A stretch of DNA of 64,000 bases, from the NCBI GenBank assembly GCA_910574715.1, contig CAJTCH010000002.1, positions 1 through 64,000 of the forward strand, read 5' to 3'. Below, one piece after another: positions 1 through 64,000 of this stretch; position 1 is the stretch's first letter, and the number at the start of each line of letters is the position of its first letter. The position numbers were made by a program, and so were the translations under genes. The notes under the pieces are model-generated. The model searched no databases. It saw only the letters and a list, made by a program, of their open reading frames with translations, and was not told the origin of the DNA. This DNA is from Lachnospiraceae bacterium. Its GTDB lineage: Bacteria; Bacillota; Clostridia; Lachnospirales; Lachnospiraceae.

Positions 1-10
1 CTATAGTCAT

Positions 11-57
11 AAAAATAGCCAGAATACCTTGCAAAATCAAGGAATCTGGCTATTTTT
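11..57. terminator. Hairpin terminator at left edge
   Basis: Arms AAAAATAGCCAGA (11-23) and TCTGGCTATTTTT (45-57) are perfectly complementary, and an inner CCTTG/CAAGG pair (27-31/38-42) extends the hairpin. The A-run and T-run on the two sides suit bidirectional termination of whatever lies left of the window. Confidence 0.75.
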
Positions 58-75
58 ATACTTGATAATATTTGT

Positions 76-512
76 TCAAAAATGTAATGAATTATCATCC
101 TTCATTACATTTTTTTATACGAAAAAAACGTCAAAACTTCGTTTATCTACGTTATATTACCATGCAAAAATGGATTTGTCAACATTTTGGGAGGCTGTGC
201 AAGGGGTTTCTAATGCCATTTCTGTAAAAATCATCTAAAAAATCATTTAAAATCTGGAAAATATTTGTCTTCACATATCCTATTTGTAGAAAAATCGAAT
301 AGATACGGGAGAAAATCATTTAATCGCCGTCAATATTCTAGTCAAAATCTGAAAGATTACTTTTTATGCAAAAATCGAATAAAATTCAGGGGCAGGCCGG
401 GAGATGTTGATTTTACAGCCGTCAAAATTCTAGTCAAAGCATTTGAAGGGTACGAAAAATAGGGATATACCGGTTCTTTGTAATGAAGGATGATACTTCA
501 TTACATTTTTGA
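76..512. repeat. AT-rich segment bounded by inverted palindromic units
   Basis: A 34-base unit at 76-109 recurs in inverted orientation at 479-512 with a single mismatch. Each unit is itself a hairpin with arms TGTAATGAA and TTCATTACA. The enclosed DNA is AT-rich and holds imperfect direct repeats: AAAAATCGAATA at 290-301 and 370-381, and a ~30-base unit around GCCGTCAA at 326-355 and 418-448. I see no convincing gene in bases 60-604; the two short open frames here (29-238, 265-462) lack family similarity that I can recognise and a good ribosome site. It could be a small non-autonomous mobile element or a regulatory/terminator array. Confidence 0.45.
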
Positions 513-604
513 CGGAGATATTGTGGATTGTGACGAGGTTACAGTTCGTCAAATATACATCTCAGCCGTCAGACATTACTTGTAATAGGAAAGGAGCCGC
601 GGAT

Positions 605-3082
605 ATGAGAATTGAATTATTTGAACATAATCAGACAGTGTATCAAGCGGCTTTGGATATGCTGCAGACTGCGGGCAAAGCGGCGATTGTACATCCTACA
701 GGTACAGGGAAGTCATTTATCGGATTTAAATTGTGTGAAGATTTCCCGGACAAAATAATCTGCTGGCTGTCGCCGTCGGAATATATTTTCAAAACGCAAG
801 TAGAGAATCTTACGGCGAGCGGGGCATTTCACGGGGATGACCAGACTGTCAGCGGCGATCAGGAAAGGCATGTTCTTGAGAATGTCAAGTTCTATACCTA
901 TGCGAAGCTGATGACTATGACTGAGGAAGAATTAGGGGAAATAAGTCCTGACTATATTATATTAGATGAATTCCACCGTTGCGGTGCGAAGGTTTGGGGG
1001 CAGGGAGTAGAGAAGCTGTTGACAATATACTCGGACACGCCGGTGTTAGGGCTGTCGGCAACGGCGATCCGTTATCTGGACAATCAGAGGGATATGTCCG
1101 ATGAGTTATTCGATGGAAATGTGGCTTCGGAGATGACCCTTGGCGAGGCGATCGTGAGGGGGATCCTGAATCCTCCTAAGTATGTCCTGTCTGTATTCTC
1201 TTATCAGAAGGATCTGGAAAAGTACCAGAAGCGGTTGAGGATGGCGAAGAACAAGGCAGTCCGGGATGAAGGAGAGCGGCAGTTGGATGCTCTGCGGCAT
1301 GCCCTTCAAAAGGCAGACGGATTAGATGAGATCTTTCGTAAGCATATGAAGAATCCGGCAGGGAAATATATTGTCTTCTGTGCAAACTACGAACATATGA
1401 CGGAAATGATTGAGAAAGCGCCGGAGTGGTTTGCGGAGGTGGATAAGCAGCCGCATATTTACACTGTATACTCCGATGATCCGGCCGCAAGCCAGGCCTT
1501 TGCGGATTTTAAAGCGGATACGAGCGGGCATCTGAAGCTTTTGTACTGCATCGATATGCTCAATGAGGGAATCCATGTGGAAGATATTGAAGGAGTGGTC
1601 CTGCTTCGTCCCACGGTGTCGCCGATCATTTACAAACAGCAGATCGGACGGGCATTGTCGGCAAGTAAGAAGAAGGATGCGGTGATCTTCGATATCGTAT
1701 TGAATATAGAGAATCTGCACAGTATCGGTACGATCGAAGAAGAGATGCAGATTGCAGCATCATACTATCACTATATGAACCGTGAGGATGAGATTGTAAA
1801 TGAACACTTCAAAGTGGTAGATGAGGTGCAGGATTGCGTGGCGCTGTTCGAGAGATTGAATGAGACATTGACGGCTTCGTGGGATCTGATGTATGAATGC
1901 GCAAGGCGGTATTATCAGGAGAATGGGAATCTGGAAGTTCCGGTAAGATATCGGACAGAGGACGGTTACGGGCTTGGTCAGTGGATCCTTACGCAGCGCA
2001 GAGTCCGTGCCGGTGAGAAATATGGAGCGCTGGGTGAAGACCGCATCAGGAAATTAAACCGTATCGGGATGGTCTGGGGAAGTTATCGGGACCTGTCGTG
2101 GGAGCGGTATTACAAAGAAGCGAAGAACTATTATGAAAAGCACGGAGATCTGAATACTAATGTTAATACAGAGACAGATTCAGGAATCCGGCTGGGCTCG
2201 TGGATCTGCCAGCTTCGGACCTACAGGAAGAGCGGGATACAGCGGGGCTATCTGACGGAAGAAAGAGTGAAAGCGTTAGATGAGATCGGAATGATCTGGG
2301 ATGTGCCGGATTATCTGTGGGAAGAGAATTATGCGGAATGCCTGCGGTATTACCGGGAGCACGGGAATCTTAATATTCCCAATGCTTACTGTTCGCCGAA
2401 GGGACTGAAGATCGGCGGATGGATTAGACGGCAGCGTTTGCTTCGCAGAGGCAGCCGAAGCGACGGCGGAGACGGAATCATCGGTGAAAATGGCGGCGGC
2501 ACAGGCGCGGGACTTACGAAGGAGCAGATCGCGCGGTTAGATTCCATTGGGATGGTCTGGAAAACGAAGCCGGAGCAGCAGTGGGAGAAAGGCTGTGCTG
2601 AGGCATTGGCCTATTATAAGGAGCATGGAAACTTAAATGTACCGGCAGGTTATGTAAGCCCGACGGGATATAAGCTTGGAAGCTGGATCGCGGACAGACG
2701 GGAGAAGGGGAGAGAGAAGCATTCCCTGGAACGTCAGAGGCAATTGGACGAGATCGGGATGGTCTGGGTGAAGCCGGATTCCTGGGAGGTTCGCTATGGG
2801 CTTGCGAGAGCGTACTATGAAGAGCATGGTAACCTGAATATTCCATCGAAATACCGTGCGGAAGGCATTTGGCTTGCGAAATGGGTCAACGAGCAGAAGC
2901 AGATATTTGCCGGGAAGCGTAAAGGCAAGGCACTGCGGGAAGACCAGGTGCGGAGATTAGAGATGATCGGGATGGAATGGGAACGGCGTAAAAAGGATGG
3001 CCGGAACCAGGAAAGCCGGGATTATAATGAGACGTTGAAGAATGGACAGTCTCGGGAAGAGATTCAACAGAGTATTGCTTGA
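605..3082 (+). CDS. DEAD/DEAH-type helicase with five helicase-associated (HA) repeats
   Basis: An 825-residue superfamily 2 helicase. Visible motifs are the P-loop PTGTGKS (about 31-37), DEFH as motif II (121-124), SAT as motif III (151-153) and QQIGRA as motif VI in the second RecA domain. After about residue 420 come five tandem HA repeats, each with a signature such as YYxEHGNLNxP followed by LGxWI and IGMxW. The third repeat carries a Gly-rich insert. HA repeats are thought to bind nucleic acid. The start is set at 605 because AGGAAAGGAG (587-596) sits just upstream; an open frame continues further 5' without such a site. It stands alone, upstream of the loaP locus. The substrate and role are unknown; it could act in DNA repair, in plasmid or phage biology, or in defence. 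Confidence 0.85.
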   Translation: MRIELFEHNQTVYQAALDMLQTAGKAAIVHPTGTGKSFIGFKLCEDFPDKIICWLSPSEYIFKTQVENLTASGAFHGDDQTVSGDQERHVLENVKFYTYAKLMTMTEEELGEISPDYIILDEFHRCGAKVWGQGVEKLLTIYSDTPVLGLSATAIRYLDNQRDMSDELFDGNVASEMTLGEAIVRGILNPPKYVLSVFSYQKDLEKYQKRLRMAKNKAVRDEGERQLDALRHALQKADGLDEIFRKHMKNPAGKYIVFCANYEHMTEMIEKAPEWFAEVDKQPHIYTVYSDDPAASQAFADFKADTSGHLKLLYCIDMLNEGIHVEDIEGVVLLRPTVSPIIYKQQIGRALSASKKKDAVIFDIVLNIENLHSIGTIEEEMQIAASYYHYMNREDEIVNEHFKVVDEVQDCVALFERLNETLTASWDLMYECARRYYQENGNLEVPVRYRTEDGYGLGQWILTQRRVRAGEKYGALGEDRIRKLNRIGMVWGSYRDLSWERYYKEAKNYYEKHGDLNTNVNTETDSGIRLGSWICQLRTYRKSGIQRGYLTEERVKALDEIGMIWDVPDYLWEENYAECLRYYREHGNLNIPNAYCSPKGLKIGGWIRRQRLLRRGSRSDGGDGIIGENGGGTGAGLTKEQIARLDSIGMVWKTKPEQQWEKGCAEALAYYKEHGNLNVPAGYVSPTGYKLGSWIADRREKGREKHSLERQRQLDEIGMVWVKPDSWEVRYGLARAYYEEHGNLNIPSKYRAEGIWLAKWVNEQKQIFAGKRKGKALREDQVRRLEMIGMEWERRKKDGRNQESRDYNETLKNGQSREEIQQSIA

Positions 3083-3316
3083 TGAGAAATAGTGAATGAT
3101 TACTTTTTAGATATCCTTGCAGCAGGGGCACTTGGATATCTGAGGTATGATATATTCGGCGTTTGGAGGCTTGGCAGATTATTCGATATGATCTGCAAGA
3201 CGGCAGACGGATTACTGTGGCAACAGAAAGAATCTGGGGGCATGGATGGCGAAGCATACCTTATCGGACGAAGTGCTTCGCCATTATAATGTGGGACGGA
3301 TGAATGGAGGATTATT
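3083..3316. other. Helicase-loaP intergenic region with two hairpins
   Basis: Hairpin 1 has arms AGATATCC (3109-3116) and GGATATCT (3134-3141). Hairpin 2 has perfect 11-base arms, ATGGCGAAGCA (3246-3256) and TGCTTCGCCAT (3274-3284), and ends directly before a TATAAT (3285-3290) and the loaP ribosome site. An open frame from GTG 3092 looks spurious. The hairpins could be a leader or autoregulatory structure for loaP. Confidence 0.4.
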
Positions 3317-3853
3317 TTGTATTATGTGATACAGGTTGCTACTGGAACAGAAGACAGAGTAGAAGAGCAGATCAGGGTGACGGTGGGAAATGAGTTATAT
3401 GATTCTTGTTTCCATCCAATGCGCCGGGTGAAGAAGAAATTCCGCGGAGAATGGAAAGAGATCCGTGAAAAATTGCTTCCGGGGTATGTATTTATAACGA
3501 GTAATTATATTCAGGAAGTGTATCAGGAGTTCAAGCATGTGCCGGCTTATACAAAGCTGTTGGGAAAAGAAGGGGATCGGTTTATCCCTCTTTCTGGTTA
3601 TGAAGTAAATTGGCTTGAACGGCTTATGGAATCTTCCGATCAAAAGATGGAGGTGCAGTTATCCCAGGTGTCTGTATCGGAAAATGATGAGATAACGATA
3701 CTGTCCGGGCCGCTGAAGAATATGGAAGGATGTATCAAGAAGATCGATCTGCACAGACGGATCGCGAAGGTCGAGGTTGATTTTATGAACCGGAAGACGG
3801 TGATACATCTTGGAATTGAGATGGTAGAAAAAAAGAATAAGTACAATACATGA
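3317..3853 (+). CDS. loaP: LoaP-type NusG paralogue, transcription antiterminator
   Basis: A 178-residue protein with a NusG N-terminal domain (YYVIQVATGTED at the start, LLPGYVFI at about 53-60) and a C-terminal KOW domain (ILSGPLKNMEGCIKKI at about 123-138). LoaP proteins are specialised NusG paralogues of Firmicutes that bind an RNA hairpin in the leader of long biosynthetic operons and suppress termination. It sits at the head of the polysaccharide cluster, in the same position as LoaP and UpxY/RfaH-type factors elsewhere. The start codon is TTG at 3317, six bases after GGAGG (3306-3310). A hairpin at 3905-3933, between this gene and the next, is the likely recognition element. Confidence 0.9.
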   Translation: MYYVIQVATGTEDRVEEQIRVTVGNELYDSCFHPMRRVKKKFRGEWKEIREKLLPGYVFITSNYIQEVYQEFKHVPAYTKLLGKEGDRFIPLSGYEVNWLERLMESSDQKMEVQLSQVSVSENDEITILSGPLKNMEGCIKKIDLHRRIAKVEVDFMNRKTVIHLGIEMVEKKNKYNT

Positions 3854-3904
3854 TAGATTTTTGGATGAAGTTCCGTATGTATTTAAGATATTTTATGGTA
3901 GAAA

Positions 3905-3933
3905 GTAACGGCTCAGCTTATCTGAACTGTTAC
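3905..3933 (+). promoter_or_regulatory. Candidate LoaP-responsive leader hairpin
   Basis: Arms GTAACGGCTCAG (3905-3916) and CTGAACTGTTAC (3922-3933) pair over 12 positions with one G-U and one C-A mismatch around a CTTAT loop. It lies in the ~120-base untranslated gap between loaP and the first structural gene and has no T-run, so it is not a simple terminator. Known LoaP acts through a leader RNA hairpin; the assignment here is by position and shape only. Confidence 0.55.
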
Positions 3934-3974
3934 AGCAGAATAAGTATCATTGATTGGGAAAGGGGATTTTATTG

Positions 3975-4784
3975 ATGGAAGGGTATCAAGAAGTCAATGA
4001 AATTAATCTGATAGATCTGATGTTTTATTGTTTGAAGAGATGGCGCTGGATTGTTGTGTGTATGATATTTTTCGCAGTTATTGCAGGGATTTATAAATAT
4101 CAGGCGACGATCACGGAGAACCAGGTGAAGAAAGAAGAACAATCACATCAGTCTGTGACAAAATCGGTTGAAGGAGAAGCAGTTCCAGAACCGATTGTAT
4201 TTGAAGATCCGGTTTCTTCGGCTGTCTCTTTTGCGGCGGTGGGAATGATCGGCGGGGCTGGATTGGTCTGTTTGATATGTTGTATGAGTTTTATAATGAG
4301 CGGAAAGCTGCAAAGTGAGAATAATTTTCAAGAGAAATTCGGAATGCCTTTGTTAGGGGTTATTCGTAAAAGCGAATCGAAGAAGAAGGTATTTCGATTT
4401 GTGGACCGGTGGATTCGCAAGTTGGAAGAAGGACCGTATGCGAAGATCCCGAGGAAAGAGCAGATCAAGATTGCGGCGGTGAATGTTCAGGCGGCGATTC
4501 ATAGGAGTTCAAAAGAGAAGTTAAGGAGAGTAATGCTTGCGGGGACTATTGGAGGGGATGATGTATTGGAAATCTGTGAGCAGTTGGCAGAAGAGATTGA
4601 GGATATTACGTTTTCGCCTTATAGACAAATTGTATATCATGCGGCAGCGCTTAAGAAGTTGGAGTATTATGAAGGGGTTCTGTTTATTGAAAAGTTGGGT
4701 GAATCTTATGAGAAGTTGATTAGGCAGGAGAGAAAGTTGGCGATTGACAGAAGTATAAAAGTGCTGGGAGTGATTGTGTGCTAA
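3975..4784 (+). CDS. Shortened Wzz/CpsC-like membrane protein with P-loop-less kinase-like tail
   Basis: A 269-residue chain-length-determinant relative. The N-terminal EINLIDLMFYCLKRW and a first membrane segment (about 25-43) are followed by only ~40 outside residues before the second membrane segment (about 83-109). The ~160-residue cytoplasmic tail resembles the CpsD/Wzc nucleotide-binding fold (VMLAGT, GVLFIEKLGES, VLGVIVC) but has no Walker A motif. It is a paralogue of the 486-residue protein at 23806-25266, which keeps a ~255-residue outer domain. The ATG at 3975 is chosen because GGGAAAGGGG (3956-3965) lies 9 bases upstream; a TTG at 3954 is the alternative. It may regulate rather than measure chain length. 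Confidence 0.7.
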   Translation: MEGYQEVNEINLIDLMFYCLKRWRWIVVCMIFFAVIAGIYKYQATITENQVKKEEQSHQSVTKSVEGEAVPEPIVFEDPVSSAVSFAAVGMIGGAGLVCLICCMSFIMSGKLQSENNFQEKFGMPLLGVIRKSESKKKVFRFVDRWIRKLEEGPYAKIPRKEQIKIAAVNVQAAIHRSSKEKLRRVMLAGTIGGDDVLEICEQLAEEIEDITFSPYRQIVYHAAALKKLEYYEGVLFIEKLGESYEKLIRQERKLAIDRSIKVLGVIVC

Positions 4785-5241
4785 TTAATTAGTATATGAA
4801 ACTTAGAGACAGTTCAGATTAAAGATTTGTTGATATAAAACCTTTTGAATCAAAGATATGGTTGTCATCATTAATGATACATAAGGATAGGCAAAGATAT
4901 GCAGACGAAACAATTAGGATTAATTGGGTGTTTACAGCGGAAACGATTACTAATGAGGTAGAGCAAAATGTAGTTGATAAGATAGGAACATTAAAAGAAA
5001 ATGTGCAGTTGTAATGTCCTTATTTTACGAAGATTCTGAATTTTTTGTATTCTACAAAAATTAGAAAATCTGAGCAGTTGGATTGAATACAAGGATACAG
5101 TAGAAGTTTGAAGGTTTCTTGGATCCTCTTGGATTAGCCTGCAAGACAGATATGCTCAAAAGGATTAGATGAAGGTATGTGAGCACTCAGATTAGAGTGA
5201 AAATATATTGAAAATATTTTTCAGAGAAGGAAATAAACAAT
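4785..5241. other. Intergenic region at left edge of the capsule cassette
   Basis: About 450 bases without an intact gene. It contains the aminotransferase fragment described separately (4823-5014). A weak inverted repeat follows (AATTTTTTGTA 5039-5049 / TACAAAAATT 5053-5062), then ~150 bases in which I recognise nothing. The ribosome site AGAAGGA precedes the next gene at 5242. Confidence 0.5.
4823..5014 (+). pseudogene. Fragment of a DegT-family aminotransferase N-terminus
   Basis: Reading from 4838 gives KPFESKIWLSS, matching KPFESKIWLAS at the start of the intact aminotransferase at 5242. Similarity continues across ~57 codons (for example ITNEVEQ versus INEVEKI) to a TAA at 5012-5014. 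There is no start codon after the upstream in-frame stop and no catalytic region. It is a diverged, truncated second copy. The likely origin is recombination between related capsule clusters in which the old aminotransferase was cut off and a new one brought in. Confidence 0.8.
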
Positions 5242-6519
5242 ATGTTTAAAAACAAAGGAAACAAACCGTTTGAATCTAAAATTTGGTTAGCATCACCGAC
5301 TATGCATGGTGAGGAGATTAAATATGTTCAGGAAGCTTATGATAGCAATTGGATGTCTACGGTAGGCGTCAATATAAATGAAGTTGAAAAAATTGCGGCA
5401 GAAAAGGCTGAAATGAAATACGCTGTTGCTTTGAGTGCATGTACAGCTGCACTTCATCTTTGTGTAAAATTAGCTGGAGAAAAGTTATATGGAAAGCCAC
5501 CAATCAGTCAAGGAGCATTATATCAAAAACATGTTTTTTGCACAGATATGACCTTCGATGCGACTTTAAACCCAGTGGTATATGAGGGTGGTATTCCGAT
5601 ATTTATTGACACAAATCGAGATAGTTGGAACATGGATCCAGTGGCACTTGAGAAAGCTTTTGAGATGTATCCAGAAGTGAAATTGGTTGTGAGTGCTGAA
5701 CTTTATGGTTTTCCCGGACGAATGGATGAGATTAAGAAGATTTGTGAGAAGCATGGTGCACTCCTGATAGAGGATGCAGCTGAGGCTATGGGTGCAACAA
5801 TCGATGGAAGGCAGTGCGGCACTTTCGGGGATTACAGTGCAGTAAGCTATAATGGCAACAAAATCATTACCGGAAGTTCTGGTGGTTGTTTGTTGACAAA
5901 TAGCATAGAAGACGCCAACAAAGCCCGTAAATGGAGTACTCAGGCAAGAGAGAATGCAGATTGGTATCAACACGAGGAAGTTGGTTACAACTACCGCATG
6001 AGTAATGTCATAGCAGGTGTAATAAGAGGACAGTATGAGTATCTGGAAGAGCATATAGAGCAGAAAAAGGCTGTATATGAACGATACAGAGATGGGCTAA
6101 GAGGATTACCAGTAAAGATGAATCCTATTACAGAAGGAACGGAGCCCAATTATTGGTTGAGTGCGTTGATAATAGATAAGGCTGCTATGTGTAAGCAGGT
6201 AAGAGGAGAAGTTGATGTATGTTATCAGCCAGAATCCGGAAAAACATGCCCTACTGAAATTCTGGAGGCTATCGGCTCTATAAATGTAGAGGGGCGCCCT
6301 ATTTGGAAACCGATGCATATGCAGCCTATGTACAGAATGCATGAAGTTGTAGGAAGGCAAGGAACATTAAGATGCCGGACCAATGCATATATTAGCGGTG
6401 CTGTTGAAGCTGTCGGAGCAGATATTTTCCAGAGAGGATGTTGCTTACCAAGTGACAATAAGATGAAACCAGAGGAGCAGGACAGAATTATTGAAGTTAT
6501 CAGGGCGTGTTTCGAATAG
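5242..6519 (+). CDS. DegT/DnrJ/EryC1/StrS-family PLP sugar aminotransferase
   Basis: A 425-residue, full-length member of the family that aminates nucleotide-linked keto-sugars, usually at C3 or C4. Visible features are the substrate/PLP region ALSACTAALHL (about 63-73), EDAAEAMGA (about 178-186) and the PLP-binding lysine in NGNKIITGSSGG (K207). It lies 29 bases upstream of a PglC-like transferase, the same pairing as in bacillosamine-type pathways, so it may supply the amino sugar for the first step. No intact partner 4,6-dehydratase of the PglF type is in the window. Exact substrate unknown. It has a truncated relative just upstream. Confidence 0.88.
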   Translation: MFKNKGNKPFESKIWLASPTMHGEEIKYVQEAYDSNWMSTVGVNINEVEKIAAEKAEMKYAVALSACTAALHLCVKLAGEKLYGKPPISQGALYQKHVFCTDMTFDATLNPVVYEGGIPIFIDTNRDSWNMDPVALEKAFEMYPEVKLVVSAELYGFPGRMDEIKKICEKHGALLIEDAAEAMGATIDGRQCGTFGDYSAVSYNGNKIITGSSGGCLLTNSIEDANKARKWSTQARENADWYQHEEVGYNYRMSNVIAGVIRGQYEYLEEHIEQKKAVYERYRDGLRGLPVKMNPITEGTEPNYWLSALIIDKAAMCKQVRGEVDVCYQPESGKTCPTEILEAIGSINVEGRPIWKPMHMQPMYRMHEVVGRQGTLRCRTNAYISGAVEAVGADIFQRGCCLPSDNKMKPEEQDRIIEVIRACFE

Positions 6520-6548
6520 TTATGTAAGCAGAGGGGAGAAATATATAA

Positions 6549-7196
6549 ATGTATGCTAAGTTTTTTAAGCGTTTCTTGGATTTTATATTGAGCTTGTGTG
6601 CAGTGATTGTGTTATCTCCATTGCTGATGATACTTATAATTCTCGGCTTTGTATTCATGCGTGGCAATCCATTCTTTTACCAAGAACGCCCAGGTAAGAA
6701 TGAAAAAATTTTCAGGCTTATCAAATTCCGATCTATGGATAATCGAAAAGATAAAAATGGTAAATTGTTGCCAGACGAAGTACGACTTAATAAGTATGGA
6801 AGGTTTTTGCGCTCAACATCGCTTGATGAACTGCCTGAACTTATTAATATAATTAAAGGTGATATGTCCATCATCGGTCCACGTCCGTTACTTCCTAGGG
6901 ATGTCGCATATATGAACAAAAATCAACTTTGTAGACATTCTGTTAGTCCCGGACTTACTGGACTGGCACAGTGTACGGGTCGCAACTCTTTTGATTGGGA
7001 TAAAAAATTAGCAACAGATGTTGAGTATGTAGATAATTTATCTTTTGTTTTAGATATCAAGATTTTTTTAAAAACAATCTTGAAAGTAGTGAAAAGAGAA
7101 GATGTTGAATTTGTTGAAGTGGAAGATATGGATCTTAAAGACTGGAATGAGTTGAAAAAACGAAAGGCAGAGGAAAATGGCGTTAAAAGTATATAG
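6549..7196 (+). CDS. PglC-like undecaprenyl-phosphate sugar-1-phosphate transferase
   Basis: A 215-residue monotopic phosphoglycosyl transferase that would start the repeat unit by moving a sugar-1-phosphate from a UDP-sugar to undecaprenyl phosphate. It has one N-terminal hydrophobic reentrant segment (about 10-37), then the conserved RPGKNEKIFRLIKFRSM, the catalytic Asp-Glu pair in SLDELPEL (D93, E94) and IIGPRPLLP. Its length equals the small, catalytic-domain-only class. The 3' end overlaps the next gene by 20 bases, so they are translationally linked. The preceding aminotransferase suggests an amino-sugar substrate. Confidence 0.92.
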   Translation: MYAKFFKRFLDFILSLCAVIVLSPLLMILIILGFVFMRGNPFFYQERPGKNEKIFRLIKFRSMDNRKDKNGKLLPDEVRLNKYGRFLRSTSLDELPELINIIKGDMSIIGPRPLLPRDVAYMNKNQLCRHSVSPGLTGLAQCTGRNSFDWDKKLATDVEYVDNLSFVLDIKIFLKTILKVVKREDVEFVEVEDMDLKDWNELKKRKAEENGVKSI

Positions 7197-8214
7197 CCTT
7201 GAACAATGTGAAGAATGGGACTCAATAGTTCGTTCTTTCCATGATTATGATACATACTGGCTAAGTGGTTATGTAAAAGCATTTCGAATTCATGGCGATG
7301 GTGAACCGTTACTATTCTTTTATGAAAACAAAAGTGTTCGTGGAATCAATGTTGTGATGAAACGTGATGTTTCAAAAGATCAACACTTTGTAGGAAAGAT
7401 TGAAGAAAACCTATATTTTGATTTTTCAAGTCCATATGGTTACGGCGGATGGATTATTGAAGGTGATAAAAGTGATGCACTCTTTGAAGCATATGAAAAT
7501 TGGTGTGTGAATAATGGTATCATCAGTGAATTTATAAGATTCCATCCAGTTTTAGAGAATTATAAAGCATGTGCGAGCAACTATGAAGTTGTACCATTAG
7601 GAAATACTGTGGTCATGGATCTTTCTTCACCTGAAGTTATTTGGAACAACATCATAAGTAAAAATCGGAATATGCTTCGGAAGGCCAAGAAGAATGGAGT
7701 TGTTATCTATTCTGGACGTTACCCAGAAATTTATAAGACATTTAGAGAGATATATAACTCTACAATGGATAAAGATAATGCCAAAGATTATTATTACTTT
7801 AGTGAAGAATTTTATCAAAGCATTTTAAATGATTTGCAGCAAAATGCACAGGTATTTTATGCGGTGTATGAAGGTAAAATTATCGCAGCGTCTATTATGC
7901 TAGCAGCAAATGGTTACATGAATTATCATCTTTCTGGTTCGATCAAAGAGTACGCAAACTTGGCACCGACAAATCTGCTTCTATATAAGGCCGCTTTGTG
8001 GGGATGTGCGAATGGTTGTTGTTCATTGTATCTTGGTGGCGGTGTTGGAAGCGGAGAAGATAGCCTTTATAAGTTTAAAAAGGCATTTTACAGATTAGAT
8101 GATGTGAAGCGATTCCATATCGGAAAGAAGATATTTATTCAGGACAAGTATGATGAACTTTTGGGTTTTAGGGAATCTGTTGATAGCAGATTTTTCCCAA
8201 AGTATAGAGCATAG
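7177..8214 (+). CDS. FemAB-like / GNAT-fold acyl or aminoacyl transferase
   Basis: A 345-residue protein with the FemAB-type double GNAT layout. An N-terminal half (SSPYGYGGWII, about 85-95) is followed by a second half with NRNMLRKAKKNGV and YEGKIIAASIMLAANGYMNY. Relatives in polysaccharide clusters are thought to decorate a sugar with an acyl or amino-acid group. It starts inside the end of the PglC-like gene, with GAGGAAA as ribosome site. Because it follows an aminotransferase and the initiating transferase, N-acylation of the new amino group is a reasonable guess; the donor cannot be told. Confidence 0.65.
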   Translation: MALKVYSLEQCEEWDSIVRSFHDYDTYWLSGYVKAFRIHGDGEPLLFFYENKSVRGINVVMKRDVSKDQHFVGKIEENLYFDFSSPYGYGGWIIEGDKSDALFEAYENWCVNNGIISEFIRFHPVLENYKACASNYEVVPLGNTVVMDLSSPEVIWNNIISKNRNMLRKAKKNGVVIYSGRYPEIYKTFREIYNSTMDKDNAKDYYYFSEEFYQSILNDLQQNAQVFYAVYEGKIIAASIMLAANGYMNYHLSGSIKEYANLAPTNLLLYKAALWGCANGCCSLYLGGGVGSGEDSLYKFKKAFYRLDDVKRFHIGKKIFIQDKYDELLGFRESVDSRFFPKYRA

Positions 8215-8225
8215 GAAGTAATGAC

Positions 8226-9440
8226 ATGAATATTTTATTTTTAAGCCTTGAAGTGTTCAAATCAATAAATGAATCAAATATGTATGCTGATATTCTTCGG
8301 GAATTTACAAGGGATGGACACTTTGTTTGCGCTATTTCTCCAGTCGAGAGACGGTATAAAGGTAATACGGAATTAGTAAATGAGAATAATAGTAAATTAT
8401 TGAGGCTCAAAATCGGCAATATCCAAAAAACTAATTTGTTTGAAAAGGGTATTTCCACATTGGCGGTTGAGCAACAGTATATTAATGGGATTAAAAAATA
8501 TTTCTCTAATGCTAAGTTTGATCTAGTTCTCTATGCCACCCCTCCAATAACTTTTTGTAAAGTAATTGAGTATATCAAAAAAAGGGACGGAGCATTTGCG
8601 TATCTTATGTTGAAAGACATTTTTCCTCAAAATGCTGTTGATCTTGGAATATTTGATAAGACAGGGCCTTCATGGATTATTTATAAGTATTTTAGAAAGA
8701 AAGAAACAAAATTATATGATTTATCTGACAAGATAGGTTGTATGAGTTTAGCGAATGTTGAGTATATTCATAAAAATAATCCTCAGGTTTCACCAGAAAA
8801 AATTGAGGTTTGCCCGAATTGTATCGAAGTGATAGATAAATCTGTTGATGAGGAGACAAGGAACTCTATTAGGATAAAATATAACGTAGCGCTTGATAAA
8901 AGAATTTTTGTGTATGGCGGAAATCTTGGAAAACCACAAGGAATACCATTTTTAATCGAGTGCATAGAAAGTCAGAGAGAGAATCCTAGAGTTTTTTTTC
9001 TCGTTGTTGGTGATGGAACAGAATACTCAATATTAGAGGAGTATGCTAAAAAACAGAATCAGGAAAATTTCAAATTGATGAAAAGATTACCTAAGGAAGA
9101 CTATGATACTTTAGTTGCGGCATGCGATGTTGGAATGCTATTCCTTGATCATAGATTTACTATACCTAATTTTCCTAGCAGATTGCTTTCTTATATGCAA
9201 GCTAAGTTACCTGTTCTCGTTTGTACTGATCCGAATACAGATGTTGGTAAAATTGCTGAAGATGGTGAGTTTGGTTGGTGGTGCGAAAGCAACTCTGTTG
9301 GCAATTTAAAAAAAGTGGTGGAGAAAGTTTTACAAAGCAATCTTTCTCAAATGGGTAACAATGCTATAGAATACCTTAAAAAATACTATTCTAGCAAAAA
9401 AGCATATAGTGTGATAATAGATTCTTTGAAGGAAAAGTAA
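8226..9440 (+). CDS. GT4-family glycosyltransferase (WbuB-like)
   Basis: A 404-residue GT-B glycosyltransferase. The C-terminal nucleotide-sugar domain shows FVYGGNLGKPQGIPFLIEC, a VVGDG loop and FPSRLLSYMQAKLPVL near the end, typical of GT4. Relatives of this length include WbuB-type enzymes that transfer L-FucNAc. Since fnlABC at 18-21.7 kb make UDP-L-FucNAc, that donor is plausible but not shown. RBS AGGAAG precedes ATG 8226. It is AT-rich like the rest of the cassette. Confidence 0.82.
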   Translation: MNILFLSLEVFKSINESNMYADILREFTRDGHFVCAISPVERRYKGNTELVNENNSKLLRLKIGNIQKTNLFEKGISTLAVEQQYINGIKKYFSNAKFDLVLYATPPITFCKVIEYIKKRDGAFAYLMLKDIFPQNAVDLGIFDKTGPSWIIYKYFRKKETKLYDLSDKIGCMSLANVEYIHKNNPQVSPEKIEVCPNCIEVIDKSVDEETRNSIRIKYNVALDKRIFVYGGNLGKPQGIPFLIECIESQRENPRVFFLVVGDGTEYSILEEYAKKQNQENFKLMKRLPKEDYDTLVAACDVGMLFLDHRFTIPNFPSRLLSYMQAKLPVLVCTDPNTDVGKIAEDGEFGWWCESNSVGNLKKVVEKVLQSNLSQMGNNAIEYLKKYYSSKKAYSVIIDSLKEK

Positions 9441-9444
9441 GGTA

Positions 9445-10557
9445 GTGAAAAAAGTCATGAAGATATTAATAATTAACTCTGTGTGCGGAATTAAAAGTAC
9501 AGGAAGGATAGCTGCATCCATGGCCGAAAGTTTTATAAAAAATGGTGATAAAGCAGTAGTAGCTTTTGGAAGGGAGCAAGTTCCATATAAATATAAAGAT
9601 ATTTCATATAGGATATGCAGCGAAATAACAGTTAAGGTAAATGCATTACAGACGAGAGTTTTTGATAGTGATGGTTTTACATCTAATCACGCCACAGCCA
9701 AATTCTTAAAATGGGCTGATAATTATAATCCGGATTTACTTTGGTTACATAATTTACATGGATATTATATAAATGTGGAAATGCTTTTCAAATGGATAAA
9801 ATCTCGTCCTAAGATGCAAGTTAATTGGACATTGCATGATTGTTGGTCATTTACAGGACATTGCTCTTATTACACGTATGCACATTGCAATAAATGGATG
9901 AAACAATGTTATGATTGTAAACAAAAACGGGAGTATCCAGCAAGTTTTTTTCGAGATGCAAGTTATGCTAATTATTTGAAAAAAAAAGAATTATTTACAG
10001 GAGTAGAAAAAATGAGTTTAATCACTCCTTCTAAATGGCTTGCAAATGAAGTGAAAAAGAGCTTTTTAAAAGATTATAGTATTGAAGTTGTATATAATAC
10101 AATTGATACTTCTATTTTTAAGCCTACGCCGAGTAATATAAAGACAAGACTTCGAATCCCGGATAAAAAAATGATTCTTGGAGTAGCAGCTCAATGGCAA
10201 CTGATTAAGGGATGGTATGATTTTATAAAACTTGCAGATATGATTGACCATTCTTATGTAATAGTACTTGTGGGAGTTACAAAAGAACAGAAAAAAGAAT
10301 TACCTTGCAATGTTATTGGTATTGAAAGAACGGCTAATACAATGGAATTAGCCAAAATCTATACCGCTGCAGATGTGTTTGTCAACCCAACTTACGAGGA
10401 TAACTATCCAACGACGAATTTAGAGGCGCAGGCATGTGGGACGCCTTGTATCACATATAGAACTGGTGGAAGCGTAGAAAGCGTCAAGCAGGAGAATATT
10501 ATTGAAGTTGGTAATGTTCATGCTTTGTGGTTGAAAATAAAAGAAATAGTAGATTGA
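9445..10557 (+). CDS. GT4-family glycosyltransferase (colanic-acid WcaC-like)
   Basis: A 370-residue GT-B glycosyltransferase. Landmarks are the N-terminal Gly/Ser-rich loop ILIINSVCGIKSTGRIA, an unusual Cys/His-rich stretch (LHDCWSFTGHCSYYTYA with CNKW and CYDCKQ, about 132-157) seen in this subfamily, and the GT4 signature VNPTYEDNYPTTNLEAQACG near the C-terminus. It would add one sugar to the growing lipid-linked unit. GTG 9445 has GAAGGAAAAG upstream; ATG 9457 is an alternative start. Four bases separate it from the preceding gene, consistent with one operon. Confidence 0.85.
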   Translation: MKKVMKILIINSVCGIKSTGRIAASMAESFIKNGDKAVVAFGREQVPYKYKDISYRICSEITVKVNALQTRVFDSDGFTSNHATAKFLKWADNYNPDLLWLHNLHGYYINVEMLFKWIKSRPKMQVNWTLHDCWSFTGHCSYYTYAHCNKWMKQCYDCKQKREYPASFFRDASYANYLKKKELFTGVEKMSLITPSKWLANEVKKSFLKDYSIEVVYNTIDTSIFKPTPSNIKTRLRIPDKKMILGVAAQWQLIKGWYDFIKLADMIDHSYVIVLVGVTKEQKKELPCNVIGIERTANTMELAKIYTAADVFVNPTYEDNYPTTNLEAQACGTPCITYRTGGSVESVKQENIIEVGNVHALWLKIKEIVD

Positions 10558-10583
10558 GACAATAATGGTGAAGGATTTTGTTT

Positions 10584-11678
10584 ATGTATAAAATAGAACC
10601 TGTTTTTTGGGTATTCCCTTCAATTTGCTTGCTTTTTTCTTTTGATAAAAGAAGAAATTCAAGATTAAGATTTTGGTTTATAACAATTTTATTTATATTA
10701 TTTTATTCGTTTTCCTTAAACGGAGCAGATTATGAAGGGTATAATTCGCTATTTGAAGAAGTGCTAGTTGGTTCATCAATTAGAGAAATTCACGGAGAAC
10801 TTGGATATGGATTACTAATGGTCTTTGCCCAAAAAATAGGAATGGATTATCAAATTTTTAGAATAGTTCTACTAAGTGTTACGTCAGTAGTATTGTTTTC
10901 TATGTTATATAAAATGTCACCTAATTTTCCTCTTTCTGTATTTTTTTTCACATCTCTTTTTATCATATATGCAATTTCTGCATATAGACAATATATTGTA
11001 ATGGCTTTTTCTTTAGTATGGATATATGAATTTGTTAAAGGTAATGCGAGAAAGGCAATTGTTGGATTAGTTGGATTGCTTTTTTTTCACATAACTGCAA
11101 TTATTCCATTGGCCTTTGTTTTAATTTATAAGTCTATGAGAGAACGACAGACAACAAGCATAAAAATATTTGTGGATAAAAATGGAATCATATTCATTGC
11201 AGTAGTATTTTTGCTTAGAATTTTTAATTTCTATATTTTAAAAATTAGTATTGTAAATAGTGTCTTAGGGATAATTATATCAAACAGAGCTGATATTAAT
11301 CCAACACTATTTTCAGCTGGATTGGCTTCAAGAACAATATTTTTATTCTTTATTGTGATTTTGTTTCAGTATAAATCAAGTAATGATAAGTTGTTGATGC
11401 TGTTGTTCGGTTGCTACTATATAGGAATGACTCTGTATATTGCAGTTCCTTTGGAATTCTTTATGGGACGATTGATGAATAGCGTAAATGTTTTGTCTAC
11501 AATAATTGTTCCGTATATGGTGTATAGACACCATGATGATAGATTCTTGGGCAGCACAGTTGCTTCTAGCAATAGGATTGTTTTAAGCATTCTCATCATT
11601 GTTTCATATGTTATTCTTTTCAATCAATTGTCCAATCAAATTGGATATACCCCTTATACCAATTATTTGTTTGGGTAG
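10584..11678 (+). CDS. EpsG-family polysaccharide polymerase (Wzy-like)
   Basis: A 364-residue integral membrane protein with about ten hydrophobic segments. It shows the EpsG-family feature GADYEGYNSLFEE after the second segment and the motif FFFTSLFIIYAISAYRQYIVMA-like region in the middle (about residues 126-147). EpsG/Wzy proteins join lipid-linked repeat units on the outer face of the membrane. ATG 10584 is chosen with AAGGA (10571-10575) upstream; a TTG at 10578 is the alternative. It is directly followed by the flippase, as expected for a Wzx/Wzy-dependent locus. Confidence 0.8.
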   Translation: MYKIEPVFWVFPSICLLFSFDKRRNSRLRFWFITILFILFYSFSLNGADYEGYNSLFEEVLVGSSIREIHGELGYGLLMVFAQKIGMDYQIFRIVLLSVTSVVLFSMLYKMSPNFPLSVFFFTSLFIIYAISAYRQYIVMAFSLVWIYEFVKGNARKAIVGLVGLLFFHITAIIPLAFVLIYKSMRERQTTSIKIFVDKNGIIFIAVVFLLRIFNFYILKISIVNSVLGIIISNRADINPTLFSAGLASRTIFLFFIVILFQYKSSNDKLLMLLFGCYYIGMTLYIAVPLEFFMGRLMNSVNVLSTIIVPYMVYRHHDDRFLGSTVASSNRIVLSILIIVSYVILFNQLSNQIGYTPYTNYLFG

Positions 11679-11704
11679 AAACATAGCAATAATAAGTGAG
11701 GATT

Positions 11705-12943
11705 ATGGATAGGGTGAAGAAAAATATAATTAGAAATATAATAATGTTATATGGATTGAGCATAGCAAAAATTGTTTTTCCATTAATTACATTACCGTAT
11801 TTAACTCGTGTTCTTACCGTAGATACATATGGGACGGTGTCGTATGTTAAAACCATAATGACTTATTTGCAGTTAACAGTTGACTTTGGATTCATGCTAT
11901 CGGGAACAAAGGATATAGTTAAGGGCAAGCAAAACGGAGAAGATCTCGGGAAAATCACGGGAGATATACTACTTGCAAGAATTATTTTAGGCATTATTGC
12001 ATTTGCAGTATTAGTTGGACTTATAATTGTTCTTCCAATATTGCGGGAGAATGTTTTGTATACTTTTTTATCCTATGTTTCAGTATTTTTTTCTATTTTC
12101 TTGTTTGATTATGTTTTCAGAGGATTAGAAGAAATGCAGGTTATAACCATTCGTTTTGTGATAATGAAAGGAATAGCGGCTGCGTTAATATTTGTCTTTG
12201 TACATAATGATACACAAATAATATGGATACCAATACTTGACTGTATCGGAAGTTTACTTGCAGTTGCCTTGGTCTGGATTGAAATTAAGAAAAGAAATTT
12301 GCATATCAAGTTAATGTCATTATCGAGATCTTTAAATAAATTAGGAGAATCGGCTATATATTTTGCTTCTGAGATGGCAACTACTGCATTTGGTGCTCTA
12401 AACACTGTACTTATAGGTGTATTTCTTTCAAAATCAGACGTCGCATATTGGAGTCTATGCATAACGATGATTAGTGCAGTTCAGGCAATGTATGAACCAA
12501 TTAACAGCGGTGTGTATCCGGATATGGTTAAGAATAAAGACTTGAAGGTGATCAAAAGGACACTTAGTATTTTTATGCCAATAGTCACTGTTGGATGTGT
12601 TTTTACTATTTTTGTAGCAAAGTATGCTCTTTTATTTGTGGGAGGAAAGCAATATGTTGACGCCGCAGGACTTTTGAGAGCTTTAACACCAGTACTTTTC
12701 ATAAGCTTTCCAACTATGCTATTTGGATGGCCTACTCTTGGAGCATTTGGAAAGGCAAAGGAGGTCACTATTACTACGATTGTAACAGCAGTAGCCCAAA
12801 TCATTGGATTGCTAATTCTTATGGCTATGGGAAGGTTTGAGTTAATAGAAATTGCATTACTTAGAGGCATAACAGAATTACTTATGTTCGTAAGTAGGGT
12901 GGGGTTTTGTTTTAAATTCAGGAAGGAATTTAGAATACGATAA
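11705..12943 (+). CDS. Wzx-type oligosaccharide flippase
   Basis: A ~412-residue MOP-superfamily exporter with about 12 membrane segments. The conserved N-terminal region is IVFPLITLPYLTRVLTVDTY, followed by GTVSYVKTIM. Such proteins flip undecaprenyl-linked repeat units across the membrane for polymerisation. The start is uncertain: ATG 11705 lies only three bases after a GAGG, and GTG 11696 would add three residues. Pairing with the EpsG-like polymerase supports the function. Confidence 0.9.
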   Translation: MDRVKKNIIRNIIMLYGLSIAKIVFPLITLPYLTRVLTVDTYGTVSYVKTIMTYLQLTVDFGFMLSGTKDIVKGKQNGEDLGKITGDILLARIILGIIAFAVLVGLIIVLPILRENVLYTFLSYVSVFFSIFLFDYVFRGLEEMQVITIRFVIMKGIAAALIFVFVHNDTQIIWIPILDCIGSLLAVALVWIEIKKRNLHIKLMSLSRSLNKLGESAIYFASEMATTAFGALNTVLIGVFLSKSDVAYWSLCITMISAVQAMYEPINSGVYPDMVKNKDLKVIKRTLSIFMPIVTVGCVFTIFVAKYALLFVGGKQYVDAAGLLRALTPVLFISFPTMLFGWPTLGAFGKAKEVTITTIVTAVAQIIGLLILMAMGRFELIEIALLRGITELLMFVSRVGFCFKFRKEFRIR

Positions 12944-12980
12944 TAATTTAAATGTAAGGATAAAGGATTCAAATTAACGT

Positions 12981-13781
12981 ATGAGAATTATAAATATTGA
13001 AGAAAAAAAACAATTGATGCTGGATATGCTTGTCGAGATTGATACGTTCTGTAGGGAAAAGGATATAAAGTATTTTTTGGCAGGAGGGACACTTATCGGA
13101 GCTGTTAGACATAAGGGATTTATTCCATGGGATGATGATGCTGATATAGCTTTATTAAGATGTGACTATGAAAGATTAGTTTCTAGTTTTAAAAGTAAAT
13201 CTGGAAATATTGAAATAAGGGACTTTAGGAATAATCATGATTATATTTGGCCATCTGCAAAATTTATACATAATAAGACTGTTCTTATAGAAAATAACAA
13301 TAAAAAATCGTCTATAGGGGTATTTATTGATGTATTTCCATTAGATAATGTTTATGGAAATAAACAAGCAGTAATAAAATATCAAAGAAAAGTATTGTTA
13401 TGGAAGAATATCCTTAATGTAAAGTATATTCCTTTGTCGAAGGATAGAAAATGGTATAAGAACGGGGTAATTGCTATGAGTAGAATACTGCGATTATTAC
13501 CTAATAAGGTGATTCTAAAGATAATTCATAATTTAAGTACTAAATACGATAATTATATTGGATGTACATATATATGTTCGTTTTCCGGAGCATGGGGAAA
13601 AAAGGAGATTTCAGAAAAAGAGTTATTTAGTAATGTGGTTGAGTGCCAGTTTGAAAACCATAATTTTTTTATTCCACAAGGATATGATAAATTTTTGACA
13701 AATATATATGGAGATTATATGACACCGCCGCCTGTAGAAAAGAGAATGAGTACCCATAAGTCAATTGAGTATTGGAAATAA
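12981..13781 (+). CDS. LicD-family phospho-group transferase
   Basis: A 266-residue LicD protein with the diagnostic nucleotidyltransferase-like motif LAGGTLIGAVRHKGFIPWDD (about 33-52) and DDDAD (51-55). LicD enzymes transfer phosphorylcholine from CDP-choline to glycans, and the related fukutin/FKRP proteins transfer ribitol phosphate from CDP-ribitol. No choline uptake or activation genes are nearby. Instead an IspD/TarI-like cytidylyltransferase and two sugar-phosphate enzymes follow. That makes a CDP-polyol or CDP-deoxy-sugar donor the better guess. It belongs to the AT-rich cassette. Confidence 0.88.
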   Translation: MRIINIEEKKQLMLDMLVEIDTFCREKDIKYFLAGGTLIGAVRHKGFIPWDDDADIALLRCDYERLVSSFKSKSGNIEIRDFRNNHDYIWPSAKFIHNKTVLIENNNKKSSIGVFIDVFPLDNVYGNKQAVIKYQRKVLLWKNILNVKYIPLSKDRKWYKNGVIAMSRILRLLPNKVILKIIHNLSTKYDNYIGCTYICSFSGAWGKKEISEKELFSNVVECQFENHNFFIPQGYDKFLTNIYGDYMTPPPVEKRMSTHKSIEYWK

Positions 13782-13834
13782 AAATATTTTGAAAGTAATA
13801 AGAACTAATACCTTAATAAAAAGGAATAGAAATA

Positions 13835-13927
13835 TTGACTACCATTCTGCGACTGAATAAATATGGTTTATTACCAATGATAAGAGTCCGGGGCGGTAGT
13901 ATATTGTTATTCCTAAGGTTATTATAA
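13835..13927 (+). pseudogene. Possible small gene remnant in LicD-IspD gap
   Basis: In the 160-base gap between licD-like and ispD-like genes a 30-codon reading frame starts at TTG 13835 after AAGGAA and reads TTILRLNKYGLLPMIRVRGG before a hydrophobic end and TAA at 13925. It looks like coding sequence, but I cannot assign a family. It may be the head of a lost transferase gene, or chance. Confidence 0.3.
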
Positions 13928-13953
13928 ACAAAATAGAAGGGATGATAAAATTT

Positions 13954-14673
13954 ATGAAAAATATTGCTTTGATTATTGGCGGCGGAGTTGGAGCTAGAAT
14001 GCATCAGGATATTCCTAAACAATTTATTAATGTAAAGGATGTGCCGGTGATTATTTACACATTAAGAGCATTTCAACAACATCCTAATGTTGATGCTATA
14101 GAAGTTGTTTGTCTTGATGGTTGGCATGATATTTTAAGAGCCTATGCTAAACAGTTTGGTATAACTAAACTTGAAAACATAGTTTCAGGAGGAGAAACGG
14201 GACTTCAATCTATTAGAAATGGGCTATATGATATTGCTAAAAGATATGATGGAGACGATGATATTGTTTTAATACATGATGCTATCAGACCTCTGGTTAG
14301 TCAAGATATTATTTCCGATAATATTAGAGTTTGTAGAAAATATGGGAATGCAATTACAGTTATCCCGTGTACGGCTGTTATGCTTAAAACAATGAATAGC
14401 ATTACTTCAGAAGAGCAGATTCCGAGAGACAACTTAAAGATTACACAAACACCACAGACTTTTTTTTTATATGATATTCTTGCAGCGCATAAGGAAGCGA
14501 TAGAAAAAGGGATAAATGACTCAATTGCATCTTGTTCTCTTTATGTTGAACTTGAAAAGAAATTGTATCTTTCAATAGGCTCAGAGAAAAACATTAAACT
14601 TACAACATCTGAAGACATGGAAATTTTTTCAGCGTTACTTGAAACAACATGCCCTGATTGGATGAGAAAATAA
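13954..14673 (+). CDS. IspD/TarI-like cytidylyltransferase
   Basis: A 239-residue nucleotidyltransferase of the IspD/TarI family, which makes CDP-methylerythritol or CDP-ribitol from CTP and a polyol phosphate. Visible motifs are ALIIGGGVGARMHQDIPKQF (the CTP-binding loop, about 4-23), VLIHDAIRPLV and ITQTPQTF. It sits with LicD upstream and RpiB-like, DXS-like and SDR genes downstream. This points to a CDP-activated capsule building block rather than isoprenoid synthesis. ATG 13954 is preferred, with AGAAGG 12-13 bases upstream; ATG 13942 would be too close to it. Confidence 0.88.
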   Translation: MKNIALIIGGGVGARMHQDIPKQFINVKDVPVIIYTLRAFQQHPNVDAIEVVCLDGWHDILRAYAKQFGITKLENIVSGGETGLQSIRNGLYDIAKRYDGDDDIVLIHDAIRPLVSQDIISDNIRVCRKYGNAITVIPCTAVMLKTMNSITSEEQIPRDNLKITQTPQTFFLYDILAAHKEAIEKGINDSIASCSLYVELEKKLYLSIGSEKNIKLTTSEDMEIFSALLETTCPDWMRK

Positions 14674-14680
14674 GGAGATT

Positions 14681-15166
14681 ATGATGAGAGTAGCATTGGC
14701 AAGTGATAGAAATGGATTAGATTATAAAAACAGATTGATCCAGCATTTAAAATATAATGGATATGAACCAATTGATGTTGGAACCTATGAGAATGTACCA
14801 TGTGATACACCGGTTTTTGCTATGAAAGCCGGTAAATTGGTTGCCATGGGTGATTGTAAATATGGAATCTTAATTTGTGCTACTGGTACTGGAATGGTTA
14901 TGGCAGCAAATAAAATAAAAGGTGTACTATGTGGTATGGGATATGCTGATTTAGTGACACAACATATGCGTCAGCATAATGATGCGAATATGATTGCGTT
15001 TGGTCAGAAACATATGGGATATGAAGATGTTGAGCACAGAGTTGATATCTTTTTAACAACGGATTTTGTAGGATTACATCATGCACCACGAGTACAGCAG
15101 ATTAGAGATCTTGAAGAGAATAAAGAAATACATCAGACTCCTATTATGAATCCAAATTGGAAATGA
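14681..15166 (+). CDS. RpiB/LacAB-family sugar-phosphate isomerase
   Basis: A 161-residue protein of the RpiB/LacA/LacB family, which interconverts aldose and ketose phosphates (for example ribose-5-P and ribulose-5-P). The key RpiB features are present: ASDRNGLDYK at the N-terminus, the catalytic Cys66 in LICATGTGM and the phosphate-binding RQHNDANMIAFG. It is 7 bases after the IspD-like gene and overlaps the region before the DXS-like gene. Inside this cassette it probably provides a pentose-phosphate precursor for the CDP-activated compound. Confidence 0.85.
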   Translation: MMRVALASDRNGLDYKNRLIQHLKYNGYEPIDVGTYENVPCDTPVFAMKAGKLVAMGDCKYGILICATGTGMVMAANKIKGVLCGMGYADLVTQHMRQHNDANMIAFGQKHMGYEDVEHRVDIFLTTDFVGLHHAPRVQQIRDLEENKEIHQTPIMNPNWK

Positions 15167-15180
15167 GAGGTAAAAGAAGG

Positions 15181-16944
15181 ATGATTATTGAAAAAATAAA
15201 TAGTCCTGATAACCTTAAAAGGTTATCGGATGATGAACTACATACTTTAACATCAGAAATAAGAACTGCTCTAATTACTAAAATGAGTAAATTGGGGGGA
15301 CATATGGCATCAAATCTAGGAGTTGTTGAAATTACTGTTGCTCTTCATAAGGTATTTAATTCTCCAATTGATAAAATTATATTTGATGTATCACACCAGT
15401 CCTATGTGCATAAGATTTTAACAGGTAGAAAAGAAGCATTTTTATATGAAGAACATTTTGAAGATGTCTCTGGATATAGTAATCCGGAGGAAAGTAGTCA
15501 TGATTTCTTTAATATTGGACATACCTCAACTTCAATAAGTTTGGCTTGTGGAATGGCAAAAGCTAGAGATTTGAAGGGAGACAATGAAAATATTATTGCA
15601 GTTATAGGAGATGCTTCGTTGGATGGTGGAGAAGCTTTTGAAGCCTTAAATTATGCCAAGGAATTACACAGTGGCTTGATTGTTGTTTTGAATGATAACA
15701 ATATGTCTATTCCTGAAAATTATGGTGGTTTACATGATTTATTGAATACTTTAAGAACAAATCGTGGACAGGTCGAAAATAACTTTTTTAGCTCACTTGG
15801 GTTTGAATATAAATTTGTGCAAGATGGTCATAATCTATGTGAATTACTTGAAGTTTTTGAAAGTGTGAAGGATACTGATCATCCAGTTGTAGTTCATTGT
15901 TGCACACAAAAAGGTAAGGGGTATAAGTTTGCCGAAGAAGAAAAAGAGAAGTGGCATTGGGCTCACCCATTCAATATTGAAACTGGTGAATATATAAGCG
16001 GTGTACCTGAAGAAAACTATGGTGCTATAGTGGCTGAATATCTTCTTAAAAAGATGCAATCAGACAAAGATGTTGTCGTAGTAGCTGCTTCAACACCGTT
16101 ATGTATTGGCTTTAATGCTGATAGACGAAAATTGGCAGGAAAGCAATTTGTTGATGTTGGTATTGCTGAACAAAATGCACTATCTATGACAGCAGCAATT
16201 GCTAAAAGAGGAGGTAAGCCAGTATTTGCAACAAATAGTACATTTTATCAAAGAGGTTATGATCAGATTGAGCAGGAAATGTGTATCACAAAATGTCCTG
16301 CAACAATGATTCTTTCACATGCTTCTGTTTGGGGGCATACAAATGATACTCATGTAGGATTATATGATATTGCTTTATTTGCAAATGTACCAAATCTTAC
16401 TTACCTTGCCCCTACAAATTGTGAAGAATATATTGCGATGTTGGATTGGAGTATTGAACAACAGGAGATTCCTGTCGCAATAAGAATTCCCTGGACTAAA
16501 GTACATCATGCTGAAAATTCTGTTAGAAATGACTATTCTGATACTAAATATGAAGTGACAAAAGTTGGTTCACAAGTAGCTATAATTGCATTAGGAAGTT
16601 TTTACCAAATCGGGGAAGCAGTTGTTAAACTGTTAAAAGACAAAGGGATAAATGCTACGTTGATTAACCCTTTGTTTATTTCCGGAATTGATGGTGAGAC
16701 TTTGGATAATTTGAAGGATCATCATGAACTGGTTATAACTCTTGAAGATGGGATTATTAATGGTGGTTTTGGTGCTAAGATTGCTCAATACTATAGTTTA
16801 TCTCCTATAAAAGTTATGAATAAGGCATTTTCAATGAATATTCCAAGTAGATATATTCCAGATGACTTAATGAGAAAAAATCGTTTACTTCCAGTTCAGA
16901 TTGTTGAAGATATTATTGGTATAGTCGGAGGCAGAGACGAATGA
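15181..16944 (+). CDS. DXS-like transketolase-family enzyme (TPP-dependent)
   Basis: A 587-residue, single-chain protein with the 1-deoxyxylulose-5-phosphate synthase layout. The TPP domain has LGGHMASNLGVVEITVALH, DVSHQSYVHKILTGR, GHTSTSIS and a TPP/Mg site reading GDASLDGGEAFEALNYA with LNDNNMSI, where DXS usually has GDG. The pyrimidine and C-terminal domains follow (DVGIAEQNALSMTAAIA, LEDGIINGGFGAKIA). The region between the two His motifs differs from standard DXS. It probably makes a keto-sugar phosphate for the cassette product rather than supplying isoprenoids, because it lies among capsule genes. ATG 15181 is set by GAGAGG (15165-15170). Confidence 0.8.
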   Translation: MIIEKINSPDNLKRLSDDELHTLTSEIRTALITKMSKLGGHMASNLGVVEITVALHKVFNSPIDKIIFDVSHQSYVHKILTGRKEAFLYEEHFEDVSGYSNPEESSHDFFNIGHTSTSISLACGMAKARDLKGDNENIIAVIGDASLDGGEAFEALNYAKELHSGLIVVLNDNNMSIPENYGGLHDLLNTLRTNRGQVENNFFSSLGFEYKFVQDGHNLCELLEVFESVKDTDHPVVVHCCTQKGKGYKFAEEEKEKWHWAHPFNIETGEYISGVPEENYGAIVAEYLLKKMQSDKDVVVVAASTPLCIGFNADRRKLAGKQFVDVGIAEQNALSMTAAIAKRGGKPVFATNSTFYQRGYDQIEQEMCITKCPATMILSHASVWGHTNDTHVGLYDIALFANVPNLTYLAPTNCEEYIAMLDWSIEQQEIPVAIRIPWTKVHHAENSVRNDYSDTKYEVTKVGSQVAIIALGSFYQIGEAVVKLLKDKGINATLINPLFISGIDGETLDNLKDHHELVITLEDGIINGGFGAKIAQYYSLSPIKVMNKAFSMNIPSRYIPDDLMRKNRLLPVQIVEDIIGIVGGRDE

Positions 16945-17981
16945 AATATACAAAGATAGAGTACGAAGAATTAGTAAAATATATTAATAATAATAATGAT
17001 TTTAGCAAATCTTTGGAGAATAAAACAATCTTAATTACCGGCTCAAAAGGGTTAGTAGGAACTGCACTTGTTAAATGGATACTTGTACAGAATGAAATTA
17101 AAAAATCTAATACTCATATTATCGGCTCTACTCGCAATCCAGAGTATATTCCAGAGTATATTGAAGAGCACGATAGTATAGAGTATTGCAAGTGTGGAAC
17201 AGAACTAATACTGACACAGCAGATTGATTATATAGTGCATGCAGCATCTCCTACAGGAAATCAATATCATATGCAGCATCCAGTAGAAACGTTTAGAACA
17301 AATGTTGATGGTATGGAACAAATGCTAGAATTGACACAGAAAAATGAAGGCTGTTCTTTAATTTATTTATCCTCAGAAGAGATATATGGATTATCTTCGG
17401 ACGATTCCCCTGCAATGACTGAAGATATGGTTGGAGCAATTGATAGTTTAAATTTAAGAAATTGCTATCCTCTTGGGAAAAAGGCATCGGAATTTTTATG
17501 TCATGCTTCGGCAGAGGAATTTGGTCTTGATGCAAAGATTATCAGACCAACAGTTATTCACGGTTTATTTCAAAGATATGACGAGCCAAGAGTTGTAAAT
17601 GAACTTTTGAGATGCATTATAGAGAATAAAGATTTTGTAATGAAGTCTGATGGAATGACAAAAAAATGTTTGATGTATTCGTTGGATGCAATATCTGCTA
17701 TATTCACAGTTCTGTTTAAGGGTGAAAAGGGTGAAGCATATAATGCATCTAATCCAGAAACATTTATAACAGTAAGAGATTTGGCAAATCATTTATTCAA
17801 TAAGTTTAATCCTAATATTAAAGTTGTTTTTGCTGAGAACCAGGCAAAGAAGACTGATGGATTTCTACCACATCGTACATTGGTTCAAGATTGTACAAAA
17901 CTGAGATCTCTAGGTTGGAAACCTAAAACAAATTTAGATCATATTTATGAAATTGATATCAAGAGGTTTTTAAAATGCTAA
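16941..17981 (+). CDS. Extended-SDR nucleotide-sugar epimerase/dehydratase
   Basis: A 346-residue extended short-chain dehydrogenase. The NAD-binding motif is TGSKGLVGTAL (about 33-43), the core strand reads VHAASPTG, and the catalytic pair is YPLGK (YxxxK). Residues 1-28 form an extra N-terminal helix region typical of some capsule-locus members. Related proteins oxidise, dehydrate or epimerise NDP-sugars. Its start overlaps the end of the DXS-like gene by four bases (ATGA), so the two are co-translated. It probably acts on the CDP-linked product of this module; the reaction is unknown. Confidence 0.78.
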   Translation: MKYTKIEYEELVKYINNNNDFSKSLENKTILITGSKGLVGTALVKWILVQNEIKKSNTHIIGSTRNPEYIPEYIEEHDSIEYCKCGTELILTQQIDYIVHAASPTGNQYHMQHPVETFRTNVDGMEQMLELTQKNEGCSLIYLSSEEIYGLSSDDSPAMTEDMVGAIDSLNLRNCYPLGKKASEFLCHASAEEFGLDAKIIRPTVIHGLFQRYDEPRVVNELLRCIIENKDFVMKSDGMTKKCLMYSLDAISAIFTVLFKGEKGEAYNASNPETFITVRDLANHLFNKFNPNIKVVFAENQAKKTDGFLPHRTLVQDCTKLRSLGWKPKTNLDHIYEIDIKRFLKC

Positions 17982-18009
17982 AAGAATTAAGGCGGAAGTT
18001 GTAATCTAA

Positions 18010-18072
18010 ATGTTTGGCGTCAAGAAAGAAGACATCAGGGTTATTGGAATCCATCATGGTGAGAAGCTGTAA
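18010..18072 (+). pseudogene. Fragment of an FnlA/CapE-type epimerase C-terminal region
   Basis: The reading MFGVKKEDIRVIGIHHGEKL followed by TAA corresponds to LFGDTGTQIIGTRHGEKL inside the intact FnlA-like protein encoded at 18175. Only ~20 codons remain and the frame is broken on both sides. It lies in the 193-base gap at the right edge of the AT-rich cassette. I read it as the relic of a second fnlA-type gene left by cassette exchange. The rest of the gap (18073-18174) shows nothing I recognise. Confidence 0.7.
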
Positions 18073-18174
18073 ATCATGGTATGCTCCATTGAATATGTAT
18101 GCATACAGTAGCCAGGTCAATGGTTGTATTGAGAACAAAATCGTTGAAAAAACTTTTATAGAGGAGAATAGATT

Positions 18175-19218
18175 ATGTCACCATTCAATAATTCAACCTT
18201 ACTAATCACCGGAGGCACCGGCTCCTTCGGTCACACAGTTCTTAAGCATTTCCTTGAAACCGATATCAAGGAAATCCGAATATTCAGCCGCGACGAAAAA
18301 AAGCAGGACGATATGCGCCATGAGCTGCAGTCCCGGCATCCAGAAGCCGCTTCAAAAGTAAAATTCTACATAGGAAATGTCCGTAATCCACAGTCTGTGC
18401 ATGATGCCATGCCGGGTGTGGATTTTATCTTTCACGCAGCCGCCTTGAAGCAGGTTCCAAGCTGTGAATTCTTCCCCATGGAGGCAGTACAGACCAACAT
18501 AGAGGGAACCAACAACGTTCTCCATGCGGCGATCGAGGCGAAGGTGAAGAGGGTGGTCTGCCTGTCTACCGACAAGGCAGCGTACCCGATCAACGCCATG
18601 GGTACCAGCAAGGCTATGATGGAGCATATCGTGAGGGCCAATGCCCGGGTAGCGGCAGAGCGGGGCGATACGGTGATCTGCTGTACGCGGTACGGCAATG
18701 TAATGTGTTCCAGAGGATCCGTCATCCCGCTTTTTATCGATCAGATCAGAAGCGGCAGGCCGATCACGATTACGAATCCGGATATGACGCGTTTCCTCAT
18801 GAATCTGGACGAAGCCGTAGAACTGGTCAAATTCGCATTCGAGCATGGAAATCCGGGAGATCTGTTTATCCAGAAGGCGGATGCGAGTACCATCGGGGTG
18901 CTGGCAGAAGCGGTTCAGCGTCTATTTGGAGATACCGGAACGCAGATCATCGGCACACGCCACGGCGAGAAATTATATGAGACGCTTATGACCAGAGAGG
19001 AACGTCTGCGCTCTGAGGATATGGGGGATTATTATCGTGTCTCTGCAGATGAGCGTGATCTGAATTATGACAAATATTTCGTAAACGGACAAGTAACGAC
19101 GGAAGCGGATGAGGCATATACCAGCCATAATACAAAGCTTTTGGACGTAGAACAAACGGTGGAGAAGATCCTTACAACGGATTATGTGAAGGAGCAGTTA
19201 AAGGCGGTGAAGGAATGA
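18175..19218 (+). CDS. fnlA: FnlA: UDP-GlcNAc 4,6-dehydratase / 5-epimerase (UDP-L-FucNAc pathway)
   Basis: A 347-residue extended SDR of the FnlA/WbjB/CapE family, catalysing the first steps from UDP-GlcNAc toward UDP-L-FucNAc. It shows ITGGTGSFGHTVLKHFL (NAD site), STDKAAYPINAMGTSKAMME (catalytic region), CTRYGNVMCSRGSVIPLF and GTRHGEKLYETL. The downstream FnlB and FnlC homologues confirm the pathway. Its stop overlaps the fnlB start by four bases. Base composition changes back to the genome norm within this gene, marking the cassette edge. Ribosome site GAGGAG precedes ATG 18175. Confidence 0.95.
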   Translation: MSPFNNSTLLITGGTGSFGHTVLKHFLETDIKEIRIFSRDEKKQDDMRHELQSRHPEAASKVKFYIGNVRNPQSVHDAMPGVDFIFHAAALKQVPSCEFFPMEAVQTNIEGTNNVLHAAIEAKVKRVVCLSTDKAAYPINAMGTSKAMMEHIVRANARVAAERGDTVICCTRYGNVMCSRGSVIPLFIDQIRSGRPITITNPDMTRFLMNLDEAVELVKFAFEHGNPGDLFIQKADASTIGVLAEAVQRLFGDTGTQIIGTRHGEKLYETLMTREERLRSEDMGDYYRVSADERDLNYDKYFVNGQVTTEADEAYTSHNTKLLDVEQTVEKILTTDYVKEQLKAVKE

Positions 19219-20450
19219 AGATACTTGTGACAGGCAGCGCCGGATTTGTCGGGCGGAATCTGATCGAGAGCCTTAGGAATATCCGCGACGGGAAGGACCG
19301 GACAAGACCGGATCTGGATATTACAGATATCTATGAATACGATATTCATACAGAAGCAAGTCTGTTAGATGCTTATTGCAGAGATTGTGATTTTGTGTTC
19401 AATCTTGCCGGCGTCAACCGTCCCAAGAACCAGGAAGAATTCATGAGCGGGAATTTTGGGTTTGCTTCGACGCTTCTTGATACGTTAAGACGGCATCAGA
19501 ATACGTGTCCGATCATGCTGAGTTCTTCGATCCAGGCAACATTGGTGGGACGGTACGCGGATTCCGAATATGGCAGGAGCAAGCTGGCAGGAGAGGAATT
19601 GTTTTTCCGCTACGGGCAGGAGACAGGGGCGCACGTTCTGGTCTATCGGTTCCCCAATCTTTTTGGGAAATGGTGCAGGCCCAATTACAATTCGGCAGTG
19701 GCGACCTTCTGCAATGCCATCGCCAACGACGAAGAGTATATGGTAAATGACCGGTCTACGAGGCTGGAGCTTCTATACATTGATGATCTGGTTCAGGAGA
19801 TGTTGGATGCATTGGAGGGGAAGGAACATCATTGTGATTACAACGGCACTGAGAAGTTTGCCGGGGAAGGCGGAAGATTTTGCTATGTTCCGGTGACCTA
19901 TGATGCGACGCTTGGGGAGATTGTAGATTTGCTGGAATCATTTCGAAGGATGTCTGACACACTGTTGATTCCGGAGATTCCGGAAGGGTCATTTGCCAAG
20001 AAGCTTTTCAGTACCTATTTGTCATATTTGCCGGAGCAGTCTATTTCTTATGATCTGTCCATGAATGTAGATAACCGGGGGATATTTACCGAATTGATCA
20101 AGACGGTCAGTGGAGGGCAGGTAAGTGTCAATATCGCCCGTCCGGGAAATGTCCGCGGGGAGCATTGGCATCATTCCAAATGGGAGGTTTTTATTGTTGT
20201 TTCGGGACACGGGCTGATCCAGGAGCGCAAACTTGGCAGGGACGAGAAGGGAGAGCCTTATCCGGTACATTCCTTCGAAGTCACGGGAGAGAAGATGAAA
20301 GCAGTGCAGATGTTGCCGGGATATACCCATAATATTATCAATTTATCAGATACAGAAGATCTGATTACGGTGATGTGGGCAAATGAACCATTTGATCCGG
20401 AGCATCCGGATACCTATTTTGAAAAAGTAGAATTACGCCCGATTGTCTGA
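19215..20450 (+). CDS. fnlB: FnlB: bifunctional SDR-cupin (WbjC/CapF-like)
   Basis: A 411-residue protein: an SDR reductase/epimerase domain at about 1-280 (VTGSAGFVGRNLIESL; YGRSKLAGEELFF) followed by a cupin domain from about 290 (NVRGEHWHHSKWEVFIVVSG, with metal-binding His residues). In CapF the cupin epimerises C3 and the SDR reduces the 4-keto group, giving UDP-L-PneNAc. It lies between FnlA and FnlC. Substrate flows from FnlA and the product is passed to FnlC. Confidence 0.94.
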   Translation: MKILVTGSAGFVGRNLIESLRNIRDGKDRTRPDLDITDIYEYDIHTEASLLDAYCRDCDFVFNLAGVNRPKNQEEFMSGNFGFASTLLDTLRRHQNTCPIMLSSSIQATLVGRYADSEYGRSKLAGEELFFRYGQETGAHVLVYRFPNLFGKWCRPNYNSAVATFCNAIANDEEYMVNDRSTRLELLYIDDLVQEMLDALEGKEHHCDYNGTEKFAGEGGRFCYVPVTYDATLGEIVDLLESFRRMSDTLLIPEIPEGSFAKKLFSTYLSYLPEQSISYDLSMNVDNRGIFTELIKTVSGGQVSVNIARPGNVRGEHWHHSKWEVFIVVSGHGLIQERKLGRDEKGEPYPVHSFEVTGEKMKAVQMLPGYTHNIINLSDTEDLITVMWANEPFDPEHPDTYFEKVELRPIV

Positions 20451-20522
20451 AACAGTTTTCCAGGCAGTCGGGCGCAGTGCTGTTGGAAGAAAAAATGTCC
20501 AGTGAGAACGAGGGAGGGCAAG

Positions 20523-21728
20523 ATGGATTTTGATAAAATATGTTGGAAAAATAACGGGAGATTAAAGCTTCTGATCATTGTCGGCACAAGGCCGGAGGTG
20601 ATTCGTTTATCAGAAGTGATCAAGAAATGCAGGAAGTATTTTGATATGCTTCTTTGCCACACAGGACAGAACTATGACTATAATTTGAACGGAGTATTTT
20701 TTAAGGATTTAGGGCTTGATGATCCGGATGTCTATCTGGATGCGGTGGGTGAGGATCTTGGTGCTACCATGGGAAATATCTTGGCGTTAAGCTATCAGCT
20801 TATGAGTTCCATTTGCCCGGATGCGCTGTTGGTCCTGGGAGATACGAATAGCTGTCTGTCGGCGATCAGCGCCAAGCGTCTGCACATCCCGATCTTCCAC
20901 ATGGAAGCGGGGAACCGGTGCAAGGATGAATGTCTGCCGGAGGAAACGAACCGGCGTATTGTGGATATCATCAGTGACGTGAACCTGGCTTATTCCGAAC
21001 ATGCGAGAAGGTATCTTGCGGAATGCGGTCTGCCCAAAGAACGGACCTATGTGACTGGTTCTCCGATGGCGGAGGTTTTGAGGAAGAATCTGGATCCGAT
21101 CTTACATTCTGATATACATCAAAGATTGAGCCGTGAAATTGGTGTAAAGATCGAGCCAGGAAAGTATATTCTCCTGTCTGCCCACCGGGAGGAAAATATT
21201 GATACCGAGAAGAATTTTCTCTCGTTGTTCCATGCCATTAATGAGGCAGCGATGCGATATGACCTGCCGATTCTCTATTCCTGCCATCCCAGGAGCCGTA
21301 AGCGGCTGGAGCAGATGGAACGGGACGGGAAGTTTCGGCTGGATGGCCGGGTGATTGCGCATGAGCCGTTGGGATTCCATGATTATAACTGTCTGCAGGT
21401 ACATGCATATGCCGTTATCTCGGATTCCGGGACATTGCCGGAGGAGTCAAGCTTCTTTACATCTATTGACAGGCCATTTCCGGCGATCTGTATACGGACC
21501 AGCACGGAGAGGCCGGAGGCGTTGGAGAAGGGATGTTTTGTACTGTCTGGGATCGATCGGGTCGGATTGCTCCAGGCGATCGAGCTGGCGGTGGAGATGA
21601 GGGAAGAAGGACTTTGCGGGATACCGGTCCCGGATTATATGGATGAGAATGTCAGCAGTAAGGTGGTTGGGATTGTGCAATCGTATGTGGGGATCGTGGA
21701 TCGGTTTGTGTGGCGGAAGGTAAAATAA
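20523..21728 (+). CDS. fnlC: FnlC: UDP-N-acetyl sugar 2-epimerase (WbjD/CapG-like)
   Basis: A 401-residue member of the non-hydrolysing UDP-GlcNAc 2-epimerase family: LLIIVGTRPEVIRLSEVI near the start, HMEAGNRCKDECLPEETNRR in the middle, and SAHREENID and SDSGTLPEESS later. Third in the fnlABC set, it would convert UDP-L-PneNAc to UDP-L-FucNAc. ATG 20523 follows GGGAGGG (20512-20518) closely. It is the last gene of the conserved sugar-nucleotide block before a short untranslated region. Confidence 0.93.
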   Translation: MDFDKICWKNNGRLKLLIIVGTRPEVIRLSEVIKKCRKYFDMLLCHTGQNYDYNLNGVFFKDLGLDDPDVYLDAVGEDLGATMGNILALSYQLMSSICPDALLVLGDTNSCLSAISAKRLHIPIFHMEAGNRCKDECLPEETNRRIVDIISDVNLAYSEHARRYLAECGLPKERTYVTGSPMAEVLRKNLDPILHSDIHQRLSREIGVKIEPGKYILLSAHREENIDTEKNFLSLFHAINEAAMRYDLPILYSCHPRSRKRLEQMERDGKFRLDGRVIAHEPLGFHDYNCLQVHAYAVISDSGTLPEESSFFTSIDRPFPAICIRTSTERPEALEKGCFVLSGIDRVGLLQAIELAVEMREEGLCGIPVPDYMDENVSSKVVGIVQSYVGIVDRFVWRKVK

Positions 21729-21766
21729 GTGGTAAGTATAGAGGCGAAAACGGGATTTTCAAATGA

Positions 21767-21793
21767 GATGTCAAGAGAAATATTCTTGACATC
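21767..21793 (+). terminator. Hairpin after fnlC
   Basis: Arms GATGTCAAGA (21767-21776) and TCTTGACATC (21784-21793) form a 10-bp stem with a 7-base loop, followed only by a short TTT. This is a weak terminator candidate for the polysaccharide operon. Confidence 0.45.
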
Positions 21794-21931
21794 TTTGGCT
21801 CTATGCATTAGATTTTAAATCAATTCTATTTTTCTGTAAATTTTAAGAAGTCGTTCCCGTTTTCCGGGATCTTATCGTGACCGAGTATAAAGAGTGAAAA
21901 TAAATAAAAGTAATCTAATTTCTATTCCCCA

Positions 21932-21960
21932 TTGTCTATATCGTTTTTTTTTGTTATAGT
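21932..21960 (+). promoter_or_regulatory. Promoter before the AAA-ATPase gene
   Basis: TTGTCT (21932-21937) and TATAGT (21955-21960) are 17 bases apart, ~55 bases upstream of the next start. This suggests the AAA-ATPase gene is transcribed on its own rather than from the capsule operon. Confidence 0.6.
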
Positions 21961-22014
21961 AAGACTGAAATAGTCTCATAAGCAATGTCACATAACAGGA
22001 AGGATATAGATGGT

Positions 22015-23718
22015 ATGGAGATGAAAAAGCTTCCTATAGGAGTTGAGTTTTTTGAGCATTTTAAGAGGGACAATTTTTATTATGTCGACAAGACCGGATT
22101 TATTCGTGATCTTATGAATACGAGGGGCAGTGTGAATCTTTTTACAAGGCCCCGGCGATTTGGGAAGAGCCTTAATATGGATATGTTGAAGACTTTTTTT
22201 GAAATAGGGACAGATCCGTCTTTATTTGATGGTCTGGAAATTGCAGAAGATGACGAGTTTTGCGAACAGTATATGGGGAGATATCCTGTTATATCGATTA
22301 GTCTGAAAGATGTTGAAGGAATGGATTATCAAGTAGCACGTGCCATGCTGGGGAGTGCTGTCAGTGAAGAGGCAGGACGTTTCGGATTTCTTCTGGGGAG
22401 TGACAGACTGACGAAGGCAGACAAGAAAAAATTAAATCGTTTGATAGAAGAAGATTTTGGAGAAGCAAGTTCTCTTTATCATAGTTTAAGACTTCTGACA
22501 CAATTGCTTTTTAAACATTATGGAATTCCTGTAATTGTCCTGTTAGATGAGTATGATGTGCCATTAGATAAAGCATATCAGAATGGTTATTATTCACAGA
22601 TGGTGGTGCTTATTCGCTCTTTATTCAGTCAGGTGTTGAAGACAAATAAGAATTTATATTTTGCTGTTATTACGGGATGCTTAAGGATTGCGAAGGAGAG
22701 TATTTTTACTGGATTGAATAACTTTAAAGTACGTACGATTTCTGATATAGACTGCGCAAAGTATTTTGGCTTTACAGACCATGAAGTCAGAGAGATGTTA
22801 AGATATTATGGAGTGGAGGATCGATTTGCAGATGTCAAGGAATGGTATGATGGATACCATTTTGGCAAGGTTGACGTCTATTGCCCATGGGATGTCATTA
22901 ATCAATGCGATAAGATGAGAGTCAGGATAGACAGCCCTATGGAGTCCCATTGGGAAAATAGCAGCAGCAATGCAATTGTCCGGGATATCATCGAAAAGGC
23001 TACAGAAGCCACAAAAGCGGAGATTGAGGCATTGATTTCCGGAGAATATATTGAAAAACCAATTATTCCGGAATTAACATATACGGATCTTGACAGCAGG
23101 GATGAGAGCCTTCGACAAACCTATCTGTGGAGCGTGCTTTATTCTACCGGCTATCTGACAGATTTTGAAGAACCTGTGGGTAAGAGACATAAGCTTGTTA
23201 TTCCCAATAAGGAAGTTTTTCAAATATATCAGGATAGAATTTATTCCTGGTTTAAAGTTAAAGTGACAGGCCATACGGAACAATGGCAGATATTTTGCTT
23301 AGCTTTGGAAACGGGAGACGCAAGAAAGGTTCAGAGTTTGTTTAATGATTTTTTGGGTGATTCTATTAGTATACGAGATACTTCTGTGAGAAAAGAAATG
23401 AAAGAAAATTTTTACCACGGTATGTTGTTGGGGTTGCTGACGGCGGAGGGAAGATGGTTGGTAAAATCCAATGTAGAATCAGGTGTGGGTTATACAGATA
23501 TTATGGTGGAGATTCCAGCAAAAGACACGGGTTGTGTAATTGAAATGAAATATGCCGAGAATGGACATTTTGACAGTGCATGCGATGAAGCGATGAAACA
23601 GATTGAGGATGGGGAATATGTGACAGCGCTCAGGATGAAAGGAATTCAGACAATCCACAAATATGGCATTGCATGTTATAAGAAATGCTGTAGGGTAGCG
23701 TACAGTTTGTTGAAATGA
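22015..23718 (+). CDS. AAA-ATPase-like protein with PD-(D/E)XK nuclease-type domain
   Basis: A 567-residue protein of the AAA-ATPase-like/DUF1703 type. The N-terminal block KLPIGVEFFEHF...YYVDKT leads into a P-loop variant RPRRFGKSLNM (about 46-56) and a Walker B segment VIVLLDEYDVPLDKA. The C-terminal domain has GYTDIMVEI then CVIEMKYAE, matching the D...ExK core of PD-(D/E)XK nucleases. These proteins are often multi-copy in Lachnospiraceae and Bacteroidetes; their role is not settled. It interrupts an otherwise polysaccharide-related gene order and has its own promoter, suggesting independent insertion. ATG 22015 is set by AGGAAGGA (21997-22004). Confidence 0.85.
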   Translation: MEMKKLPIGVEFFEHFKRDNFYYVDKTGFIRDLMNTRGSVNLFTRPRRFGKSLNMDMLKTFFEIGTDPSLFDGLEIAEDDEFCEQYMGRYPVISISLKDVEGMDYQVARAMLGSAVSEEAGRFGFLLGSDRLTKADKKKLNRLIEEDFGEASSLYHSLRLLTQLLFKHYGIPVIVLLDEYDVPLDKAYQNGYYSQMVVLIRSLFSQVLKTNKNLYFAVITGCLRIAKESIFTGLNNFKVRTISDIDCAKYFGFTDHEVREMLRYYGVEDRFADVKEWYDGYHFGKVDVYCPWDVINQCDKMRVRIDSPMESHWENSSSNAIVRDIIEKATEATKAEIEALISGEYIEKPIIPELTYTDLDSRDESLRQTYLWSVLYSTGYLTDFEEPVGKRHKLVIPNKEVFQIYQDRIYSWFKVKVTGHTEQWQIFCLALETGDARKVQSLFNDFLGDSISIRDTSVRKEMKENFYHGMLLGLLTAEGRWLVKSNVESGVGYTDIMVEIPAKDTGCVIEMKYAENGHFDSACDEAMKQIEDGEYVTALRMKGIQTIHKYGIACYKKCCRVAYSLLK

Positions 23719-23742
23719 ACAACACAAGTAGGGAAATATATC

Positions 23743-23771
23743 TTGAATTAATCGCTGTAATAAGATAAAAT
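23743..23771 (+). promoter_or_regulatory. Promoter before the full-length Wzz-like gene
   Basis: TTGAAT (23743-23748) and TAAAAT (23766-23771) are 17 bases apart, 34 bases upstream of ATG 23806. Confidence 0.6.
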
Positions 23772-23805
23772 TTCGTATATAAAATACAAAAGGAAGAATG
23801 GAATC

Positions 23806-25266
23806 ATGAATGAACAGCAGGAAGTAAGAGAGATCAGTTTGGTAGACTTAATGTTTTATTGTCTCGAAAGATGGCGGTGTATCCTTGTGATCATGCTCAT
23901 AGCGGGGATCCTGGCGGGCGCTTACAAGTACCAGTCTGTAGTGAGAAGCAACCGGTCTGTGAAGCAGGAGGCTTCTTTGGATTCGGAGGATGAAGAGGGC
24001 GAGGAGGAGACGGATACGCTCACGATCAACGAGCGTTCTGTGGAAGCTTATGAACAGATCATCGCAAGATGCAGGAAGGATGTAGAAGCGCAGGAGAATT
24101 TCCTGAATCAGTCTATCGTGATGGAGATTGACCCGTTCCATGTATCGACAGGGACGCTGAGCTATTACGTGGACGGCGGGGAGCGGTTGGACAGCCTGGT
24201 TGCGGCGTATCGGACATTTGTCACGGACGGCAGCATGGCGGAGAAGCTGCATGCTAAGAATGAAGCGGTGTCTGTAGAAGACTTGAGGTATCTGGTCTCT
24301 TTTAACAGCAGCGACAGGGAAGCATATCGGTTAGGAGATTATGAGATGATGCGGCCGGAGAAGCTGGTGATCCAGATCCTAGTCAATATGCCGGATGAAA
24401 AGCTTTGTGGAGAGTATCTTTCAGAGGCGGAGAAGGTGATGAAGGATTACTCTGCCAAGCTTGAGAAGTCTGTGGGGGCGCACAGATTGAATCTGTTGTC
24501 ATCGGTACAGTCTGAGAAGGCGGATTCTAACATACAGAGTTATCAGGCGACGCTGCGGTCGGGTTACGTGGAGGCAGTCCGGAATCTGCAGTTATATCAG
24601 ACGGAGATGAACACGGTACTGTCTTTGGAGACAGAGGAGACGGGCAGTGCGTCAGGAAGCGCCGGTTCTGCGGCAGTATTGGCGAGTCCTTCCAGGGAAG
24701 CTTTGAAATATGCACTGATCGGAGTGGTGCTTGGCGCGTTCCTGGCATGTTTTGTCCTCATGATGATCTATATTATGAGCGGGAGGCTCCGCAATACGAA
24801 GACATTTGCGGGAGAATACGGTATGCCTATGCTGGGGTTGGTGCGAAGCTCAGATAAGAAGAGGGCGTTTGGATTGATTGACGCGTGGATCTTCCGGCTG
24901 GAAGAGGGCGCGTATGCAAGGCTTGGAGGCGAAGATCAGGTGAAGATCGCGGCGGCGAATGTGCAGGCGGCAGTCCGTAAGCTTGCGGACAGGCAGGATG
25001 GGAAGAAGATCATGCTTGCCGGTACGGTCGCGAAGGGGGAGATTGCAGGATTATGTGAGAAACTGACGTCATATGTTCCGGAGGTTTCCTGGTCGCCGTA
25101 TGTGCAGATCGTATTTCAGGCAGATGCGATCAATGAACTGGAGGATTATGACGGAGTGCTGTTTGTGGAGAAGAGAGGAGTATCGGATTCGAGGTTCATT
25201 GTGAAGGAGAGGAAGATAGCGGAAGAACGGGGAGTGCCGGTACTGGGAAGCGTTATAGGGTGCTGA
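23806..25266 (+). CDS. Wzz/CpsC-like chain-length protein with P-loop-less kinase-like tail
   Basis: A 486-residue membrane protein. An N-terminal EISLVDLMFYCLERW and membrane segment (about 25-45) are followed by a long, largely helical outer region (about 46-298, acidic at first), a second membrane segment (about 300-326) and a ~160-residue cytoplasmic tail. The tail contains KIMLAGTV, DYDGVLFVEKRGVSDSRF and VLGSVIGC, which resemble strands of the CpsD/Wzc ATPase fold, but no Walker A motif or Tyr-rich tail is present. It is the long paralogue of the protein at 3975-4784. It probably sets chain length or organises export of the polysaccharide. No genuine tyrosine kinase or phosphatase partner is in the window. 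Confidence 0.78.
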   Translation: MNEQQEVREISLVDLMFYCLERWRCILVIMLIAGILAGAYKYQSVVRSNRSVKQEASLDSEDEEGEEETDTLTINERSVEAYEQIIARCRKDVEAQENFLNQSIVMEIDPFHVSTGTLSYYVDGGERLDSLVAAYRTFVTDGSMAEKLHAKNEAVSVEDLRYLVSFNSSDREAYRLGDYEMMRPEKLVIQILVNMPDEKLCGEYLSEAEKVMKDYSAKLEKSVGAHRLNLLSSVQSEKADSNIQSYQATLRSGYVEAVRNLQLYQTEMNTVLSLETEETGSASGSAGSAAVLASPSREALKYALIGVVLGAFLACFVLMMIYIMSGRLRNTKTFAGEYGMPMLGLVRSSDKKRAFGLIDAWIFRLEEGAYARLGGEDQVKIAAANVQAAVRKLADRQDGKKIMLAGTVAKGEIAGLCEKLTSYVPEVSWSPYVQIVFQADAINELEDYDGVLFVEKRGVSDSRFIVKERKIAEERGVPVLGSVIGC

Positions 25267-25327
25267 TGCCAAGAGATATGTATGATATTTACCTGATATT
25301 TACTTAACGAATTTCTTCCCAACATAC

Positions 25328-25356
25328 TTGATATTTTCCGGCAGATACATTATTAT
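25328..25356 (+). promoter_or_regulatory. Promoter before nfnAB
   Basis: TTGATA (25328-25333) and TATTAT (25351-25356) with a 17-base spacer; an overlapping TATAAT starts at 25354. It is 30-35 bases upstream of the nfnA start. Confidence 0.55.
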
Positions 25357-25389
25357 AATAGAAGCATTAATTATGAGGAGGAACGTAAG

Positions 25390-26277
25390 ATGTACAAGAT
25401 ACTGAGAGCCGAGAAACTGGCTGATAAGATTTATCTTATGGACGTAGAAGCGCCGCGAGTAGCCAAGCATTGCGAGCCGGGGCAGTTTGTGATCGTGAAG
25501 ATGGATGAGAAGGGTGAGAGGATTCCTCTTACGATCTGTGATTATGACAGGGAGGCCGGGACCATCACGATCGTGTTCCAGGAGGTTGGAGCATCTACGA
25601 TGAAGATGGCCGGGATGCAGGCAGGAGATTCCTTCCGTGATTTTATCGGACCTTTGGGATGTCCGTCTGAATTTGTAGAAGAGGATATTGAGAGCCTTAA
25701 GAATAAGAAGATGCTTTTCGTAGCAGGCGGTGTCGGTGCGGCGCCTGTATATCCGCAGGTCAAGTGGCTTAAGGAGCACGGAATTGATGTAGATGTGATC
25801 GTTGGTTCCAAGACCAAGGATATGCTGATCTTAGAGAAGGAGATGGAAGCGGTTGCGGGCAACTACTATCCATGCACGGACGACGGTACATACGGCCATG
25901 CAGGTATGGTTACGACCAAGATCGAGAAGCTGGTGGAAGAGGGCAACAAGTATGACGTCTGTGTAGCGATCGGACCGATGATCATGATGAAGTTTACCTG
26001 TCTTCTTACCAAGAAACTGGAGATTCCTACGATTGTCAGCATGAACCCGATCATGGTTGACGGTACTGGTATGTGCGGCGCCTGCCGTGTGATCGTGGGC
26101 GGCGAGGTGAAGTTTGCGTGTGTAGACGGACCTGAGTTCGACGGACATCTTGTAGACTTTGACAATGCGATGAAGAGACAGCAGATGTACAGGACAGAGG
26201 AAGGACGTGCGATCCTGAAAGTACAAGAAGGCGACACCCATCATGGTGGATGCGGCAATTGCGGAGGTGACAATTAA
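25390..26277 (+). CDS. nfnA: NfnA-type ferredoxin-NADP reductase subunit (FAD, 2Fe-2S)
   Basis: A 295-residue FAD/NAD-binding reductase of the dihydroorotate-dehydrogenase-electron-transfer type. The FAD domain has RIPLTICDYD and GPLGCPSEF, the NAD domain has FVAGGVGAAPVYPQVKWL, and the [2Fe-2S] cysteines are in GTGMCGACRVIVGG and KFACVDG. The extreme C-terminus adds a Cys-rich GGCGNCGGDN. With the next gene it forms the NfnAB complex, which couples NADH, NADPH and ferredoxin by flavin-based electron bifurcation. The stop codon shares one base with the nfnB ATG. Confidence 0.92.
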   Translation: MYKILRAEKLADKIYLMDVEAPRVAKHCEPGQFVIVKMDEKGERIPLTICDYDREAGTITIVFQEVGASTMKMAGMQAGDSFRDFIGPLGCPSEFVEEDIESLKNKKMLFVAGGVGAAPVYPQVKWLKEHGIDVDVIVGSKTKDMLILEKEMEAVAGNYYPCTDDGTYGHAGMVTTKIEKLVEEGNKYDVCVAIGPMIMMKFTCLLTKKLEIPTIVSMNPIMVDGTGMCGACRVIVGGEVKFACVDGPEFDGHLVDFDNAMKRQQMYRTEEGRAILKVQEGDTHHGGCGNCGGDN

Positions 26278-27662
26278 TGGCTGATGTATTAAAGAGAGTT
26301 CCTGTAAGAGAGCAGGACGCGAAGGAGAGAGCAACTAACTTCGAGGAAGTTTGTTATGGATATAATAAGGAAGAGGCAATGGAGGAGGCAACTCGCTGCC
26401 TGAACTGTAAGAATGCCAAGTGTATCGAAGGATGTCCGGTAGCGATCAATATTCCCGGATTCATTTCCCAGGTGAAGGAAGGCAATATTGAGGAGGCTTA
26501 TAAGGTGATCGGCGAGTCATCAGCTCTTCCGGCTATCTGCGGCCGTGTATGCCCGCAGGAGTCACAGTGTGAGTGCAAGTGTATCCGCGGTATCAAGGGT
26601 GATCCGGTATCTATCGGTAAGCTGGAGAGATTCGTTGCGGATTATGCTTTGGAGCATGATATTAAGCCTGTTAAGGCTGAGAAGACGAACGGACATAAGG
26701 TTGCAGTCATCGGTTCCGGTCCGTCCGGTCTTACCTGTGCGGGAGATCTGGCGAAGTTAGGTTATGAGGTGACTGTATTTGAAGCATTGCATGAGCTTGG
26801 CGGCGTACTGGTATATGGTATCCCAGAGTTCCGTCTTCCGAAGCACAAGGTTGTTAAGAAGGAGATTGAGAAGGTTAAGGAATTAGGCGTTAAGTTTGAG
26901 ACGAACGTTGTGATCGGTAAGTCTACGACGATTGACCAGTTGATGGAAGAGGAAGAGTTCGAGGCAGTATTTATCGGTTCCGGCGCAGGACTTCCGATGT
27001 TCATGGGTATCCCGGGAGAGACGGCTAACGGTGTATTCTCTGCCAATGAGTACCTTACGAGAAGCAATCTGATGAAAGCATTCGACGATTCTTATGATAC
27101 TCCGATCGTGGCAGGCAAGAAGGTCGCTGTAGTCGGCGGCGGCAACGTAGCTATGGATGCTGCAAGAACCGCGCTTCGTCTCGGCGCGGAGGTACATATC
27201 GTATACCGCCGCAGTGAAGCGGAGCTTCCAGCCAGAGTAGAAGAGGTGCATCATGCGAAGGAAGAGGGCGTTATCTTCGATCTGCTGACCAATCCGAAGG
27301 AGATTCTTGTGGACGACAACGGATGGGTCAAGGGCATGAAGGTGATCAAGATGGAGCTTGGAGAGCCGGATGCATCCGGAAGAAGACGTCCGGTAGAGAT
27401 CGAGGGATCTGAGTACGAGATCGAGCTTGACACGGTGATCATGTCTCTTGGAACTTCCCCGAATCCGTTGATCGCGTCTACGACCAAGGGACTTGAGACG
27501 AACAGGAGAAAATGTATCGTTGCAGAGGAAGAGAACGGACAGACTTCCAAGGCTGCGGTATTCGCAGGCGGCGACGCCGTGACAGGCGCGGCGACGGTAA
27601 TCCTGGCTATGGGCGCGGGCAAGGCCGGAGCGAAGGGGATACATGAATTACTGAGCAAATAA
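26277..27662 (+). CDS. nfnB: NfnB / GltA-type NADPH-dependent oxidoreductase subunit
   Basis: A 461-residue protein of the glutamate-synthase small-subunit family. The N-terminal domain carries two [4Fe-4S] cysteine sets (CLNCKNAKCIEGCP and CGRVCPQESQCECKC). Next is an FAD site IGSGPSGLTCAGDLAKLGY and an NADPH site VVGGGNVAMDAARTALRLG. In clostridia this protein next to NfnA is the bifurcating transhydrogenase subunit, though databases often call it gltA. The one-base overlap with nfnA indicates translational coupling. It is followed by a large palindrome. Confidence 0.92.
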   Translation: MADVLKRVPVREQDAKERATNFEEVCYGYNKEEAMEEATRCLNCKNAKCIEGCPVAINIPGFISQVKEGNIEEAYKVIGESSALPAICGRVCPQESQCECKCIRGIKGDPVSIGKLERFVADYALEHDIKPVKAEKTNGHKVAVIGSGPSGLTCAGDLAKLGYEVTVFEALHELGGVLVYGIPEFRLPKHKVVKKEIEKVKELGVKFETNVVIGKSTTIDQLMEEEEFEAVFIGSGAGLPMFMGIPGETANGVFSANEYLTRSNLMKAFDDSYDTPIVAGKKVAVVGGGNVAMDAARTALRLGAEVHIVYRRSEAELPARVEEVHHAKEEGVIFDLLTNPKEILVDDNGWVKGMKVIKMELGEPDASGRRRPVEIEGSEYEIELDTVIMSLGTSPNPLIASTTKGLETNRRKCIVAEEENGQTSKAAVFAGGDAVTGAATVILAMGAGKAGAKGIHELLSK

Positions 27663-27668
27663 TGTTAT

Positions 27669-27710
27669 AATTTGGGACGTAGTAAACTTAAGTTTACTAC
27701 GTCCCAAATT
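27669..27710. terminator. Perfect 42-base palindrome between convergent genes
   Basis: The two 21-base halves (27669-27689 and 27690-27710) are exact reverse complements with no spacer; the core reads GGGACGTAGTAAACTT on the left arm. It lies between the convergent nfnB and glgX genes and can work as a terminator in both directions, although the flanking T-run is short. It may also be a copy of a dispersed palindromic element. Confidence 0.75.
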
Positions 27711-27728
27711 GCGTTTTAATATCCGTTT

Positions 27729-29864
27729 TTATTCTCCCACCACTACAACGATGCTTCGTGCATGGATCATAATCTGCTCCCCGTTCAGCGGGCGCATTTC
27801 CTGATGTTCTTCCCAGGTATCCACGGCGATCTGCCAGCACATGGAGGCCGGAAGTTTGGGCAGAGTCACATATACGTCTTCCCAGTAAGCATTGGAGGCA
27901 ACATAGATGGCCTGCGGGCCGGAACTCTGTTCCTGACCGGAGAACATAACGCCCACGTACCTGTCATAGTCGGCGAATTTGCTGCACCATGGAGCCGTGC
28001 CATGGAAGCTCACATCCGGAAAACCACAGGCGCCGTTGCTTATGTTGGTGCGCAGTATACGGTAGGATTTGCGGAAATGGATCATATATTTGAAGAATTC
28101 GAACATATCCCGATTCTTCTCAAGCAGGCTCCAATCCAGCCAGGAAGTAATATTATCCTGGCAGTATGCATTGTTATTGCCGAACTGGGTGTTGCAGAAT
28201 TCATCTCCGGCGAGGAACATAGGGATACCCCGGCTGCACATAAGGAGTGCGAATGCATTGCGCATCATCCGCCTTCTGAGAGCCAGGACATCCGGATTGT
28301 CGGTATCGCCTTCAATTCCGCAGTTCCAGCTATTGTTGTCGTTGGCGCCGTCAGTATTATTCCAGCCGTTTTTCTCATTGTGTTTCGTGTTGTATGAGAA
28401 CAGGTCATTCAGAGTAAAACCGTCATGGCAGGTGATAAAATTAACAGAAGCATTCGTCCGGGTGCTCGGCTCATAGATATCACGGGAACCTCCGATCCGA
28501 AGGGCTGCCGCCTGGGCCATGCCTTCATCGCCTTTCAGGTATCTGCGCATATCATCACGGTATCTTCCGTTCCATTCTGCCCAGCGGTTCCAGGACGGGA
28601 AGGAGCCGACCTGGTAGAGGCCGTCGGCGTCCCATGCTTCGGCGATCAGCTTCACGTCTCCTAAGATCGGGTCGAAGGCAAGAGCCTGCAGAAGAGGCGG
28701 TTTGTTCATGGGAGAACCGTCTTCATTGCGCCCGAGGATGGAGGCAAGGTCGAATCGGAAGCCGTTGACGCGGTAAGTGTTGACCCAGTAGCGCAGGCAG
28801 TCCAGGATCATCTGGCGCACGATAGGATGGTTGCAGTTCAGGGAATTGCCGCACCCGCTGAAATTATAATAATAGCCTTCCGGTGTCAGCAGATAATAGA
28901 TATTGTTGTCAAATCCCTTGAAGGAGAAGAACGGTCCCTGCTCGTTGCCTTCTGCCGTGTGATTCAATACCACATCCAGATAGACCTCGATCCCGTGCTG
29001 GTTGAAGACCTGGATCAGGTGCTTTAATTCGTTGCCTTCTCTGTTATATTCTTTGCCCGCGGAATAGCTGGTGTTGGGGGCAAAGAAGCTTACCGTATTG
29101 TAGCCCCAGTAATTATAGAGCTTCTCGCCGTCAACTTCCCGGTAATCCTGCATCTCGTCGAACTCGAAGATCGGCATCAGTTCCACAACATTGACACCCA
29201 GCTCCAGAAGATGAGGAAGCTTCTCCAGAAGCCCGGCGAAGGTTCCGGGATGCTCTACGCCGGAGGAACCGTGCTTGGTGAATCCTCTTACATGTACTTC
29301 ATAGATGATAAGATCCTCTGTGTTAAGCCGGGGCATCTGCATATTACCCCAGTCGAAATCATCCTTCACGACGCGGGCTTTGTAGTGTTGTCCCCGGGGA
29401 GAGGTATCGCCCCACTGGCTCTGACCTGTGACAGCTCTGGCATAAGGATCCAGAAGGTATTTGTTCTTATTGAATATCAGGCCTTTCTTGGGGTCGTAGG
29501 GGCCGTCTACCCGGTAGGCATACTCGAAATCTTCGATGTTCAGCTTGAACACGATCATAGAATATACATTACCGATCCGGTAGTGGTCAGGGAATGGCAG
29601 AACGGCAAAGGGTTTCTCCTCGGTCCGGTGAAACAGAAGCAGTTCAATAGAAGTAGCCCCGTGAGAATATACGGTAAAATTAACACCTCCAGGAATCGCC
29701 GTAGCGCCGTTGATCTCATAGAATCCGGGCCGTACTTCAAAACCGCTGATGATATCCAGCGGAACCATATGTATGGTACGGGGAAGATTTAGTTTATCAA
29801 TCATGCTTTCCGCTTTCGTCTGAGGTGTGGTCTGCGTTGTTGCCAATGGTTCCTTATTGTTCAT
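27729..29864 (-). CDS. glgX: Glycogen debranching enzyme (GlgX/isoamylase type, GH13)
   Basis: A 711-residue GH13 protein. An N-terminal CBM48-like domain (about 30-150) precedes the catalytic barrel. GH13 landmarks are DVVLNHTAEG, the nucleophile region GFRFDLAS, the general acid in LIAEAWDADG and FITCHDGFTLNDL. It hydrolyses alpha-1,6 branches in glycogen-like glucans in the cytoplasm. AGGAGGT lies six bases before its ATG. It is divergent from the GH5 gene and convergent with nfnB. Confidence 0.9.
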   Translation of the reverse strand: MNNKEPLATTQTTPQTKAESMIDKLNLPRTIHMVPLDIISGFEVRPGFYEINGATAIPGGVNFTVYSHGATSIELLLFHRTEEKPFAVLPFPDHYRIGNVYSMIVFKLNIEDFEYAYRVDGPYDPKKGLIFNKNKYLLDPYARAVTGQSQWGDTSPRGQHYKARVVKDDFDWGNMQMPRLNTEDLIIYEVHVRGFTKHGSSGVEHPGTFAGLLEKLPHLLELGVNVVELMPIFEFDEMQDYREVDGEKLYNYWGYNTVSFFAPNTSYSAGKEYNREGNELKHLIQVFNQHGIEVYLDVVLNHTAEGNEQGPFFSFKGFDNNIYYLLTPEGYYYNFSGCGNSLNCNHPIVRQMILDCLRYWVNTYRVNGFRFDLASILGRNEDGSPMNKPPLLQALAFDPILGDVKLIAEAWDADGLYQVGSFPSWNRWAEWNGRYRDDMRRYLKGDEGMAQAAALRIGGSRDIYEPSTRTNASVNFITCHDGFTLNDLFSYNTKHNEKNGWNNTDGANDNNSWNCGIEGDTDNPDVLALRRRMMRNAFALLMCSRGIPMFLAGDEFCNTQFGNNNAYCQDNITSWLDWSLLEKNRDMFEFFKYMIHFRKSYRILRTNISNGACGFPDVSFHGTAPWCSKFADYDRYVGVMFSGQEQSSGPQAIYVASNAYWEDVYVTLPKLPASMCWQIAVDTWEEHQEMRPLNGEQIMIHARSIVVVVGE

Positions 29865-30113
29865 CTTTTACCTCCTGAATAGACATTTCCGGGAATTATG
29901 CCTCTAAAATGTCAATATATTATATATATCGGCATTTTCCACCCTCTTGACAAGGGGATGTAGGACAATCGTTATTATTCATGGAGCCATGCACCCCGCT
30001 GCGCGGTATCCAAGCCAGCAAGCAGCACTTGCGGGTATCGCGTCAGATTGACAAGGAATCCCGGATGCAGTACACTGATAAAGGAAACCGTCTAAGGAAG
30101 AGGTGAAAGGATT
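29865..30113. promoter_or_regulatory. Divergent glgX / GH5 control region
   Basis: For the + strand gene, TTGACA (30048-30053) and TACACT (30071-30076) are 17 bases apart, ending 37 bases before ATG 30114. For glgX an AT-rich stretch (29914-29931) holds TATAAT-like sequence on the reverse strand with TTGTCA further upstream, at a non-ideal distance. No riboswitch was recognised. Confidence 0.5.
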
Positions 30114-31271
30114 ATGAAGAAGAGAATGTCAGTATTGGCCGGTCTGCTTATACTCATCCTGGCAGTATCTTCTGTGACCGGCTGCGGCGGGCAGGAAGAG
30201 AAAGACCAGGAAAATCAGATCATTGCTAAAGAGACCGGGCAGGAGAAGGAAGAAGCAGAGAAATCGGAAGTAAAGGAGAAGGAAGAAGGGCCGGAAGAGG
30301 AACCGGAAGAGAAGGAAGAAGCGGCGAAGGGAATGGCCGCTCCGTCGATTACCGGCGCCCTCCATGTGGAAGGTACCAGGCTGATGGGAGAGAATCAGGA
30401 ACCGGTACAGCTTCGGGGGATCAGTACGCATGGTATGGCGTGGTTCCCGGACTATATCAATGACGCATGTTTTAAAGAGATTCATGAGAATTGGAAGGCG
30501 AATGTGGTCCGGCTTGCCATGTATACGGCAGAGTACGGGGGATACTGCACGGACGGGGATAAGGAGTATCTGAAAGGCCTGATCCGAAGCGGCGTGAAAT
30601 ATGCGGCTGACCAGGATATGTATGTGATCATTGACTGGCACATCTTGTCAGATTCCAATCCCAATATGCATGTGAACGAGGCGAAAGAGTTCTTTGGGGA
30701 GATGTCTTTGGAATTCGCGGATGCGGATCACATCTTATATGAGATCTGCAATGAGCCGAACGGCAGTACAAGCTGGGGCGAGATCAAGTCATACGCACAG
30801 GAAGTGATCCCTGTGATCCGTGCAAATGACGCGGATGCGGTCATCATAGTAGGAACGCCCAACTGGTCCCAGTTCGTAGACCAGGCGGCAGCTGATCCCA
30901 TTACCGGGTATGACAATATCATGTACACGCTTCATTTCTATGCGGCGACTCATAAGGAGGATCTGCGGGATAAGATGGCGGCGGCGATCGACGGCGGCCT
31001 GCCGGTGTTCGTGACGGAATACGGCATCTGTGATGCCAGCGGGAACGGCGCGGTCGACGAGGCCCAGGCAGACCAGTGGGTGGAACTGATGGATCAATAC
31101 GGTGTGAGTTATGTGGCATGGAATCTGTCCAACAAGGATGAATCTTCCTCGATCCTTCAAAGCACCTGCAGTAAGACCAGCGGATTTACAGAGGAAGACC
31201 TAAGCGCCTGCGGGCGGTGGCTTGCTCTTAAGCTGGAGGCGGGATATCAGCGGGATAAGAATGGATCATAG
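30114..31271 (+). CDS. Secreted GH5-family endoglucanase-like lipoprotein
   Basis: A 385-residue protein with a lipoprotein signal (hydrophobic about 6-20, lipobox VTGC with Cys24), then a Glu/Lys-rich linker of ~50 residues, then a GH5 catalytic domain. Catalytic motifs are YEICNEPNG (acid/base E214) and [10 protein letters not shown] (nucleophile E302), with VIIDWHIL and [11 protein letters not shown] earlier in the fold. It is probably an anchored beta-1,4-glucanase or mannanase; the exact substrate is unclear. It has its own promoter and no sugar transporter next to it. Confidence 0.85.
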
Positions 31272-31290
31272 GAAGAGGGAGGACAAGGCC

Positions 31291-32127
31291 ATGTTAACCA
31301 TAGGAACGCATATGTCGATCGCTAAGGGGATTGCGAAGACGGCCAAGAACGTGGTATGGATGGAAGCGAATACCATGCAGATCTTCAGCCGGAATCCCAG
31401 AGGATCGAATTATAAGGTGTATACGGAGAAGGAAGAGGCAAGGTTCCAGCAGATCCGAAGAGAGCACGGGTTTGGGGCGCTGCTTGCCCATGCGCCGTAT
31501 ACTATGAATCTTGCCAGCGCCGAAGACCGGGTATATGAATTCGCGCGTACGGTGATCCGGGAGGATGTGGCGAGGATGGATGCGCTTGGAATCGAATATC
31601 TGGTGTTCCATCCGGGAAGCCATACCGGGATCGGGATAGAGCAGGGGATCAGCAATATCATCCGCGGGCTTGACCAGGCCATTACAGGAGATGAGGAGAT
31701 CACGGTTCTTCTTGAGACGATGTCGGGAAAGGGGACAGAGATCGGCGCCAGGTTCGAGCACCTGAGATCGATCCGTGACGGTGCCGCGCATCCCGAGAGG
31801 ATCGGGATCTGCCTGGATACCTGCCATGTGTTTGCGGCAGGGTATGACATCGTGAATGATCTGGACGGTGTGCTGGAGGAATTCGACCGTGTGTTAGGCC
31901 TCAGTCTTCTGAAAGCGGTACATCTCAATGACAGTATGATGCCGTTTGGTTCTCATAAGGACAGGCATGCGGCAGTCGGAGAGGGGCAGATCGGTATGGA
32001 AGCGCTGCTTGGCGTAATGCGGCATCCGGTACTTCGTGTTCTGCCGTTCTATCTGGAGACACCCCTTGATGATCAGGGACACAAGGAGGAGATTCGTATG
32101 CTGCGGGAGAGATTATCATGCAGTTAG
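31291..32127 (+). CDS. nfo: Endonuclease IV (AP endonuclease)
   Basis: A 278-residue Xylose-isomerase-like TIM barrel of the Nfo family, cutting DNA at abasic sites using Zn. Motifs include [12 protein letters not shown] at the start, [27 protein letters not shown] and [16 protein letters not shown], which hold the metal-binding His, Asp and Glu residues. ATG 31291 follows GAGGGAGG. It overlaps trmO by 10 bases. Confidence 0.93.
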
Positions 32128-32786
32128 AAGTGATTGCCCGCATTCGTACGGATTTCCCGGCGAAGTTCGGGATTCCAAGGCAGAGCGGGCTTGCGGATAC
32201 GAAGGCGGAGATCGTATTCGAGCGTAAGTATGGCAGCCCGGATGCGCTGAAGGGCATAGAAGAGTATTCGCACCTCTGGCTGATCTGGGGATTCTCGGAG
32301 GCGGAGGGAAGGAAGTGGAGTCCGACTGTAAGACCGCCAAGGCTTGGAGGGAATAAGCGGGTAGGAGTATTCGCGAGCCGTTCGCCTTTCCGCCCGAATC
32401 CTGTGGGATTGTCCTGTGTGGCGTTGGAGAGGATCGAGAAGAGAGAGGGCAAAGGAATGATCCTGCATGTGCGGGGAGCGGATCTGATGGACGGGACGCC
32501 CATCTATGATATCAAGCCCTATCTTCCCTATGTAGACTGCCATCCAGATGCGAGGGGCGGATTCGCCGAACAGAAGAAGGAGTACAGGCTCAAGGTGGAG
32601 ATCCCCAAGGAGTGGATGGACAAGGTTCCCGCAGAACACAGGGAGGTTCTGATACAGGTGTTGTCGCAGGATCCAAGACCTTCGTACCAGGAGGATCCTG
32701 ACCGGATCTACGGGATGGCATATGCCGGGATGGAAGTACGGTTCCGGGTCATAGAGAATAGATTGAAGGTATGTGAGATACACTAA
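32118..32786 (+). CDS. trmO: TrmO-type tRNA t6A37 methyltransferase
   Basis: A 222-residue TsaA/TrmO (UPF0066) protein. Family motifs are [27 protein letters not shown] and [19 protein letters not shown]. TrmO adds a methyl group from SAM to N6-threonylcarbamoyladenosine at position 37 of certain tRNAs. Its start lies within the last codons of nfo, so the two are co-transcribed. A hairpin terminator overlaps its stop codon. Confidence 0.9.
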
Positions 32787-32813
32787 GATGGCAGTATTTG
32801 ATATTGCCATCTT
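32785..32813 (+). terminator. Terminator after trmO
   Basis: Arms AAGATGGCA (32785-32793) and TGCCATCTT (32805-32813) pair perfectly, with further inner pairs; AAAATTTTGC follows. The left arm includes the trmO stop codon. Confidence 0.65.
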
Positions 32814-32823
32814 AAAATTTTGC

Positions 32824-32852
32824 TTGCAATATACCCTTATAGGGTATATAAT
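32824..32852 (+). promoter_or_regulatory. csoR promoter with CsoR operator
   Basis: TTGCAA (32824-32829), a 17-base spacer and TATAAT (32847-32852). The palindrome TATACCCTTATAGGGTATA (32830-32848) fills the spacer and matches the known CsoR box pattern TAxACCC...GGGTxTA. The repressor bound here would block RNA polymerase until Cu(I) releases it. Confidence 0.85.
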
Positions 32853-32877
32853 GTATTTGGAAATGAGGTGAAGGCGT

Positions 32878-33180
32878 ATGGAAGAGAATCGGGAATGCTG
32901 TCACAAGACGAAGGAACGTTCCGAGAAGGAATATAAGGATCTGATCAATCGGCTGAGCCGGATCGAGGGGCAGGTCCGCGGGATCAAGAAGATGGTGGAG
33001 AATAACGCATATTGCCCGGATATTCTGATACAGGTATCGGCAGTGAACGCGGCGCTTAACAGTTTCAATAAGGTTCTGCTTGCCAATCACATCCGGACCT
33101 GCGTATCGGAAGATATCCGTGCAGGGAAGGATGAGACGGTGGATGAGTTGGTGACGACGCTGCAGAAGTTGATGAGATGA
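32878..33180 (+). CDS. csoR: CsoR-family copper-sensing repressor
   Basis: A 100-residue all-helical repressor. The Cu(I) ligands of CsoR are present with standard spacing: Cys46, His71 and Cys75 (25 and 4 residues apart). Together with the adjacent copper ATPase this favours copper over nickel or formaldehyde sensing. The N-terminus carries an extra Cys-Cys-His (7-9). It would repress its own operon through the palindrome at 32830-32848. Confidence 0.92.
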   Translation: MEENRECCHKTKERSEKEYKDLINRLSRIEGQVRGIKKMVENNAYCPDILIQVSAVNAALNSFNKVLLANHIRTCVSEDIRAGKDETVDELVTTLQKLMR

Positions 33181-33199
33181 TACCTGGGTATGGTATAAT
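33180..33199 (+). promoter_or_regulatory. Possible second CsoR site and promoter before copA
   Basis: ATACCTGGGTAT (33180-33191) is a near-palindrome resembling a short CsoR half-site pair, directly followed by TATAAT (33194-33199). A TTGATG 19 bases upstream could be the -35. This would give copA a second copper-controlled start. Confidence 0.4.
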
Positions 33200-33227
33200 A
33201 TGATTTGGTTCTTAGGAGGTGTAATGA

Positions 33228-35834
33228 ATGGAGCAATATACGGTTACGGGTATGAGCTGCGCGGCGTGCAGCGCGCGTGTAGAGAAGGCGGTTGCGAAGG
33301 TAGACGGAGTTACGTCCTGTTCGGTCAGTCTTCTGACGAATTCCATGGGTGTGGAAGGAAGCGCTCCCGCCACGAAGATCATTGAAGCGGTGGAGGCGGC
33401 AGGGTACGGCGCTTCACAGAAGACGGCGTCCGGTAACGAGAAAGCATCGGCAGGAGCAGCGCCGGAGGAAGACCTGTTAAAAGACAAAGAGACGCCGGTT
33501 TTGAAGCGGCGGCTTATTGCTTCCTTATGTTTTCTGATACCGCTTATGTATTTTTCTATGGGACATATGATGTGGAACTGGCCGGCGCCGGGATTCCTTG
33601 AGGGGAATCATGTGGCGATGGGGCTGATCCAACTGTTATTAACGACGGCGGTCATGATCGTTAACCAGAAGTTCTTCGTAAGCGGGGTTAAGAGCCTTCT
33701 GCACCGTGCGCCGAATATGGATACGCTGGTGGCGCTTGGGGCGGGAGCTTCTTATGTGTACAGCACATATGCCCTGTTTGCGATGACGGATGCGCAGATG
33801 CATATGGATATGGCGCAAGTGATGTCCTACATGCATGAGTTTTATTTCGAGTCCGCGGCTATGATCCTTGCGCTGATCACGGTGGGCAAGATGCTGGAGG
33901 CCCGCTCTAAGGGGCGGACGACAGATGCGCTCAAGAGCCTGATGAAGCTGGCGCCCAAGACAGCGGTGGTTGTCAGAGACGGGGCAGAGCAGGAGATTCC
34001 GATCCAGCAGGTGAAGAAGGGCGATGTGTTCGTGGTAAGACCGGGGGAGAATATCCCGGTGGACGGCGTAGTGCTCGCGGGCAGCAGCGCGGTCAATGAA
34101 TCTGCCCTTACCGGTGAGAGCATCCCGGTTGATAAGGAAGAGGGAAGCATGGTATCGGCGGCAACGCTGAACCAGTCCGGGTATCTCAGGTGTGAAGCTA
34201 CCAGAGTCGGGGAGGATACGACATTGTCGCAGATCATCCAGATGGTCAGCGACGCGGCCGCCACAAAGGCGCCGATCGCGAAGATCGCAGACCGTGTGTC
34301 CGGCGTGTTCGTGCCGGCAGTCATTGCCATTGCGGCGGTCACTGTCATAATATGGCTGCTTGCAGGCGAGAGCGTGGGATTCGCGCTGGCAAGAGGAATC
34401 TCTGTACTGGTAATAAGCTGCCCCTGCGCGCTGGGGCTTGCAACGCCGGTTGCCATCATGGTAGGTAACGGGATGGGGGCCAGGAACGGGATCATGTTCA
34501 AGACTGCGGTCTCCCTGGAGGAGACGGGAAAGATGCAGATTGTTGCCCTGGATAAGACGGGGACGATCACAAGCGGAGAGCCAAAGGTTACGGATATCCT
34601 GCCGGAAGACGATGTGACAGAAGAAGAACTGCTCCGGATGGCCTATGCCCTGGAGCGAAGGAGCGAGCATCCGCTGGCACGGGCAATCCTTACGCTGGCA
34701 GAAGAGAAGGGAATGGACCGGTCCGGCGCCAGGGACGGTGAAGGGGATCTGGAGGTAACGGATTTTCAGGCCGTGCCCGGTAATGGGCTTTTCGGGAACC
34801 TGGGCGCTGTGCGTTTGACCGGGGGGAACCTTGCATTTATCAGTGAGAACGCGTCAGTATCCGATCAGACGAAGCAGATGGCTGCAAGGCTGTCCGAGGA
34901 AGGCAAGACCCCGTTGTTCTTTGGGAGAGACGGCCGGCTGATCGGTGTGATCGCCGTGGCGGATACCATCAAGGACGACAGCCCCAATGCGGTGAAAGAG
35001 CTGCAGAACATGGGGATCCATGTAGTGATGCTGACCGGAGATAACGAGCGCACGGCCAGGGCGATCGGACGGCAGGCAGGCGTTGATGAGGTGATTGCCG
35101 GAGTCTTGCCGGACGGGAAGGAGCAGGTGATCCGTGATCTTAAGAAGAAGGGCAGAACAGCGATGGTGGGAGACGGCATCAACGATGCGCCGGCGCTTAC
35201 GAGAGCGGATATCGGTATCGCCATCGGCGCCGGTACGGATATTGCCATCGACGCGGCGGACGTGGTGCTGATGAAGAGCCGGCTAAGCGACGTTCCGGCG
35301 GCGATCCGGTTAAGCCGTGCAACGCTTCGCAATATCCATGAGAATCTGTTCTGGGCATTCTTCTATAATGTGATCGGAATCCCGCTTGCGGCGGGGCTGT
35401 GGTATCCTTTATTCGGCTGGAAGTTAAACCCCATGTTCGGGGCGGCGGCCATGAGCCTGTCAAGCTTCTGCGTGGTGACGAATGCGTTGAGGCTTAACTG
35501 GTTCCGGATGCATGACGCATCGCGTGACAGGATGCAGAAGAAGCGGGCTGCGATTCCGGAATCCACGGAGCAAAGCCCGGATCAGATTACAAATCAAATA
35601 CCAATCCAGAAGGAGGAAACAAAGATGACGAAGACAATGAAGATCGAAGGAATGATGTGCGGACACTGTGAGGCGAGGGTGAAGAAATGCTTAGAGGCGC
35701 TTGCCCAGGTGGATGAGGCGGCAGTAAGCCACGAGGCAGGTACGGCGGTGGTGACGCTGAATACGGAGCTTGCGGATGATGTTCTCAAGAAGACGGTGGA
35801 GGACCAGGATTATAAGGTGCTGGGGATCGAATAA
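33228..35834 (+). CDS. copA: CopA copper-exporting P1B ATPase with fused C-terminal CopZ domain
   Basis: An 868-residue P1B-1 ATPase that exports Cu(I). It has an N-terminal heavy-metal-binding domain (GMSCAACSARVE, Cys11 and Cys14), membrane helices with the CPC motif (398-400), the phosphorylation site DKTGTIT (Asp442) and TGDN and GDGINDAP in the hinge. After the last helix and a short linker, residues 800-868 form a second metal-binding domain (GMMCGHCEARVKKC). A strong ribosome site and in-frame ATG precede this domain. AGGAGGTG precedes ATG 33228. It is controlled with csoR. Confidence 0.95.
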   Translation: MEQYTVTGMSCAACSARVEKAVAKVDGVTSCSVSLLTNSMGVEGSAPATKIIEAVEAAGYGASQKTASGNEKASAGAAPEEDLLKDKETPVLKRRLIASLCFLIPLMYFSMGHMMWNWPAPGFLEGNHVAMGLIQLLLTTAVMIVNQKFFVSGVKSLLHRAPNMDTLVALGAGASYVYSTYALFAMTDAQMHMDMAQVMSYMHEFYFESAAMILALITVGKMLEARSKGRTTDALKSLMKLAPKTAVVVRDGAEQEIPIQQVKKGDVFVVRPGENIPVDGVVLAGSSAVNESALTGESIPVDKEEGSMVSAATLNQSGYLRCEATRVGEDTTLSQIIQMVSDAAATKAPIAKIADRVSGVFVPAVIAIAAVTVIIWLLAGESVGFALARGISVLVISCPCALGLATPVAIMVGNGMGARNGIMFKTAVSLEETGKMQIVALDKTGTITSGEPKVTDILPEDDVTEEELLRMAYALERRSEHPLARAILTLAEEKGMDRSGARDGEGDLEVTDFQAVPGNGLFGNLGAVRLTGGNLAFISENASVSDQTKQMAARLSEEGKTPLFFGRDGRLIGVIAVADTIKDDSPNAVKELQNMGIHVVMLTGDNERTARAIGRQAGVDEVIAGVLPDGKEQVIRDLKKKGRTAMVGDGINDAPALTRADIGIAIGAGTDIAIDAADVVLMKSRLSDVPAAIRLSRATLRNIHENLFWAFFYNVIGIPLAAGLWYPLFGWKLNPMFGAAAMSLSSFCVVTNALRLNWFRMHDASRDRMQKKRAAIPESTEQSPDQITNQIPIQKEETKMTKTMKIEGMMCGHCEARVKKCLEALAQVDEAAVSHEAGTAVVTLNTELADDVLKKTVEDQDYKVLGIE
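35625..35834 (+). CDS. copZ: Nested CopZ-like copper chaperone (internal start in copA)
   Basis: ATG 35625 is in frame with copA (its codon 800) and is preceded by AGAAGGAGG (35608-35616), an excellent ribosome site 8 bases away. The product would be 69 residues, the usual length of CopZ, with the copper motif GMMCGHCEARVKKC. Translation from here would give a free chaperone as well as the ATPase-fused copy. The most likely history is a stop-codon loss that joined copA and copZ while leaving the copZ start intact. Confidence 0.65.
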   Translation: MTKTMKIEGMMCGHCEARVKKCLEALAQVDEAAVSHEAGTAVVTLNTELADDVLKKTVEDQDYKVLGIE

Positions 35835-35853
35835 GAGACGGAAGGATGAAGCG

Positions 35854-36366
35854 ATGGAATTTATCACGGCAGCGGCGGAGCATATAGACAGAATGTGTGA
35901 GATCACGGACCAGGCCAAGGTCCAGCTTCGGGCGCTTGGACTTGACCAGTGGCAGAAGGGATATCCGGGCCGGGAGGTATGGCTTCAGGATATCCGGGAA
36001 GGATGCGCTTATCTTGCGGCGGAGAATGGCGAGATTCTGGGTGCGTTTGCATTCCAGGTCACGCCGGATCCGTCCTACGGAGTGATCGACGGCAAGTGGC
36101 TGACGGACGGAGCTTATGCCTCCATGCACCGGGTCTGCGTAGCCGACGGATGCAAGGGGAAGGGCGTAGCCGGAAGGATGTTTGCATATGGCTTCAGGCT
36201 TGCGAAGGAAGCGGGATTTTCTTCTGTCAGGATCGATACGCACCCGGGAAACCGCCCTATGCAAAGAGCGCTTGAGAAGGCGGGCTTTCAGGTCTGCGGC
36301 GGGATAAGGCTTTTAGGAGGCTGCGAGGACGGAGACCCCCGTATTGGATATGAGAAGGTGTTATAG
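35854..36366 (+). CDS. GNAT-family N-acetyltransferase
   Basis: A 170-residue GNAT protein. The acetyl-CoA loop is CKGKGVAGRMFAYGF (about 106-120) and the C-terminal strand region is IDTHPGNRPMQRALEKAGF. The acceptor is not predictable. It starts 19 bases after copA and may share its transcript. A terminator follows. Confidence 0.85.
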   Translation: MEFITAAAEHIDRMCEITDQAKVQLRALGLDQWQKGYPGREVWLQDIREGCAYLAAENGEILGAFAFQVTPDPSYGVIDGKWLTDGAYASMHRVCVADGCKGKGVAGRMFAYGFRLAKEAGFSSVRIDTHPGNRPMQRALEKAGFQVCGGIRLLGGCEDGDPRIGYEKVL

Positions 36367-36376
36367 AATATTATTG

Positions 36377-36405
36377 CCGGGCGGTATATCGGCCCGGTTT
36401 TTTTT
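36377..36405 (+). terminator. Rho-independent terminator
   Basis: Arms CCGGGC (36377-36382) and GCCCGG (36392-36397) followed by eight T (36398-36405). It ends the csoR-copA-GNAT unit. Confidence 0.85.
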
Positions 36406-36429
36406 GTGCAGTTTTTATCCAGATTGAAC

Positions 36430-36459
36430 TTGATGATCTTCCAAGCTTTGGTATATAAT
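36430..36459 (+). promoter_or_regulatory. Promoter of the ParB-like/BMP fusion gene
   Basis: TTGATG (36430-36435) and TATAAT (36454-36459) with an 18-base spacer, 27 bases before ATG 36487. Confidence 0.65.
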
Positions 36460-36486
36460 GAAAGCGTCAAAAGAAGGGAGGATATT

Positions 36487-38400
36487 ATGGCACTTAGTGA
36501 TTACACGAAAGCATATAAGCTTGGAAAAAAGAATTACCAGTACCGGATGCTGCACGGAGAACTGCCTACGCTGGAGGTATTAGATGATATTATTCCGACG
36601 AAGGGAACATTTTCCGAAGTGCCGTTAGGACTGGTCCAGATTCCGATCGACCAGATCGTGGGAACCAAGACCGGCGGAAGGAGCAATGCGTTTGCGGCGA
36701 ACTTCATGCCGATATTGAGAGAGACTTCGGAGTTTGCGAGAAAATGGGCGCAGCTTAGCACAAGCCACGAGGAAGAGGGGATTCGTGAGCCGATCAAAGC
36801 ATTCGAATATATGAACAGATTCTACGTGCAGGAGGGGAATAAACGCGTCAGCGTGATGAAATACTATGGAGTAGTATCTGTCCCCGGGGAAGTGACCAGG
36901 ATCATTCCCAACAGGACCAACGATAAGGAGAACAAGATCTACTATGAGTTCCTGGATTTCTATGAGCTGACGAAGATCAATTATATCTGGTTCTCCGAGG
37001 AAGGGAATTTTAAGAAGCTTCTGGAGGCGGTCGGCAAGGGGCCGGATGAGGTCTGGAACGATGACGAGCGGCTGGAATTCAGCTCTATTTACCGGAGATT
37101 CATGGCGGAATATAATGCCGAGGATAAGGGGAAATTATCGGTTACGGTGGGAGACGCGTTCCTTGCGTTTATCAAACTGTATGGATATAAAGAGATTGAC
37201 CAGATGACTACGAAGGAGTTAAAGGAGCTGGTCGAGAAGTCCTGGGAGGAATTCTCGCTTCTTGAGGAGGATGAGGATGTAGAGCTTAAGATGGATCCCA
37301 ATACGGAGAAGAAGCCGCTGATCAATATGCTGCTCCCGTTTGGCATCTCGAGCCTGAAGGTTGCGTTTATCTATGAGAAGACGCCGGGTTCGTCGGCGTG
37401 GACCTATGCCCATGAGCTGGGGAGGCTTCATCTGGATCAGACCTTCCCGGAGGAAGTCAGCACAGTGTTCTATGATAATGTCACGCTTGACACCATAGAT
37501 GAACGGATAGAGGAAGCAATCACGGATGGATGCGATATCATATTCACGACGACGCCGTCATTTGTGCAGGCCAGTGTGAAGGCGGCCATTGCCAACCCGA
37601 ATGTCAGGATACTGAATTGTTCGGTCAATACTTCTCACAGGTATATTCGGACGTATTATGCGCGCATGCATGAGGCGAAGTTTTTGATGGGAGCGATCGC
37701 GGGAGCGATGTCGGAACATAACCGTCTGGCATACATTGCAGATTATCCGATCTACGGTTCGATTGCCAATATCAATGCATTTGCGCTGGGAGCTAAGATG
37801 ATCAATCCGCGGGCGGAGGTATATCTGGAGTGGACGGCCAAGAAGGATATCGATGTGATGGAGAGTGTCCTTGAGAAACAGGTAGACTGTATCTCCGGTA
37901 AAGATATGGTGATCCCGGAGGAGGCGTCGAGATTCTTCGGCATCTATCATCTGGAAGGGGACACTGCGAGGAATCTTGCCATGCCGCTGTGGCACTGGGG
38001 TAAGTTCTACGAGCAGATGATCCGTACCATCATGGACGGTACATGGAAGTATGACGATGACCCGACTTCTAAGAAGGCGATCAATTACTGGTGGGGAATG
38101 TCGGCCGGGGTAGTCGATGTCGTATGTTCCAAGAACAATCTTCCGATCGGAACCAAGAGACTGGTGGATCTCCTGAAAGAGACGATCAGCACCGGTAAGT
38201 TCAATCCATTCTCCGGGATTCTTTATTCCCAGGGGGGAATCGTGCAGGATGACCCGGCTAAGAGCCTGACGCCGGAGGAGATCGTAACGATGGATTGGCT
38301 GGCAGAGAATGTCATCGGAAGCATTCCTAAGGAAGAAGAGTTAAAAGAACAGTCCAAGCCTGTTGTATCGCAGCAGGGAATCGAGAACAAGAAGGGTTAG
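36487..38400 (+). CDS. Cytoplasmic fusion of a ParB-like domain and a BMP-type ligand-binding domain
   Basis: A 637-residue protein without signal peptide or membrane segment. Residues ~46-135 resemble the ParB/sulfiredoxin-like fold (LVQIPIDQIVG, then GIREPIKAFEY and FYVQEGNKRVSVMKYYG; GNKR at 117-120). Residues from about 285 to 610 match the BMP/PnrA-like (nucleoside-binding lipoprotein) periplasmic-binding fold (LKVAFIYEKTPGSSAWTYAH, CDIIFTTTPSFVQA, AFALGAKMINP). A binding protein that stays inside the cell cannot serve an ABC importer, so a sensory or enzyme role is likely. Start ATG 36487 has AAGAAGGGAGG upstream. Such fusions seem to occur in related clostridia, but I know of no described function. 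Confidence 0.75.
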   Translation: MALSDYTKAYKLGKKNYQYRMLHGELPTLEVLDDIIPTKGTFSEVPLGLVQIPIDQIVGTKTGGRSNAFAANFMPILRETSEFARKWAQLSTSHEEEGIREPIKAFEYMNRFYVQEGNKRVSVMKYYGVVSVPGEVTRIIPNRTNDKENKIYYEFLDFYELTKINYIWFSEEGNFKKLLEAVGKGPDEVWNDDERLEFSSIYRRFMAEYNAEDKGKLSVTVGDAFLAFIKLYGYKEIDQMTTKELKELVEKSWEEFSLLEEDEDVELKMDPNTEKKPLINMLLPFGISSLKVAFIYEKTPGSSAWTYAHELGRLHLDQTFPEEVSTVFYDNVTLDTIDERIEEAITDGCDIIFTTTPSFVQASVKAAIANPNVRILNCSVNTSHRYIRTYYARMHEAKFLMGAIAGAMSEHNRLAYIADYPIYGSIANINAFALGAKMINPRAEVYLEWTAKKDIDVMESVLEKQVDCISGKDMVIPEEASRFFGIYHLEGDTARNLAMPLWHWGKFYEQMIRTIMDGTWKYDDDPTSKKAINYWWGMSAGVVDVVCSKNNLPIGTKRLVDLLKETISTGKFNPFSGILYSQGGIVQDDPAKSLTPEEIVTMDWLAENVIGSIPKEEELKEQSKPVVSQQGIENKKG

Positions 38401-38409
38401 TATGAATCT

Positions 38410-39003
38410 ATGAAGATACTTGCGATTGCGGACGAAGAATCTGCTTATCTGTGGGATTATTTTGAGAAGAGTAAGCTTGCGGGAATTGATCTGATCATTT
38501 CCTGCGGCGATCTGGATCCAAGATATCTTTCGTTCCTGGCAACATTTACCTCCGTGCCCATTCTGTATGTGCACGGCAACCATGATGAGAAATACAGGCA
38601 GATCCCCCCGGACGGGTGTATCTGCATTGACGATAAGATCTATGTGCATCAGGGGGTAAGGATCCTGGGGCTTGGCGGTTCCATGCGCTACAGGCCCGGT
38701 GAGTTCCAGTATACGGAACGGCAGATGAAGGGCAGGATCCGGAAACTGTGGTTTCAGTTATTTCGGCATAGGGGATTCGATATCCTGGTGACTCATGCCC
38801 CGGCATATCAGCTCAACGACGGACTTGATCTGCCGCATCAGGGATTTCAGGCATTCAGAGATCTTCTTGACAAATATAAGCCTAAATACTTCCTCCACGG
38901 ACATGTGCACATGTCCTATGGGAGGAAGCATAAGAGGTATGATACCTATCAGGAGACTCAGGTGATCAATGCTTTTGAACGGTGCGAGATCGACTATGAA
39001 TGA
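38410..39003 (+). CDS. Calcineurin-like metallophosphoesterase
   Basis: A 197-residue YfcE/MJ0936-like phosphoesterase. Metal-binding motifs are LIISCGDLD, YVHGNHDE, LVTHAP and FLHGHVHMSYG; the first conserved Asp lies in KILAIADEES, where the usual DxH is changed to DEE, so one metal ligand may differ. It follows the fusion gene by 9 bases and overlaps the 3' end of the folate operon on the other strand by 10 bases. Substrate unknown. Confidence 0.85.
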   Translation: MKILAIADEESAYLWDYFEKSKLAGIDLIISCGDLDPRYLSFLATFTSVPILYVHGNHDEKYRQIPPDGCICIDDKIYVHQGVRILGLGGSMRYRPGEFQYTERQMKGRIRKLWFQLFRHRGFDILVTHAPAYQLNDGLDLPHQGFQAFRDLLDKYKPKYFLHGHVHMSYGRKHKRYDTYQETQVINAFERCEIDYE

Positions 39004-39824
39004 TCTACAGATCCTAAAAGGAGCGAATAGAGTTCCTGAACCGTCTTGCCGCAGCAGGGATGATGCTTGTAGGGAGCGATCTCCAGAAGGGGCTGCAGCA
39101 CGAAGTTCCGGTTCTGCATATCCACATGGGGAATGCATAAGTCCTCATCCTCTATGATCAGGTCATCATAGAAGATAATATCCAGATCCAGGGTTCTTGG
39201 TCCCCAGCGGATGATGCGTTCCCGTCCGGCTTCCTGCTCAATCGCATGGAGAACGTTAAGAAGCTCCCTGGGAGTTAAGAGAGTGCGCAGCATCAGGCAT
39301 CCGTTGAGGAACTCATCTTGGTCGGTTACTCCGTAGGGTTCCGTGATCAGGAAGGAGGAGACCTTGGTCACCATGCAGCCTGGGGTGCGGCCAAGGGAGC
39401 GGATGGCCTGGTTCAGGTATTGCTCTTTATTACCCATGTTAGAGCCGAATGCGATATAGGCGGTGTGCCATCCGCGTTCGATCTCCACGGAGACGGTCTC
39501 TAAGGGGAGGCCAATGGGCGCCCAGGGCTTCTTGATCTTAAGCCTGATCTTCTCAAGACCGGGTGTCTCAAGGAGAAGTGTCTCCGCGAGGCTTTCTGCC
39601 GCCCGTTCTAAGAGCTTGTAGGTGTGTTCGGTCAGGTATTGTTCGATCCGCTGGCTGATCTCTCCGTAATGGATGGAGGCGGTCAGGTCATCCGTCTTAC
39701 CGGCCTTGCGGGTGTCGGTGTAGAGTGTTGCCGTGACGATGAACTTCTGCCCCAGAACATTCTCTTCCGGGAATACGCCGTGGCGGGCGAACACTTCAAG
39801 ATTCTGTATCTTAATCTTATCCAT
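38994..39824 (-). CDS. folK: FolB-FolK fusion: dihydroneopterin aldolase / HPPK
   Basis: A 276-residue bifunctional folate enzyme. Residues ~1-117 are dihydroneopterin aldolase (IQNLEVFARHGVFPEENVLGQ) and ~120-276 are hydroxymethyl-dihydropterin pyrophosphokinase (AYIAFGSNMGNKEQYLNQAI; RWGPRTLDLDIIFYDD). Together they convert dihydroneopterin to the pyrophosphate used by FolP. ATG 39824 is selected by AAGGAG seven bases before it; an ATG nine codons upstream overlaps folP. It is the last gene of the operon and converges on the phosphoesterase gene with overlapping 3' ends. Confidence 0.93.
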   Translation of the reverse strand: MDKIKIQNLEVFARHGVFPEENVLGQKFIVTATLYTDTRKAGKTDDLTASIHYGEISQRIEQYLTEHTYKLLERAAESLAETLLLETPGLEKIRLKIKKPWAPIGLPLETVSVEIERGWHTAYIAFGSNMGNKEQYLNQAIRSLGRTPGCMVTKVSSFLITEPYGVTDQDEFLNGCLMLRTLLTPRELLNVLHAIEQEAGRERIIRWGPRTLDLDIIFYDDLIIEDEDLCIPHVDMQNRNFVLQPLLEIAPYKHHPCCGKTVQELYSLLLGSVDHS

Positions 39825-39843
39825 GGTATTCTCCTTACATATT

Positions 39844-40656
39844 CTATTCATCTGCGTGAATGATCGCTTCCGTCATCTGTATCGCCCTGCGGTTCGCCTT
39901 CACATCATGAACCCGGACGAAGGAGCAGCCATTCATCATCCCGTATACGGTGGTCGCGAGGGTCCCTTCTTCCCGCTGGCCGGCAGGAAGGTCAAGAGTC
40001 AGTCCGATCACGGATTTGCGGGAGGTCCCAAGGAGGATGGGATAGTGAAGCTCGTGCATCCGGCCGACCTCGCGTATGATCGCAAGGTTCATCTCGTAGG
40101 TCTTCCCGAATCCGACTCCGGGATCTAAGATGATCTTGTCGTCCGCGATAGACGCATTCCCGGCGATCCGGACGCATTCCCGCATATCTTCTATGAAATC
40201 TGTGAGAAAGTCATTATATACCGCTTCCTCCCGGTTATGCATCAGGCAGCAGGCGGCGCCGTATTCGGCGATGAGAGGAGCCATGCGGGCATCGTATTTC
40301 AGGCCCCAGATATCGTTGACAAGGTCGGCCCCGGCTTTGAGGGCAGCTTCGGCAACGGAGCTTTTGTAAGTGTCGATGGAGATCGGAATGCCGAATTCCT
40401 TCTTGAGCCGTTCGATGACAGGCGCGGTCCGTTCGATTTCTTCCTGACAGGTGATCTGTGTGTGGCCGGGACGTGTGGATTCTCCGCCGATATCCAGGAT
40501 GTCCGCGCCGTCTCTTATCATCTCTTCGGCGTGCAGCAGGGCGGCGTCAAGCTGCTGGTATCTGCCCCCGTCGGAGAAAGAATCCGGCGTTACGTTCAGG
40601 ATTCCCATAATATAAGTATGTCTCTTTGTGTCAAATGCTTTGTTCCCAATGATCAT
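39844..40656 (-). CDS. folP: Dihydropteroate synthase
   Basis: A 270-residue TIM-barrel enzyme joining the pterin pyrophosphate to p-aminobenzoate. It has both DHPS signatures: IMGILNVTPDSFSDGG (about 16-31) and ILDIGGESTRPGH, plus DPGVGFGKT later. It overlaps the upstream HD gene by four bases and leads into folB-folK, so its place in the operon follows the pathway. Confidence 0.95.
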   Translation of the reverse strand: MIIGNKAFDTKRHTYIMGILNVTPDSFSDGGRYQQLDAALLHAEEMIRDGADILDIGGESTRPGHTQITCQEEIERTAPVIERLKKEFGIPISIDTYKSSVAEAALKAGADLVNDIWGLKYDARMAPLIAEYGAACCLMHNREEAVYNDFLTDFIEDMRECVRIAGNASIADDKIILDPGVGFGKTYEMNLAIIREVGRMHELHYPILLGTSRKSVIGLTLDLPAGQREEGTLATTVYGMMNGCSFVRVHDVKANRRAIQMTEAIIHADE

Positions 40657-41171
40657 AATTGAATCTCCATATTCTTCTTGTCGTTACTCCAGTTGCATTG
40701 TGATTCGGCAGGACAGGCGAAGCATGCCCGGGACATCTTATCACTCTTATAGAGAAGAGCCTCCAGCGGTTCCGCGTCGCGGCGAAGCCTGCGGTGTCCC
40801 CGGATCGCCGTGAGGATCTGCTGTTGTTCTTCGGATGTAAATGCAAGCTTGGCGGGCATATCTGCAAGAATCTGTTCTGCAAGATCTGCGCTTGCGGTCT
40901 CGTGGGGGATTCCCTCTTCATATTGACGGCCCTTGCCTATATCGTGAAGGAGCGCCGCCGCATAGATCAGATCCCGGCTGATGCCAAGTTTCATTTCCAG
41001 GTTCAGAATATAGGCGATCCTAGCTACATCTAGAAGATGGTTCATCTGATGGCGGCAGAAGACGCGAGTCTCTTCCAATTCCTGCAGCCGCCGATCAGCA
41101 GATAAGTAGAGAGGGTGGTTCTGAATAAACGTAAGACGTTTTGCCGTGATATTTTCTGAATTTTTAATCAT
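40653..41171 (-). CDS. HD-domain phosphohydrolase in the folate operon
   Basis: A 172-residue HD-family protein: metal ligands His41 or His45, the HD pair at 76-77 in ALLHDIGKG, and Asp144 in KSDK. The C-terminus has three cysteines (C150xxC153, C159) that may bind metal. Its gene sits between folE and folP, tightly packed (4-base overlap with folP). No Nudix or other dihydroneopterin-triphosphate phosphatase is encoded here. A related HD enzyme, archaeal MptB, hydrolyses a dihydroneopterin phosphate. A folate-pathway phosphatase role is therefore possible but unproven. Confidence 0.75.
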   Translation of the reverse strand: MIKNSENITAKRLTFIQNHPLYLSADRRLQELEETRVFCRHQMNHLLDVARIAYILNLEMKLGISRDLIYAAALLHDIGKGRQYEEGIPHETASADLAEQILADMPAKLAFTSEEQQQILTAIRGHRRLRRDAEPLEALLYKSDKMSRACFACPAESQCNWSNDKKNMEIQL

Positions 41172-41181
41172 AGGGTTATCC

Positions 41182-41739
41182 TTATATAGACAGAATCCGG
41201 AAGAACCGTTCTTCCCACTCCGGTTCCGTCTCGAAGATGCCCCGCCGCGCGACGGTTACAGTCTGGCTTCCCGGCTTCTTGATCCCGCGCATGGTCATGC
41301 ACATGTGCTCGGCTTCGATCATGACCAGCGCGCCTTTCGGCTGCATGTGTTCCATCAGCGCGTCGGCGATCTGTCCGGTCAATTGTTCCTGAAGCTGCAG
41401 CCTTCTGGCGAATACTTCCACTGTCCGGGCAAGCTTGCTTAAGCCTACGACCTTACCGTCCGGGATATAGGCAATATGGGCTTTTCCATAGAAAGGAAGC
41501 ATATGATGTTCACAGGTGGAATAGAAGGTGATATCTCTCTCGATCACCATCTCACTGTGATCTGCATGGAAGGTGCGGCTCAGATGTACGCCGGCGTCTT
41601 CCTCCATTCCGCCAAAGATCTCCTCATACATCCGGGCGATGCGGTCCGGGGTATCCAGAAGTCCTTCCCGGGAAATGTCTTCCCCGATTCCTTCTAATAT
41701 TAAGCGGATGCCTTGTTTTACTTTTTCTTGATCAATCAT
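41182..41739 (-). CDS. folE: GTP cyclohydrolase I
   Basis: A 185-residue FolE: GTP to dihydroneopterin triphosphate, the first step of folate synthesis. It shows the Zn/active-site motif [20 protein letters not shown], then [20 protein letters not shown] and the third Zn ligand in HMCMTMRG. It is 18 bases after folC and 10 before the HD gene. Confidence 0.96.
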
Positions 41740-41757
41740 AGCTATCTACCCTTAATT

Positions 41758-43125
41758 TTATATTTCATTTATATACTGCGTTCTGATATCTTCATGTATT
41801 CTCATTACCTGTCCTAAGTAGGACAGGGAGCCAAAAGCAAGAATAATATCCGTCTTGTTCGCTTCTGCAAAGGCATGCTTCACTGCGATTTCGATGCTTG
41901 CTTCTGCTCTGACGGGAACATTGGTATCTTGTATTGCTGAACCCATGCAGTTCTGTGCCGGTATCGGATCTTCCGCTGCGCAGTATCGTTTCATAACTCC
42001 GGCCAGTTCTTCCGCCGGCAGCGTGCGCGCGGTATCCGGCAGGGAAACTGTATGTACGGATCTTGCCAGGGGCGCCATGATACCGGCGATCTTCTCATAT
42101 TCTTTGTCCTTGAATACTCCCATGATATAGATAAACCGTCTGCCGGGGAAATAAGCCTCCAGAGATTCCCGAAGCTTCTTCGCAGCGGCCTCGTTATGCG
42201 CCCCGTCTATGAGGAAGAGGGGATTGCGTGTAAGGCAGGTGAGCCGCCCGGGCCATACGGTCTTCGAAAGTCCCTTCCGGAGAGCGTCCGGGCTTACCGG
42301 GTATCCAAGAGTCCCAAGCATCCGGAGGGCCTCAAGGGCGGTGATCACATTATCCAACTGGTACCGTCCTGCCAGCGGACAGTATAGATTCTTCCAGTCC
42401 TTGTATGAGACGGTCTGTCCGTCATAAGCTTCCTCTATCAGTTCTGTGTCTTGCCGGTTTGCAGCAGCCAGCGGGCATTGAAACTGTCCGGCCTGCTTCT
42501 TAAGGATCTGTAACACTTCCGGTTCCTGGGGAGCGGTAACGACCGTGCAGCCCGGCTTGATGATCCCGGCTTTGACAGACGCGATCTCTTCTAATGTGCT
42601 GCCAAGGATTCCCAGATGATCCCGGCTTATCGGGGTGAACACGGCGAGCAATGTCTGCTCTATGACATTCGTGGCATCTTCCGCGCCTCCAAGGCCGCAC
42701 TCCAATACGACTAGGTCGCAGTTCATTTCCCTGAAATATAAAAAAGCTATTGCCGTCTCAACTTCGAATACAGTCGGGCTTGCATCACCGGCTGCTTCTA
42801 TACGGGCAATAGCATTCTGAACCATGTTGGTCAGTCCGGCAAATGTATCCTCAGAAATCCACCTGCCGTCTACCTGAATCCGTTCCAGATAGGAAACCAC
42901 TGTCGGCGAGATATACCGTCCGACTCTGTATCCCGCCTCACTTAGTATGGTAGAAGTGTATGCTAGTACAGAGCCCTTTCCGTTTGTTCCGGCTATATGT
43001 ATGAACTTAAGGTCAGTTTCCGGATTCCCAAGTTCGCACAACAGTTTCCGAATCGCACCCAGACCAAGTACACTTCCGTATTTCGACACGCGGTCCAAAT
43101 ATACCCTTGCTTCTTTATAGGTCAC
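41758..43125 (-). CDS. folC: FolC: dihydrofolate/folylpolyglutamate synthase
   Basis: A 455-residue Mur-ligase-type enzyme adding glutamate to dihydropteroate and folates. ATP site IHIAGTNGKGSVLAYTSTIL (about 41-60), then GRYISPTVVSYLERIQVDG and DGAHNEAA near the C-terminal domain. The start is GTG, with AAAGGAAAT upstream. It is the first gene of the reverse-strand folate operon; a reverse promoter may read TTAACA-17-CATTAT in the upstream gap. Confidence 0.92.
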   Translation of the reverse strand: MTYKEARVYLDRVSKYGSVLGLGAIRKLLCELGNPETDLKFIHIAGTNGKGSVLAYTSTILSEAGYRVGRYISPTVVSYLERIQVDGRWISEDTFAGLTNMVQNAIARIEAAGDASPTVFEVETAIAFLYFREMNCDLVVLECGLGGAEDATNVIEQTLLAVFTPISRDHLGILGSTLEEIASVKAGIIKPGCTVVTAPQEPEVLQILKKQAGQFQCPLAAANRQDTELIEEAYDGQTVSYKDWKNLYCPLAGRYQLDNVITALEALRMLGTLGYPVSPDALRKGLSKTVWPGRLTCLTRNPLFLIDGAHNEAAAKKLRESLEAYFPGRRFIYIMGVFKDKEYEKIAGIMAPLARSVHTVSLPDTARTLPAEELAGVMKRYCAAEDPIPAQNCMGSAIQDTNVPVRAEASIEIAVKHAFAEANKTDIILAFGSLSYLGQVMRIHEDIRTQYINEI

Positions 43126-43374
43126 GTTCTTTATTTCCTTTCTTTTTACAATAATGATATGTCTTGTTGTCGGTGTTAATCATATCACTAAAACGGAGCT
43201 TAAGCAAGAGGAATTGGGGTATCTGTTATTATGCATATAAAAATATGTTCGGTGGTAAGATTTTTATAGAAAATAGACATAAATTTTTATGGGAATTATA
43301 TATTGACAATGCTAAAATACACCTATAGACACATCCGGTAATTCATACCGGAATAAAAAGAAGGAGGAAAAAAG
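43126..43374. promoter_or_regulatory. Divergent folC / sugar-ABC control region
   Basis: Forward: TTGACA (43303-43308) with TAGACA 17 bases on, or TATAGA 15 bases on (43324-43329), ~45 bases before the binding-protein gene. Reverse: TTAACA-17-CATTAT for folC. The middle is AT-rich; no operator palindrome stood out. Confidence 0.5.
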
Positions 43375-44730
43375 ATGAAGAAAAGAGTTGCAAAGCTTAT
43401 GGCGCTTTCAATGGCAGCAGCGATGACTGCATCACTGGCAGCATGCGGCGGGGGAGACAGCGGCAGCGGTGACGGCGGAAGCAGCAGCGGGGGAGACAGC
43501 GGCAGCGCTTCCGGCGGAGACAAGGAGATCGTCTACTGGAATATCGGAACAGAGAGTCCGGATAAGGATGTTATCACGAAGGCGGTAGAGAAGTTCAACT
43601 CAGAGACAGAATCCGGCTACACGGTAACGAGTGTTCCGACCCAGAATGATACATACAAGGAGAAGCTTGTGGTAGCCATGAGTTCAGGCGAATGTCCGGA
43701 TATGTATTCCTGCTGGTCAGGCGGACCGATGTATGAGTATATTGATTCCGGATTCGGACAGCCGATCGACGATCTGTTTAATGCATCCGAAATCAAGGAT
43801 AAGCTGATGGAATCAGCGGTAAGCCAGGCAACCTACAACGATCATGTATATGCGGTTCCTTATCAGAATATATCTATGTCAGGTATCTTCTATAATAAAG
43901 AAATGTTCGATAAGTATAAGCTGAAAGAACCTGAGACTCTGGCAGACCTGGAGAACATCTGCGATACCCTGAAGAAGAATGATATCACGCCGTTCGCACT
44001 GGCGAACAGTTCCAAGTGGACCGGTTCTATGTATTATATGAACCTTGCTGCACGTTACGGCGGACTTGAGCCGTTCCAGAAGGCAGTAGCAGGCGAAGGC
44101 AAGTTCACGGACGACTGCTTCATCAAGGCCGGCGAGAAGGTTCAGGAGTGGGTAGAAGCAGGGTATTTCCCGGATGGCGTGAACTCTCTGAGTGAGGATG
44201 ACGGCCAGGCTAAACAGTTGATGTATCAAGAGACAGCGGGTATGCTGCTCTGTGGTTCCTGGTATACAGGTACATTCGCAACTGACAGTGCAGAATTCTA
44301 TGAGAAGATCGGCTGGTTCCCATTCCCGGCGATCGAGGAATCCGATGCAGATCCGTCTATCATGATCGGTACGGTTGGTGACCAGTTCATCGTATTCAAC
44401 TGTGAAGGCGAGAAGCTTGAGGCAGCTTTCGAGTGTGCAGAGAAGCACTTGGATGAAGAAGTGATCGACTTCGAGGTAGAGAACGGGAAGATCCCGCCGG
44501 TTCAGGGTATTGAGTCTAAGCTTACAGATTCTATCACGAAGGAAGTCGTAGAGGCAGCTAACAATGCGTCTGAGATCCAGTTATGGTATGATCAGTATCT
44601 GCCGCCGGCAGTAGCAACCGCTCACTTGGATGGATTACAGGAAGTATTCGGTCTGACCAAGACTCCGCAGGAAGCTCAAGAGGCTATGCAGAAGGCTATG
44701 GACGATTATCTTGCAAATAAGGCAGAGTAA
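43375..44730 (+). CDS. Sugar ABC transporter substrate-binding lipoprotein (family 1)
   Basis: A 451-residue extracellular binding protein. It has a signal peptide with lipobox LAAC (about 21-24), a Gly/Ser/Asp-rich linker (25-49) and a type 1 solute-binding fold starting EIVYWNIGTESPDKDVI. Two MalFG-type permeases and a YesMN pair follow, and GH3 is further on, so a plant oligosaccharide such as a xylo- or gluco-oligosaccharide is likely. No ATPase gene is present, so a shared MsmX-type ATPase is implied. A terminator lies just after it. Confidence 0.92.
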   Translation: MKKRVAKLMALSMAAAMTASLAACGGGDSGSGDGGSSSGGDSGSASGGDKEIVYWNIGTESPDKDVITKAVEKFNSETESGYTVTSVPTQNDTYKEKLVVAMSSGECPDMYSCWSGGPMYEYIDSGFGQPIDDLFNASEIKDKLMESAVSQATYNDHVYAVPYQNISMSGIFYNKEMFDKYKLKEPETLADLENICDTLKKNDITPFALANSSKWTGSMYYMNLAARYGGLEPFQKAVAGEGKFTDDCFIKAGEKVQEWVEAGYFPDGVNSLSEDDGQAKQLMYQETAGMLLCGSWYTGTFATDSAEFYEKIGWFPFPAIEESDADPSIMIGTVGDQFIVFNCEGEKLEAAFECAEKHLDEEVIDFEVENGKIPPVQGIESKLTDSITKEVVEAANNASEIQLWYDQYLPPAVATAHLDGLQEVFGLTKTPQEAQEAMQKAMDDYLANKAE

Positions 44731-44748
44731 GTAGGGCATAACTCATAT

Positions 44749-44780
44749 AAAAAGAGCTCTGACACTAGAGCTCTTTTTTT
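44749..44780 (+). terminator. Partial terminator between binding protein and permease genes
   Basis: Arms AAAAAGAGCTC (44749-44759) and GAGCTCTTTTT (44768-44778) with a T-run. Its place inside the transporter operon suggests partial read-through, giving more binding protein than permease. Confidence 0.8.
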
Positions 44781-44805
44781 TAAAACGTAAAGGAGGGATT
44801 CAGGA

Positions 44806-45708
44806 ATGGGTGGAAAAGAGATTTCTCTGGAGAAGTTAAGACAGAGGGATACAAGAAGAGTTGCGGCATTATTTTTGGCGCCTGTAGCGATATTGATGGC
44901 GATCTATGTCATTTATCCCATTATTGACACATTTATAACCAGTACATATCAGTGGAACGGAATCTCGGCTGGTAAGAAATTCATCGGGATCGGTAACTGG
45001 AAGACGCTGTTGGCAGATTCCAGCTTCTGGATCGCGTTCCGCAATAACCTTGTGATCATGGTGCTGTCGATCTGTATTCAGATCCCGATCGGTCTGGCGC
45101 TTGCGACGTTCCTTGATTTCGGCGGGAAGAAGCTTACGGTCTTCAAGGTGATCTGGTTTATTCCGCTTCTGATGTCATCTGTGGCGATCGGTTTCTTGTT
45201 TACCTATGCTTTGGCAACGAACGGAGGTCTGGTAAGTACGATTTCAGGATGGTTCGGCGGAGGCAACGTTGACCTTCTTGGTAATCCCAAGACGGCGCTT
45301 CTGACGGTTATTATGGTTATCTGCTGGCAGTTCACACCGTTCTATATGGTATATTTTATGGCGGCGTTTACGAATATTCCGTATGATGTGTTCGAGGCTG
45401 CAAGGATTGACGGAGCTACCAGGGGGCAGTATTTCTGGAAGATTGCATTCCCGCTTCTGGTTCCGTCCATGAAGAGCGCGGCGATCCTGTCAATGGTAGG
45501 TTCCCTGAAATACTTCGACCTGATCTATGTAATGACAGGCGGAGGCCCGGGTACATCCACGGAGTTGATGGCTACCTACATGTATAAGCAGTCTTTCAGC
45601 ACCTTTAACATGGGTTATGGTTCTGCGGTAGCCGGAGGAATGTTCATCTTGATTTCTATGGTATCGCTGATCACCATGAAGCTTTTGAACGGAAAAGAGG
45701 AGGCATAG
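44806..45708 (+). CDS. Sugar ABC transporter permease (MalF/UgpA-like)
   Basis: A 300-residue inner-membrane permease with six predicted helices. The ATPase-contact (EAA) loop reads YDVFEAARIDGATRGQYFWKI-like sequence at about 195-215, followed by FPLLVP. AAGGAGGG precedes ATG 44806. It pairs with the next permease. Confidence 0.92.
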   Translation: MGGKEISLEKLRQRDTRRVAALFLAPVAILMAIYVIYPIIDTFITSTYQWNGISAGKKFIGIGNWKTLLADSSFWIAFRNNLVIMVLSICIQIPIGLALATFLDFGGKKLTVFKVIWFIPLLMSSVAIGFLFTYALATNGGLVSTISGWFGGGNVDLLGNPKTALLTVIMVICWQFTPFYMVYFMAAFTNIPYDVFEAARIDGATRGQYFWKIAFPLLVPSMKSAAILSMVGSLKYFDLIYVMTGGGPGTSTELMATYMYKQSFSTFNMGYGSAVAGGMFILISMVSLITMKLLNGKEEA

Positions 45709-45709
45709 T

Positions 45710-46558
45710 ATGGATCAGTATAAGAAGAATAAACAGAAAAGTATCATATGCTGGGTGTTCGCTTTTGCATTGGCGATTTTTTACCTCATCGTATCATTTA
45801 TGCCATTCATATTCATGGTACTGAACTCCTTTAAGGAGAAATTCGAGATGCTCACGAAGGGCGTGTTCAACCTTCCGGATTCTCTGAATTTTGCCAATTA
45901 TACGGAGGTTCTGACAGGCGGTTTTTCCAAATATTTTATGAACAGTGTGATCGTACTGACGATTTCGCTGCTGCTGCTTTTATTTATCGCGGCGTGCGCG
46001 TCCTATCCGCTGGCAAGATTCAAATTCAAGCTGGCGAATCCCATCTATGCAGGGATCGTAGCCTGTATGTCCATCCCGGTACATATTACGCTGATCCCGG
46101 TATTCAAGATGAGCAGGGCAACGGGGCTTTATGATAGTATCTGGGCTTTGATCGGACCATATATCGCATTTGCAGTGCCGATCTCCGTCTTCATCCTCAC
46201 CAGCTTCATGAAGGAGATCCCAAGGGAGATCGAGGAGTCTGCGGAGATCGACGGATGCGGGAAGATCCAGATGTTCTTCTCGGTCATCCTCCCGCTTGCG
46301 AAGCCTGGTCTTGCGACGCTTGCAATCTATAACGGTGTAAATATGTGGAATGAGTTCTCTTTCGCATACACCTTGACACAATCATCAGAAAATCGTACAC
46401 TACCATTGGCAATCTGGGAATTCCAGGGGCAGTATTCTATGAATACGCCGATGATCATGGCGGTGCTGACACTGACGCTTTTGCCGATGATCGTCATGTT
46501 TATCATATTCCAGGATAAGCTGGTCAAAGGTATGACGGCAGGTGCGGTAAAGGGTTAA
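45710..46558 (+). CDS. Sugar ABC transporter permease (MalG/UgpE-like)
   Basis: A 282-residue permease with six helices; the EAA loop reads IPREIEESAEIDGCGKIQMF (about 168-187). It starts one base after the stop of the partner permease gene. A hairpin terminator follows. Confidence 0.92.
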   Translation: MDQYKKNKQKSIICWVFAFALAIFYLIVSFMPFIFMVLNSFKEKFEMLTKGVFNLPDSLNFANYTEVLTGGFSKYFMNSVIVLTISLLLLLFIAACASYPLARFKFKLANPIYAGIVACMSIPVHITLIPVFKMSRATGLYDSIWALIGPYIAFAVPISVFILTSFMKEIPREIEESAEIDGCGKIQMFFSVILPLAKPGLATLAIYNGVNMWNEFSFAYTLTQSSENRTLPLAIWEFQGQYSMNTPMIMAVLTLTLLPMIVMFIIFQDKLVKGMTAGAVKG

Positions 46559-46562
46559 GAGT

Positions 46563-46598
46563 AAAAAAGAGCATCATGTGGCACATGGCGCTCTTTTT
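46563..46598 (+). terminator. Terminator after the permease genes
   Basis: AAAAAAGAGC (46563-46572) pairs with GCTCTTTTT (46590-46598), with an inner ATGTG/CACAT pair in the loop. Confidence 0.8.
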
Positions 46599-46656
46599 AT
46601 ACTGAGCGGCAGATTTCATCGGTCGTGAGTATCAATACTATTTATGAGGAAAATAT

Positions 46657-48447
46657 ATGGAGAGATGGAAAGAGCGAATCAGCAGATGGAAGTTTGACAG
46701 GAAGATGCAGGTACTTATCATCGTATCTATTACTCTCACAACGCTGCTTGTCATGATCGTATCTACGGTATCTTCCGTCACTTCGCTTAAGGCAAAATCA
46801 ATTGAACTTCTGCAGGATAAGAATGCTTCGCTGGCAGAGAATTACCAGAGTATGCTTGAGGAATATAAGACCTTAAGCATTGCGCTGGTCATAGACCAGT
46901 CTGTACAGAGTTATCTGGAGTGTGATAATAAGCAGACGCTTCAGTATGCCATGACTGCCTCAGAGGTGAATAATGTCCTCTCAAGCAGCCTGAATATGAC
47001 ATCGGAGATGAATTTTGTCGCGGTTATCAGCTATCAGATGGAGGATTATCTGTACAGGGGGAAATTGCCGCTTGCGGCTTCGGAGTTCTATCAGGTATAT
47101 GAGAAGGATCTGGAAGGCTGCAAGAACGGGCAGAGCAGTACGCTGAAGGTGGGATTCTCCAATGCGTATTTTAAAGGCAGTCAGTTTACAGTGAATGTGT
47201 ATTTTCCGATCTACAGTGTGGAGAGACTCCTGGAGGAGAAAGGGCTTCTGTGCCTGAATTTCTCGAATCCCATTCTCGACCAGATCGTCAATGGGGATGA
47301 AGCGGGACAGAGGACGGAGATCGTGGACACGGACGGGATGTCCGTGGCGATGAGGGATAGAGAGAAGATCGGTACAAAAGTGGATTATGCGGACTGCCTG
47401 ACCGGAGTGAAGGGGAATTTCTATCAGAAGGGCAGGCTCTATATCTATCAGAAGGTACCGGGATGGAACTATTACATTATCAGCAGTATCGCGTCCATGG
47501 AATTGTACCGTCCAAGTCTCCATACCATCAGTATTATGGTGTGGATCCTGCTGATCCTGATCCTGATCAGCTATATGATCGTCAAGAAGGTGATACAGAA
47601 GGTCTACCGCCCGTTAGACCGGGTGGTGAAGAAGATGGATGACGTTGCGGCAGGGTCGCTGATGGTAAGGCTTGATGCAGAGCATATGGGAGAAGACTTT
47701 GCGAAGCTTGCCACAGGTTTTAATTCGATGATGGAGGAGATCGTGGTGCTGATGGAGCAAGTCAAGCAGGAGCAGCATCAGATGGAGCAGATTCGGTTTA
47801 ATTCGCTGCAGTCCCAGATACAGCCTCATTTCCTGTATAATACATTGGATTGTATCCATTGGCAGGCAGTTGCCGACGGAAATGAAGAGATCTCTACGCT
47901 GGTGAAGGCGTTGGCCAGGTATTATAGGATCTGCCTGAGCAAGGGGCATGATATCATACCTCTGGAGATGGAGATCGAGCATGTGAGGAATTACCTGATC
48001 ATCCAGAATATGAGGTACGATCATATCATAGGAAGTGATATCAGTATGAATGAGGGCTGCAAAGGGGCGATGATTCCCAAATTGACACTGCAGCCGTTGG
48101 TGGAGAATTCGATCTATCACGGCATCAAGGTGAAGCAGGGGAAAGAAGGAAGCATCTCGCTTCGCGCAGTGCGCCAGGGTGAGATCGTGAAGCTGATCCT
48201 TGCCGATACGGGATCGGGTATGGACCAGGAGCAGATTGATGAGATGAATCAGCAGTTATCGGAGTATGACGAGACCTTCGGATACGGGGTAAGGAATGTG
48301 AATAAGAGGATCGAACTCCTCTACGGAACAGGTTATGGTCTGCATTATCTGAAGAATCCTTCCGGAGGCGTTACGGTGGAGATACGGATTCCTTATGTGA
48401 TGGAGGTGCAGGAGGAAATGATGCAGGGAGCGATGATCAATGTATAG
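46657..48447 (+). CDS. YesM-type sensor histidine kinase
   Basis: A 596-residue membrane kinase. There are two membrane segments (about 19-42 and 292-309) around an outer sensor domain, then HAMP (to about 365), His_kinase with QIQPHFLYNTLDCIHWQ (phospho-acceptor His391) and an ATPase domain (ADTGSGMD, GYGVRNVNKRIELLYG). It overlaps the partner response-regulator gene by eight bases. It probably senses the sugar taken up by the preceding ABC transporter. Confidence 0.92.
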   Translation: MERWKERISRWKFDRKMQVLIIVSITLTTLLVMIVSTVSSVTSLKAKSIELLQDKNASLAENYQSMLEEYKTLSIALVIDQSVQSYLECDNKQTLQYAMTASEVNNVLSSSLNMTSEMNFVAVISYQMEDYLYRGKLPLAASEFYQVYEKDLEGCKNGQSSTLKVGFSNAYFKGSQFTVNVYFPIYSVERLLEEKGLLCLNFSNPILDQIVNGDEAGQRTEIVDTDGMSVAMRDREKIGTKVDYADCLTGVKGNFYQKGRLYIYQKVPGWNYYIISSIASMELYRPSLHTISIMVWILLILILISYMIVKKVIQKVYRPLDRVVKKMDDVAAGSLMVRLDAEHMGEDFAKLATGFNSMMEEIVVLMEQVKQEQHQMEQIRFNSLQSQIQPHFLYNTLDCIHWQAVADGNEEISTLVKALARYYRICLSKGHDIIPLEMEIEHVRNYLIIQNMRYDHIIGSDISMNEGCKGAMIPKLTLQPLVENSIYHGIKVKQGKEGSISLRAVRQGEIVKLILADTGSGMDQEQIDEMNQQLSEYDETFGYGVRNVNKRIELLYGTGYGLHYLKNPSGGVTVEIRIPYVMEVQEEMMQGAMINV

Positions 48448-50020
48448 GGTACTGATTGTAGACGACGAGAAAATGATACGGATGGGTATCAGGAAGGTGA
48501 TACAGTGGGAGAAGCTTGGAGTGGAGCAGGTATTCACGGCGGCATCGGCAAGGGAAGCGCTTCAGATCTTAGAGGAACAGGGACCGCAGATCATGATAAC
48601 GGATATCCAGATGTCGGAGATGTCGGGGCTTGAACTGATCGAAGAAGCAAGAAAACGGCAGCCGGAGCTTAGAGTGCTTGTACTGACAGGGTATGACAGC
48701 TTTGAATACGCCAGACAGAGCCTTCGTCTCAAGGTGCAGGATTTCTTCCTGAAACCGGTGGATGAGACGGATCTGTCTGATGCGATAGAGGGGCAGATCC
48801 GTTTCCTGGAGCACAAGAAGGCAGAGGCCAAGAGTTCCCTTCTTGTGCAGCGGACAAGAGGCCTGACGGAACAGATACGGCTGGAGGCTCAGATGCGTGA
48901 TCTTGTACACCGCAGGGGCGACAGCCGGCAGCTTCTTGAGCGAATGCATGATTATTACGGCCTGGACCGGTTCTATGGTTTTCAGGTCGTGCTGATCATT
49001 CCGCCGCTCTGTATGGCGAACCAGTCTTCGGAGAATAATTTTCAGGAGATGTCCATGAAGAATATCTGTATCAGCATTGTGGACGCGCAGGCGGAAGGAG
49101 TTACATTCATTGATGACGACGGCGCGCTTGTGGCCGTGTATTTCCTGGGAGAGGAAGAGGAATCCGTACCGGAGAAGAGCAGGGAGCTTGCAGATATCCT
49201 GCAGGATGAGTTCGACTGCAAGCCTAAGATGGTAATCGGAAGTGTTGTGGAATGCCTGGATAATCTGTATATATCCTACCATGACGCGAGACATCTTCTG
49301 GATACAGAGAAGGAAGGGCTTCAGGATATTGTACAGCTCTTAGGAGAGCAGAATAAGAACAATATTTTTCAGGACATTTACACGGAACTTAAGGGAATGA
49401 TGTGCAGCAATATCGGGAATACGGAGTATGTCCTAAAGGCCTTCCGGACATTTACCAAGGCGGCGGAATCATATAACCTGTCCCGGCAGACGGTGCGGAG
49501 ACTGTGTTTTGAGCTGGCTTCGTCCATATATTTCTCTTATCTTGGTGAAGCCGGCGAGACGGAGGCCGGGAAGCTGGATGCATTGTCGAAGAGCCTAAGA
49601 TCCGCATCCAGGGAAGAGGCCTGCGCGGTGACGGAGATGTTCTTAAGCCAGATGCTTGGAAGCCAGGAGGAGAACGTGCATGATATTGTCGCGAAGGCGA
49701 AGTACTACATAGCCGAGCATCTGACAGAGGAGCTTACGGTGTCGAATATTGCCGTATCCCTCTATATCACGCCTAACTATTTCTCGCGATTGTTTAAACG
49801 GGTGACGAAGGAAGGGTGCAATGAGTATATTGTGAGGAAACGGATTGAGAAGGCGAAGTCGCTGCTTGACACGACCAGCCTTAAGATCGGGGAGATTGCT
49901 ATGATGGTGGGGTATCGGGATACCAATTACTTCTCCCTGGCGTTCAAAAAGCATACGGGGAAATCGCCTACGAAGTATCGGGAGGAGATACAGGGAGTCA
50001 GCGAGACGTTGTCATTGTGA
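48440..50020 (+). CDS. YesN-type AraC-family response regulator
   Basis: A 526-residue regulator with a receiver domain at 1-~120 (phospho-site Asp55 in MITDIQMS), a middle region, and two AraC helix-turn-helix motifs at ~425-520 (SNIAVSLYITPNYFSRLFKR; IGEIAMMVGYRDTNYFSLAF). It likely activates the neighbouring transporter and GH3 genes when phosphorylated by the YesM-type kinase. Confidence 0.92.
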   Translation: MYRVLIVDDEKMIRMGIRKVIQWEKLGVEQVFTAASAREALQILEEQGPQIMITDIQMSEMSGLELIEEARKRQPELRVLVLTGYDSFEYARQSLRLKVQDFFLKPVDETDLSDAIEGQIRFLEHKKAEAKSSLLVQRTRGLTEQIRLEAQMRDLVHRRGDSRQLLERMHDYYGLDRFYGFQVVLIIPPLCMANQSSENNFQEMSMKNICISIVDAQAEGVTFIDDDGALVAVYFLGEEEESVPEKSRELADILQDEFDCKPKMVIGSVVECLDNLYISYHDARHLLDTEKEGLQDIVQLLGEQNKNNIFQDIYTELKGMMCSNIGNTEYVLKAFRTFTKAAESYNLSRQTVRRLCFELASSIYFSYLGEAGETEAGKLDALSKSLRSASREEACAVTEMFLSQMLGSQEENVHDIVAKAKYYIAEHLTEELTVSNIAVSLYITPNYFSRLFKRVTKEGCNEYIVRKRIEKAKSLLDTTSLKIGEIAMMVGYRDTNYFSLAFKKHTGKSPTKYREEIQGVSETLSL

Positions 50021-50125
50021 CAGCAAGGAGTGCAGCCGCAGGCGGGGAAGGGGTTCTATTCCCAGGCTAAAGCAGGCGGCAGGCAGAGTGTGATAGATTA
50101 AGGATTAAGAAAAGGAGTTGCGGAT

Positions 50126-52249
50126 ATGGGAAATTACAGAAAAGAAAGAGCAGAAGCAAGAAAGAAAGCAAAGGAACTGGTATCAAAGATGACACTGATG
50201 GAGAAGGCTGCGCAGCTTAGGTACGACGCGGCGCCGGTGTCAAGGCTTGGTGTTCCGACATACAACTACTGGAACGAGGCGCTGCACGGTGTCGCAAGGG
50301 CGGGTGTCGCAACCATGTTCCCCCAGGCCATCGGAATGGCGGCAGCCTTCGATGAGGATGCTATGGAGAGGGTGGGAGATATCATCGCCACTGAAGGGAG
50401 AGCCAAGTATAATGAATATTCGAAGCATGATGACAGGGATATCTACAAAGGCCTGACCTTCTGGTCGCCGAATGTGAACATCTTCCGTGATCCGCGCTGG
50501 GGAAGGGGACACGAGACTTACGGTGAGGATCCGTATCTGACTTCAAGGCTCGGCGTCAGATTCGTAGAGGGGATCCAGGGCGGCGGCCCCGTGATGAAGG
50601 CGGCGGCATGCGCCAAGCATTATGCTGTCCACAGCGGGCCGGAGGCGATCCGCCATGAATTTGATGCCGAGGTCAGCATGAAGGATATGTGGGAGACTTA
50701 TCTTCCGGCTTTTGAGGCGTTGGTGAAGGAAGCGGATGTGGAGGCTGTAATGGGCGCCTATAACCGGACCAACGGAGAGCCGTGCTGCGGCCATAAGTAC
50801 CTGATGGAGGAAGTCTTAAGAGGAAAATGGGAGTTTGACGGGCATTATACTTCTGACTGCTGGGCGATCAAGGATTTCCATGAGAATCATCAGGTGACGA
50901 AGAATGCCAGAGAGTCGGCGGCGCTTGCGTTAAAATGCGGCTGCGACGTGAACTGCGGCAATACCTACCTTCATCTGTTAGGCGCTGTGGAGGACGGATT
51001 GATCACGGAAGAGGATATCACCGTTGCGGCGGAGAGACTTCTGACATCCAGATTCCTTATGGGATTATTCGACGGAAGTGAGTATGACGATATTCCGTAT
51101 GAAGCGGTAGAATGCAGGGAGCATCTTGAGGAAGCCCTTAATATGGCGAGAAAGGGGAGCGTGCTTCTTAAGAATGACGGGGCGCTTCCGCTTGACAAGT
51201 CTAAGCTTAAGACGATCGGCGTCGTGGGACCGAATGCGGACAGCAGGGCGGCTTTGATTGGTAATTATCATGGGACGGCTTCCCGCTATATCACAGTTCT
51301 GGAGGGAATCCAGGATGAAGTGGGCGACGATGTACGTGTGTTGTTCTCAGAGGGCTGTCATCTGGAGAAGGACCGTGTGGAGAATCTTGCGTGGAGCCAG
51401 GACAGGATCTCGGAAGCGGTGATCACGGCAGAGCACAGTGATGTGGTGATCATATGCGTGGGACTGGATGAGACGCTGGAGGGCGAAGAAGGAGATGCCG
51501 GAAACAGCGATGCATCCGGCGATAAGAAGGATCTGCATCTGCCCAAGGTACAGGAAGAGCTGATCGAGAAGGTAACGGCGGTAGGGAAGCCGACCATCGT
51601 TGTCCTCATGGCGGGAAGCGCGATCGATCTGAACTACGCCGAAGAACATTGCAACGCGGTTCTGATGGCATGGTATCCGGGGGCAAGAGGCGGAAGAGCG
51701 GTAGCAGATATCCTCTTTGGAAATGTATCGCCGTCAGGCAAGCTGCCGGTCACATTCTATAAAGGTCTTGAAGACCTGCCGGAATTCACGGATTATTCCA
51801 TGAAGAACCGTACTTACCGTTATATGGAGCAGGAGGCGCTGTATCCCTTTGGTTATGGTCTTACTTACGGGGATACTGAGGTGAAGGAAGCGAAGGTATT
51901 AGGCGAGGTGACGAAGGAGTCGGATATCCGGGTAGAAGTATTTCTTAAGAATGAGGGAGATACGGATACGGATGAGGTGGTACAGATCTATATCAAAGAT
52001 CTGGATTCTAAGCTTGCCGTGCCGAATTATAATCTGTGCGCATTCAAACGTATTTCCTTGAAAGCAGGGGAAGAGAAGAAGGTGGAGATGACGGTGCCGA
52101 ACCGGGCCATGAGCGTGGTGGATGAAGAAGGAGAGCGTCATATTGACAGTAAGAACTTCAAACTGTTCGCAGGATTCTCGCAGCCGGATGAGAGAAGCCG
52201 CAGGCTTACAGGGAAAGAGACGGTGGAGATCCCGTTGACGCTTCGTTAA
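50126..52249 (+). CDS. GH3-family beta-glycosidase (beta-glucosidase/xylosidase type)
   Basis: A 707-residue GH3 enzyme without signal peptide, so cytoplasmic. It has the N-terminal barrel with HGVARAGVATMFPQAIGMAA and the nucleophile region GHYTSDCWAIKDF (Asp244), an alpha/beta second domain (GVVGPNADSRAALIGNYHG; AWYPGARGGRAVADILFG) and a C-terminal fibronectin-III-like domain from about 600. It would cleave oligosaccharides imported by the ABC system upstream. Glucosidase versus xylosidase cannot be told from the sequence alone. Confidence 0.92.
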   Translation: MGNYRKERAEARKKAKELVSKMTLMEKAAQLRYDAAPVSRLGVPTYNYWNEALHGVARAGVATMFPQAIGMAAAFDEDAMERVGDIIATEGRAKYNEYSKHDDRDIYKGLTFWSPNVNIFRDPRWGRGHETYGEDPYLTSRLGVRFVEGIQGGGPVMKAAACAKHYAVHSGPEAIRHEFDAEVSMKDMWETYLPAFEALVKEADVEAVMGAYNRTNGEPCCGHKYLMEEVLRGKWEFDGHYTSDCWAIKDFHENHQVTKNARESAALALKCGCDVNCGNTYLHLLGAVEDGLITEEDITVAAERLLTSRFLMGLFDGSEYDDIPYEAVECREHLEEALNMARKGSVLLKNDGALPLDKSKLKTIGVVGPNADSRAALIGNYHGTASRYITVLEGIQDEVGDDVRVLFSEGCHLEKDRVENLAWSQDRISEAVITAEHSDVVIICVGLDETLEGEEGDAGNSDASGDKKDLHLPKVQEELIEKVTAVGKPTIVVLMAGSAIDLNYAEEHCNAVLMAWYPGARGGRAVADILFGNVSPSGKLPVTFYKGLEDLPEFTDYSMKNRTYRYMEQEALYPFGYGLTYGDTEVKEAKVLGEVTKESDIRVEVFLKNEGDTDTDEVVQIYIKDLDSKLAVPNYNLCAFKRISLKAGEEKKVEMTVPNRAMSVVDEEGERHIDSKNFKLFAGFSQPDERSRRLTGKETVEIPLTLR

Positions 52250-52276
52250 TGAGAAGTTAGGAAAGGAAAAAGACGG

Positions 52277-53329
52277 ATGGTAAGACAGACAGGAAGAAGA
52301 ATTGTTGTATCGGCGATGTGCATGATACTTCTTTTTACAGCCGGATGCTCCGGGAAGAATGAAGACGGCGGGAATCAGGAGCAGGCCTTGGGAGAAGTCA
52401 GGGAAGATACCGCAGGGCAGGAAGAACAGCAGGGCAAAGATTCAGAACCGAAGCAGCTGAAGCAGGCAGAGAAGCCGCAGTTTATTCCCAATGGGATCCG
52501 AAGTGTTTCTCTTACGAAGGACGGGGAGGAGTTCCTTCATATATCGAGAGAGCCGGCCGAGTATAAGATGAATTTTGACTATTGGGAAGTCCTGAATCCG
52601 TACGATGAGAATGTTACTATGAATACAGAGGTCATGTTCGAGATGTTTGGCGAGCTGTGCGGTCTTGCTTTTGATACGCCTGTCAAGGTTGAGGAAGGAA
52701 CCGATACGGGGATTGCGGATTCGGATATGGGTTATACGGTGGAATATGTGGACACGGCAGATGATTCAAAGGCGCAGAGTACGGAGGATGCCGATACGGC
52801 AGCAGAGGTGATCTTAGGTAACGAAGACGGCAGCGGCGGACGGTATGCGGCTGTTGCAGGCAGTGAAGATCAGGTCTATGTCCTGCCGGAGGAAACCCTT
52901 AGGATGGTCTTTGGCCGTGAACCCTTCGATTACATCCTGAAGATCCCGGTTCTGATCTCTGCCGATACGTTAAAGGGCATTGTGATAACGGCAGAGGATC
53001 GTCAGTATGAGATTCAGGTGGATACGGCGGCGGACTCCTATAAATTTGGCAGGAAAAAGGTTGACAAGAATGAATTTGCCGCTCTGTACCAGGCAATATC
53101 CGGGATCATACTGGATTCTGAGATTGACGGGGAGAGAGACGGTGAGAAGGAGGAGACCAAGCTTACGGTGGTCTTTGACAGGAACATGGAAGATGCGCCT
53201 AAGGTGCAGGTGTCTTATTATTCTTATGATGATGAATTTGATTCTGTGGAGATTGACGGAGAAGTACGGTTCCTGGTTAAGAAGGAAGAGGTAGAGGCGT
53301 TGATCGGGCAGATAGAAGAGGCGTTTTAA
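52277..53329 (+). CDS. DUF4340-like lipoprotein
   Basis: A 350-residue predicted lipoprotein: signal segment about 9-22 with lipobox TAGC (Cys24), then a Glu/Gln-rich linker, then a beta-rich domain with the DUF4340 pattern (REPAEYKMNFDYWEVLNPYD, MNTEVMFEMFGEL). Function unknown; relatives often sit by ABC-type gliding or export systems, which are not seen here. It follows GH3 by 27 bases. Confidence 0.7.
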   Translation: MVRQTGRRIVVSAMCMILLFTAGCSGKNEDGGNQEQALGEVREDTAGQEEQQGKDSEPKQLKQAEKPQFIPNGIRSVSLTKDGEEFLHISREPAEYKMNFDYWEVLNPYDENVTMNTEVMFEMFGELCGLAFDTPVKVEEGTDTGIADSDMGYTVEYVDTADDSKAQSTEDADTAAEVILGNEDGSGGRYAAVAGSEDQVYVLPEETLRMVFGREPFDYILKIPVLISADTLKGIVITAEDRQYEIQVDTAADSYKFGRKKVDKNEFAALYQAISGIILDSEIDGERDGEKEETKLTVVFDRNMEDAPKVQVSYYSYDDEFDSVEIDGEVRFLVKKEEVEALIGQIEEAF

Positions 53330-53357
53330 CAGAAGTTTATTGCGGATGTAGAGGGAG

Positions 53358-53425
53358 AAGGCAGGTACTTTCCGGCAGGCTGTAGGAACAAGGTTCAGGC
53401 AGCCTGGCAGGAAAGTACCTGCCTT
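53358..53425. terminator. Long bidirectional hairpin between convergent genes
   Basis: AAGGCAGGTACTTTCC (53358-53373) pairs fully with GGAAAGTACCTGCCTT (53410-53425), and a CAGGCTG/CAGCCTG pair sits inside. It separates the lipoprotein gene from the reverse-strand DUF4253 gene. Confidence 0.8.
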
Positions 53426-53433
53426 ATTATATT

Positions 53434-54075
53434 TTAATCCCACCAGAAATACCACACATCCGACTCTTCAAGCCCTGCCGCCAGTTCCGACAGAGTATAG
53501 GTCTCTGTCCCCTGGTTGACCCTGTCAGGACAGAAAGCGTAGTGTTCCTTCGCCGCTTCGAGGCTGTCCTGCCCGTTCAGCTTGAAAGGCGCATAAAATT
53601 CTATTATATCCTGGGTAAATACGGCCGGAACCGCCTTATACTTCTCGTACCAATATTTGCAGATGGCGATCATATCTTCTGTGCGGGGACAATCATTCCA
53701 TCCGCCTGCAGACAGGAAGCCAACGAGTTCCCACGGATTCCTGACAGGGATCTCCAGAAGCACTGTGTCCGTTTCCAGTTTGCTGCTGCGCATATCTACA
53801 TAGGCGACAAAACGATCAACGACCTCTCCTTCCGTCTCATCTCCAATGAAGTCTTCCATACTTTCATATTCGTAATCTTCAAAGAAAGTATCGAAGCGTT
53901 CTTCCAGAATCTCTTTGCCATTGTCCCCAAAGCCGGCTATAACGGAATCCTTGTCAAAACCTTTTTCTTCCATGTATTCGAACTTTCCGGCCGTATACAG
54001 GTCAAGCATAAGGATTGCCGGGAAGAATCCATTTTTCCGGCCGGTTTCGAAGGAAGCCCGGTAGTCGGTCTCATC
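53434..54075 (-). pseudogene. DUF4253-family gene, probably 5'-truncated
   Basis: The readable protein from ATG 54009 is 191 residues. It carries the DUF4253 features NPWELVGFLSAGGWNDCP, TEDMIAICKYWYEKY and the C-terminal WYFWWD. The same frame continues upstream of that ATG for 22 more codons that look like real protein (TDYRASFETGRKNGFFPAIL) until a stop at 54076-54078. No start codon or ribosome site lies in that part, and ATG 54009 also lacks a ribosome site. The gene thus seems to have lost its 5' end next to the permease gene. Function of the family unknown. Confidence 0.65.
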
Positions 54076-54093
54076 CTATACTTCACCTTTCTG

Positions 54094-55476
54094 CTACAGG
54101 AATATATATTTTAAAATAAATAGTACCGCCAGTACATACATTAATATGCTGATCTTTTTCTCCTTAACTTTTCCGGTGAGGAGATTCAGAGCGACATAAG
54201 AGATCACGCCCATGGATATACCTTCGGATATGCTGTAGAAGAACGGCATTGCCGCGATACAGATATAGCATGGAAGAGCCTCTGATATATCGCTGAAGTC
54301 AATATTGACCACATTGGTCAGCATATAGAAGCCTACTACGATCAACGCCGGCGCCGTCGCAAATGACGGGATCGCAAGGAAGATCGGAGAGAGGAACAGG
54401 GCAAGTCCGAAGAGGATAGCCGTTGTTACAGACGTAAGGCCTGTCTTGCCGCCTTCCGTTACACCGGAAGCGCTCTCTACGAAGGTAGTAGTCGTCGTTG
54501 TCCCAAGCACCGCGCCTGCAGTTGTGGCAACCGCGTCTGCCAGAAGAGCGCCCTTGATCCTTGGGAGCTTCCCTTCCTTATCCAGCATATCAGCCTTTGA
54601 CGCCACACCGATCAACGTGCCGATGGTATCGAACATATCAACAAATAAGAACGCGAAGATCACCACGATAAAGTTCAGGGAAAAGATTCCGCCGAACTGA
54701 AGCTTGCCAAGGACCGGCATGATACTGGGCACCGACAAACCATTGCTGAAATCCGGCAGAAGGCCGTAGAATCCAAGTTCCGGATTGGGAACGTATAGTC
54801 CTGCAAGCTGACAGATGATTCCAAGGATCCATGTGATCAGAATTCCCCATAAGATATTGCCCTTGATGTTCTTGATGACCAGGATTCCCGTGATGGCTAC
54901 GCCGATGACCGCAAGCAGAACGGTAATCCCCACATCGTTGAAACCGGCCTCTACGCCGTTGGCAAGATTGTATCCGTCTACGGAAAAGAGCTCGACCAGG
55001 GTAGCGCCGCTGATCACGATATTGGCATTCTGCAGTCCGATAAATGCGATAAACAGACCGATACCAACGCTGACTGCAGCTTTTAAGTTCAGCGGGATCG
55101 CGTTGAAGATCGCCTCACGTACGTTCGTCAGGGACAGGATGATGAATATGATTCCTTCCACAAATACAGCCGTGAGTGCGACCTGCCACTCGTATCCCAT
55201 GCCGAGAACCACTGTGTAGGCAAAATACGCGTTCAGTCCCATCCCAGGCGCCAGTGCGAAGGGGTAATTCGCCAGAAATGCCATCAGAAGCGTCCCGATG
55301 AAGGATGCCAGTGCCGTTGCCGTAAATACTGCGCCCTGGTCCATACCTGCCACTGCAAGGATGCTTGGATTCACGGCCAGGATATAGGCCATGGTCATGA
55401 AGGTTGTGATCCCGGCAAGCACCTCTGTCCGGACATCTGTGTTGTTGTCTTTCAATTTGAAGAGTTTTTCTAACAT
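54094..55476 (-). CDS. NCS2-family purine permease (PbuG/AzgA-like)
   Basis: A 460-residue transporter with about 12-14 membrane segments. AzgA-type features are GMGLNAYFAYTVV, DMFDTIGTLIGVASKA and TTTTFVESASGVTEGGKTG. These import hypoxanthine, guanine or adenine with protons. AAAGGAGGACGAAG precedes the ATG. A reverse promoter reads TTTACT-17-TAAAAT at ~55528-55556. I looked for a purine riboswitch in the leader and did not see one. Confidence 0.9.
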   Translation of the reverse strand: MLEKLFKLKDNNTDVRTEVLAGITTFMTMAYILAVNPSILAVAGMDQGAVFTATALASFIGTLLMAFLANYPFALAPGMGLNAYFAYTVVLGMGYEWQVALTAVFVEGIIFIILSLTNVREAIFNAIPLNLKAAVSVGIGLFIAFIGLQNANIVISGATLVELFSVDGYNLANGVEAGFNDVGITVLLAVIGVAITGILVIKNIKGNILWGILITWILGIICQLAGLYVPNPELGFYGLLPDFSNGLSVPSIMPVLGKLQFGGIFSLNFIVVIFAFLFVDMFDTIGTLIGVASKADMLDKEGKLPRIKGALLADAVATTAGAVLGTTTTTTFVESASGVTEGGKTGLTSVTTAILFGLALFLSPIFLAIPSFATAPALIVVGFYMLTNVVNIDFSDISEALPCYICIAAMPFFYSISEGISMGVISYVALNLLTGKVKEKKISILMYVLAVLFILKYIFL

Positions 55477-55651
55477 CTTCGTCCTCCTTTTCTCTCATGT
55501 CAAAACTGATAACCAACGAATATATTTTAGCAAAATAGTGTTCTAAAGTAAATGTTTTCTGAATATTTTCTCAAAGTTCCATTTTTTGGTAAAATGCAGT
55601 ACAATAGAATATATTAAGTGATTGAAAATGCCAAAAAGGAGACCGATTCCC

Positions 55652-57226
55652 ATGAAAAGAAGAAAAAGAATCTATCTGTACATGACTCTTGTCTTACTGT
55701 TTCTCTATATCGGGCTGGTGCTGCTATTGTATTCCTTTGAATATCACAGCAGCAGTGCAACGATCCGAACACTTACGGATGCCTTCTGGTATTCGCTGGT
55801 CACGCTGACTACGGTGGGTTATGGTGATCTGACTCCGGTAACGCCCTTGGGACATGCGGTGGGAGTCGTGTTTCTCTTAATGTCTGCCGGTCTGTTGGTA
55901 ACGTTGTTCGGTGCAGTCGTATCCTTTGTCACAAGCGAAGGTCTGCCGCTTTTGATGCTCGGTTTTCAGCGCAGGAAGAACTGGTATTATTTTGCGGATT
56001 ACGGTGCGGAAGCGAATACTCTGGCTGAAAATATCTGCAAGGAGGATCCGGATTCCGTGATCATTTTCGGAGAGAAGAGGGACGAGCAGATGGAATTCCC
56101 GGATTATCCATGCCTGTTTATCAGCGCCTCTCCTGCCCGAATTGTTGCATGTAAGAAGAACGTTGGTACAAGGTGTAAGATATTTCTTATGAAGGAAAAT
56201 GATATCGGCGTGAACAGCCGTGCCGTCGATCTGCATAAGCTGCCGGTGGAGGTCTATGCGAGAACAACGAACGGGCAGGATCATCTGTCGGGAAATATTA
56301 ATTTCTTCCACAGCTATGACTGCTGCGCCAGGCAGTACTGGCGTTCCAGGCCGCTGTGCAGTCATGAGAATATGATCGTGATCATCGGATTCGGCAATTA
56401 TGGACGATGTATTCTGGAACGGGCGATCCTGACCAATATCATTTCTGTGGATCAGCACGTAGCTTACCATATATTTGGAGATGCGAGAGAATTCCTTGCG
56501 ATGCATAACCATCTGCATGAGACATTTTCCCTGGGTGAAGAGTCGCAGACAACGGATTCACTGATCTTTCACGAAGAACCCTGGGAGACACATCATAGGC
56601 TTCTTAAGCGGGCGGACCGTATTATCATCTGTACGGATGACGAGCCGGAGGGGTGGAGTATCTTCTGGCGGCTCAATAGATACTATAAGCTGAACGGATC
56701 TATTAATCTTCACAGTAACCGGAAGGCGCCGGGAGTGTCTTATTTCGGAACGAATGAGGAGATATATACCCCGGACCAGATCATGCGGACTACGCTGAAC
56801 AAAGCGGCCGTTATGATCAATGACATCTTCCGAAGATCGGTTTCTTATCCCACGCTTAGCTGGGAGGATCTGGATGATTTTCACAGGGAATCCAAGATAA
56901 CGGCTGCGGACCATCTGCTGATGAAGATCCGCATCCTTCTGGAGGATGAAACGATTACGGAATTAACAGCTGATATGGCCGAGAAAGCGTATCGGAGATA
57001 TTGTGAGACGAAAGCAGATAAAGCCGTGGAGGATATGTACCGGAGAATAGACCATCTGCGTTGGCTCCGGTTCTATACGTTCTATAATTGGAGTTATGGG
57101 CCGGTGAGGGACGATGCAGCAAGGCAGCATCCCATGCTCTCTACTTATGCCGGGCTTACCGCGGAGCAGAAGAAAGAGCGGGATGCTGCCTGGGAACTAC
57201 TGGGCAGTATCTCTGTAATGCTTTAG
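55652..57226 (+). CDS. Two-helix K+ channel with RCK-like region and RyR-like C-terminal domain
   Basis: A 524-residue protein. Two membrane helices (about 9-27 and 68-92) flank a selectivity filter TVGYGD (54-59). Residues ~110-440 form two Rossmann-like regulatory halves (the second starting MIVIIGFGNYGRCILE). The last ~43 residues (YGPVRDDAARQHPMLSTYAG and LTAEQKKERDAAWELLG) match the RyR repeat, best known from ryanodine receptors and found in some bacterial proteins. Such a tail may bind a nucleotide or similar ligand and gate the channel. ATG 55652 is set by AAGGAGA (55635-55641). It ends 11 bases from the convergent GH43 gene. Confidence 0.85.
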   Translation: MKRRKRIYLYMTLVLLFLYIGLVLLLYSFEYHSSSATIRTLTDAFWYSLVTLTTVGYGDLTPVTPLGHAVGVVFLLMSAGLLVTLFGAVVSFVTSEGLPLLMLGFQRRKNWYYFADYGAEANTLAENICKEDPDSVIIFGEKRDEQMEFPDYPCLFISASPARIVACKKNVGTRCKIFLMKENDIGVNSRAVDLHKLPVEVYARTTNGQDHLSGNINFFHSYDCCARQYWRSRPLCSHENMIVIIGFGNYGRCILERAILTNIISVDQHVAYHIFGDAREFLAMHNHLHETFSLGEESQTTDSLIFHEEPWETHHRLLKRADRIIICTDDEPEGWSIFWRLNRYYKLNGSINLHSNRKAPGVSYFGTNEEIYTPDQIMRTTLNKAAVMINDIFRRSVSYPTLSWEDLDDFHRESKITAADHLLMKIRILLEDETITELTADMAEKAYRRYCETKADKAVEDMYRRIDHLRWLRFYTFYNWSYGPVRDDAARQHPMLSTYAGLTAEQKKERDAAWELLGSISVML

Positions 57227-57237
57227 ATAGAAATTAT

Positions 57238-58845
57238 CTAATAGAAATAATGGAACCAGTCAAAGTCCGCGTGATTCTCGCTTGTATTTCCGTTGGAGGT
57301 CGCGTACATTCCTATATAGGCTCCGGTAAATCCGCCGTTTACAGTGGAGCTTAGGAGTGCAGCATCAAGCCCGTCCATGGCGCAGATCATTTCTCGTTCC
57401 GAATATCCGTAATAGAAACTGTAGGTAGTCTCGTTGCACTGGGCAGAGAGATAGATGCGTTCTGCAGGTTCCACAGGCAGTTCTCTGAGGATGGAATATG
57501 TCCCGGATTCTGTCTTTGCGACACGGAGTATGGTCTGCCCGTTCTTTATAGCCTTGGTAAATATGTAGTTAAAACGGTCGTCCTGGATGAGGACTAATCC
57601 GGCTTCTTCCATATGGCTGGCAGGTGTAAATTCCATGGCAGTTTTGACCTGACAGAGTTTATGCTGCTGCCTGCGGCCGACGAAGGCAGGAGTCGTGATC
57701 TCTGAGATTCTGTCTGGACACAGCGTAAGCCGTAGGAATCCTTTACGCTCTGTGAGTGAGTAAAAAGGCGTTACCGGCGGATGGATGGTATTCCAGATCA
57801 TTGCCAGGGTATCCGATTCGAAATCGTCATTTGGGTCGGCAAGCGGCACGTAGGATGTTGGAAGATTTGGAAGGCGTTCTTCCCGATTGATCAGTCCAGT
57901 CTCATTGGCAAGCCTGAGCCAGCCGTCTTCATCCCAGATCACAGGAGCCATGAAGGTTTCGCGTCCGAGATTATAGTGGAAATGTCCGCAGTTTTCCGTG
58001 GTGGATATGGAAGAATCGTTCTGGTACGGACGCACGGCGAGCAGTACCATCCACCATTCGCCGTTCTGTGTCTCCACGATATCCGCATGGCCTGTAACGG
58101 AGATATCGGAAAGCGGCGAGAGATGACGGTGACTGACGATAGGATTCCTTGGACAGATCTCATAAGTCCCGTCAATGGCAGTACACCTTGCCATCATTAC
58201 GCTGTGGTTTATGAAGGTGCCTCCTTCTGCGACCATCAGATAATAGTATCCGTCCTTTTTGTAAATATGCGGCGCCTCGATCCATTTGCTCCGGGACTTG
58301 CTGCCGTCCCATATAATATGGCGTTCCCCCTTAAATTGGAACGTCCCGGGATCCAGTTCACACAGATAGATGCCGTGGTGCCCTTCATAGAGCGCTTCCG
58401 GGCAGATATAATTGCCGGCATACCACATGGAACCGTCGTCATCAAAGAAGAGACTGGAATCAATGCCGTCTGCATGTTCTACGAAGACCGGATCGCTCCA
58501 GGGACCGGCCGGATCCTTGGCTGTGATGATGTAGTTGTCCCTTCTTGCTTCTCTTCCCTCAGATACGAAGGTATTGATGATATAGAAGGTTCCTTCGTGA
58601 TACCGTATGGTGGGCGCCCATAATCCAAGCGACGTCTCGCAGTTCTTGTAATCGAACTGATCGGGGCGTTCGATCCCGTGGCCGATCTGCTCCCAGTGGA
58701 TCAGATCACGGCTGTGGAATATAGGGAGACCCGGATAATATACAAAAGACGAGGTTACCATGTAATAATCCTCTCCGACTCTGCAGATTGACGGATCTGG
58801 ATAGAAGCCGGAGAGCAGCGGGTTTTGAAATGTTTGTTTGATCAT
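57238..58845 (-). CDS. GH43-family beta-xylosidase/arabinofuranosidase
   Basis: A 535-residue five-bladed propeller glycosidase. Catalytic residues are Asp17 (GFYPDPSI), Asp129 (DGIDSSLFF) and Glu190 (KWIEAPHIY). The C-terminal ~200 residues form a beta-sandwich domain typical of GH43 beta-xylosidases. There is no signal peptide, so it acts on imported xylo- or arabino-oligosaccharides. AAGGAGG precedes its ATG. It follows the YesL gene and is the last gene of the reverse-strand unit. Confidence 0.93.
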   Translation of the reverse strand: MIKQTFQNPLLSGFYPDPSICRVGEDYYMVTSSFVYYPGLPIFHSRDLIHWEQIGHGIERPDQFDYKNCETSLGLWAPTIRYHEGTFYIINTFVSEGREARRDNYIITAKDPAGPWSDPVFVEHADGIDSSLFFDDDGSMWYAGNYICPEALYEGHHGIYLCELDPGTFQFKGERHIIWDGSKSRSKWIEAPHIYKKDGYYYLMVAEGGTFINHSVMMARCTAIDGTYEICPRNPIVSHRHLSPLSDISVTGHADIVETQNGEWWMVLLAVRPYQNDSSISTTENCGHFHYNLGRETFMAPVIWDEDGWLRLANETGLINREERLPNLPTSYVPLADPNDDFESDTLAMIWNTIHPPVTPFYSLTERKGFLRLTLCPDRISEITTPAFVGRRQQHKLCQVKTAMEFTPASHMEEAGLVLIQDDRFNYIFTKAIKNGQTILRVAKTESGTYSILRELPVEPAERIYLSAQCNETTYSFYYGYSEREMICAMDGLDAALLSSTVNGGFTGAYIGMYATSNGNTSENHADFDWFHYFY

Positions 58846-58889
58846 AGGAAATATCCTCCTTCAATGTGAAATGTATTGTGATTCATGGC

Positions 58890-59513
58890 TTATGAATCAG
58901 TGTCCATATAACGTTTAAAAACTCGGTTCAGGCAGAAAGAGCTTAAGAACGTAACCAGTGCAAATCCGATGAGAATCCAGAACAGCATGGCAAACTTAAG
59001 GATCCTAGTGTTGATTCCGAAGCTGACTGCCAGGGGAACTGCGGCGATCAGATATGCCGCAAGTACCCAGGGAAGGTGCGCGATGATCATTGCAAATGCA
59101 TTCTTGGCAATGTTAAGGAATGTATTCTGGAACGTAGCAGTCAACGGGAACACGAATAAGAAATACAGACTGTATAAAATACCGAGCCCCCAGGTGATCA
59201 CCGTATATATCTGAAACATAGCTCCTCCGTTTACAGCGGCGGCAATGTATAATACACGGAGCTGAAAGTACAGCAGCAGTTCAATCAGCCAGAAAGCGGT
59301 CGCCTGTTTGAAATTCTTTGCAAAGTCCTTAAAATACCCCTGAATGATATAGCCTTCTTCGTTGCGGGCCATTTTCAGAGTGATGGAATAGAGGGCGGTG
59401 ACAGAAGCCCCAATGGTAAGAATCGGAAGACAGGTCAGGATAAATACAAAATTTAATAAGACCAGCTCGGTAAGTCTGCTAAGAACCCGGGAAAATCTGC
59501 TGTCATAATTCAT
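58890..59513 (-). CDS. YesL-family (DUF624) membrane protein
   Basis: A 207-residue protein with about five membrane helices and the YesL signature NYDSRFSRVLSRLTELVLLNF at the start. YesL proteins accompany YesMN two-component systems and carbohydrate uptake genes in Firmicutes; their function is not known. The best ribosome site (GGAGGG) is unusually far from the ATG, so a start a few codons upstream at a rare codon is possible. Confidence 0.85.
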   Translation of the reverse strand: MNYDSRFSRVLSRLTELVLLNFVFILTCLPILTIGASVTALYSITLKMARNEEGYIIQGYFKDFAKNFKQATAFWLIELLLYFQLRVLYIAAAVNGGAMFQIYTVITWGLGILYSLYFLFVFPLTATFQNTFLNIAKNAFAMIIAHLPWVLAAYLIAAVPLAVSFGINTRILKFAMLFWILIGFALVTFLSSFCLNRVFKRYMDTDS

Positions 59514-59570
59514 AAAATCAAACTTCAGGACAATCCCTCCTCTCGTTAGTATTCTTTCATGTACCGTTTT

Positions 59571-59599
59571 AGTATATCAGTAAAAAAAACAAGAAACAA
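59571..59599 (-). promoter_or_regulatory. Promoter for yesL-GH43
   Basis: On the reverse strand TTGTTT (59599-59594) and TATACT (59576-59571) have a 17-base spacer that includes eight T. It lies ~60 bases upstream of the YesL start in the 173-base gap after the regulator gene. Confidence 0.55.
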
Positions 59600-59686
59600 G
59601 CAAAGAGGAGGATTTTACATAAAATCATAGAAAGTGTGTAGAAAAATTAAGCTGGAATCATCTGTTGTCCTGTGGGCGCCGGACTT

Positions 59687-61174
59687 TTAAGAGTCTTGTC
59701 TTCTGTGATGGCTTGGTGAGATCCCAAAGTAATTTTTAAAGGCGCGCGAAAAATTGAATGCATTTTCATATCCGGTCATTGCGGCGATTTCCTGGATCGA
59801 CAAGAGCGGGTCGTGAAGCAAATTTTCAGCATAGGTCATCCGGCAAAACGTCAGATATGCCTGGAAAGACATATTATATTTTTCGTGAAATAATTTGCTT
59901 AAATGGGATGCGCTGATAAAATGCAGGTCCGCCACTTCTTTTAGGGTGATATGGCTTGTAAAGTTTTTGTCAACGTATTCTTTGATGTTTTCTATATTTG
60001 ATTGGTTTTTCAGTTCTTTCGGGCAATAAGAGGCGTATGTCTGTAATTGCCGGTGCAGGAACTCTTCTAGCTCCGCATAGCTGGAAAAATCATAAAAAGA
60101 CGGAAGATGTTCGATGTATTCGACATTACCGCAGCCAGCCGGGTTGGAACGAAGAAGGCCGGTAAAATAATTATAAAAATGTTTCAGATCTGTGATGTTC
60201 AGCCTGTGGAGCTGAGTACAGAGCTGATCCCAGAGATTACTGCTGTATAGCAATTCCGGTGATTTTAACAGATTAGAGATGATCTGCTTAATTTTCCCAG
60301 ACTGTTTTCTGCCAGGAGTCGGGGGATCTGAGGCATATAGTTTCCCGTATCCCTCTAAGAGCCGGAAGGTGAGCCGGTTTTCAGCTTCGTAGTAGAGTGA
60401 GTAGACGGAAGCTAGGTTTCCTGTCCGGCTGATTCCGATTGCGAGTTCTGCGTTATCTGACGTTTCGGTACGGTTCAGAAGCATATCCCAGAGAGGAGCG
60501 AGGTCAGGCGCGTGCTGCGGGTAATTCAGAAGCAAGGCGGTCTTTTTTTCTGTTATGTCGGAGCATAGAAACGGGCCTGCAGTATGGCATGCGCAATAAT
60601 CATAGATCAGTTCAATGATGTAAGCGGCAGTTTCCGTGTGATCTTTAGAACATGCGATGACAGAAAACATATAATTGCTATACGGCAGATAGGTTTGGAT
60701 TTCTTTTGCATGGGAAGAACAGAATCGGTATTCCGGCTGTATTGCCGCTGCAAAAAGATGCCGTGACAAAGAGATCATTCTTTCCTGGAAATCGGTTCTC
60801 AGCAATTGGCACTGTTTTTCTATAAGTTTCTTCAACTGTTCGGAAATGACGGGCTTAAGCAGATAGTCTACGGCGCCGTTTTGAAAGGCGTTCCGCACAT
60901 ATTCATAATCGTCGTATCCGCTTAGGACCAGAAAACGGACAGGATACAGAGTTTTACTCAGCAGCTTGATAAGTTCTATACCGTTGATCCCTGACATTTT
61001 GATATCGGTAAGAACAATCTGCGGCTTGAACGTCCGGCAGATCGATAAGGCTTCTTCTCCGCTGTAACAGGTGCGGATCTCACCGAGTTCTGGAATCCCG
61101 AAAGTCATGATCATCGTACGGATTCCTTCGCAGATATAATATTCGTCATCAATGATTAAAAAGTTGATCGTCAT
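59687..61174 (-). CDS. YesN-type AraC-family response regulator
   Basis: A 495-residue regulator: receiver domain with Asp57 (IVLTDIKMSG), middle region, and two AraC-type helix-turn-helix motifs near the end (LKEVADLHFISASHLSKLFH; IQEIAAMTGYENAFNFSRAF). It overlaps the kinase gene by 26 bases. It probably activates yesL, the GH43 gene and perhaps the divergent MFS gene. Confidence 0.92.
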   Translation of the reverse strand: MTINFLIIDDEYYICEGIRTMIMTFGIPELGEIRTCYSGEEALSICRTFKPQIVLTDIKMSGINGIELIKLLSKTLYPVRFLVLSGYDDYEYVRNAFQNGAVDYLLKPVISEQLKKLIEKQCQLLRTDFQERMISLSRHLFAAAIQPEYRFCSSHAKEIQTYLPYSNYMFSVIACSKDHTETAAYIIELIYDYCACHTAGPFLCSDITEKKTALLLNYPQHAPDLAPLWDMLLNRTETSDNAELAIGISRTGNLASVYSLYYEAENRLTFRLLEGYGKLYASDPPTPGRKQSGKIKQIISNLLKSPELLYSSNLWDQLCTQLHRLNITDLKHFYNYFTGLLRSNPAGCGNVEYIEHLPSFYDFSSYAELEEFLHRQLQTYASYCPKELKNQSNIENIKEYVDKNFTSHITLKEVADLHFISASHLSKLFHEKYNMSFQAYLTFCRMTYAENLLHDPLLSIQEIAAMTGYENAFNFSRAFKNYFGISPSHHRRQDS

Positions 61175-62963
61175 TTTTCATACCTCCGGTTTCCTGAAAT
61201 ATCGGCAGGTGTACCCAGACTTTGGTACCCTGGCCGTAAATGCTTTCAATAGTCAGTTTTGCATTGGCGCCGTAGATCAGTTGGATTCGTTCGTAGACAT
61301 TGTGCAGTCCGATAAAAGACGAATTTGATTTTGGCGTTTGCGACAGGGGCGTGCCGTATAAGATGTTTTTCTGTATCTGTTTCAAATATGCTTCCTTGAT
61401 CCCGATCCCATTGTCAGAGACCGCTATCTCCAGGGCGTGTTTTGTTTCCCAGATTTCCATCGTTATAGACATGTTAGAAGTGATACCGGAGGTTCCGTGG
61501 AAGATAGCATTCTCTACGATTGGCTGTAAGAGAAATTTAATCAATTTTCTTTCCAGAAGATCATCGGCGATCGAGATATTCAATTCTAGTTTCCCGATGA
61601 ATTTCATGGAGTATACCTTGATCAGTGAACGTGTATTTTCTAATTCCTGTTCTACAGTAGAGTATAATCCGGTATCCTTAATATTATAGCGCAGCAGATG
61701 CCCGAAGTAAGAGATGGCATCTGCCAGTTCGAAATTCCCGTTCTGCCGTGCATTTCCAGAAAAAATGCTCAATGTATTATAGATGAAATGCGGATTCATC
61801 TGAAATTGCAGAGCCTTGATCTGTGCGTTTTTGGCATCGGTTTCTTTTAAGATCATGTCTTCGATCAAAGTGTCAATTTTCTCCAGCAGCGTATTGTAAC
61901 GCTGTGCGATAAATCCGATTTCGTCAGAAGAATTGATCGTAACCTTTCCGCTGAATTCGTTGGCAATGATCTGATCCATCTCTGTAATATTTGAATTGAT
62001 TCTTCTGAAAATACTGCTGGTAACAAGCTGCATGATGACACACTGGAAAACGGTCATGACAATGAGCAGAAATGAGAGCTTAAAGGCAGGGTAGCTCTGC
62101 AGGTTTTTGTTATGCGGGTTCTGTGAAACAACGGTGACTGGATATCGAATCAGCGGTTGGCTCAATATGGAGGCGTCGGAGAAGTTAAGTTTACGCTGCC
62201 GATTGTTCTTGTCTTTTAGCTGCTTTACTGTATCCGGGTCGGGAGAGCACCCGTAAAAATTAGACAGATTATGAAAATATATAAAATATCCAGATGAGTG
62301 ATTTTCGTAAACAGACAGCGAAGAAAAAAACTTTTGAGGATTTGCTTCAAAGATTAATACACCGCTGTAACCGCTTGAAAAATCCGGCTGTATTCTCTGA
62401 ACGAAGATCATCAGCCTTCCGAATGTATGCGGATCTTCACCTTTCGCCTGATAAAAATCTTGCGTCTCTTCGGTTGAGAGGCAGTAAAAATCAAAGCTTT
62501 TCTGTGAATTACGGAAATCCTGGTAAAAGGGAAGCTGATACAACTTGGAAATATCATGGAAACTGCTTAATTCCGGGATATCCGGGTTATTAGTGTATAT
62601 GCTGGCATCCTTTAATCCCAGGTTTTGGTATTTAATGGAATATTTTAGGTCGATCAATATCTCCTCGCTGTTATATTTTGCCCAGGTGGGATACATGGCA
62701 AGGTCGGAGCGTGTAACAAGCGAAGAGATGGTGCTCCGGTATACAAGGGATTGGGACAGATCTTCTACGGACGTTAAGGATGTATCCAGATTGTTTGCCA
62801 GTTGGGATGTGGCAGACTGACGTTCCTGAAGCATCTGTTTGTTGAATTGGCGTGACTGCACGGAATAAAGAACGAATGCAAATACAAGGGTGGGCAGCGT
62901 GACCAGAAATATATTCATTAATATTAATTTTTTAGATAGATTCATATTTTTAAATAATGTCAT
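61149..62963 (-). CDS. YesM-type sensor histidine kinase
   Basis: A 604-residue membrane kinase with an N-terminal helix (about 10-30), a large outer sensor domain, a second helix (about 290-310), HAMP and the phospho-acceptor region LQFQMNPHFIYNTLSIF (His392), then an ATPase domain (VSDNGIGI; FIGLHNVYERIQLIYG). It pairs with the regulator encoded downstream. Only modestly similar to the first YesM-type protein, it is probably a separate sensor for a different glycan. Confidence 0.92.
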   Translation of the reverse strand: MTLFKNMNLSKKLILMNIFLVTLPTLVFAFVLYSVQSRQFNKQMLQERQSATSQLANNLDTSLTSVEDLSQSLVYRSTISSLVTRSDLAMYPTWAKYNSEEILIDLKYSIKYQNLGLKDASIYTNNPDIPELSSFHDISKLYQLPFYQDFRNSQKSFDFYCLSTEETQDFYQAKGEDPHTFGRLMIFVQRIQPDFSSGYSGVLIFEANPQKFFSSLSVYENHSSGYFIYFHNLSNFYGCSPDPDTVKQLKDKNNRQRKLNFSDASILSQPLIRYPVTVVSQNPHNKNLQSYPAFKLSFLLIVMTVFQCVIMQLVTSSIFRRINSNITEMDQIIANEFSGKVTINSSDEIGFIAQRYNTLLEKIDTLIEDMILKETDAKNAQIKALQFQMNPHFIYNTLSIFSGNARQNGNFELADAISYFGHLLRYNIKDTGLYSTVEQELENTRSLIKVYSMKFIGKLELNISIADDLLERKLIKFLLQPIVENAIFHGTSGITSNMSITMEIWETKHALEIAVSDNGIGIKEAYLKQIQKNILYGTPLSQTPKSNSSFIGLHNVYERIQLIYGANAKLTIESIYGQGTKVWVHLPIFQETGGMKNDDQLFNH

Positions 62964-63204
62964 TTGACCTCTCCTGTCCCATAAGAAATAGTGGTATTAG
63001 TTTACCATAAAACAGTACGTTTCATCATCAATGCTGATAAAGATAAGTGAAAATGATATGAATTCACAAGTTGTGATATGTTGTCGGAAAAGTGTGGATG
63101 ATATACTGGAACCATAATTAATAATAAAAAGCTGAAGGGAGGATAGTCTGAATATTCAAGCGAAAAACTGATGAAAGGAACGACAGGTAAAGAAGGAGGA
63201 AAAG
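62964..63204. other. Divergent kinase / MFS intergenic region
   Basis: Contains a reverse extended -10 (TGGTAAACT in reverse reading, near 63000-63010) for the kinase gene and a weak forward pair TGTTGT / TATACT (63079-63107) for the MFS gene. No hairpin or repeat stands out. Confidence 0.35.
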
Positions 63205-64000
63205 ATGATTAAGTTTAGGTCAGAGAAAATTCAAAAGTGGGTAGTACTTTTTTGTGTATCTTTGGTGGGGGGAATTATCACAAAACTGCCGTATCTTAAG
63301 GATACATATTTTTCGACACTGGAATCAGCGACCGGTTCTACAAAAGCGCAGCTTGGTCTTTTGCTGACGATGTACGGCATTATTAATTTTATCTGCTATT
63401 TTCCGGGAGGAATGCTGGCGGATAAGATTTCACCGAAGAAGCTGATTATATTCTCATGCTTTGGAACAGGCGCAGTAGGATTATGGTATTCAATGCTTCC
63501 GGGATTTGGAGCGTTGATGGTCATTCACGGGTTATTTGGAATTACGACAGTATTTACATTCTGGGCGTCTATGGTTAAGATTACCAATAATCTTGGACGG
63601 GGCGATGAGCAGGGCAAGCTTTTTGGATTTCTGGAAGGCGGAAGAGGACTGGTAGGAACTGTGGTAGCCCTGGGTTCTGTGTGGGTATTTTCCAGATTTA
63701 CAGATGAGGTGCTGGGACTCACGGGTGCGATTCAGTTCTACAGTGCTATGATGATAGTTGCCGGCGTTCTGGTCATTCTGTTTGTTCAGGATCCTAAGGG
63801 TGCGGTAGAAGCAGATGGTACAGAGCTAAAAGACAGCAGTAAGATCACATGGGAAGATTTTAAGAAGGTAGTGAAGATACCGCGTGTATGGATGGTAGGA
63901 GCTATCGTGGCGTGTAACTATTCGGCGGTGATCTTCTTTGGATACTTGACACCGTATTTTACAGAGATATACGAGATGAATAATTCGGCAGTGGCTTTGC
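63205..64000 (+). CDS. MFS transporter (partial, runs off right edge)
   Basis: At least 265 residues of a major facilitator protein with six or more membrane segments visible. The MFS signature GGMLADKISPKKLI lies between helices 2 and 3, and a hydrophilic loop after helix 6 (DPKGAVEADGTELKDSS) marks the middle of the protein. AGAAGGAGG precedes ATG 63205. Divergent from the YesM/YesN-yesL-GH43 unit, it may import a related sugar or glycoside. The 3' end lies beyond the window. Confidence 0.85.
   Translation, partial: MIKFRSEKIQKWVVLFCVSLVGGIITKLPYLKDTYFSTLESATGSTKAQLGLLLTMYGIINFICYFPGGMLADKISPKKLIIFSCFGTGAVGLWYSMLPGFGALMVIHGLFGITTVFTFWASMVKITNNLGRGDEQGKLFGFLEGGRGLVGTVVALGSVWVFSRFTDEVLGLTGAIQFYSAMMIVAGVLVILFVQDPKGAVEADGTELKDSSKITWEDFKKVVKIPRVWMVGAIVACNYSAVIFFGYLTPYFTEIYEMNNSAVAL

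Follow-up and report, generated by a model that had tools for sequence, protein, structure and literature searches.

What do genes of the dxs, ispD and rpiB families do when they lie between a gene for a LicD-family phosphotransferase and one for an SDR? The question is raised by a 64,000-nucleotide stretch of DNA from a Lachnospiraceae bacterium (contig CAJTCH010000002.1), hereafter the window. A preliminary description had identified five consecutive genes there and read them as a pathway to a CDP-activated capsule precursor. Open reading frames and Pfam matches confirm the identity and placement of all five, which run head-to-tail on the + strand:

12981-13781, + strand, LicD-family phosphotransferase (LicD, Pfam PF04991, E=2.8e-48), exchangeable part
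13942-14673, + strand, IspD-like cytidylyltransferase (IspD, Pfam PF01128, E=8.3e-34), core
14681-15166, + strand, RpiB-like sugar-phosphate isomerase (LacAB_rpiB, Pfam PF02502, E=9.1e-40), core
15157-16944, + strand, DXS-like ThDP enzyme of the PRK12315 type (DXP_synthase_N, Pfam, E=3.9e-88), core slot
16941-17981, + strand, SDR, proposed CDP-ketose reductase (Epimerase, Pfam, E=1.8e-30), core

The DXS-like reading frame starts at a TTG, with an ATG 24 bases downstream of it.

Results

The simplest use of the family names would be to take the DXS-like and IspD-like genes as second copies of MEP pathway genes, serving isoprenoid or cofactor supply. The names fit, and the DXS-like protein scores above the NCBIfam cut-offs for DXP synthase, but the source genome carries a canonical dxs (locus C43), an ispC (locus C17) and ispD elsewhere. 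The IspD family has three further genomic loci above cut-off (C90 scoring highest) and the RpiB family two besides the cassette copy. The window IspD-like protein, only 26% identical to the best-scoring IspD of the genome, falls under the NCBIfam cut-offs for both IspD and ribitol-5-phosphate cytidylyltransferase (139.3 bits against a cut-off of 166 for NF001183, D-ribitol-5-phosphate cytidylyltransferase). Canonical dxs is also present in all seven other cassette genomes searched, as a partial gene in one of them (G636). Moreover, the genes sit beside an SDR and transferases in glycan loci, and the DXS-like enzyme has lost phosphate-site residues, as detailed below. The cassette copies are thus not the only dxs and ispD genes of the genome, and the isoprenoid role, which the preliminary description had already thought unlikely, appears very improbable.

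The gene set recurs in other genomes, and therefore goes beyond a chance neighbourhood. The IspD-like, RpiB-like and DXS-like genes and the SDR gene lie together as a tight unit, which was also found at seven loci besides the window; all eight cassette loci (window included) combine IspD and RpiB with a ThDP enzyme and an SDR. All eight also have a gene for LicD or a PF04464 transferase close to the cassette, the PF04464 enzyme replacing LicD in five of the other loci. Because LicD is only one of two transferase types, the conserved core comprises four genes. In the window, LicD is probably the transferase of the CDP-activated unit. LicD or PF04464 neighbours were likewise found at 19 of 22 other IspD+SDR loci and at none of 23 stand-alone DXS loci. 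IspD, SDR and LicD or PF04464 are often found together with no ThDP enzyme (22 loci), and RpiB, present in 8/8 cassettes, occurs in 0/22 IspD+SDR loci of this kind.

Membership of the PRK12315 clade was rejected as a marker of the cassette, as 23 of the 24 fetched family-sample loci stand alone, the exception being L044. An AraD-like gene or remnant is found in three loci and has no role in the scheme proposed below; the idea that AraD stands in for RpiB in L103 was discarded, an RpiB gene being present in that locus.

The ThDP slot is occupied by a DXS-like protein in six of the eight loci and by an acetolactate-synthase-like (ALS-like) protein in the other two (L103 and L106). DXS and acetolactate synthases belong to separate ThDP families, each of which decarboxylates pyruvate and forms a C-C bond, so the swap points to chemistry common to both. 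The ALS-like proteins of L103 and L106 score under the acetolactate synthase cut-off, however, so their donor is not certain, and enzymes of the two families are able to take further 2-keto acids, or ketones as acceptors, which counts against the reading that we prefer. The window DXS-like protein matches NF008968 (PRK12315-type 'DXP synthase') over its full length with 824 bits, and PDB 9kpq with 705 bits; DXS-like proteins match transketolase models weakly as well. In the tree, it forms one clade with the five other cassette copies (support 99/99).

The preliminary description had noted that the GDG motif of this protein reads GDA. In our alignment the third position is indeed Ala in all six cassette DXS copies, as against Gly in 21/21 stand-alone relatives and 7/7 canonical DXS; the Asp of GDx is invariant, and the catalytic Glu, the Asn of the ThDP motif and the His of FHG are kept in all 34 aligned rows. 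We rejected the notion that GDA marks a dead enzyme: neither the catalytic Glu nor the His is lost, and extracts of a review describe a natural YerE-like enzyme that is active although it has CDG for GDG (PMC12247030). GDA, cassette-only residues and neighbours of the presumed CDP-alditol type together set the cassette copies apart from the NF008968/9kpq PRK12315-type proteins.

In Mycobacterium tuberculosis DXPS, the GAP phosphate is reportedly held by Tyr387, Arg415, His426 and Lys473. With the register set by spacing (28, 11, 46, against 28, 11, 47 in the published M. tuberculosis numbering), these positions read N (five copies) or G (one), H (five) or F (one), H (six) and W (six) in the cassette proteins, and Y, R, H and R in the seven canonical rows; three of the four ligands are thus lost. 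Compared with canonical MEP DXP synthase, then, the cassette enzyme keeps the Glu and the ThDP-binding Asp/Asn but not the residues for the GAP phosphate, which disfavours plain DXP as its product. The first phosphate Arg is absent from 21/21 stand-alone DXS-like proteins too, so that its loss predates the cassette and is not explained by it. As for the isomerase, Cys66 and RQHND are present as previously described, and in 7/7 aligned cassette copies Arg takes the place of His10 and Ala that of Gly67.

The closest solved relative of the window SDR is 8v4g (HS5.17, CDP-6-D-fructose reductase; 131.6 bits). Nine cassette SDRs form one clade inside a supported group that also holds HS5.17 and IspD-linked SDRs; L109, which has IspD, is labelled 'none' in this tree and was left out of the IspD group in the residue comparison, and the genome scan used two SDR peptide patterns that did not return L168. 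All nine cassette SDRs keep R56, R164, Y167, K171 and L296 of HS5.17, and eight of them E140 and R208, while D212E and R233K are found throughout. Q196, S100 and F226 are changed in 9/9 and N34 in 8/9; Gln196, which contacts the C3' and C4' hydroxyls in HS5.17, is replaced by V, S or C. Because these four positions differ, the substrate of the cassette SDR is expected to differ from CDP-fructose. A dehydratase acting through a Glu-Glu pair is not favoured, as the first Glu is absent in two of the nine (Met-Asp in L106, Val-Glu in L168). The earlier suggestion was that this enzyme reduces or epimerises the product; as kin of a CDP-ketose reductase it is better supported as a reductase, the role that its sequence leads us to propose, than as an epimerase.

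Discussion

On balance, and by a narrow judgement, we favour the view that the cassette supplies a surface glycan, resembling a capsule or a teichoic acid, with a sugar alcohol that is activated with CDP and extended from pyruvate. The sequences themselves show which genes are present, that the set recurs, that the ThDP enzyme is swapped, which residues have changed and to what the SDR is related; all reactions, their substrates and their order we infer from these. The RpiB-like isomerase would convert a ketose phosphate to an aldose phosphate, to whose aldehyde the ThDP enzyme would add the two-carbon unit obtained by decarboxylating pyruvate, giving a 1-deoxy-2-ketose phosphate. The IspD-like enzyme, using CTP, would link this to CMP, the SDR would reduce the methyl ketone to a CDP-1-deoxy-alditol, and LicD (a PF04464 enzyme in five of the other loci) would transfer the deoxy-alditol phosphate to the surface glycan. 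Ribose 5-phosphate as the acceptor would lead to a 1-deoxyheptitol and glyceraldehyde 3-phosphate to a 1-deoxypentitol; carboligation and activation may also be reversed, the ThDP enzyme then acting on a CDP-linked aldehyde. The original outline of isomerase, ThDP carboligase, CTP activation, reductase and phosphotransferase is thereby strengthened by the eight-locus recurrence, the SDR kinship and the ThDP swap, but is amended in that LicD is exchangeable, plain DXP is disfavoured and reduction is preferred to epimerisation.

Such a pathway was not found described in a narrow search of the open-access literature, yet parts of it have known counterparts. In the CDP-ribitol pathway of TarI/ISPD, an alditol unit is activated with CTP and transferred by LicD- or TagF/TarF-type (PF04464) enzymes, without a ThDP enzyme. 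The cassette likewise combines CTP activation with LicD or PF04464 transfer, but adds the ThDP enzyme, has an IspD-like protein below the ribitol-5-phosphate cytidylyltransferase cut-off, and would perform the reduction after activation. In this last respect it resembles the Campylobacter jejuni HS:5 route to CDP-6-D-glucitol (HS5.18 and HS5.17) and the Streptococcus pneumoniae 35A route to CDP-mannitol (Mnp1 and Mnp2), in which, as extracts of the source describe them, CTP activates a ketose that is then reduced to an open-chain CDP-alditol, and, as in the cassette, the gene for an IspD-family cytidylyltransferase is accompanied by that for an SDR of the HS5.17 group (PMC10918830). In the same extracts those pathways consist of two enzymes, without a ThDP enzyme or RpiB, both of which are added in 8/8 cassettes (PMC10918830); the cassette SDRs also lack an equivalent of Gln196 and form a clade of their own. 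A ThDP enzyme that extends a glycan precursor with pyruvate carbon has a parallel in YerE and yersiniose, where a two-carbon unit derived from pyruvate is placed on a CDP-keto-sugar (PMC12247030, in part), and in paulomycin biosynthesis, where an acetyl branch made in that way is later reduced at its carbonyl by an aldo-keto reductase (PMC4753412, in part). As far as these extracts go, the YerE acceptor is the ring ketone of a CDP-dideoxyhexose, in a CDP-3,6-dideoxy-4-keto-hexose pathway, whereas in the cassette the RpiB and IspD-like genes suggest a sugar phosphate with an open chain, or a CDP derivative of one. The window ThDP enzyme, moreover, is DXS-like, and where the enzyme is ALS-like, in L103 and L106, it accompanies IspD and RpiB.

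These comparisons also bear on other ways of reading the cassette. It could be a plain CDP-pentitol pathway, in which the IspD-like enzyme and the SDR, together with RpiB, yield CDP-ribitol, CDP-arabinitol or CDP-xylitol and the ThDP enzyme merely provides pentulose phosphate by transketolase-like ketol transfer. The 22 loci without a ThDP enzyme imply that the CDP-alditol part works alone, and the weak transketolase matches agree with such a role; the ALS-like replacement, however, is at odds with ketol transfer, and those 22 loci all do without RpiB and a ThDP enzyme, so that we consider this unlikely. Rather less probable is a branched polyol, made by a YerE-like transfer of acetyl to the ketone of a CDP-ketopentose supplied by way of RpiB, with the SDR reducing the acetyl carbonyl. 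ALS-like genes do occur in 14 of 55 non-cassette SDR loci, and a CDP-linked acceptor would suit the lost phosphate ligands, but DXS-type enzymes are known for aldehyde acceptors. In the available portion of the review that describes YerE acting on a CDP-linked ketone, DXS is not named among the ketone-accepting ThDP enzymes (PMC12247030).

The restriction of RpiB to loci with a ThDP enzyme would also suit an isomerase that acts after the carboligase, moving the carbonyl of 1-deoxy-D-xylulose 5-phosphate or a similar product from C2 to C3 ahead of the activation and reduction steps; an enediol shift is conceivable because a 1-deoxy-2-ketose looks like an aldose methylated at C1. Yet this order requires GAP as the acceptor despite the lost phosphate ligands, and we know of no RpiB-family enzyme that carries out such a shift; we regard it as quite improbable.

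Returning to the pyruvate-extended alditol, its wider form is more tentative, and we put it slightly short of an even call: chain-extended 1-deoxy-alditols (for example CDP-1-deoxyheptitol) may be a new nucleotide-activated class, formed by ThDP-dependent C-C bonding from pyruvate within a CDP-alditol pathway, two ThDP families may have been separately recruited to one slot, and PRK12315-type 'DXP synthases' may bear a wrong name in databases, being carboligases whose acceptors are not GAP. The natural swap of ThDP families makes the reading directly testable, as the same product is expected from both enzymes. If it is true, the misleading dxs annotation would be corrected, ThDP carboligases with new acceptors would have a source, and glycan chemistry would become predictable from genes. 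Some gut Clostridia would then possess a modular means of extending a sugar phosphate with pyruvate and of fixing it to their surface glycans as a phosphate-linked deoxy-polyol.

The locus and its genome

Five genes were claimed at this locus in the preliminary description. All were found, and their family assignments are clear.

12981-17981, + strand: LicD, IspD-like, RpiB-like, DXS-like and SDR genes

By their listed starts, LicD lies 160 bases upstream of the IspD-like gene, 7 bases separate the IspD-like and RpiB-like genes, and overlaps of 10 and 4 bases follow at RpiB/DXS and DXS/SDR. The cassette sits in a low-GC part of the window (0.31-0.39 at 4 to 18 kb vs 0.50-0.58 at 24 to 40 kb). 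Downstream are FnlA-like, WbcJ-like and WecB-like genes, all three below NCBIfam cut-offs. In the interval that separates the SDR from the FnlA-like gene (17982-18174), which coincides with the GC jump, one frame resembles by eye a piece of FnlA-like protein, with a motif ending HHGEKL and then a stop; this fragment is possibly a scar of cassette exchange.

The suggested capsule-precursor pathway would have been refuted had these been the genome's only dxs and ispD genes, but the genome has others: a canonical dxs (contig C43) and three other IspD-family loci above cut-off (C90, C41, C11), with ispC at C17. Two other RpiB-family loci are present (C51, C19); one is an ordinary RpiB by sequence, and the second is preceded by ORFs resembling dihydroxyacetone kinase subunits by eye. 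A second glycan locus on C41 (L068) pairs an IspD-like gene (7798-8514) with an SDR gene (6726-7787), whose products share 50% and 27% identity with their cassette counterparts; no RpiB or ThDP enzyme match lay within the 16.5 kb fetched, and the locus is likely a simpler CDP-alditol pair.

A recurrent four-gene core

In a family sample of 299 genomes, 24, including the window's own, matched the DXS-like protein at 480 bits or more, and 24 loci were fetched from them (window not counted; one genome with two). Only L044 had IspD, RpiB and SDR beside the DXS-like gene; the other 23 stood alone, several on short contigs and one (L047) with an ALS-like gene nearby. These 23 PRK12315-type loci (L045-L067) are labelled DXP synthase in databases, and internal stops were reported in four family-sample genes of this type. 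The genus sample (12 genomes) held the window and one further cassette, in G636, and the class sample (391 genomes) the window's own genome and G995. With the SDR as query, 25 genomes of an order sample of 392 were returned at 1e-45, all except the window's own at 38% identity or less. An 84,980-species collection was scanned with the SDR alignment, and 61 relatives were obtained: L101-L106 have 53% identity or more, and the next has 35%; L102 (the G636 locus) and L104 (from G181) were thus met again. Distinct cassette loci number at least eight, and the real total may be higher, since the collection scan, which relied on two peptide patterns, did not return L168.

Cassette loci, transferase family (Pfam) and gene order
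Window: LicD; LicD-IspD-RpiB-DXS-SDR
L102: LicD
L103: LicD; LicD-IspD-RpiB-X-SDR, X not DXS-like
L101, L104 (as L044), L105: PF04464
L106: PF04464; PF04464-SDR-RpiB-X-IspD, X not DXS-like
L168 (G995): PF04464; RpiB-IspD-SDR-DXS

The main line of the CDP-precursor route outlined earlier stands as an inference. Beyond that outline, the core is four genes, it is recurrent, and both the transferase and the ThDP enzyme are exchangeable.

The X proteins of L103 and L106, 54% identical to each other, have TPP_enzyme_N, M and C domains and retain GDG and NN by eye. Their top NCBIfam match is acetolactate synthase, under the cut-off (347 and 363 bits, respectively, vs 538); an acetolactate synthase is also what the L103 protein matches best in the PDB. 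The same slot is therefore filled by two ThDP families, DXS-like and ALS-like. Enzymes of both families decarboxylate a 2-keto acid, typically pyruvate, and pass the two-carbon unit on to a carbonyl. No other observation speaks as strongly as this shared slot for a ThDP step that is part of the pathway and carries out a carboligation.

Control loci were compared by tblastn at 1e-8. RpiB, DXS-like and ALS-like genes were found in none of 22 non-cassette loci whose IspD and SDR genes are at most about 2.5 kb apart (L112, with IspD 5.7 kb off on the opposite strand, was left out), and IspD, RpiB and SDR in none of the 23 stand-alone DXS loci. ALS-like genes occurred in 14 of 55 non-cassette SDR loci, IspD in none of these 14, so the pairing of an ALS-like gene with a related SDR is not special by itself. 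Such genes lie close together without IspD in L113, L129, L140, L141, L145, L147, L151, L152 and L155; these loci, some of them from Bacteroidota and Ignavibacteriota, are perhaps YerE-type branching systems.

A LicD or PF04464 gene lay within 6 kb of all eight cassettes, 19/22 IspD+SDR loci and 0/23 stand-alone DXS loci, in a search in which seven of the eight cassette transferases served as queries (family calls rest on Pfam). PF04464 takes its name from CDP-glycerol glycerophosphotransferases and LicD enzymes are phosphotransferases using CDP donors, so the cassette product is likely a CDP-polyol.

L103 carries an intact AraD-like (L-ribulose-5-phosphate 4-epimerase) gene (12020-12715) downstream of the SDR, with a second LicD and SDR in between; it is broken in L104 (10050-10730) and a remnant in L101 (10203-10526), in both downstream of the cassette SDR, which suggests a larger ancestral cassette. 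In the window, no AraD-like trace was found in the interval after the SDR, up to the next gene. As a guess, this enzyme may formerly have set the C4 configuration. L105 has, downstream of its cassette, an apparently degraded second SDR in two pieces (10139-11081 and 11324-11572) and a short CTP_transf_like ORF.

Altered active-site residues

The closest solved relatives of the cassette SDR are structures 8v4g and 8v4h of HS5.17 from Campylobacter jejuni HS:5 (131.6 bits; 145 bits by profile), described in PMC10918830 as reducing CDP-6-D-fructose to CDP-6-D-glucitol. In a quick 64-row tree (short search; HS5.17 and L137 on long branches), the nine cassette SDRs, two from L103, formed one clade (SH-aLRT 100) nested in an 18-row group (support 99) with HS5.17 and eight IspD-linked SDRs; further IspD-linked SDRs fell outside. 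The register was set by the residues quoted in PMC10918830, all of which matched. R56, R164, Y167, K171 and L296 (HS5.17 numbering) are retained in 9/9 cassette SDRs and E140, R208 and T98 in 8/9. All nine carry Glu for D212 and Lys for R233, S100 and F226 are changed in all nine, and N34 and K60 each in eight; at the Q196 position 9/9 cassette SDRs have V, S or C, and 21/21 IspD-linked SDRs have Q, R, H or Y. By this comparison the cassette SDR, by sequence akin to a CDP-ketose reductase, appears to retain the reductase core with an altered sugar end.

Cassette DXS copies group together in a single clade (99/99); 21 stand-alone copies stand next to it (94/86), and seven canonical rows are separate (100/100). 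A 36-residue stretch of canonical DXS is missing from all nine PRK12315-type rows aligned. A phosphate is bound in the M. tuberculosis enzyme by Tyr387, Arg415, His426 and Lys473, according to PMC9068908; these are spaced 28, 11 and 47 apart, and the canonical DXS of the window's genome has spacings of 28, 11 and 46. Canonical rows read Y, R, H, R at these columns (7/7). Cassette copies have Asn (5) or Gly (1), His (5) or Phe (1), His (6) and Trp (6), so that most of the GAP-phosphate site appears to be missing; stand-alone copies have Tyr in 7/21, the first Arg in 0/21, His in 21/21 and the last Arg or Lys in 2/21. Among the invariants seen only in cassette copies are A153 (GDA), D156, W446 and, within the former phosphate loop, H394. 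The IAE-motif Glu and the FHG His, which we take to contact the pyruvate adduct, are present in all 34 DXS rows. We read the cassette enzyme as having kept its donor chemistry with a rebuilt acceptor site, a change that would partly predate the cassette.

The proposed product

Seven cassette RpiB copies were aligned (L103 left out). Cys66, Thr68, HN and the C-terminal Arg are retained in these, and His10 is Arg and Gly67 Ala in all seven. Phosphate binding looks retained, which makes a sugar phosphate of similar length the probable substrate. RpiB was seen solely alongside a ThDP enzyme, which suggests that it would supply the aldehyde acceptor; if this is a pentose 5-phosphate, the carboligation would yield 1-deoxyheptulose 7-phosphate, a presumed chain length. 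We predict that the cassette's product is a CDP-1-deoxy-alditol, which would be transferred to a surface glycan.
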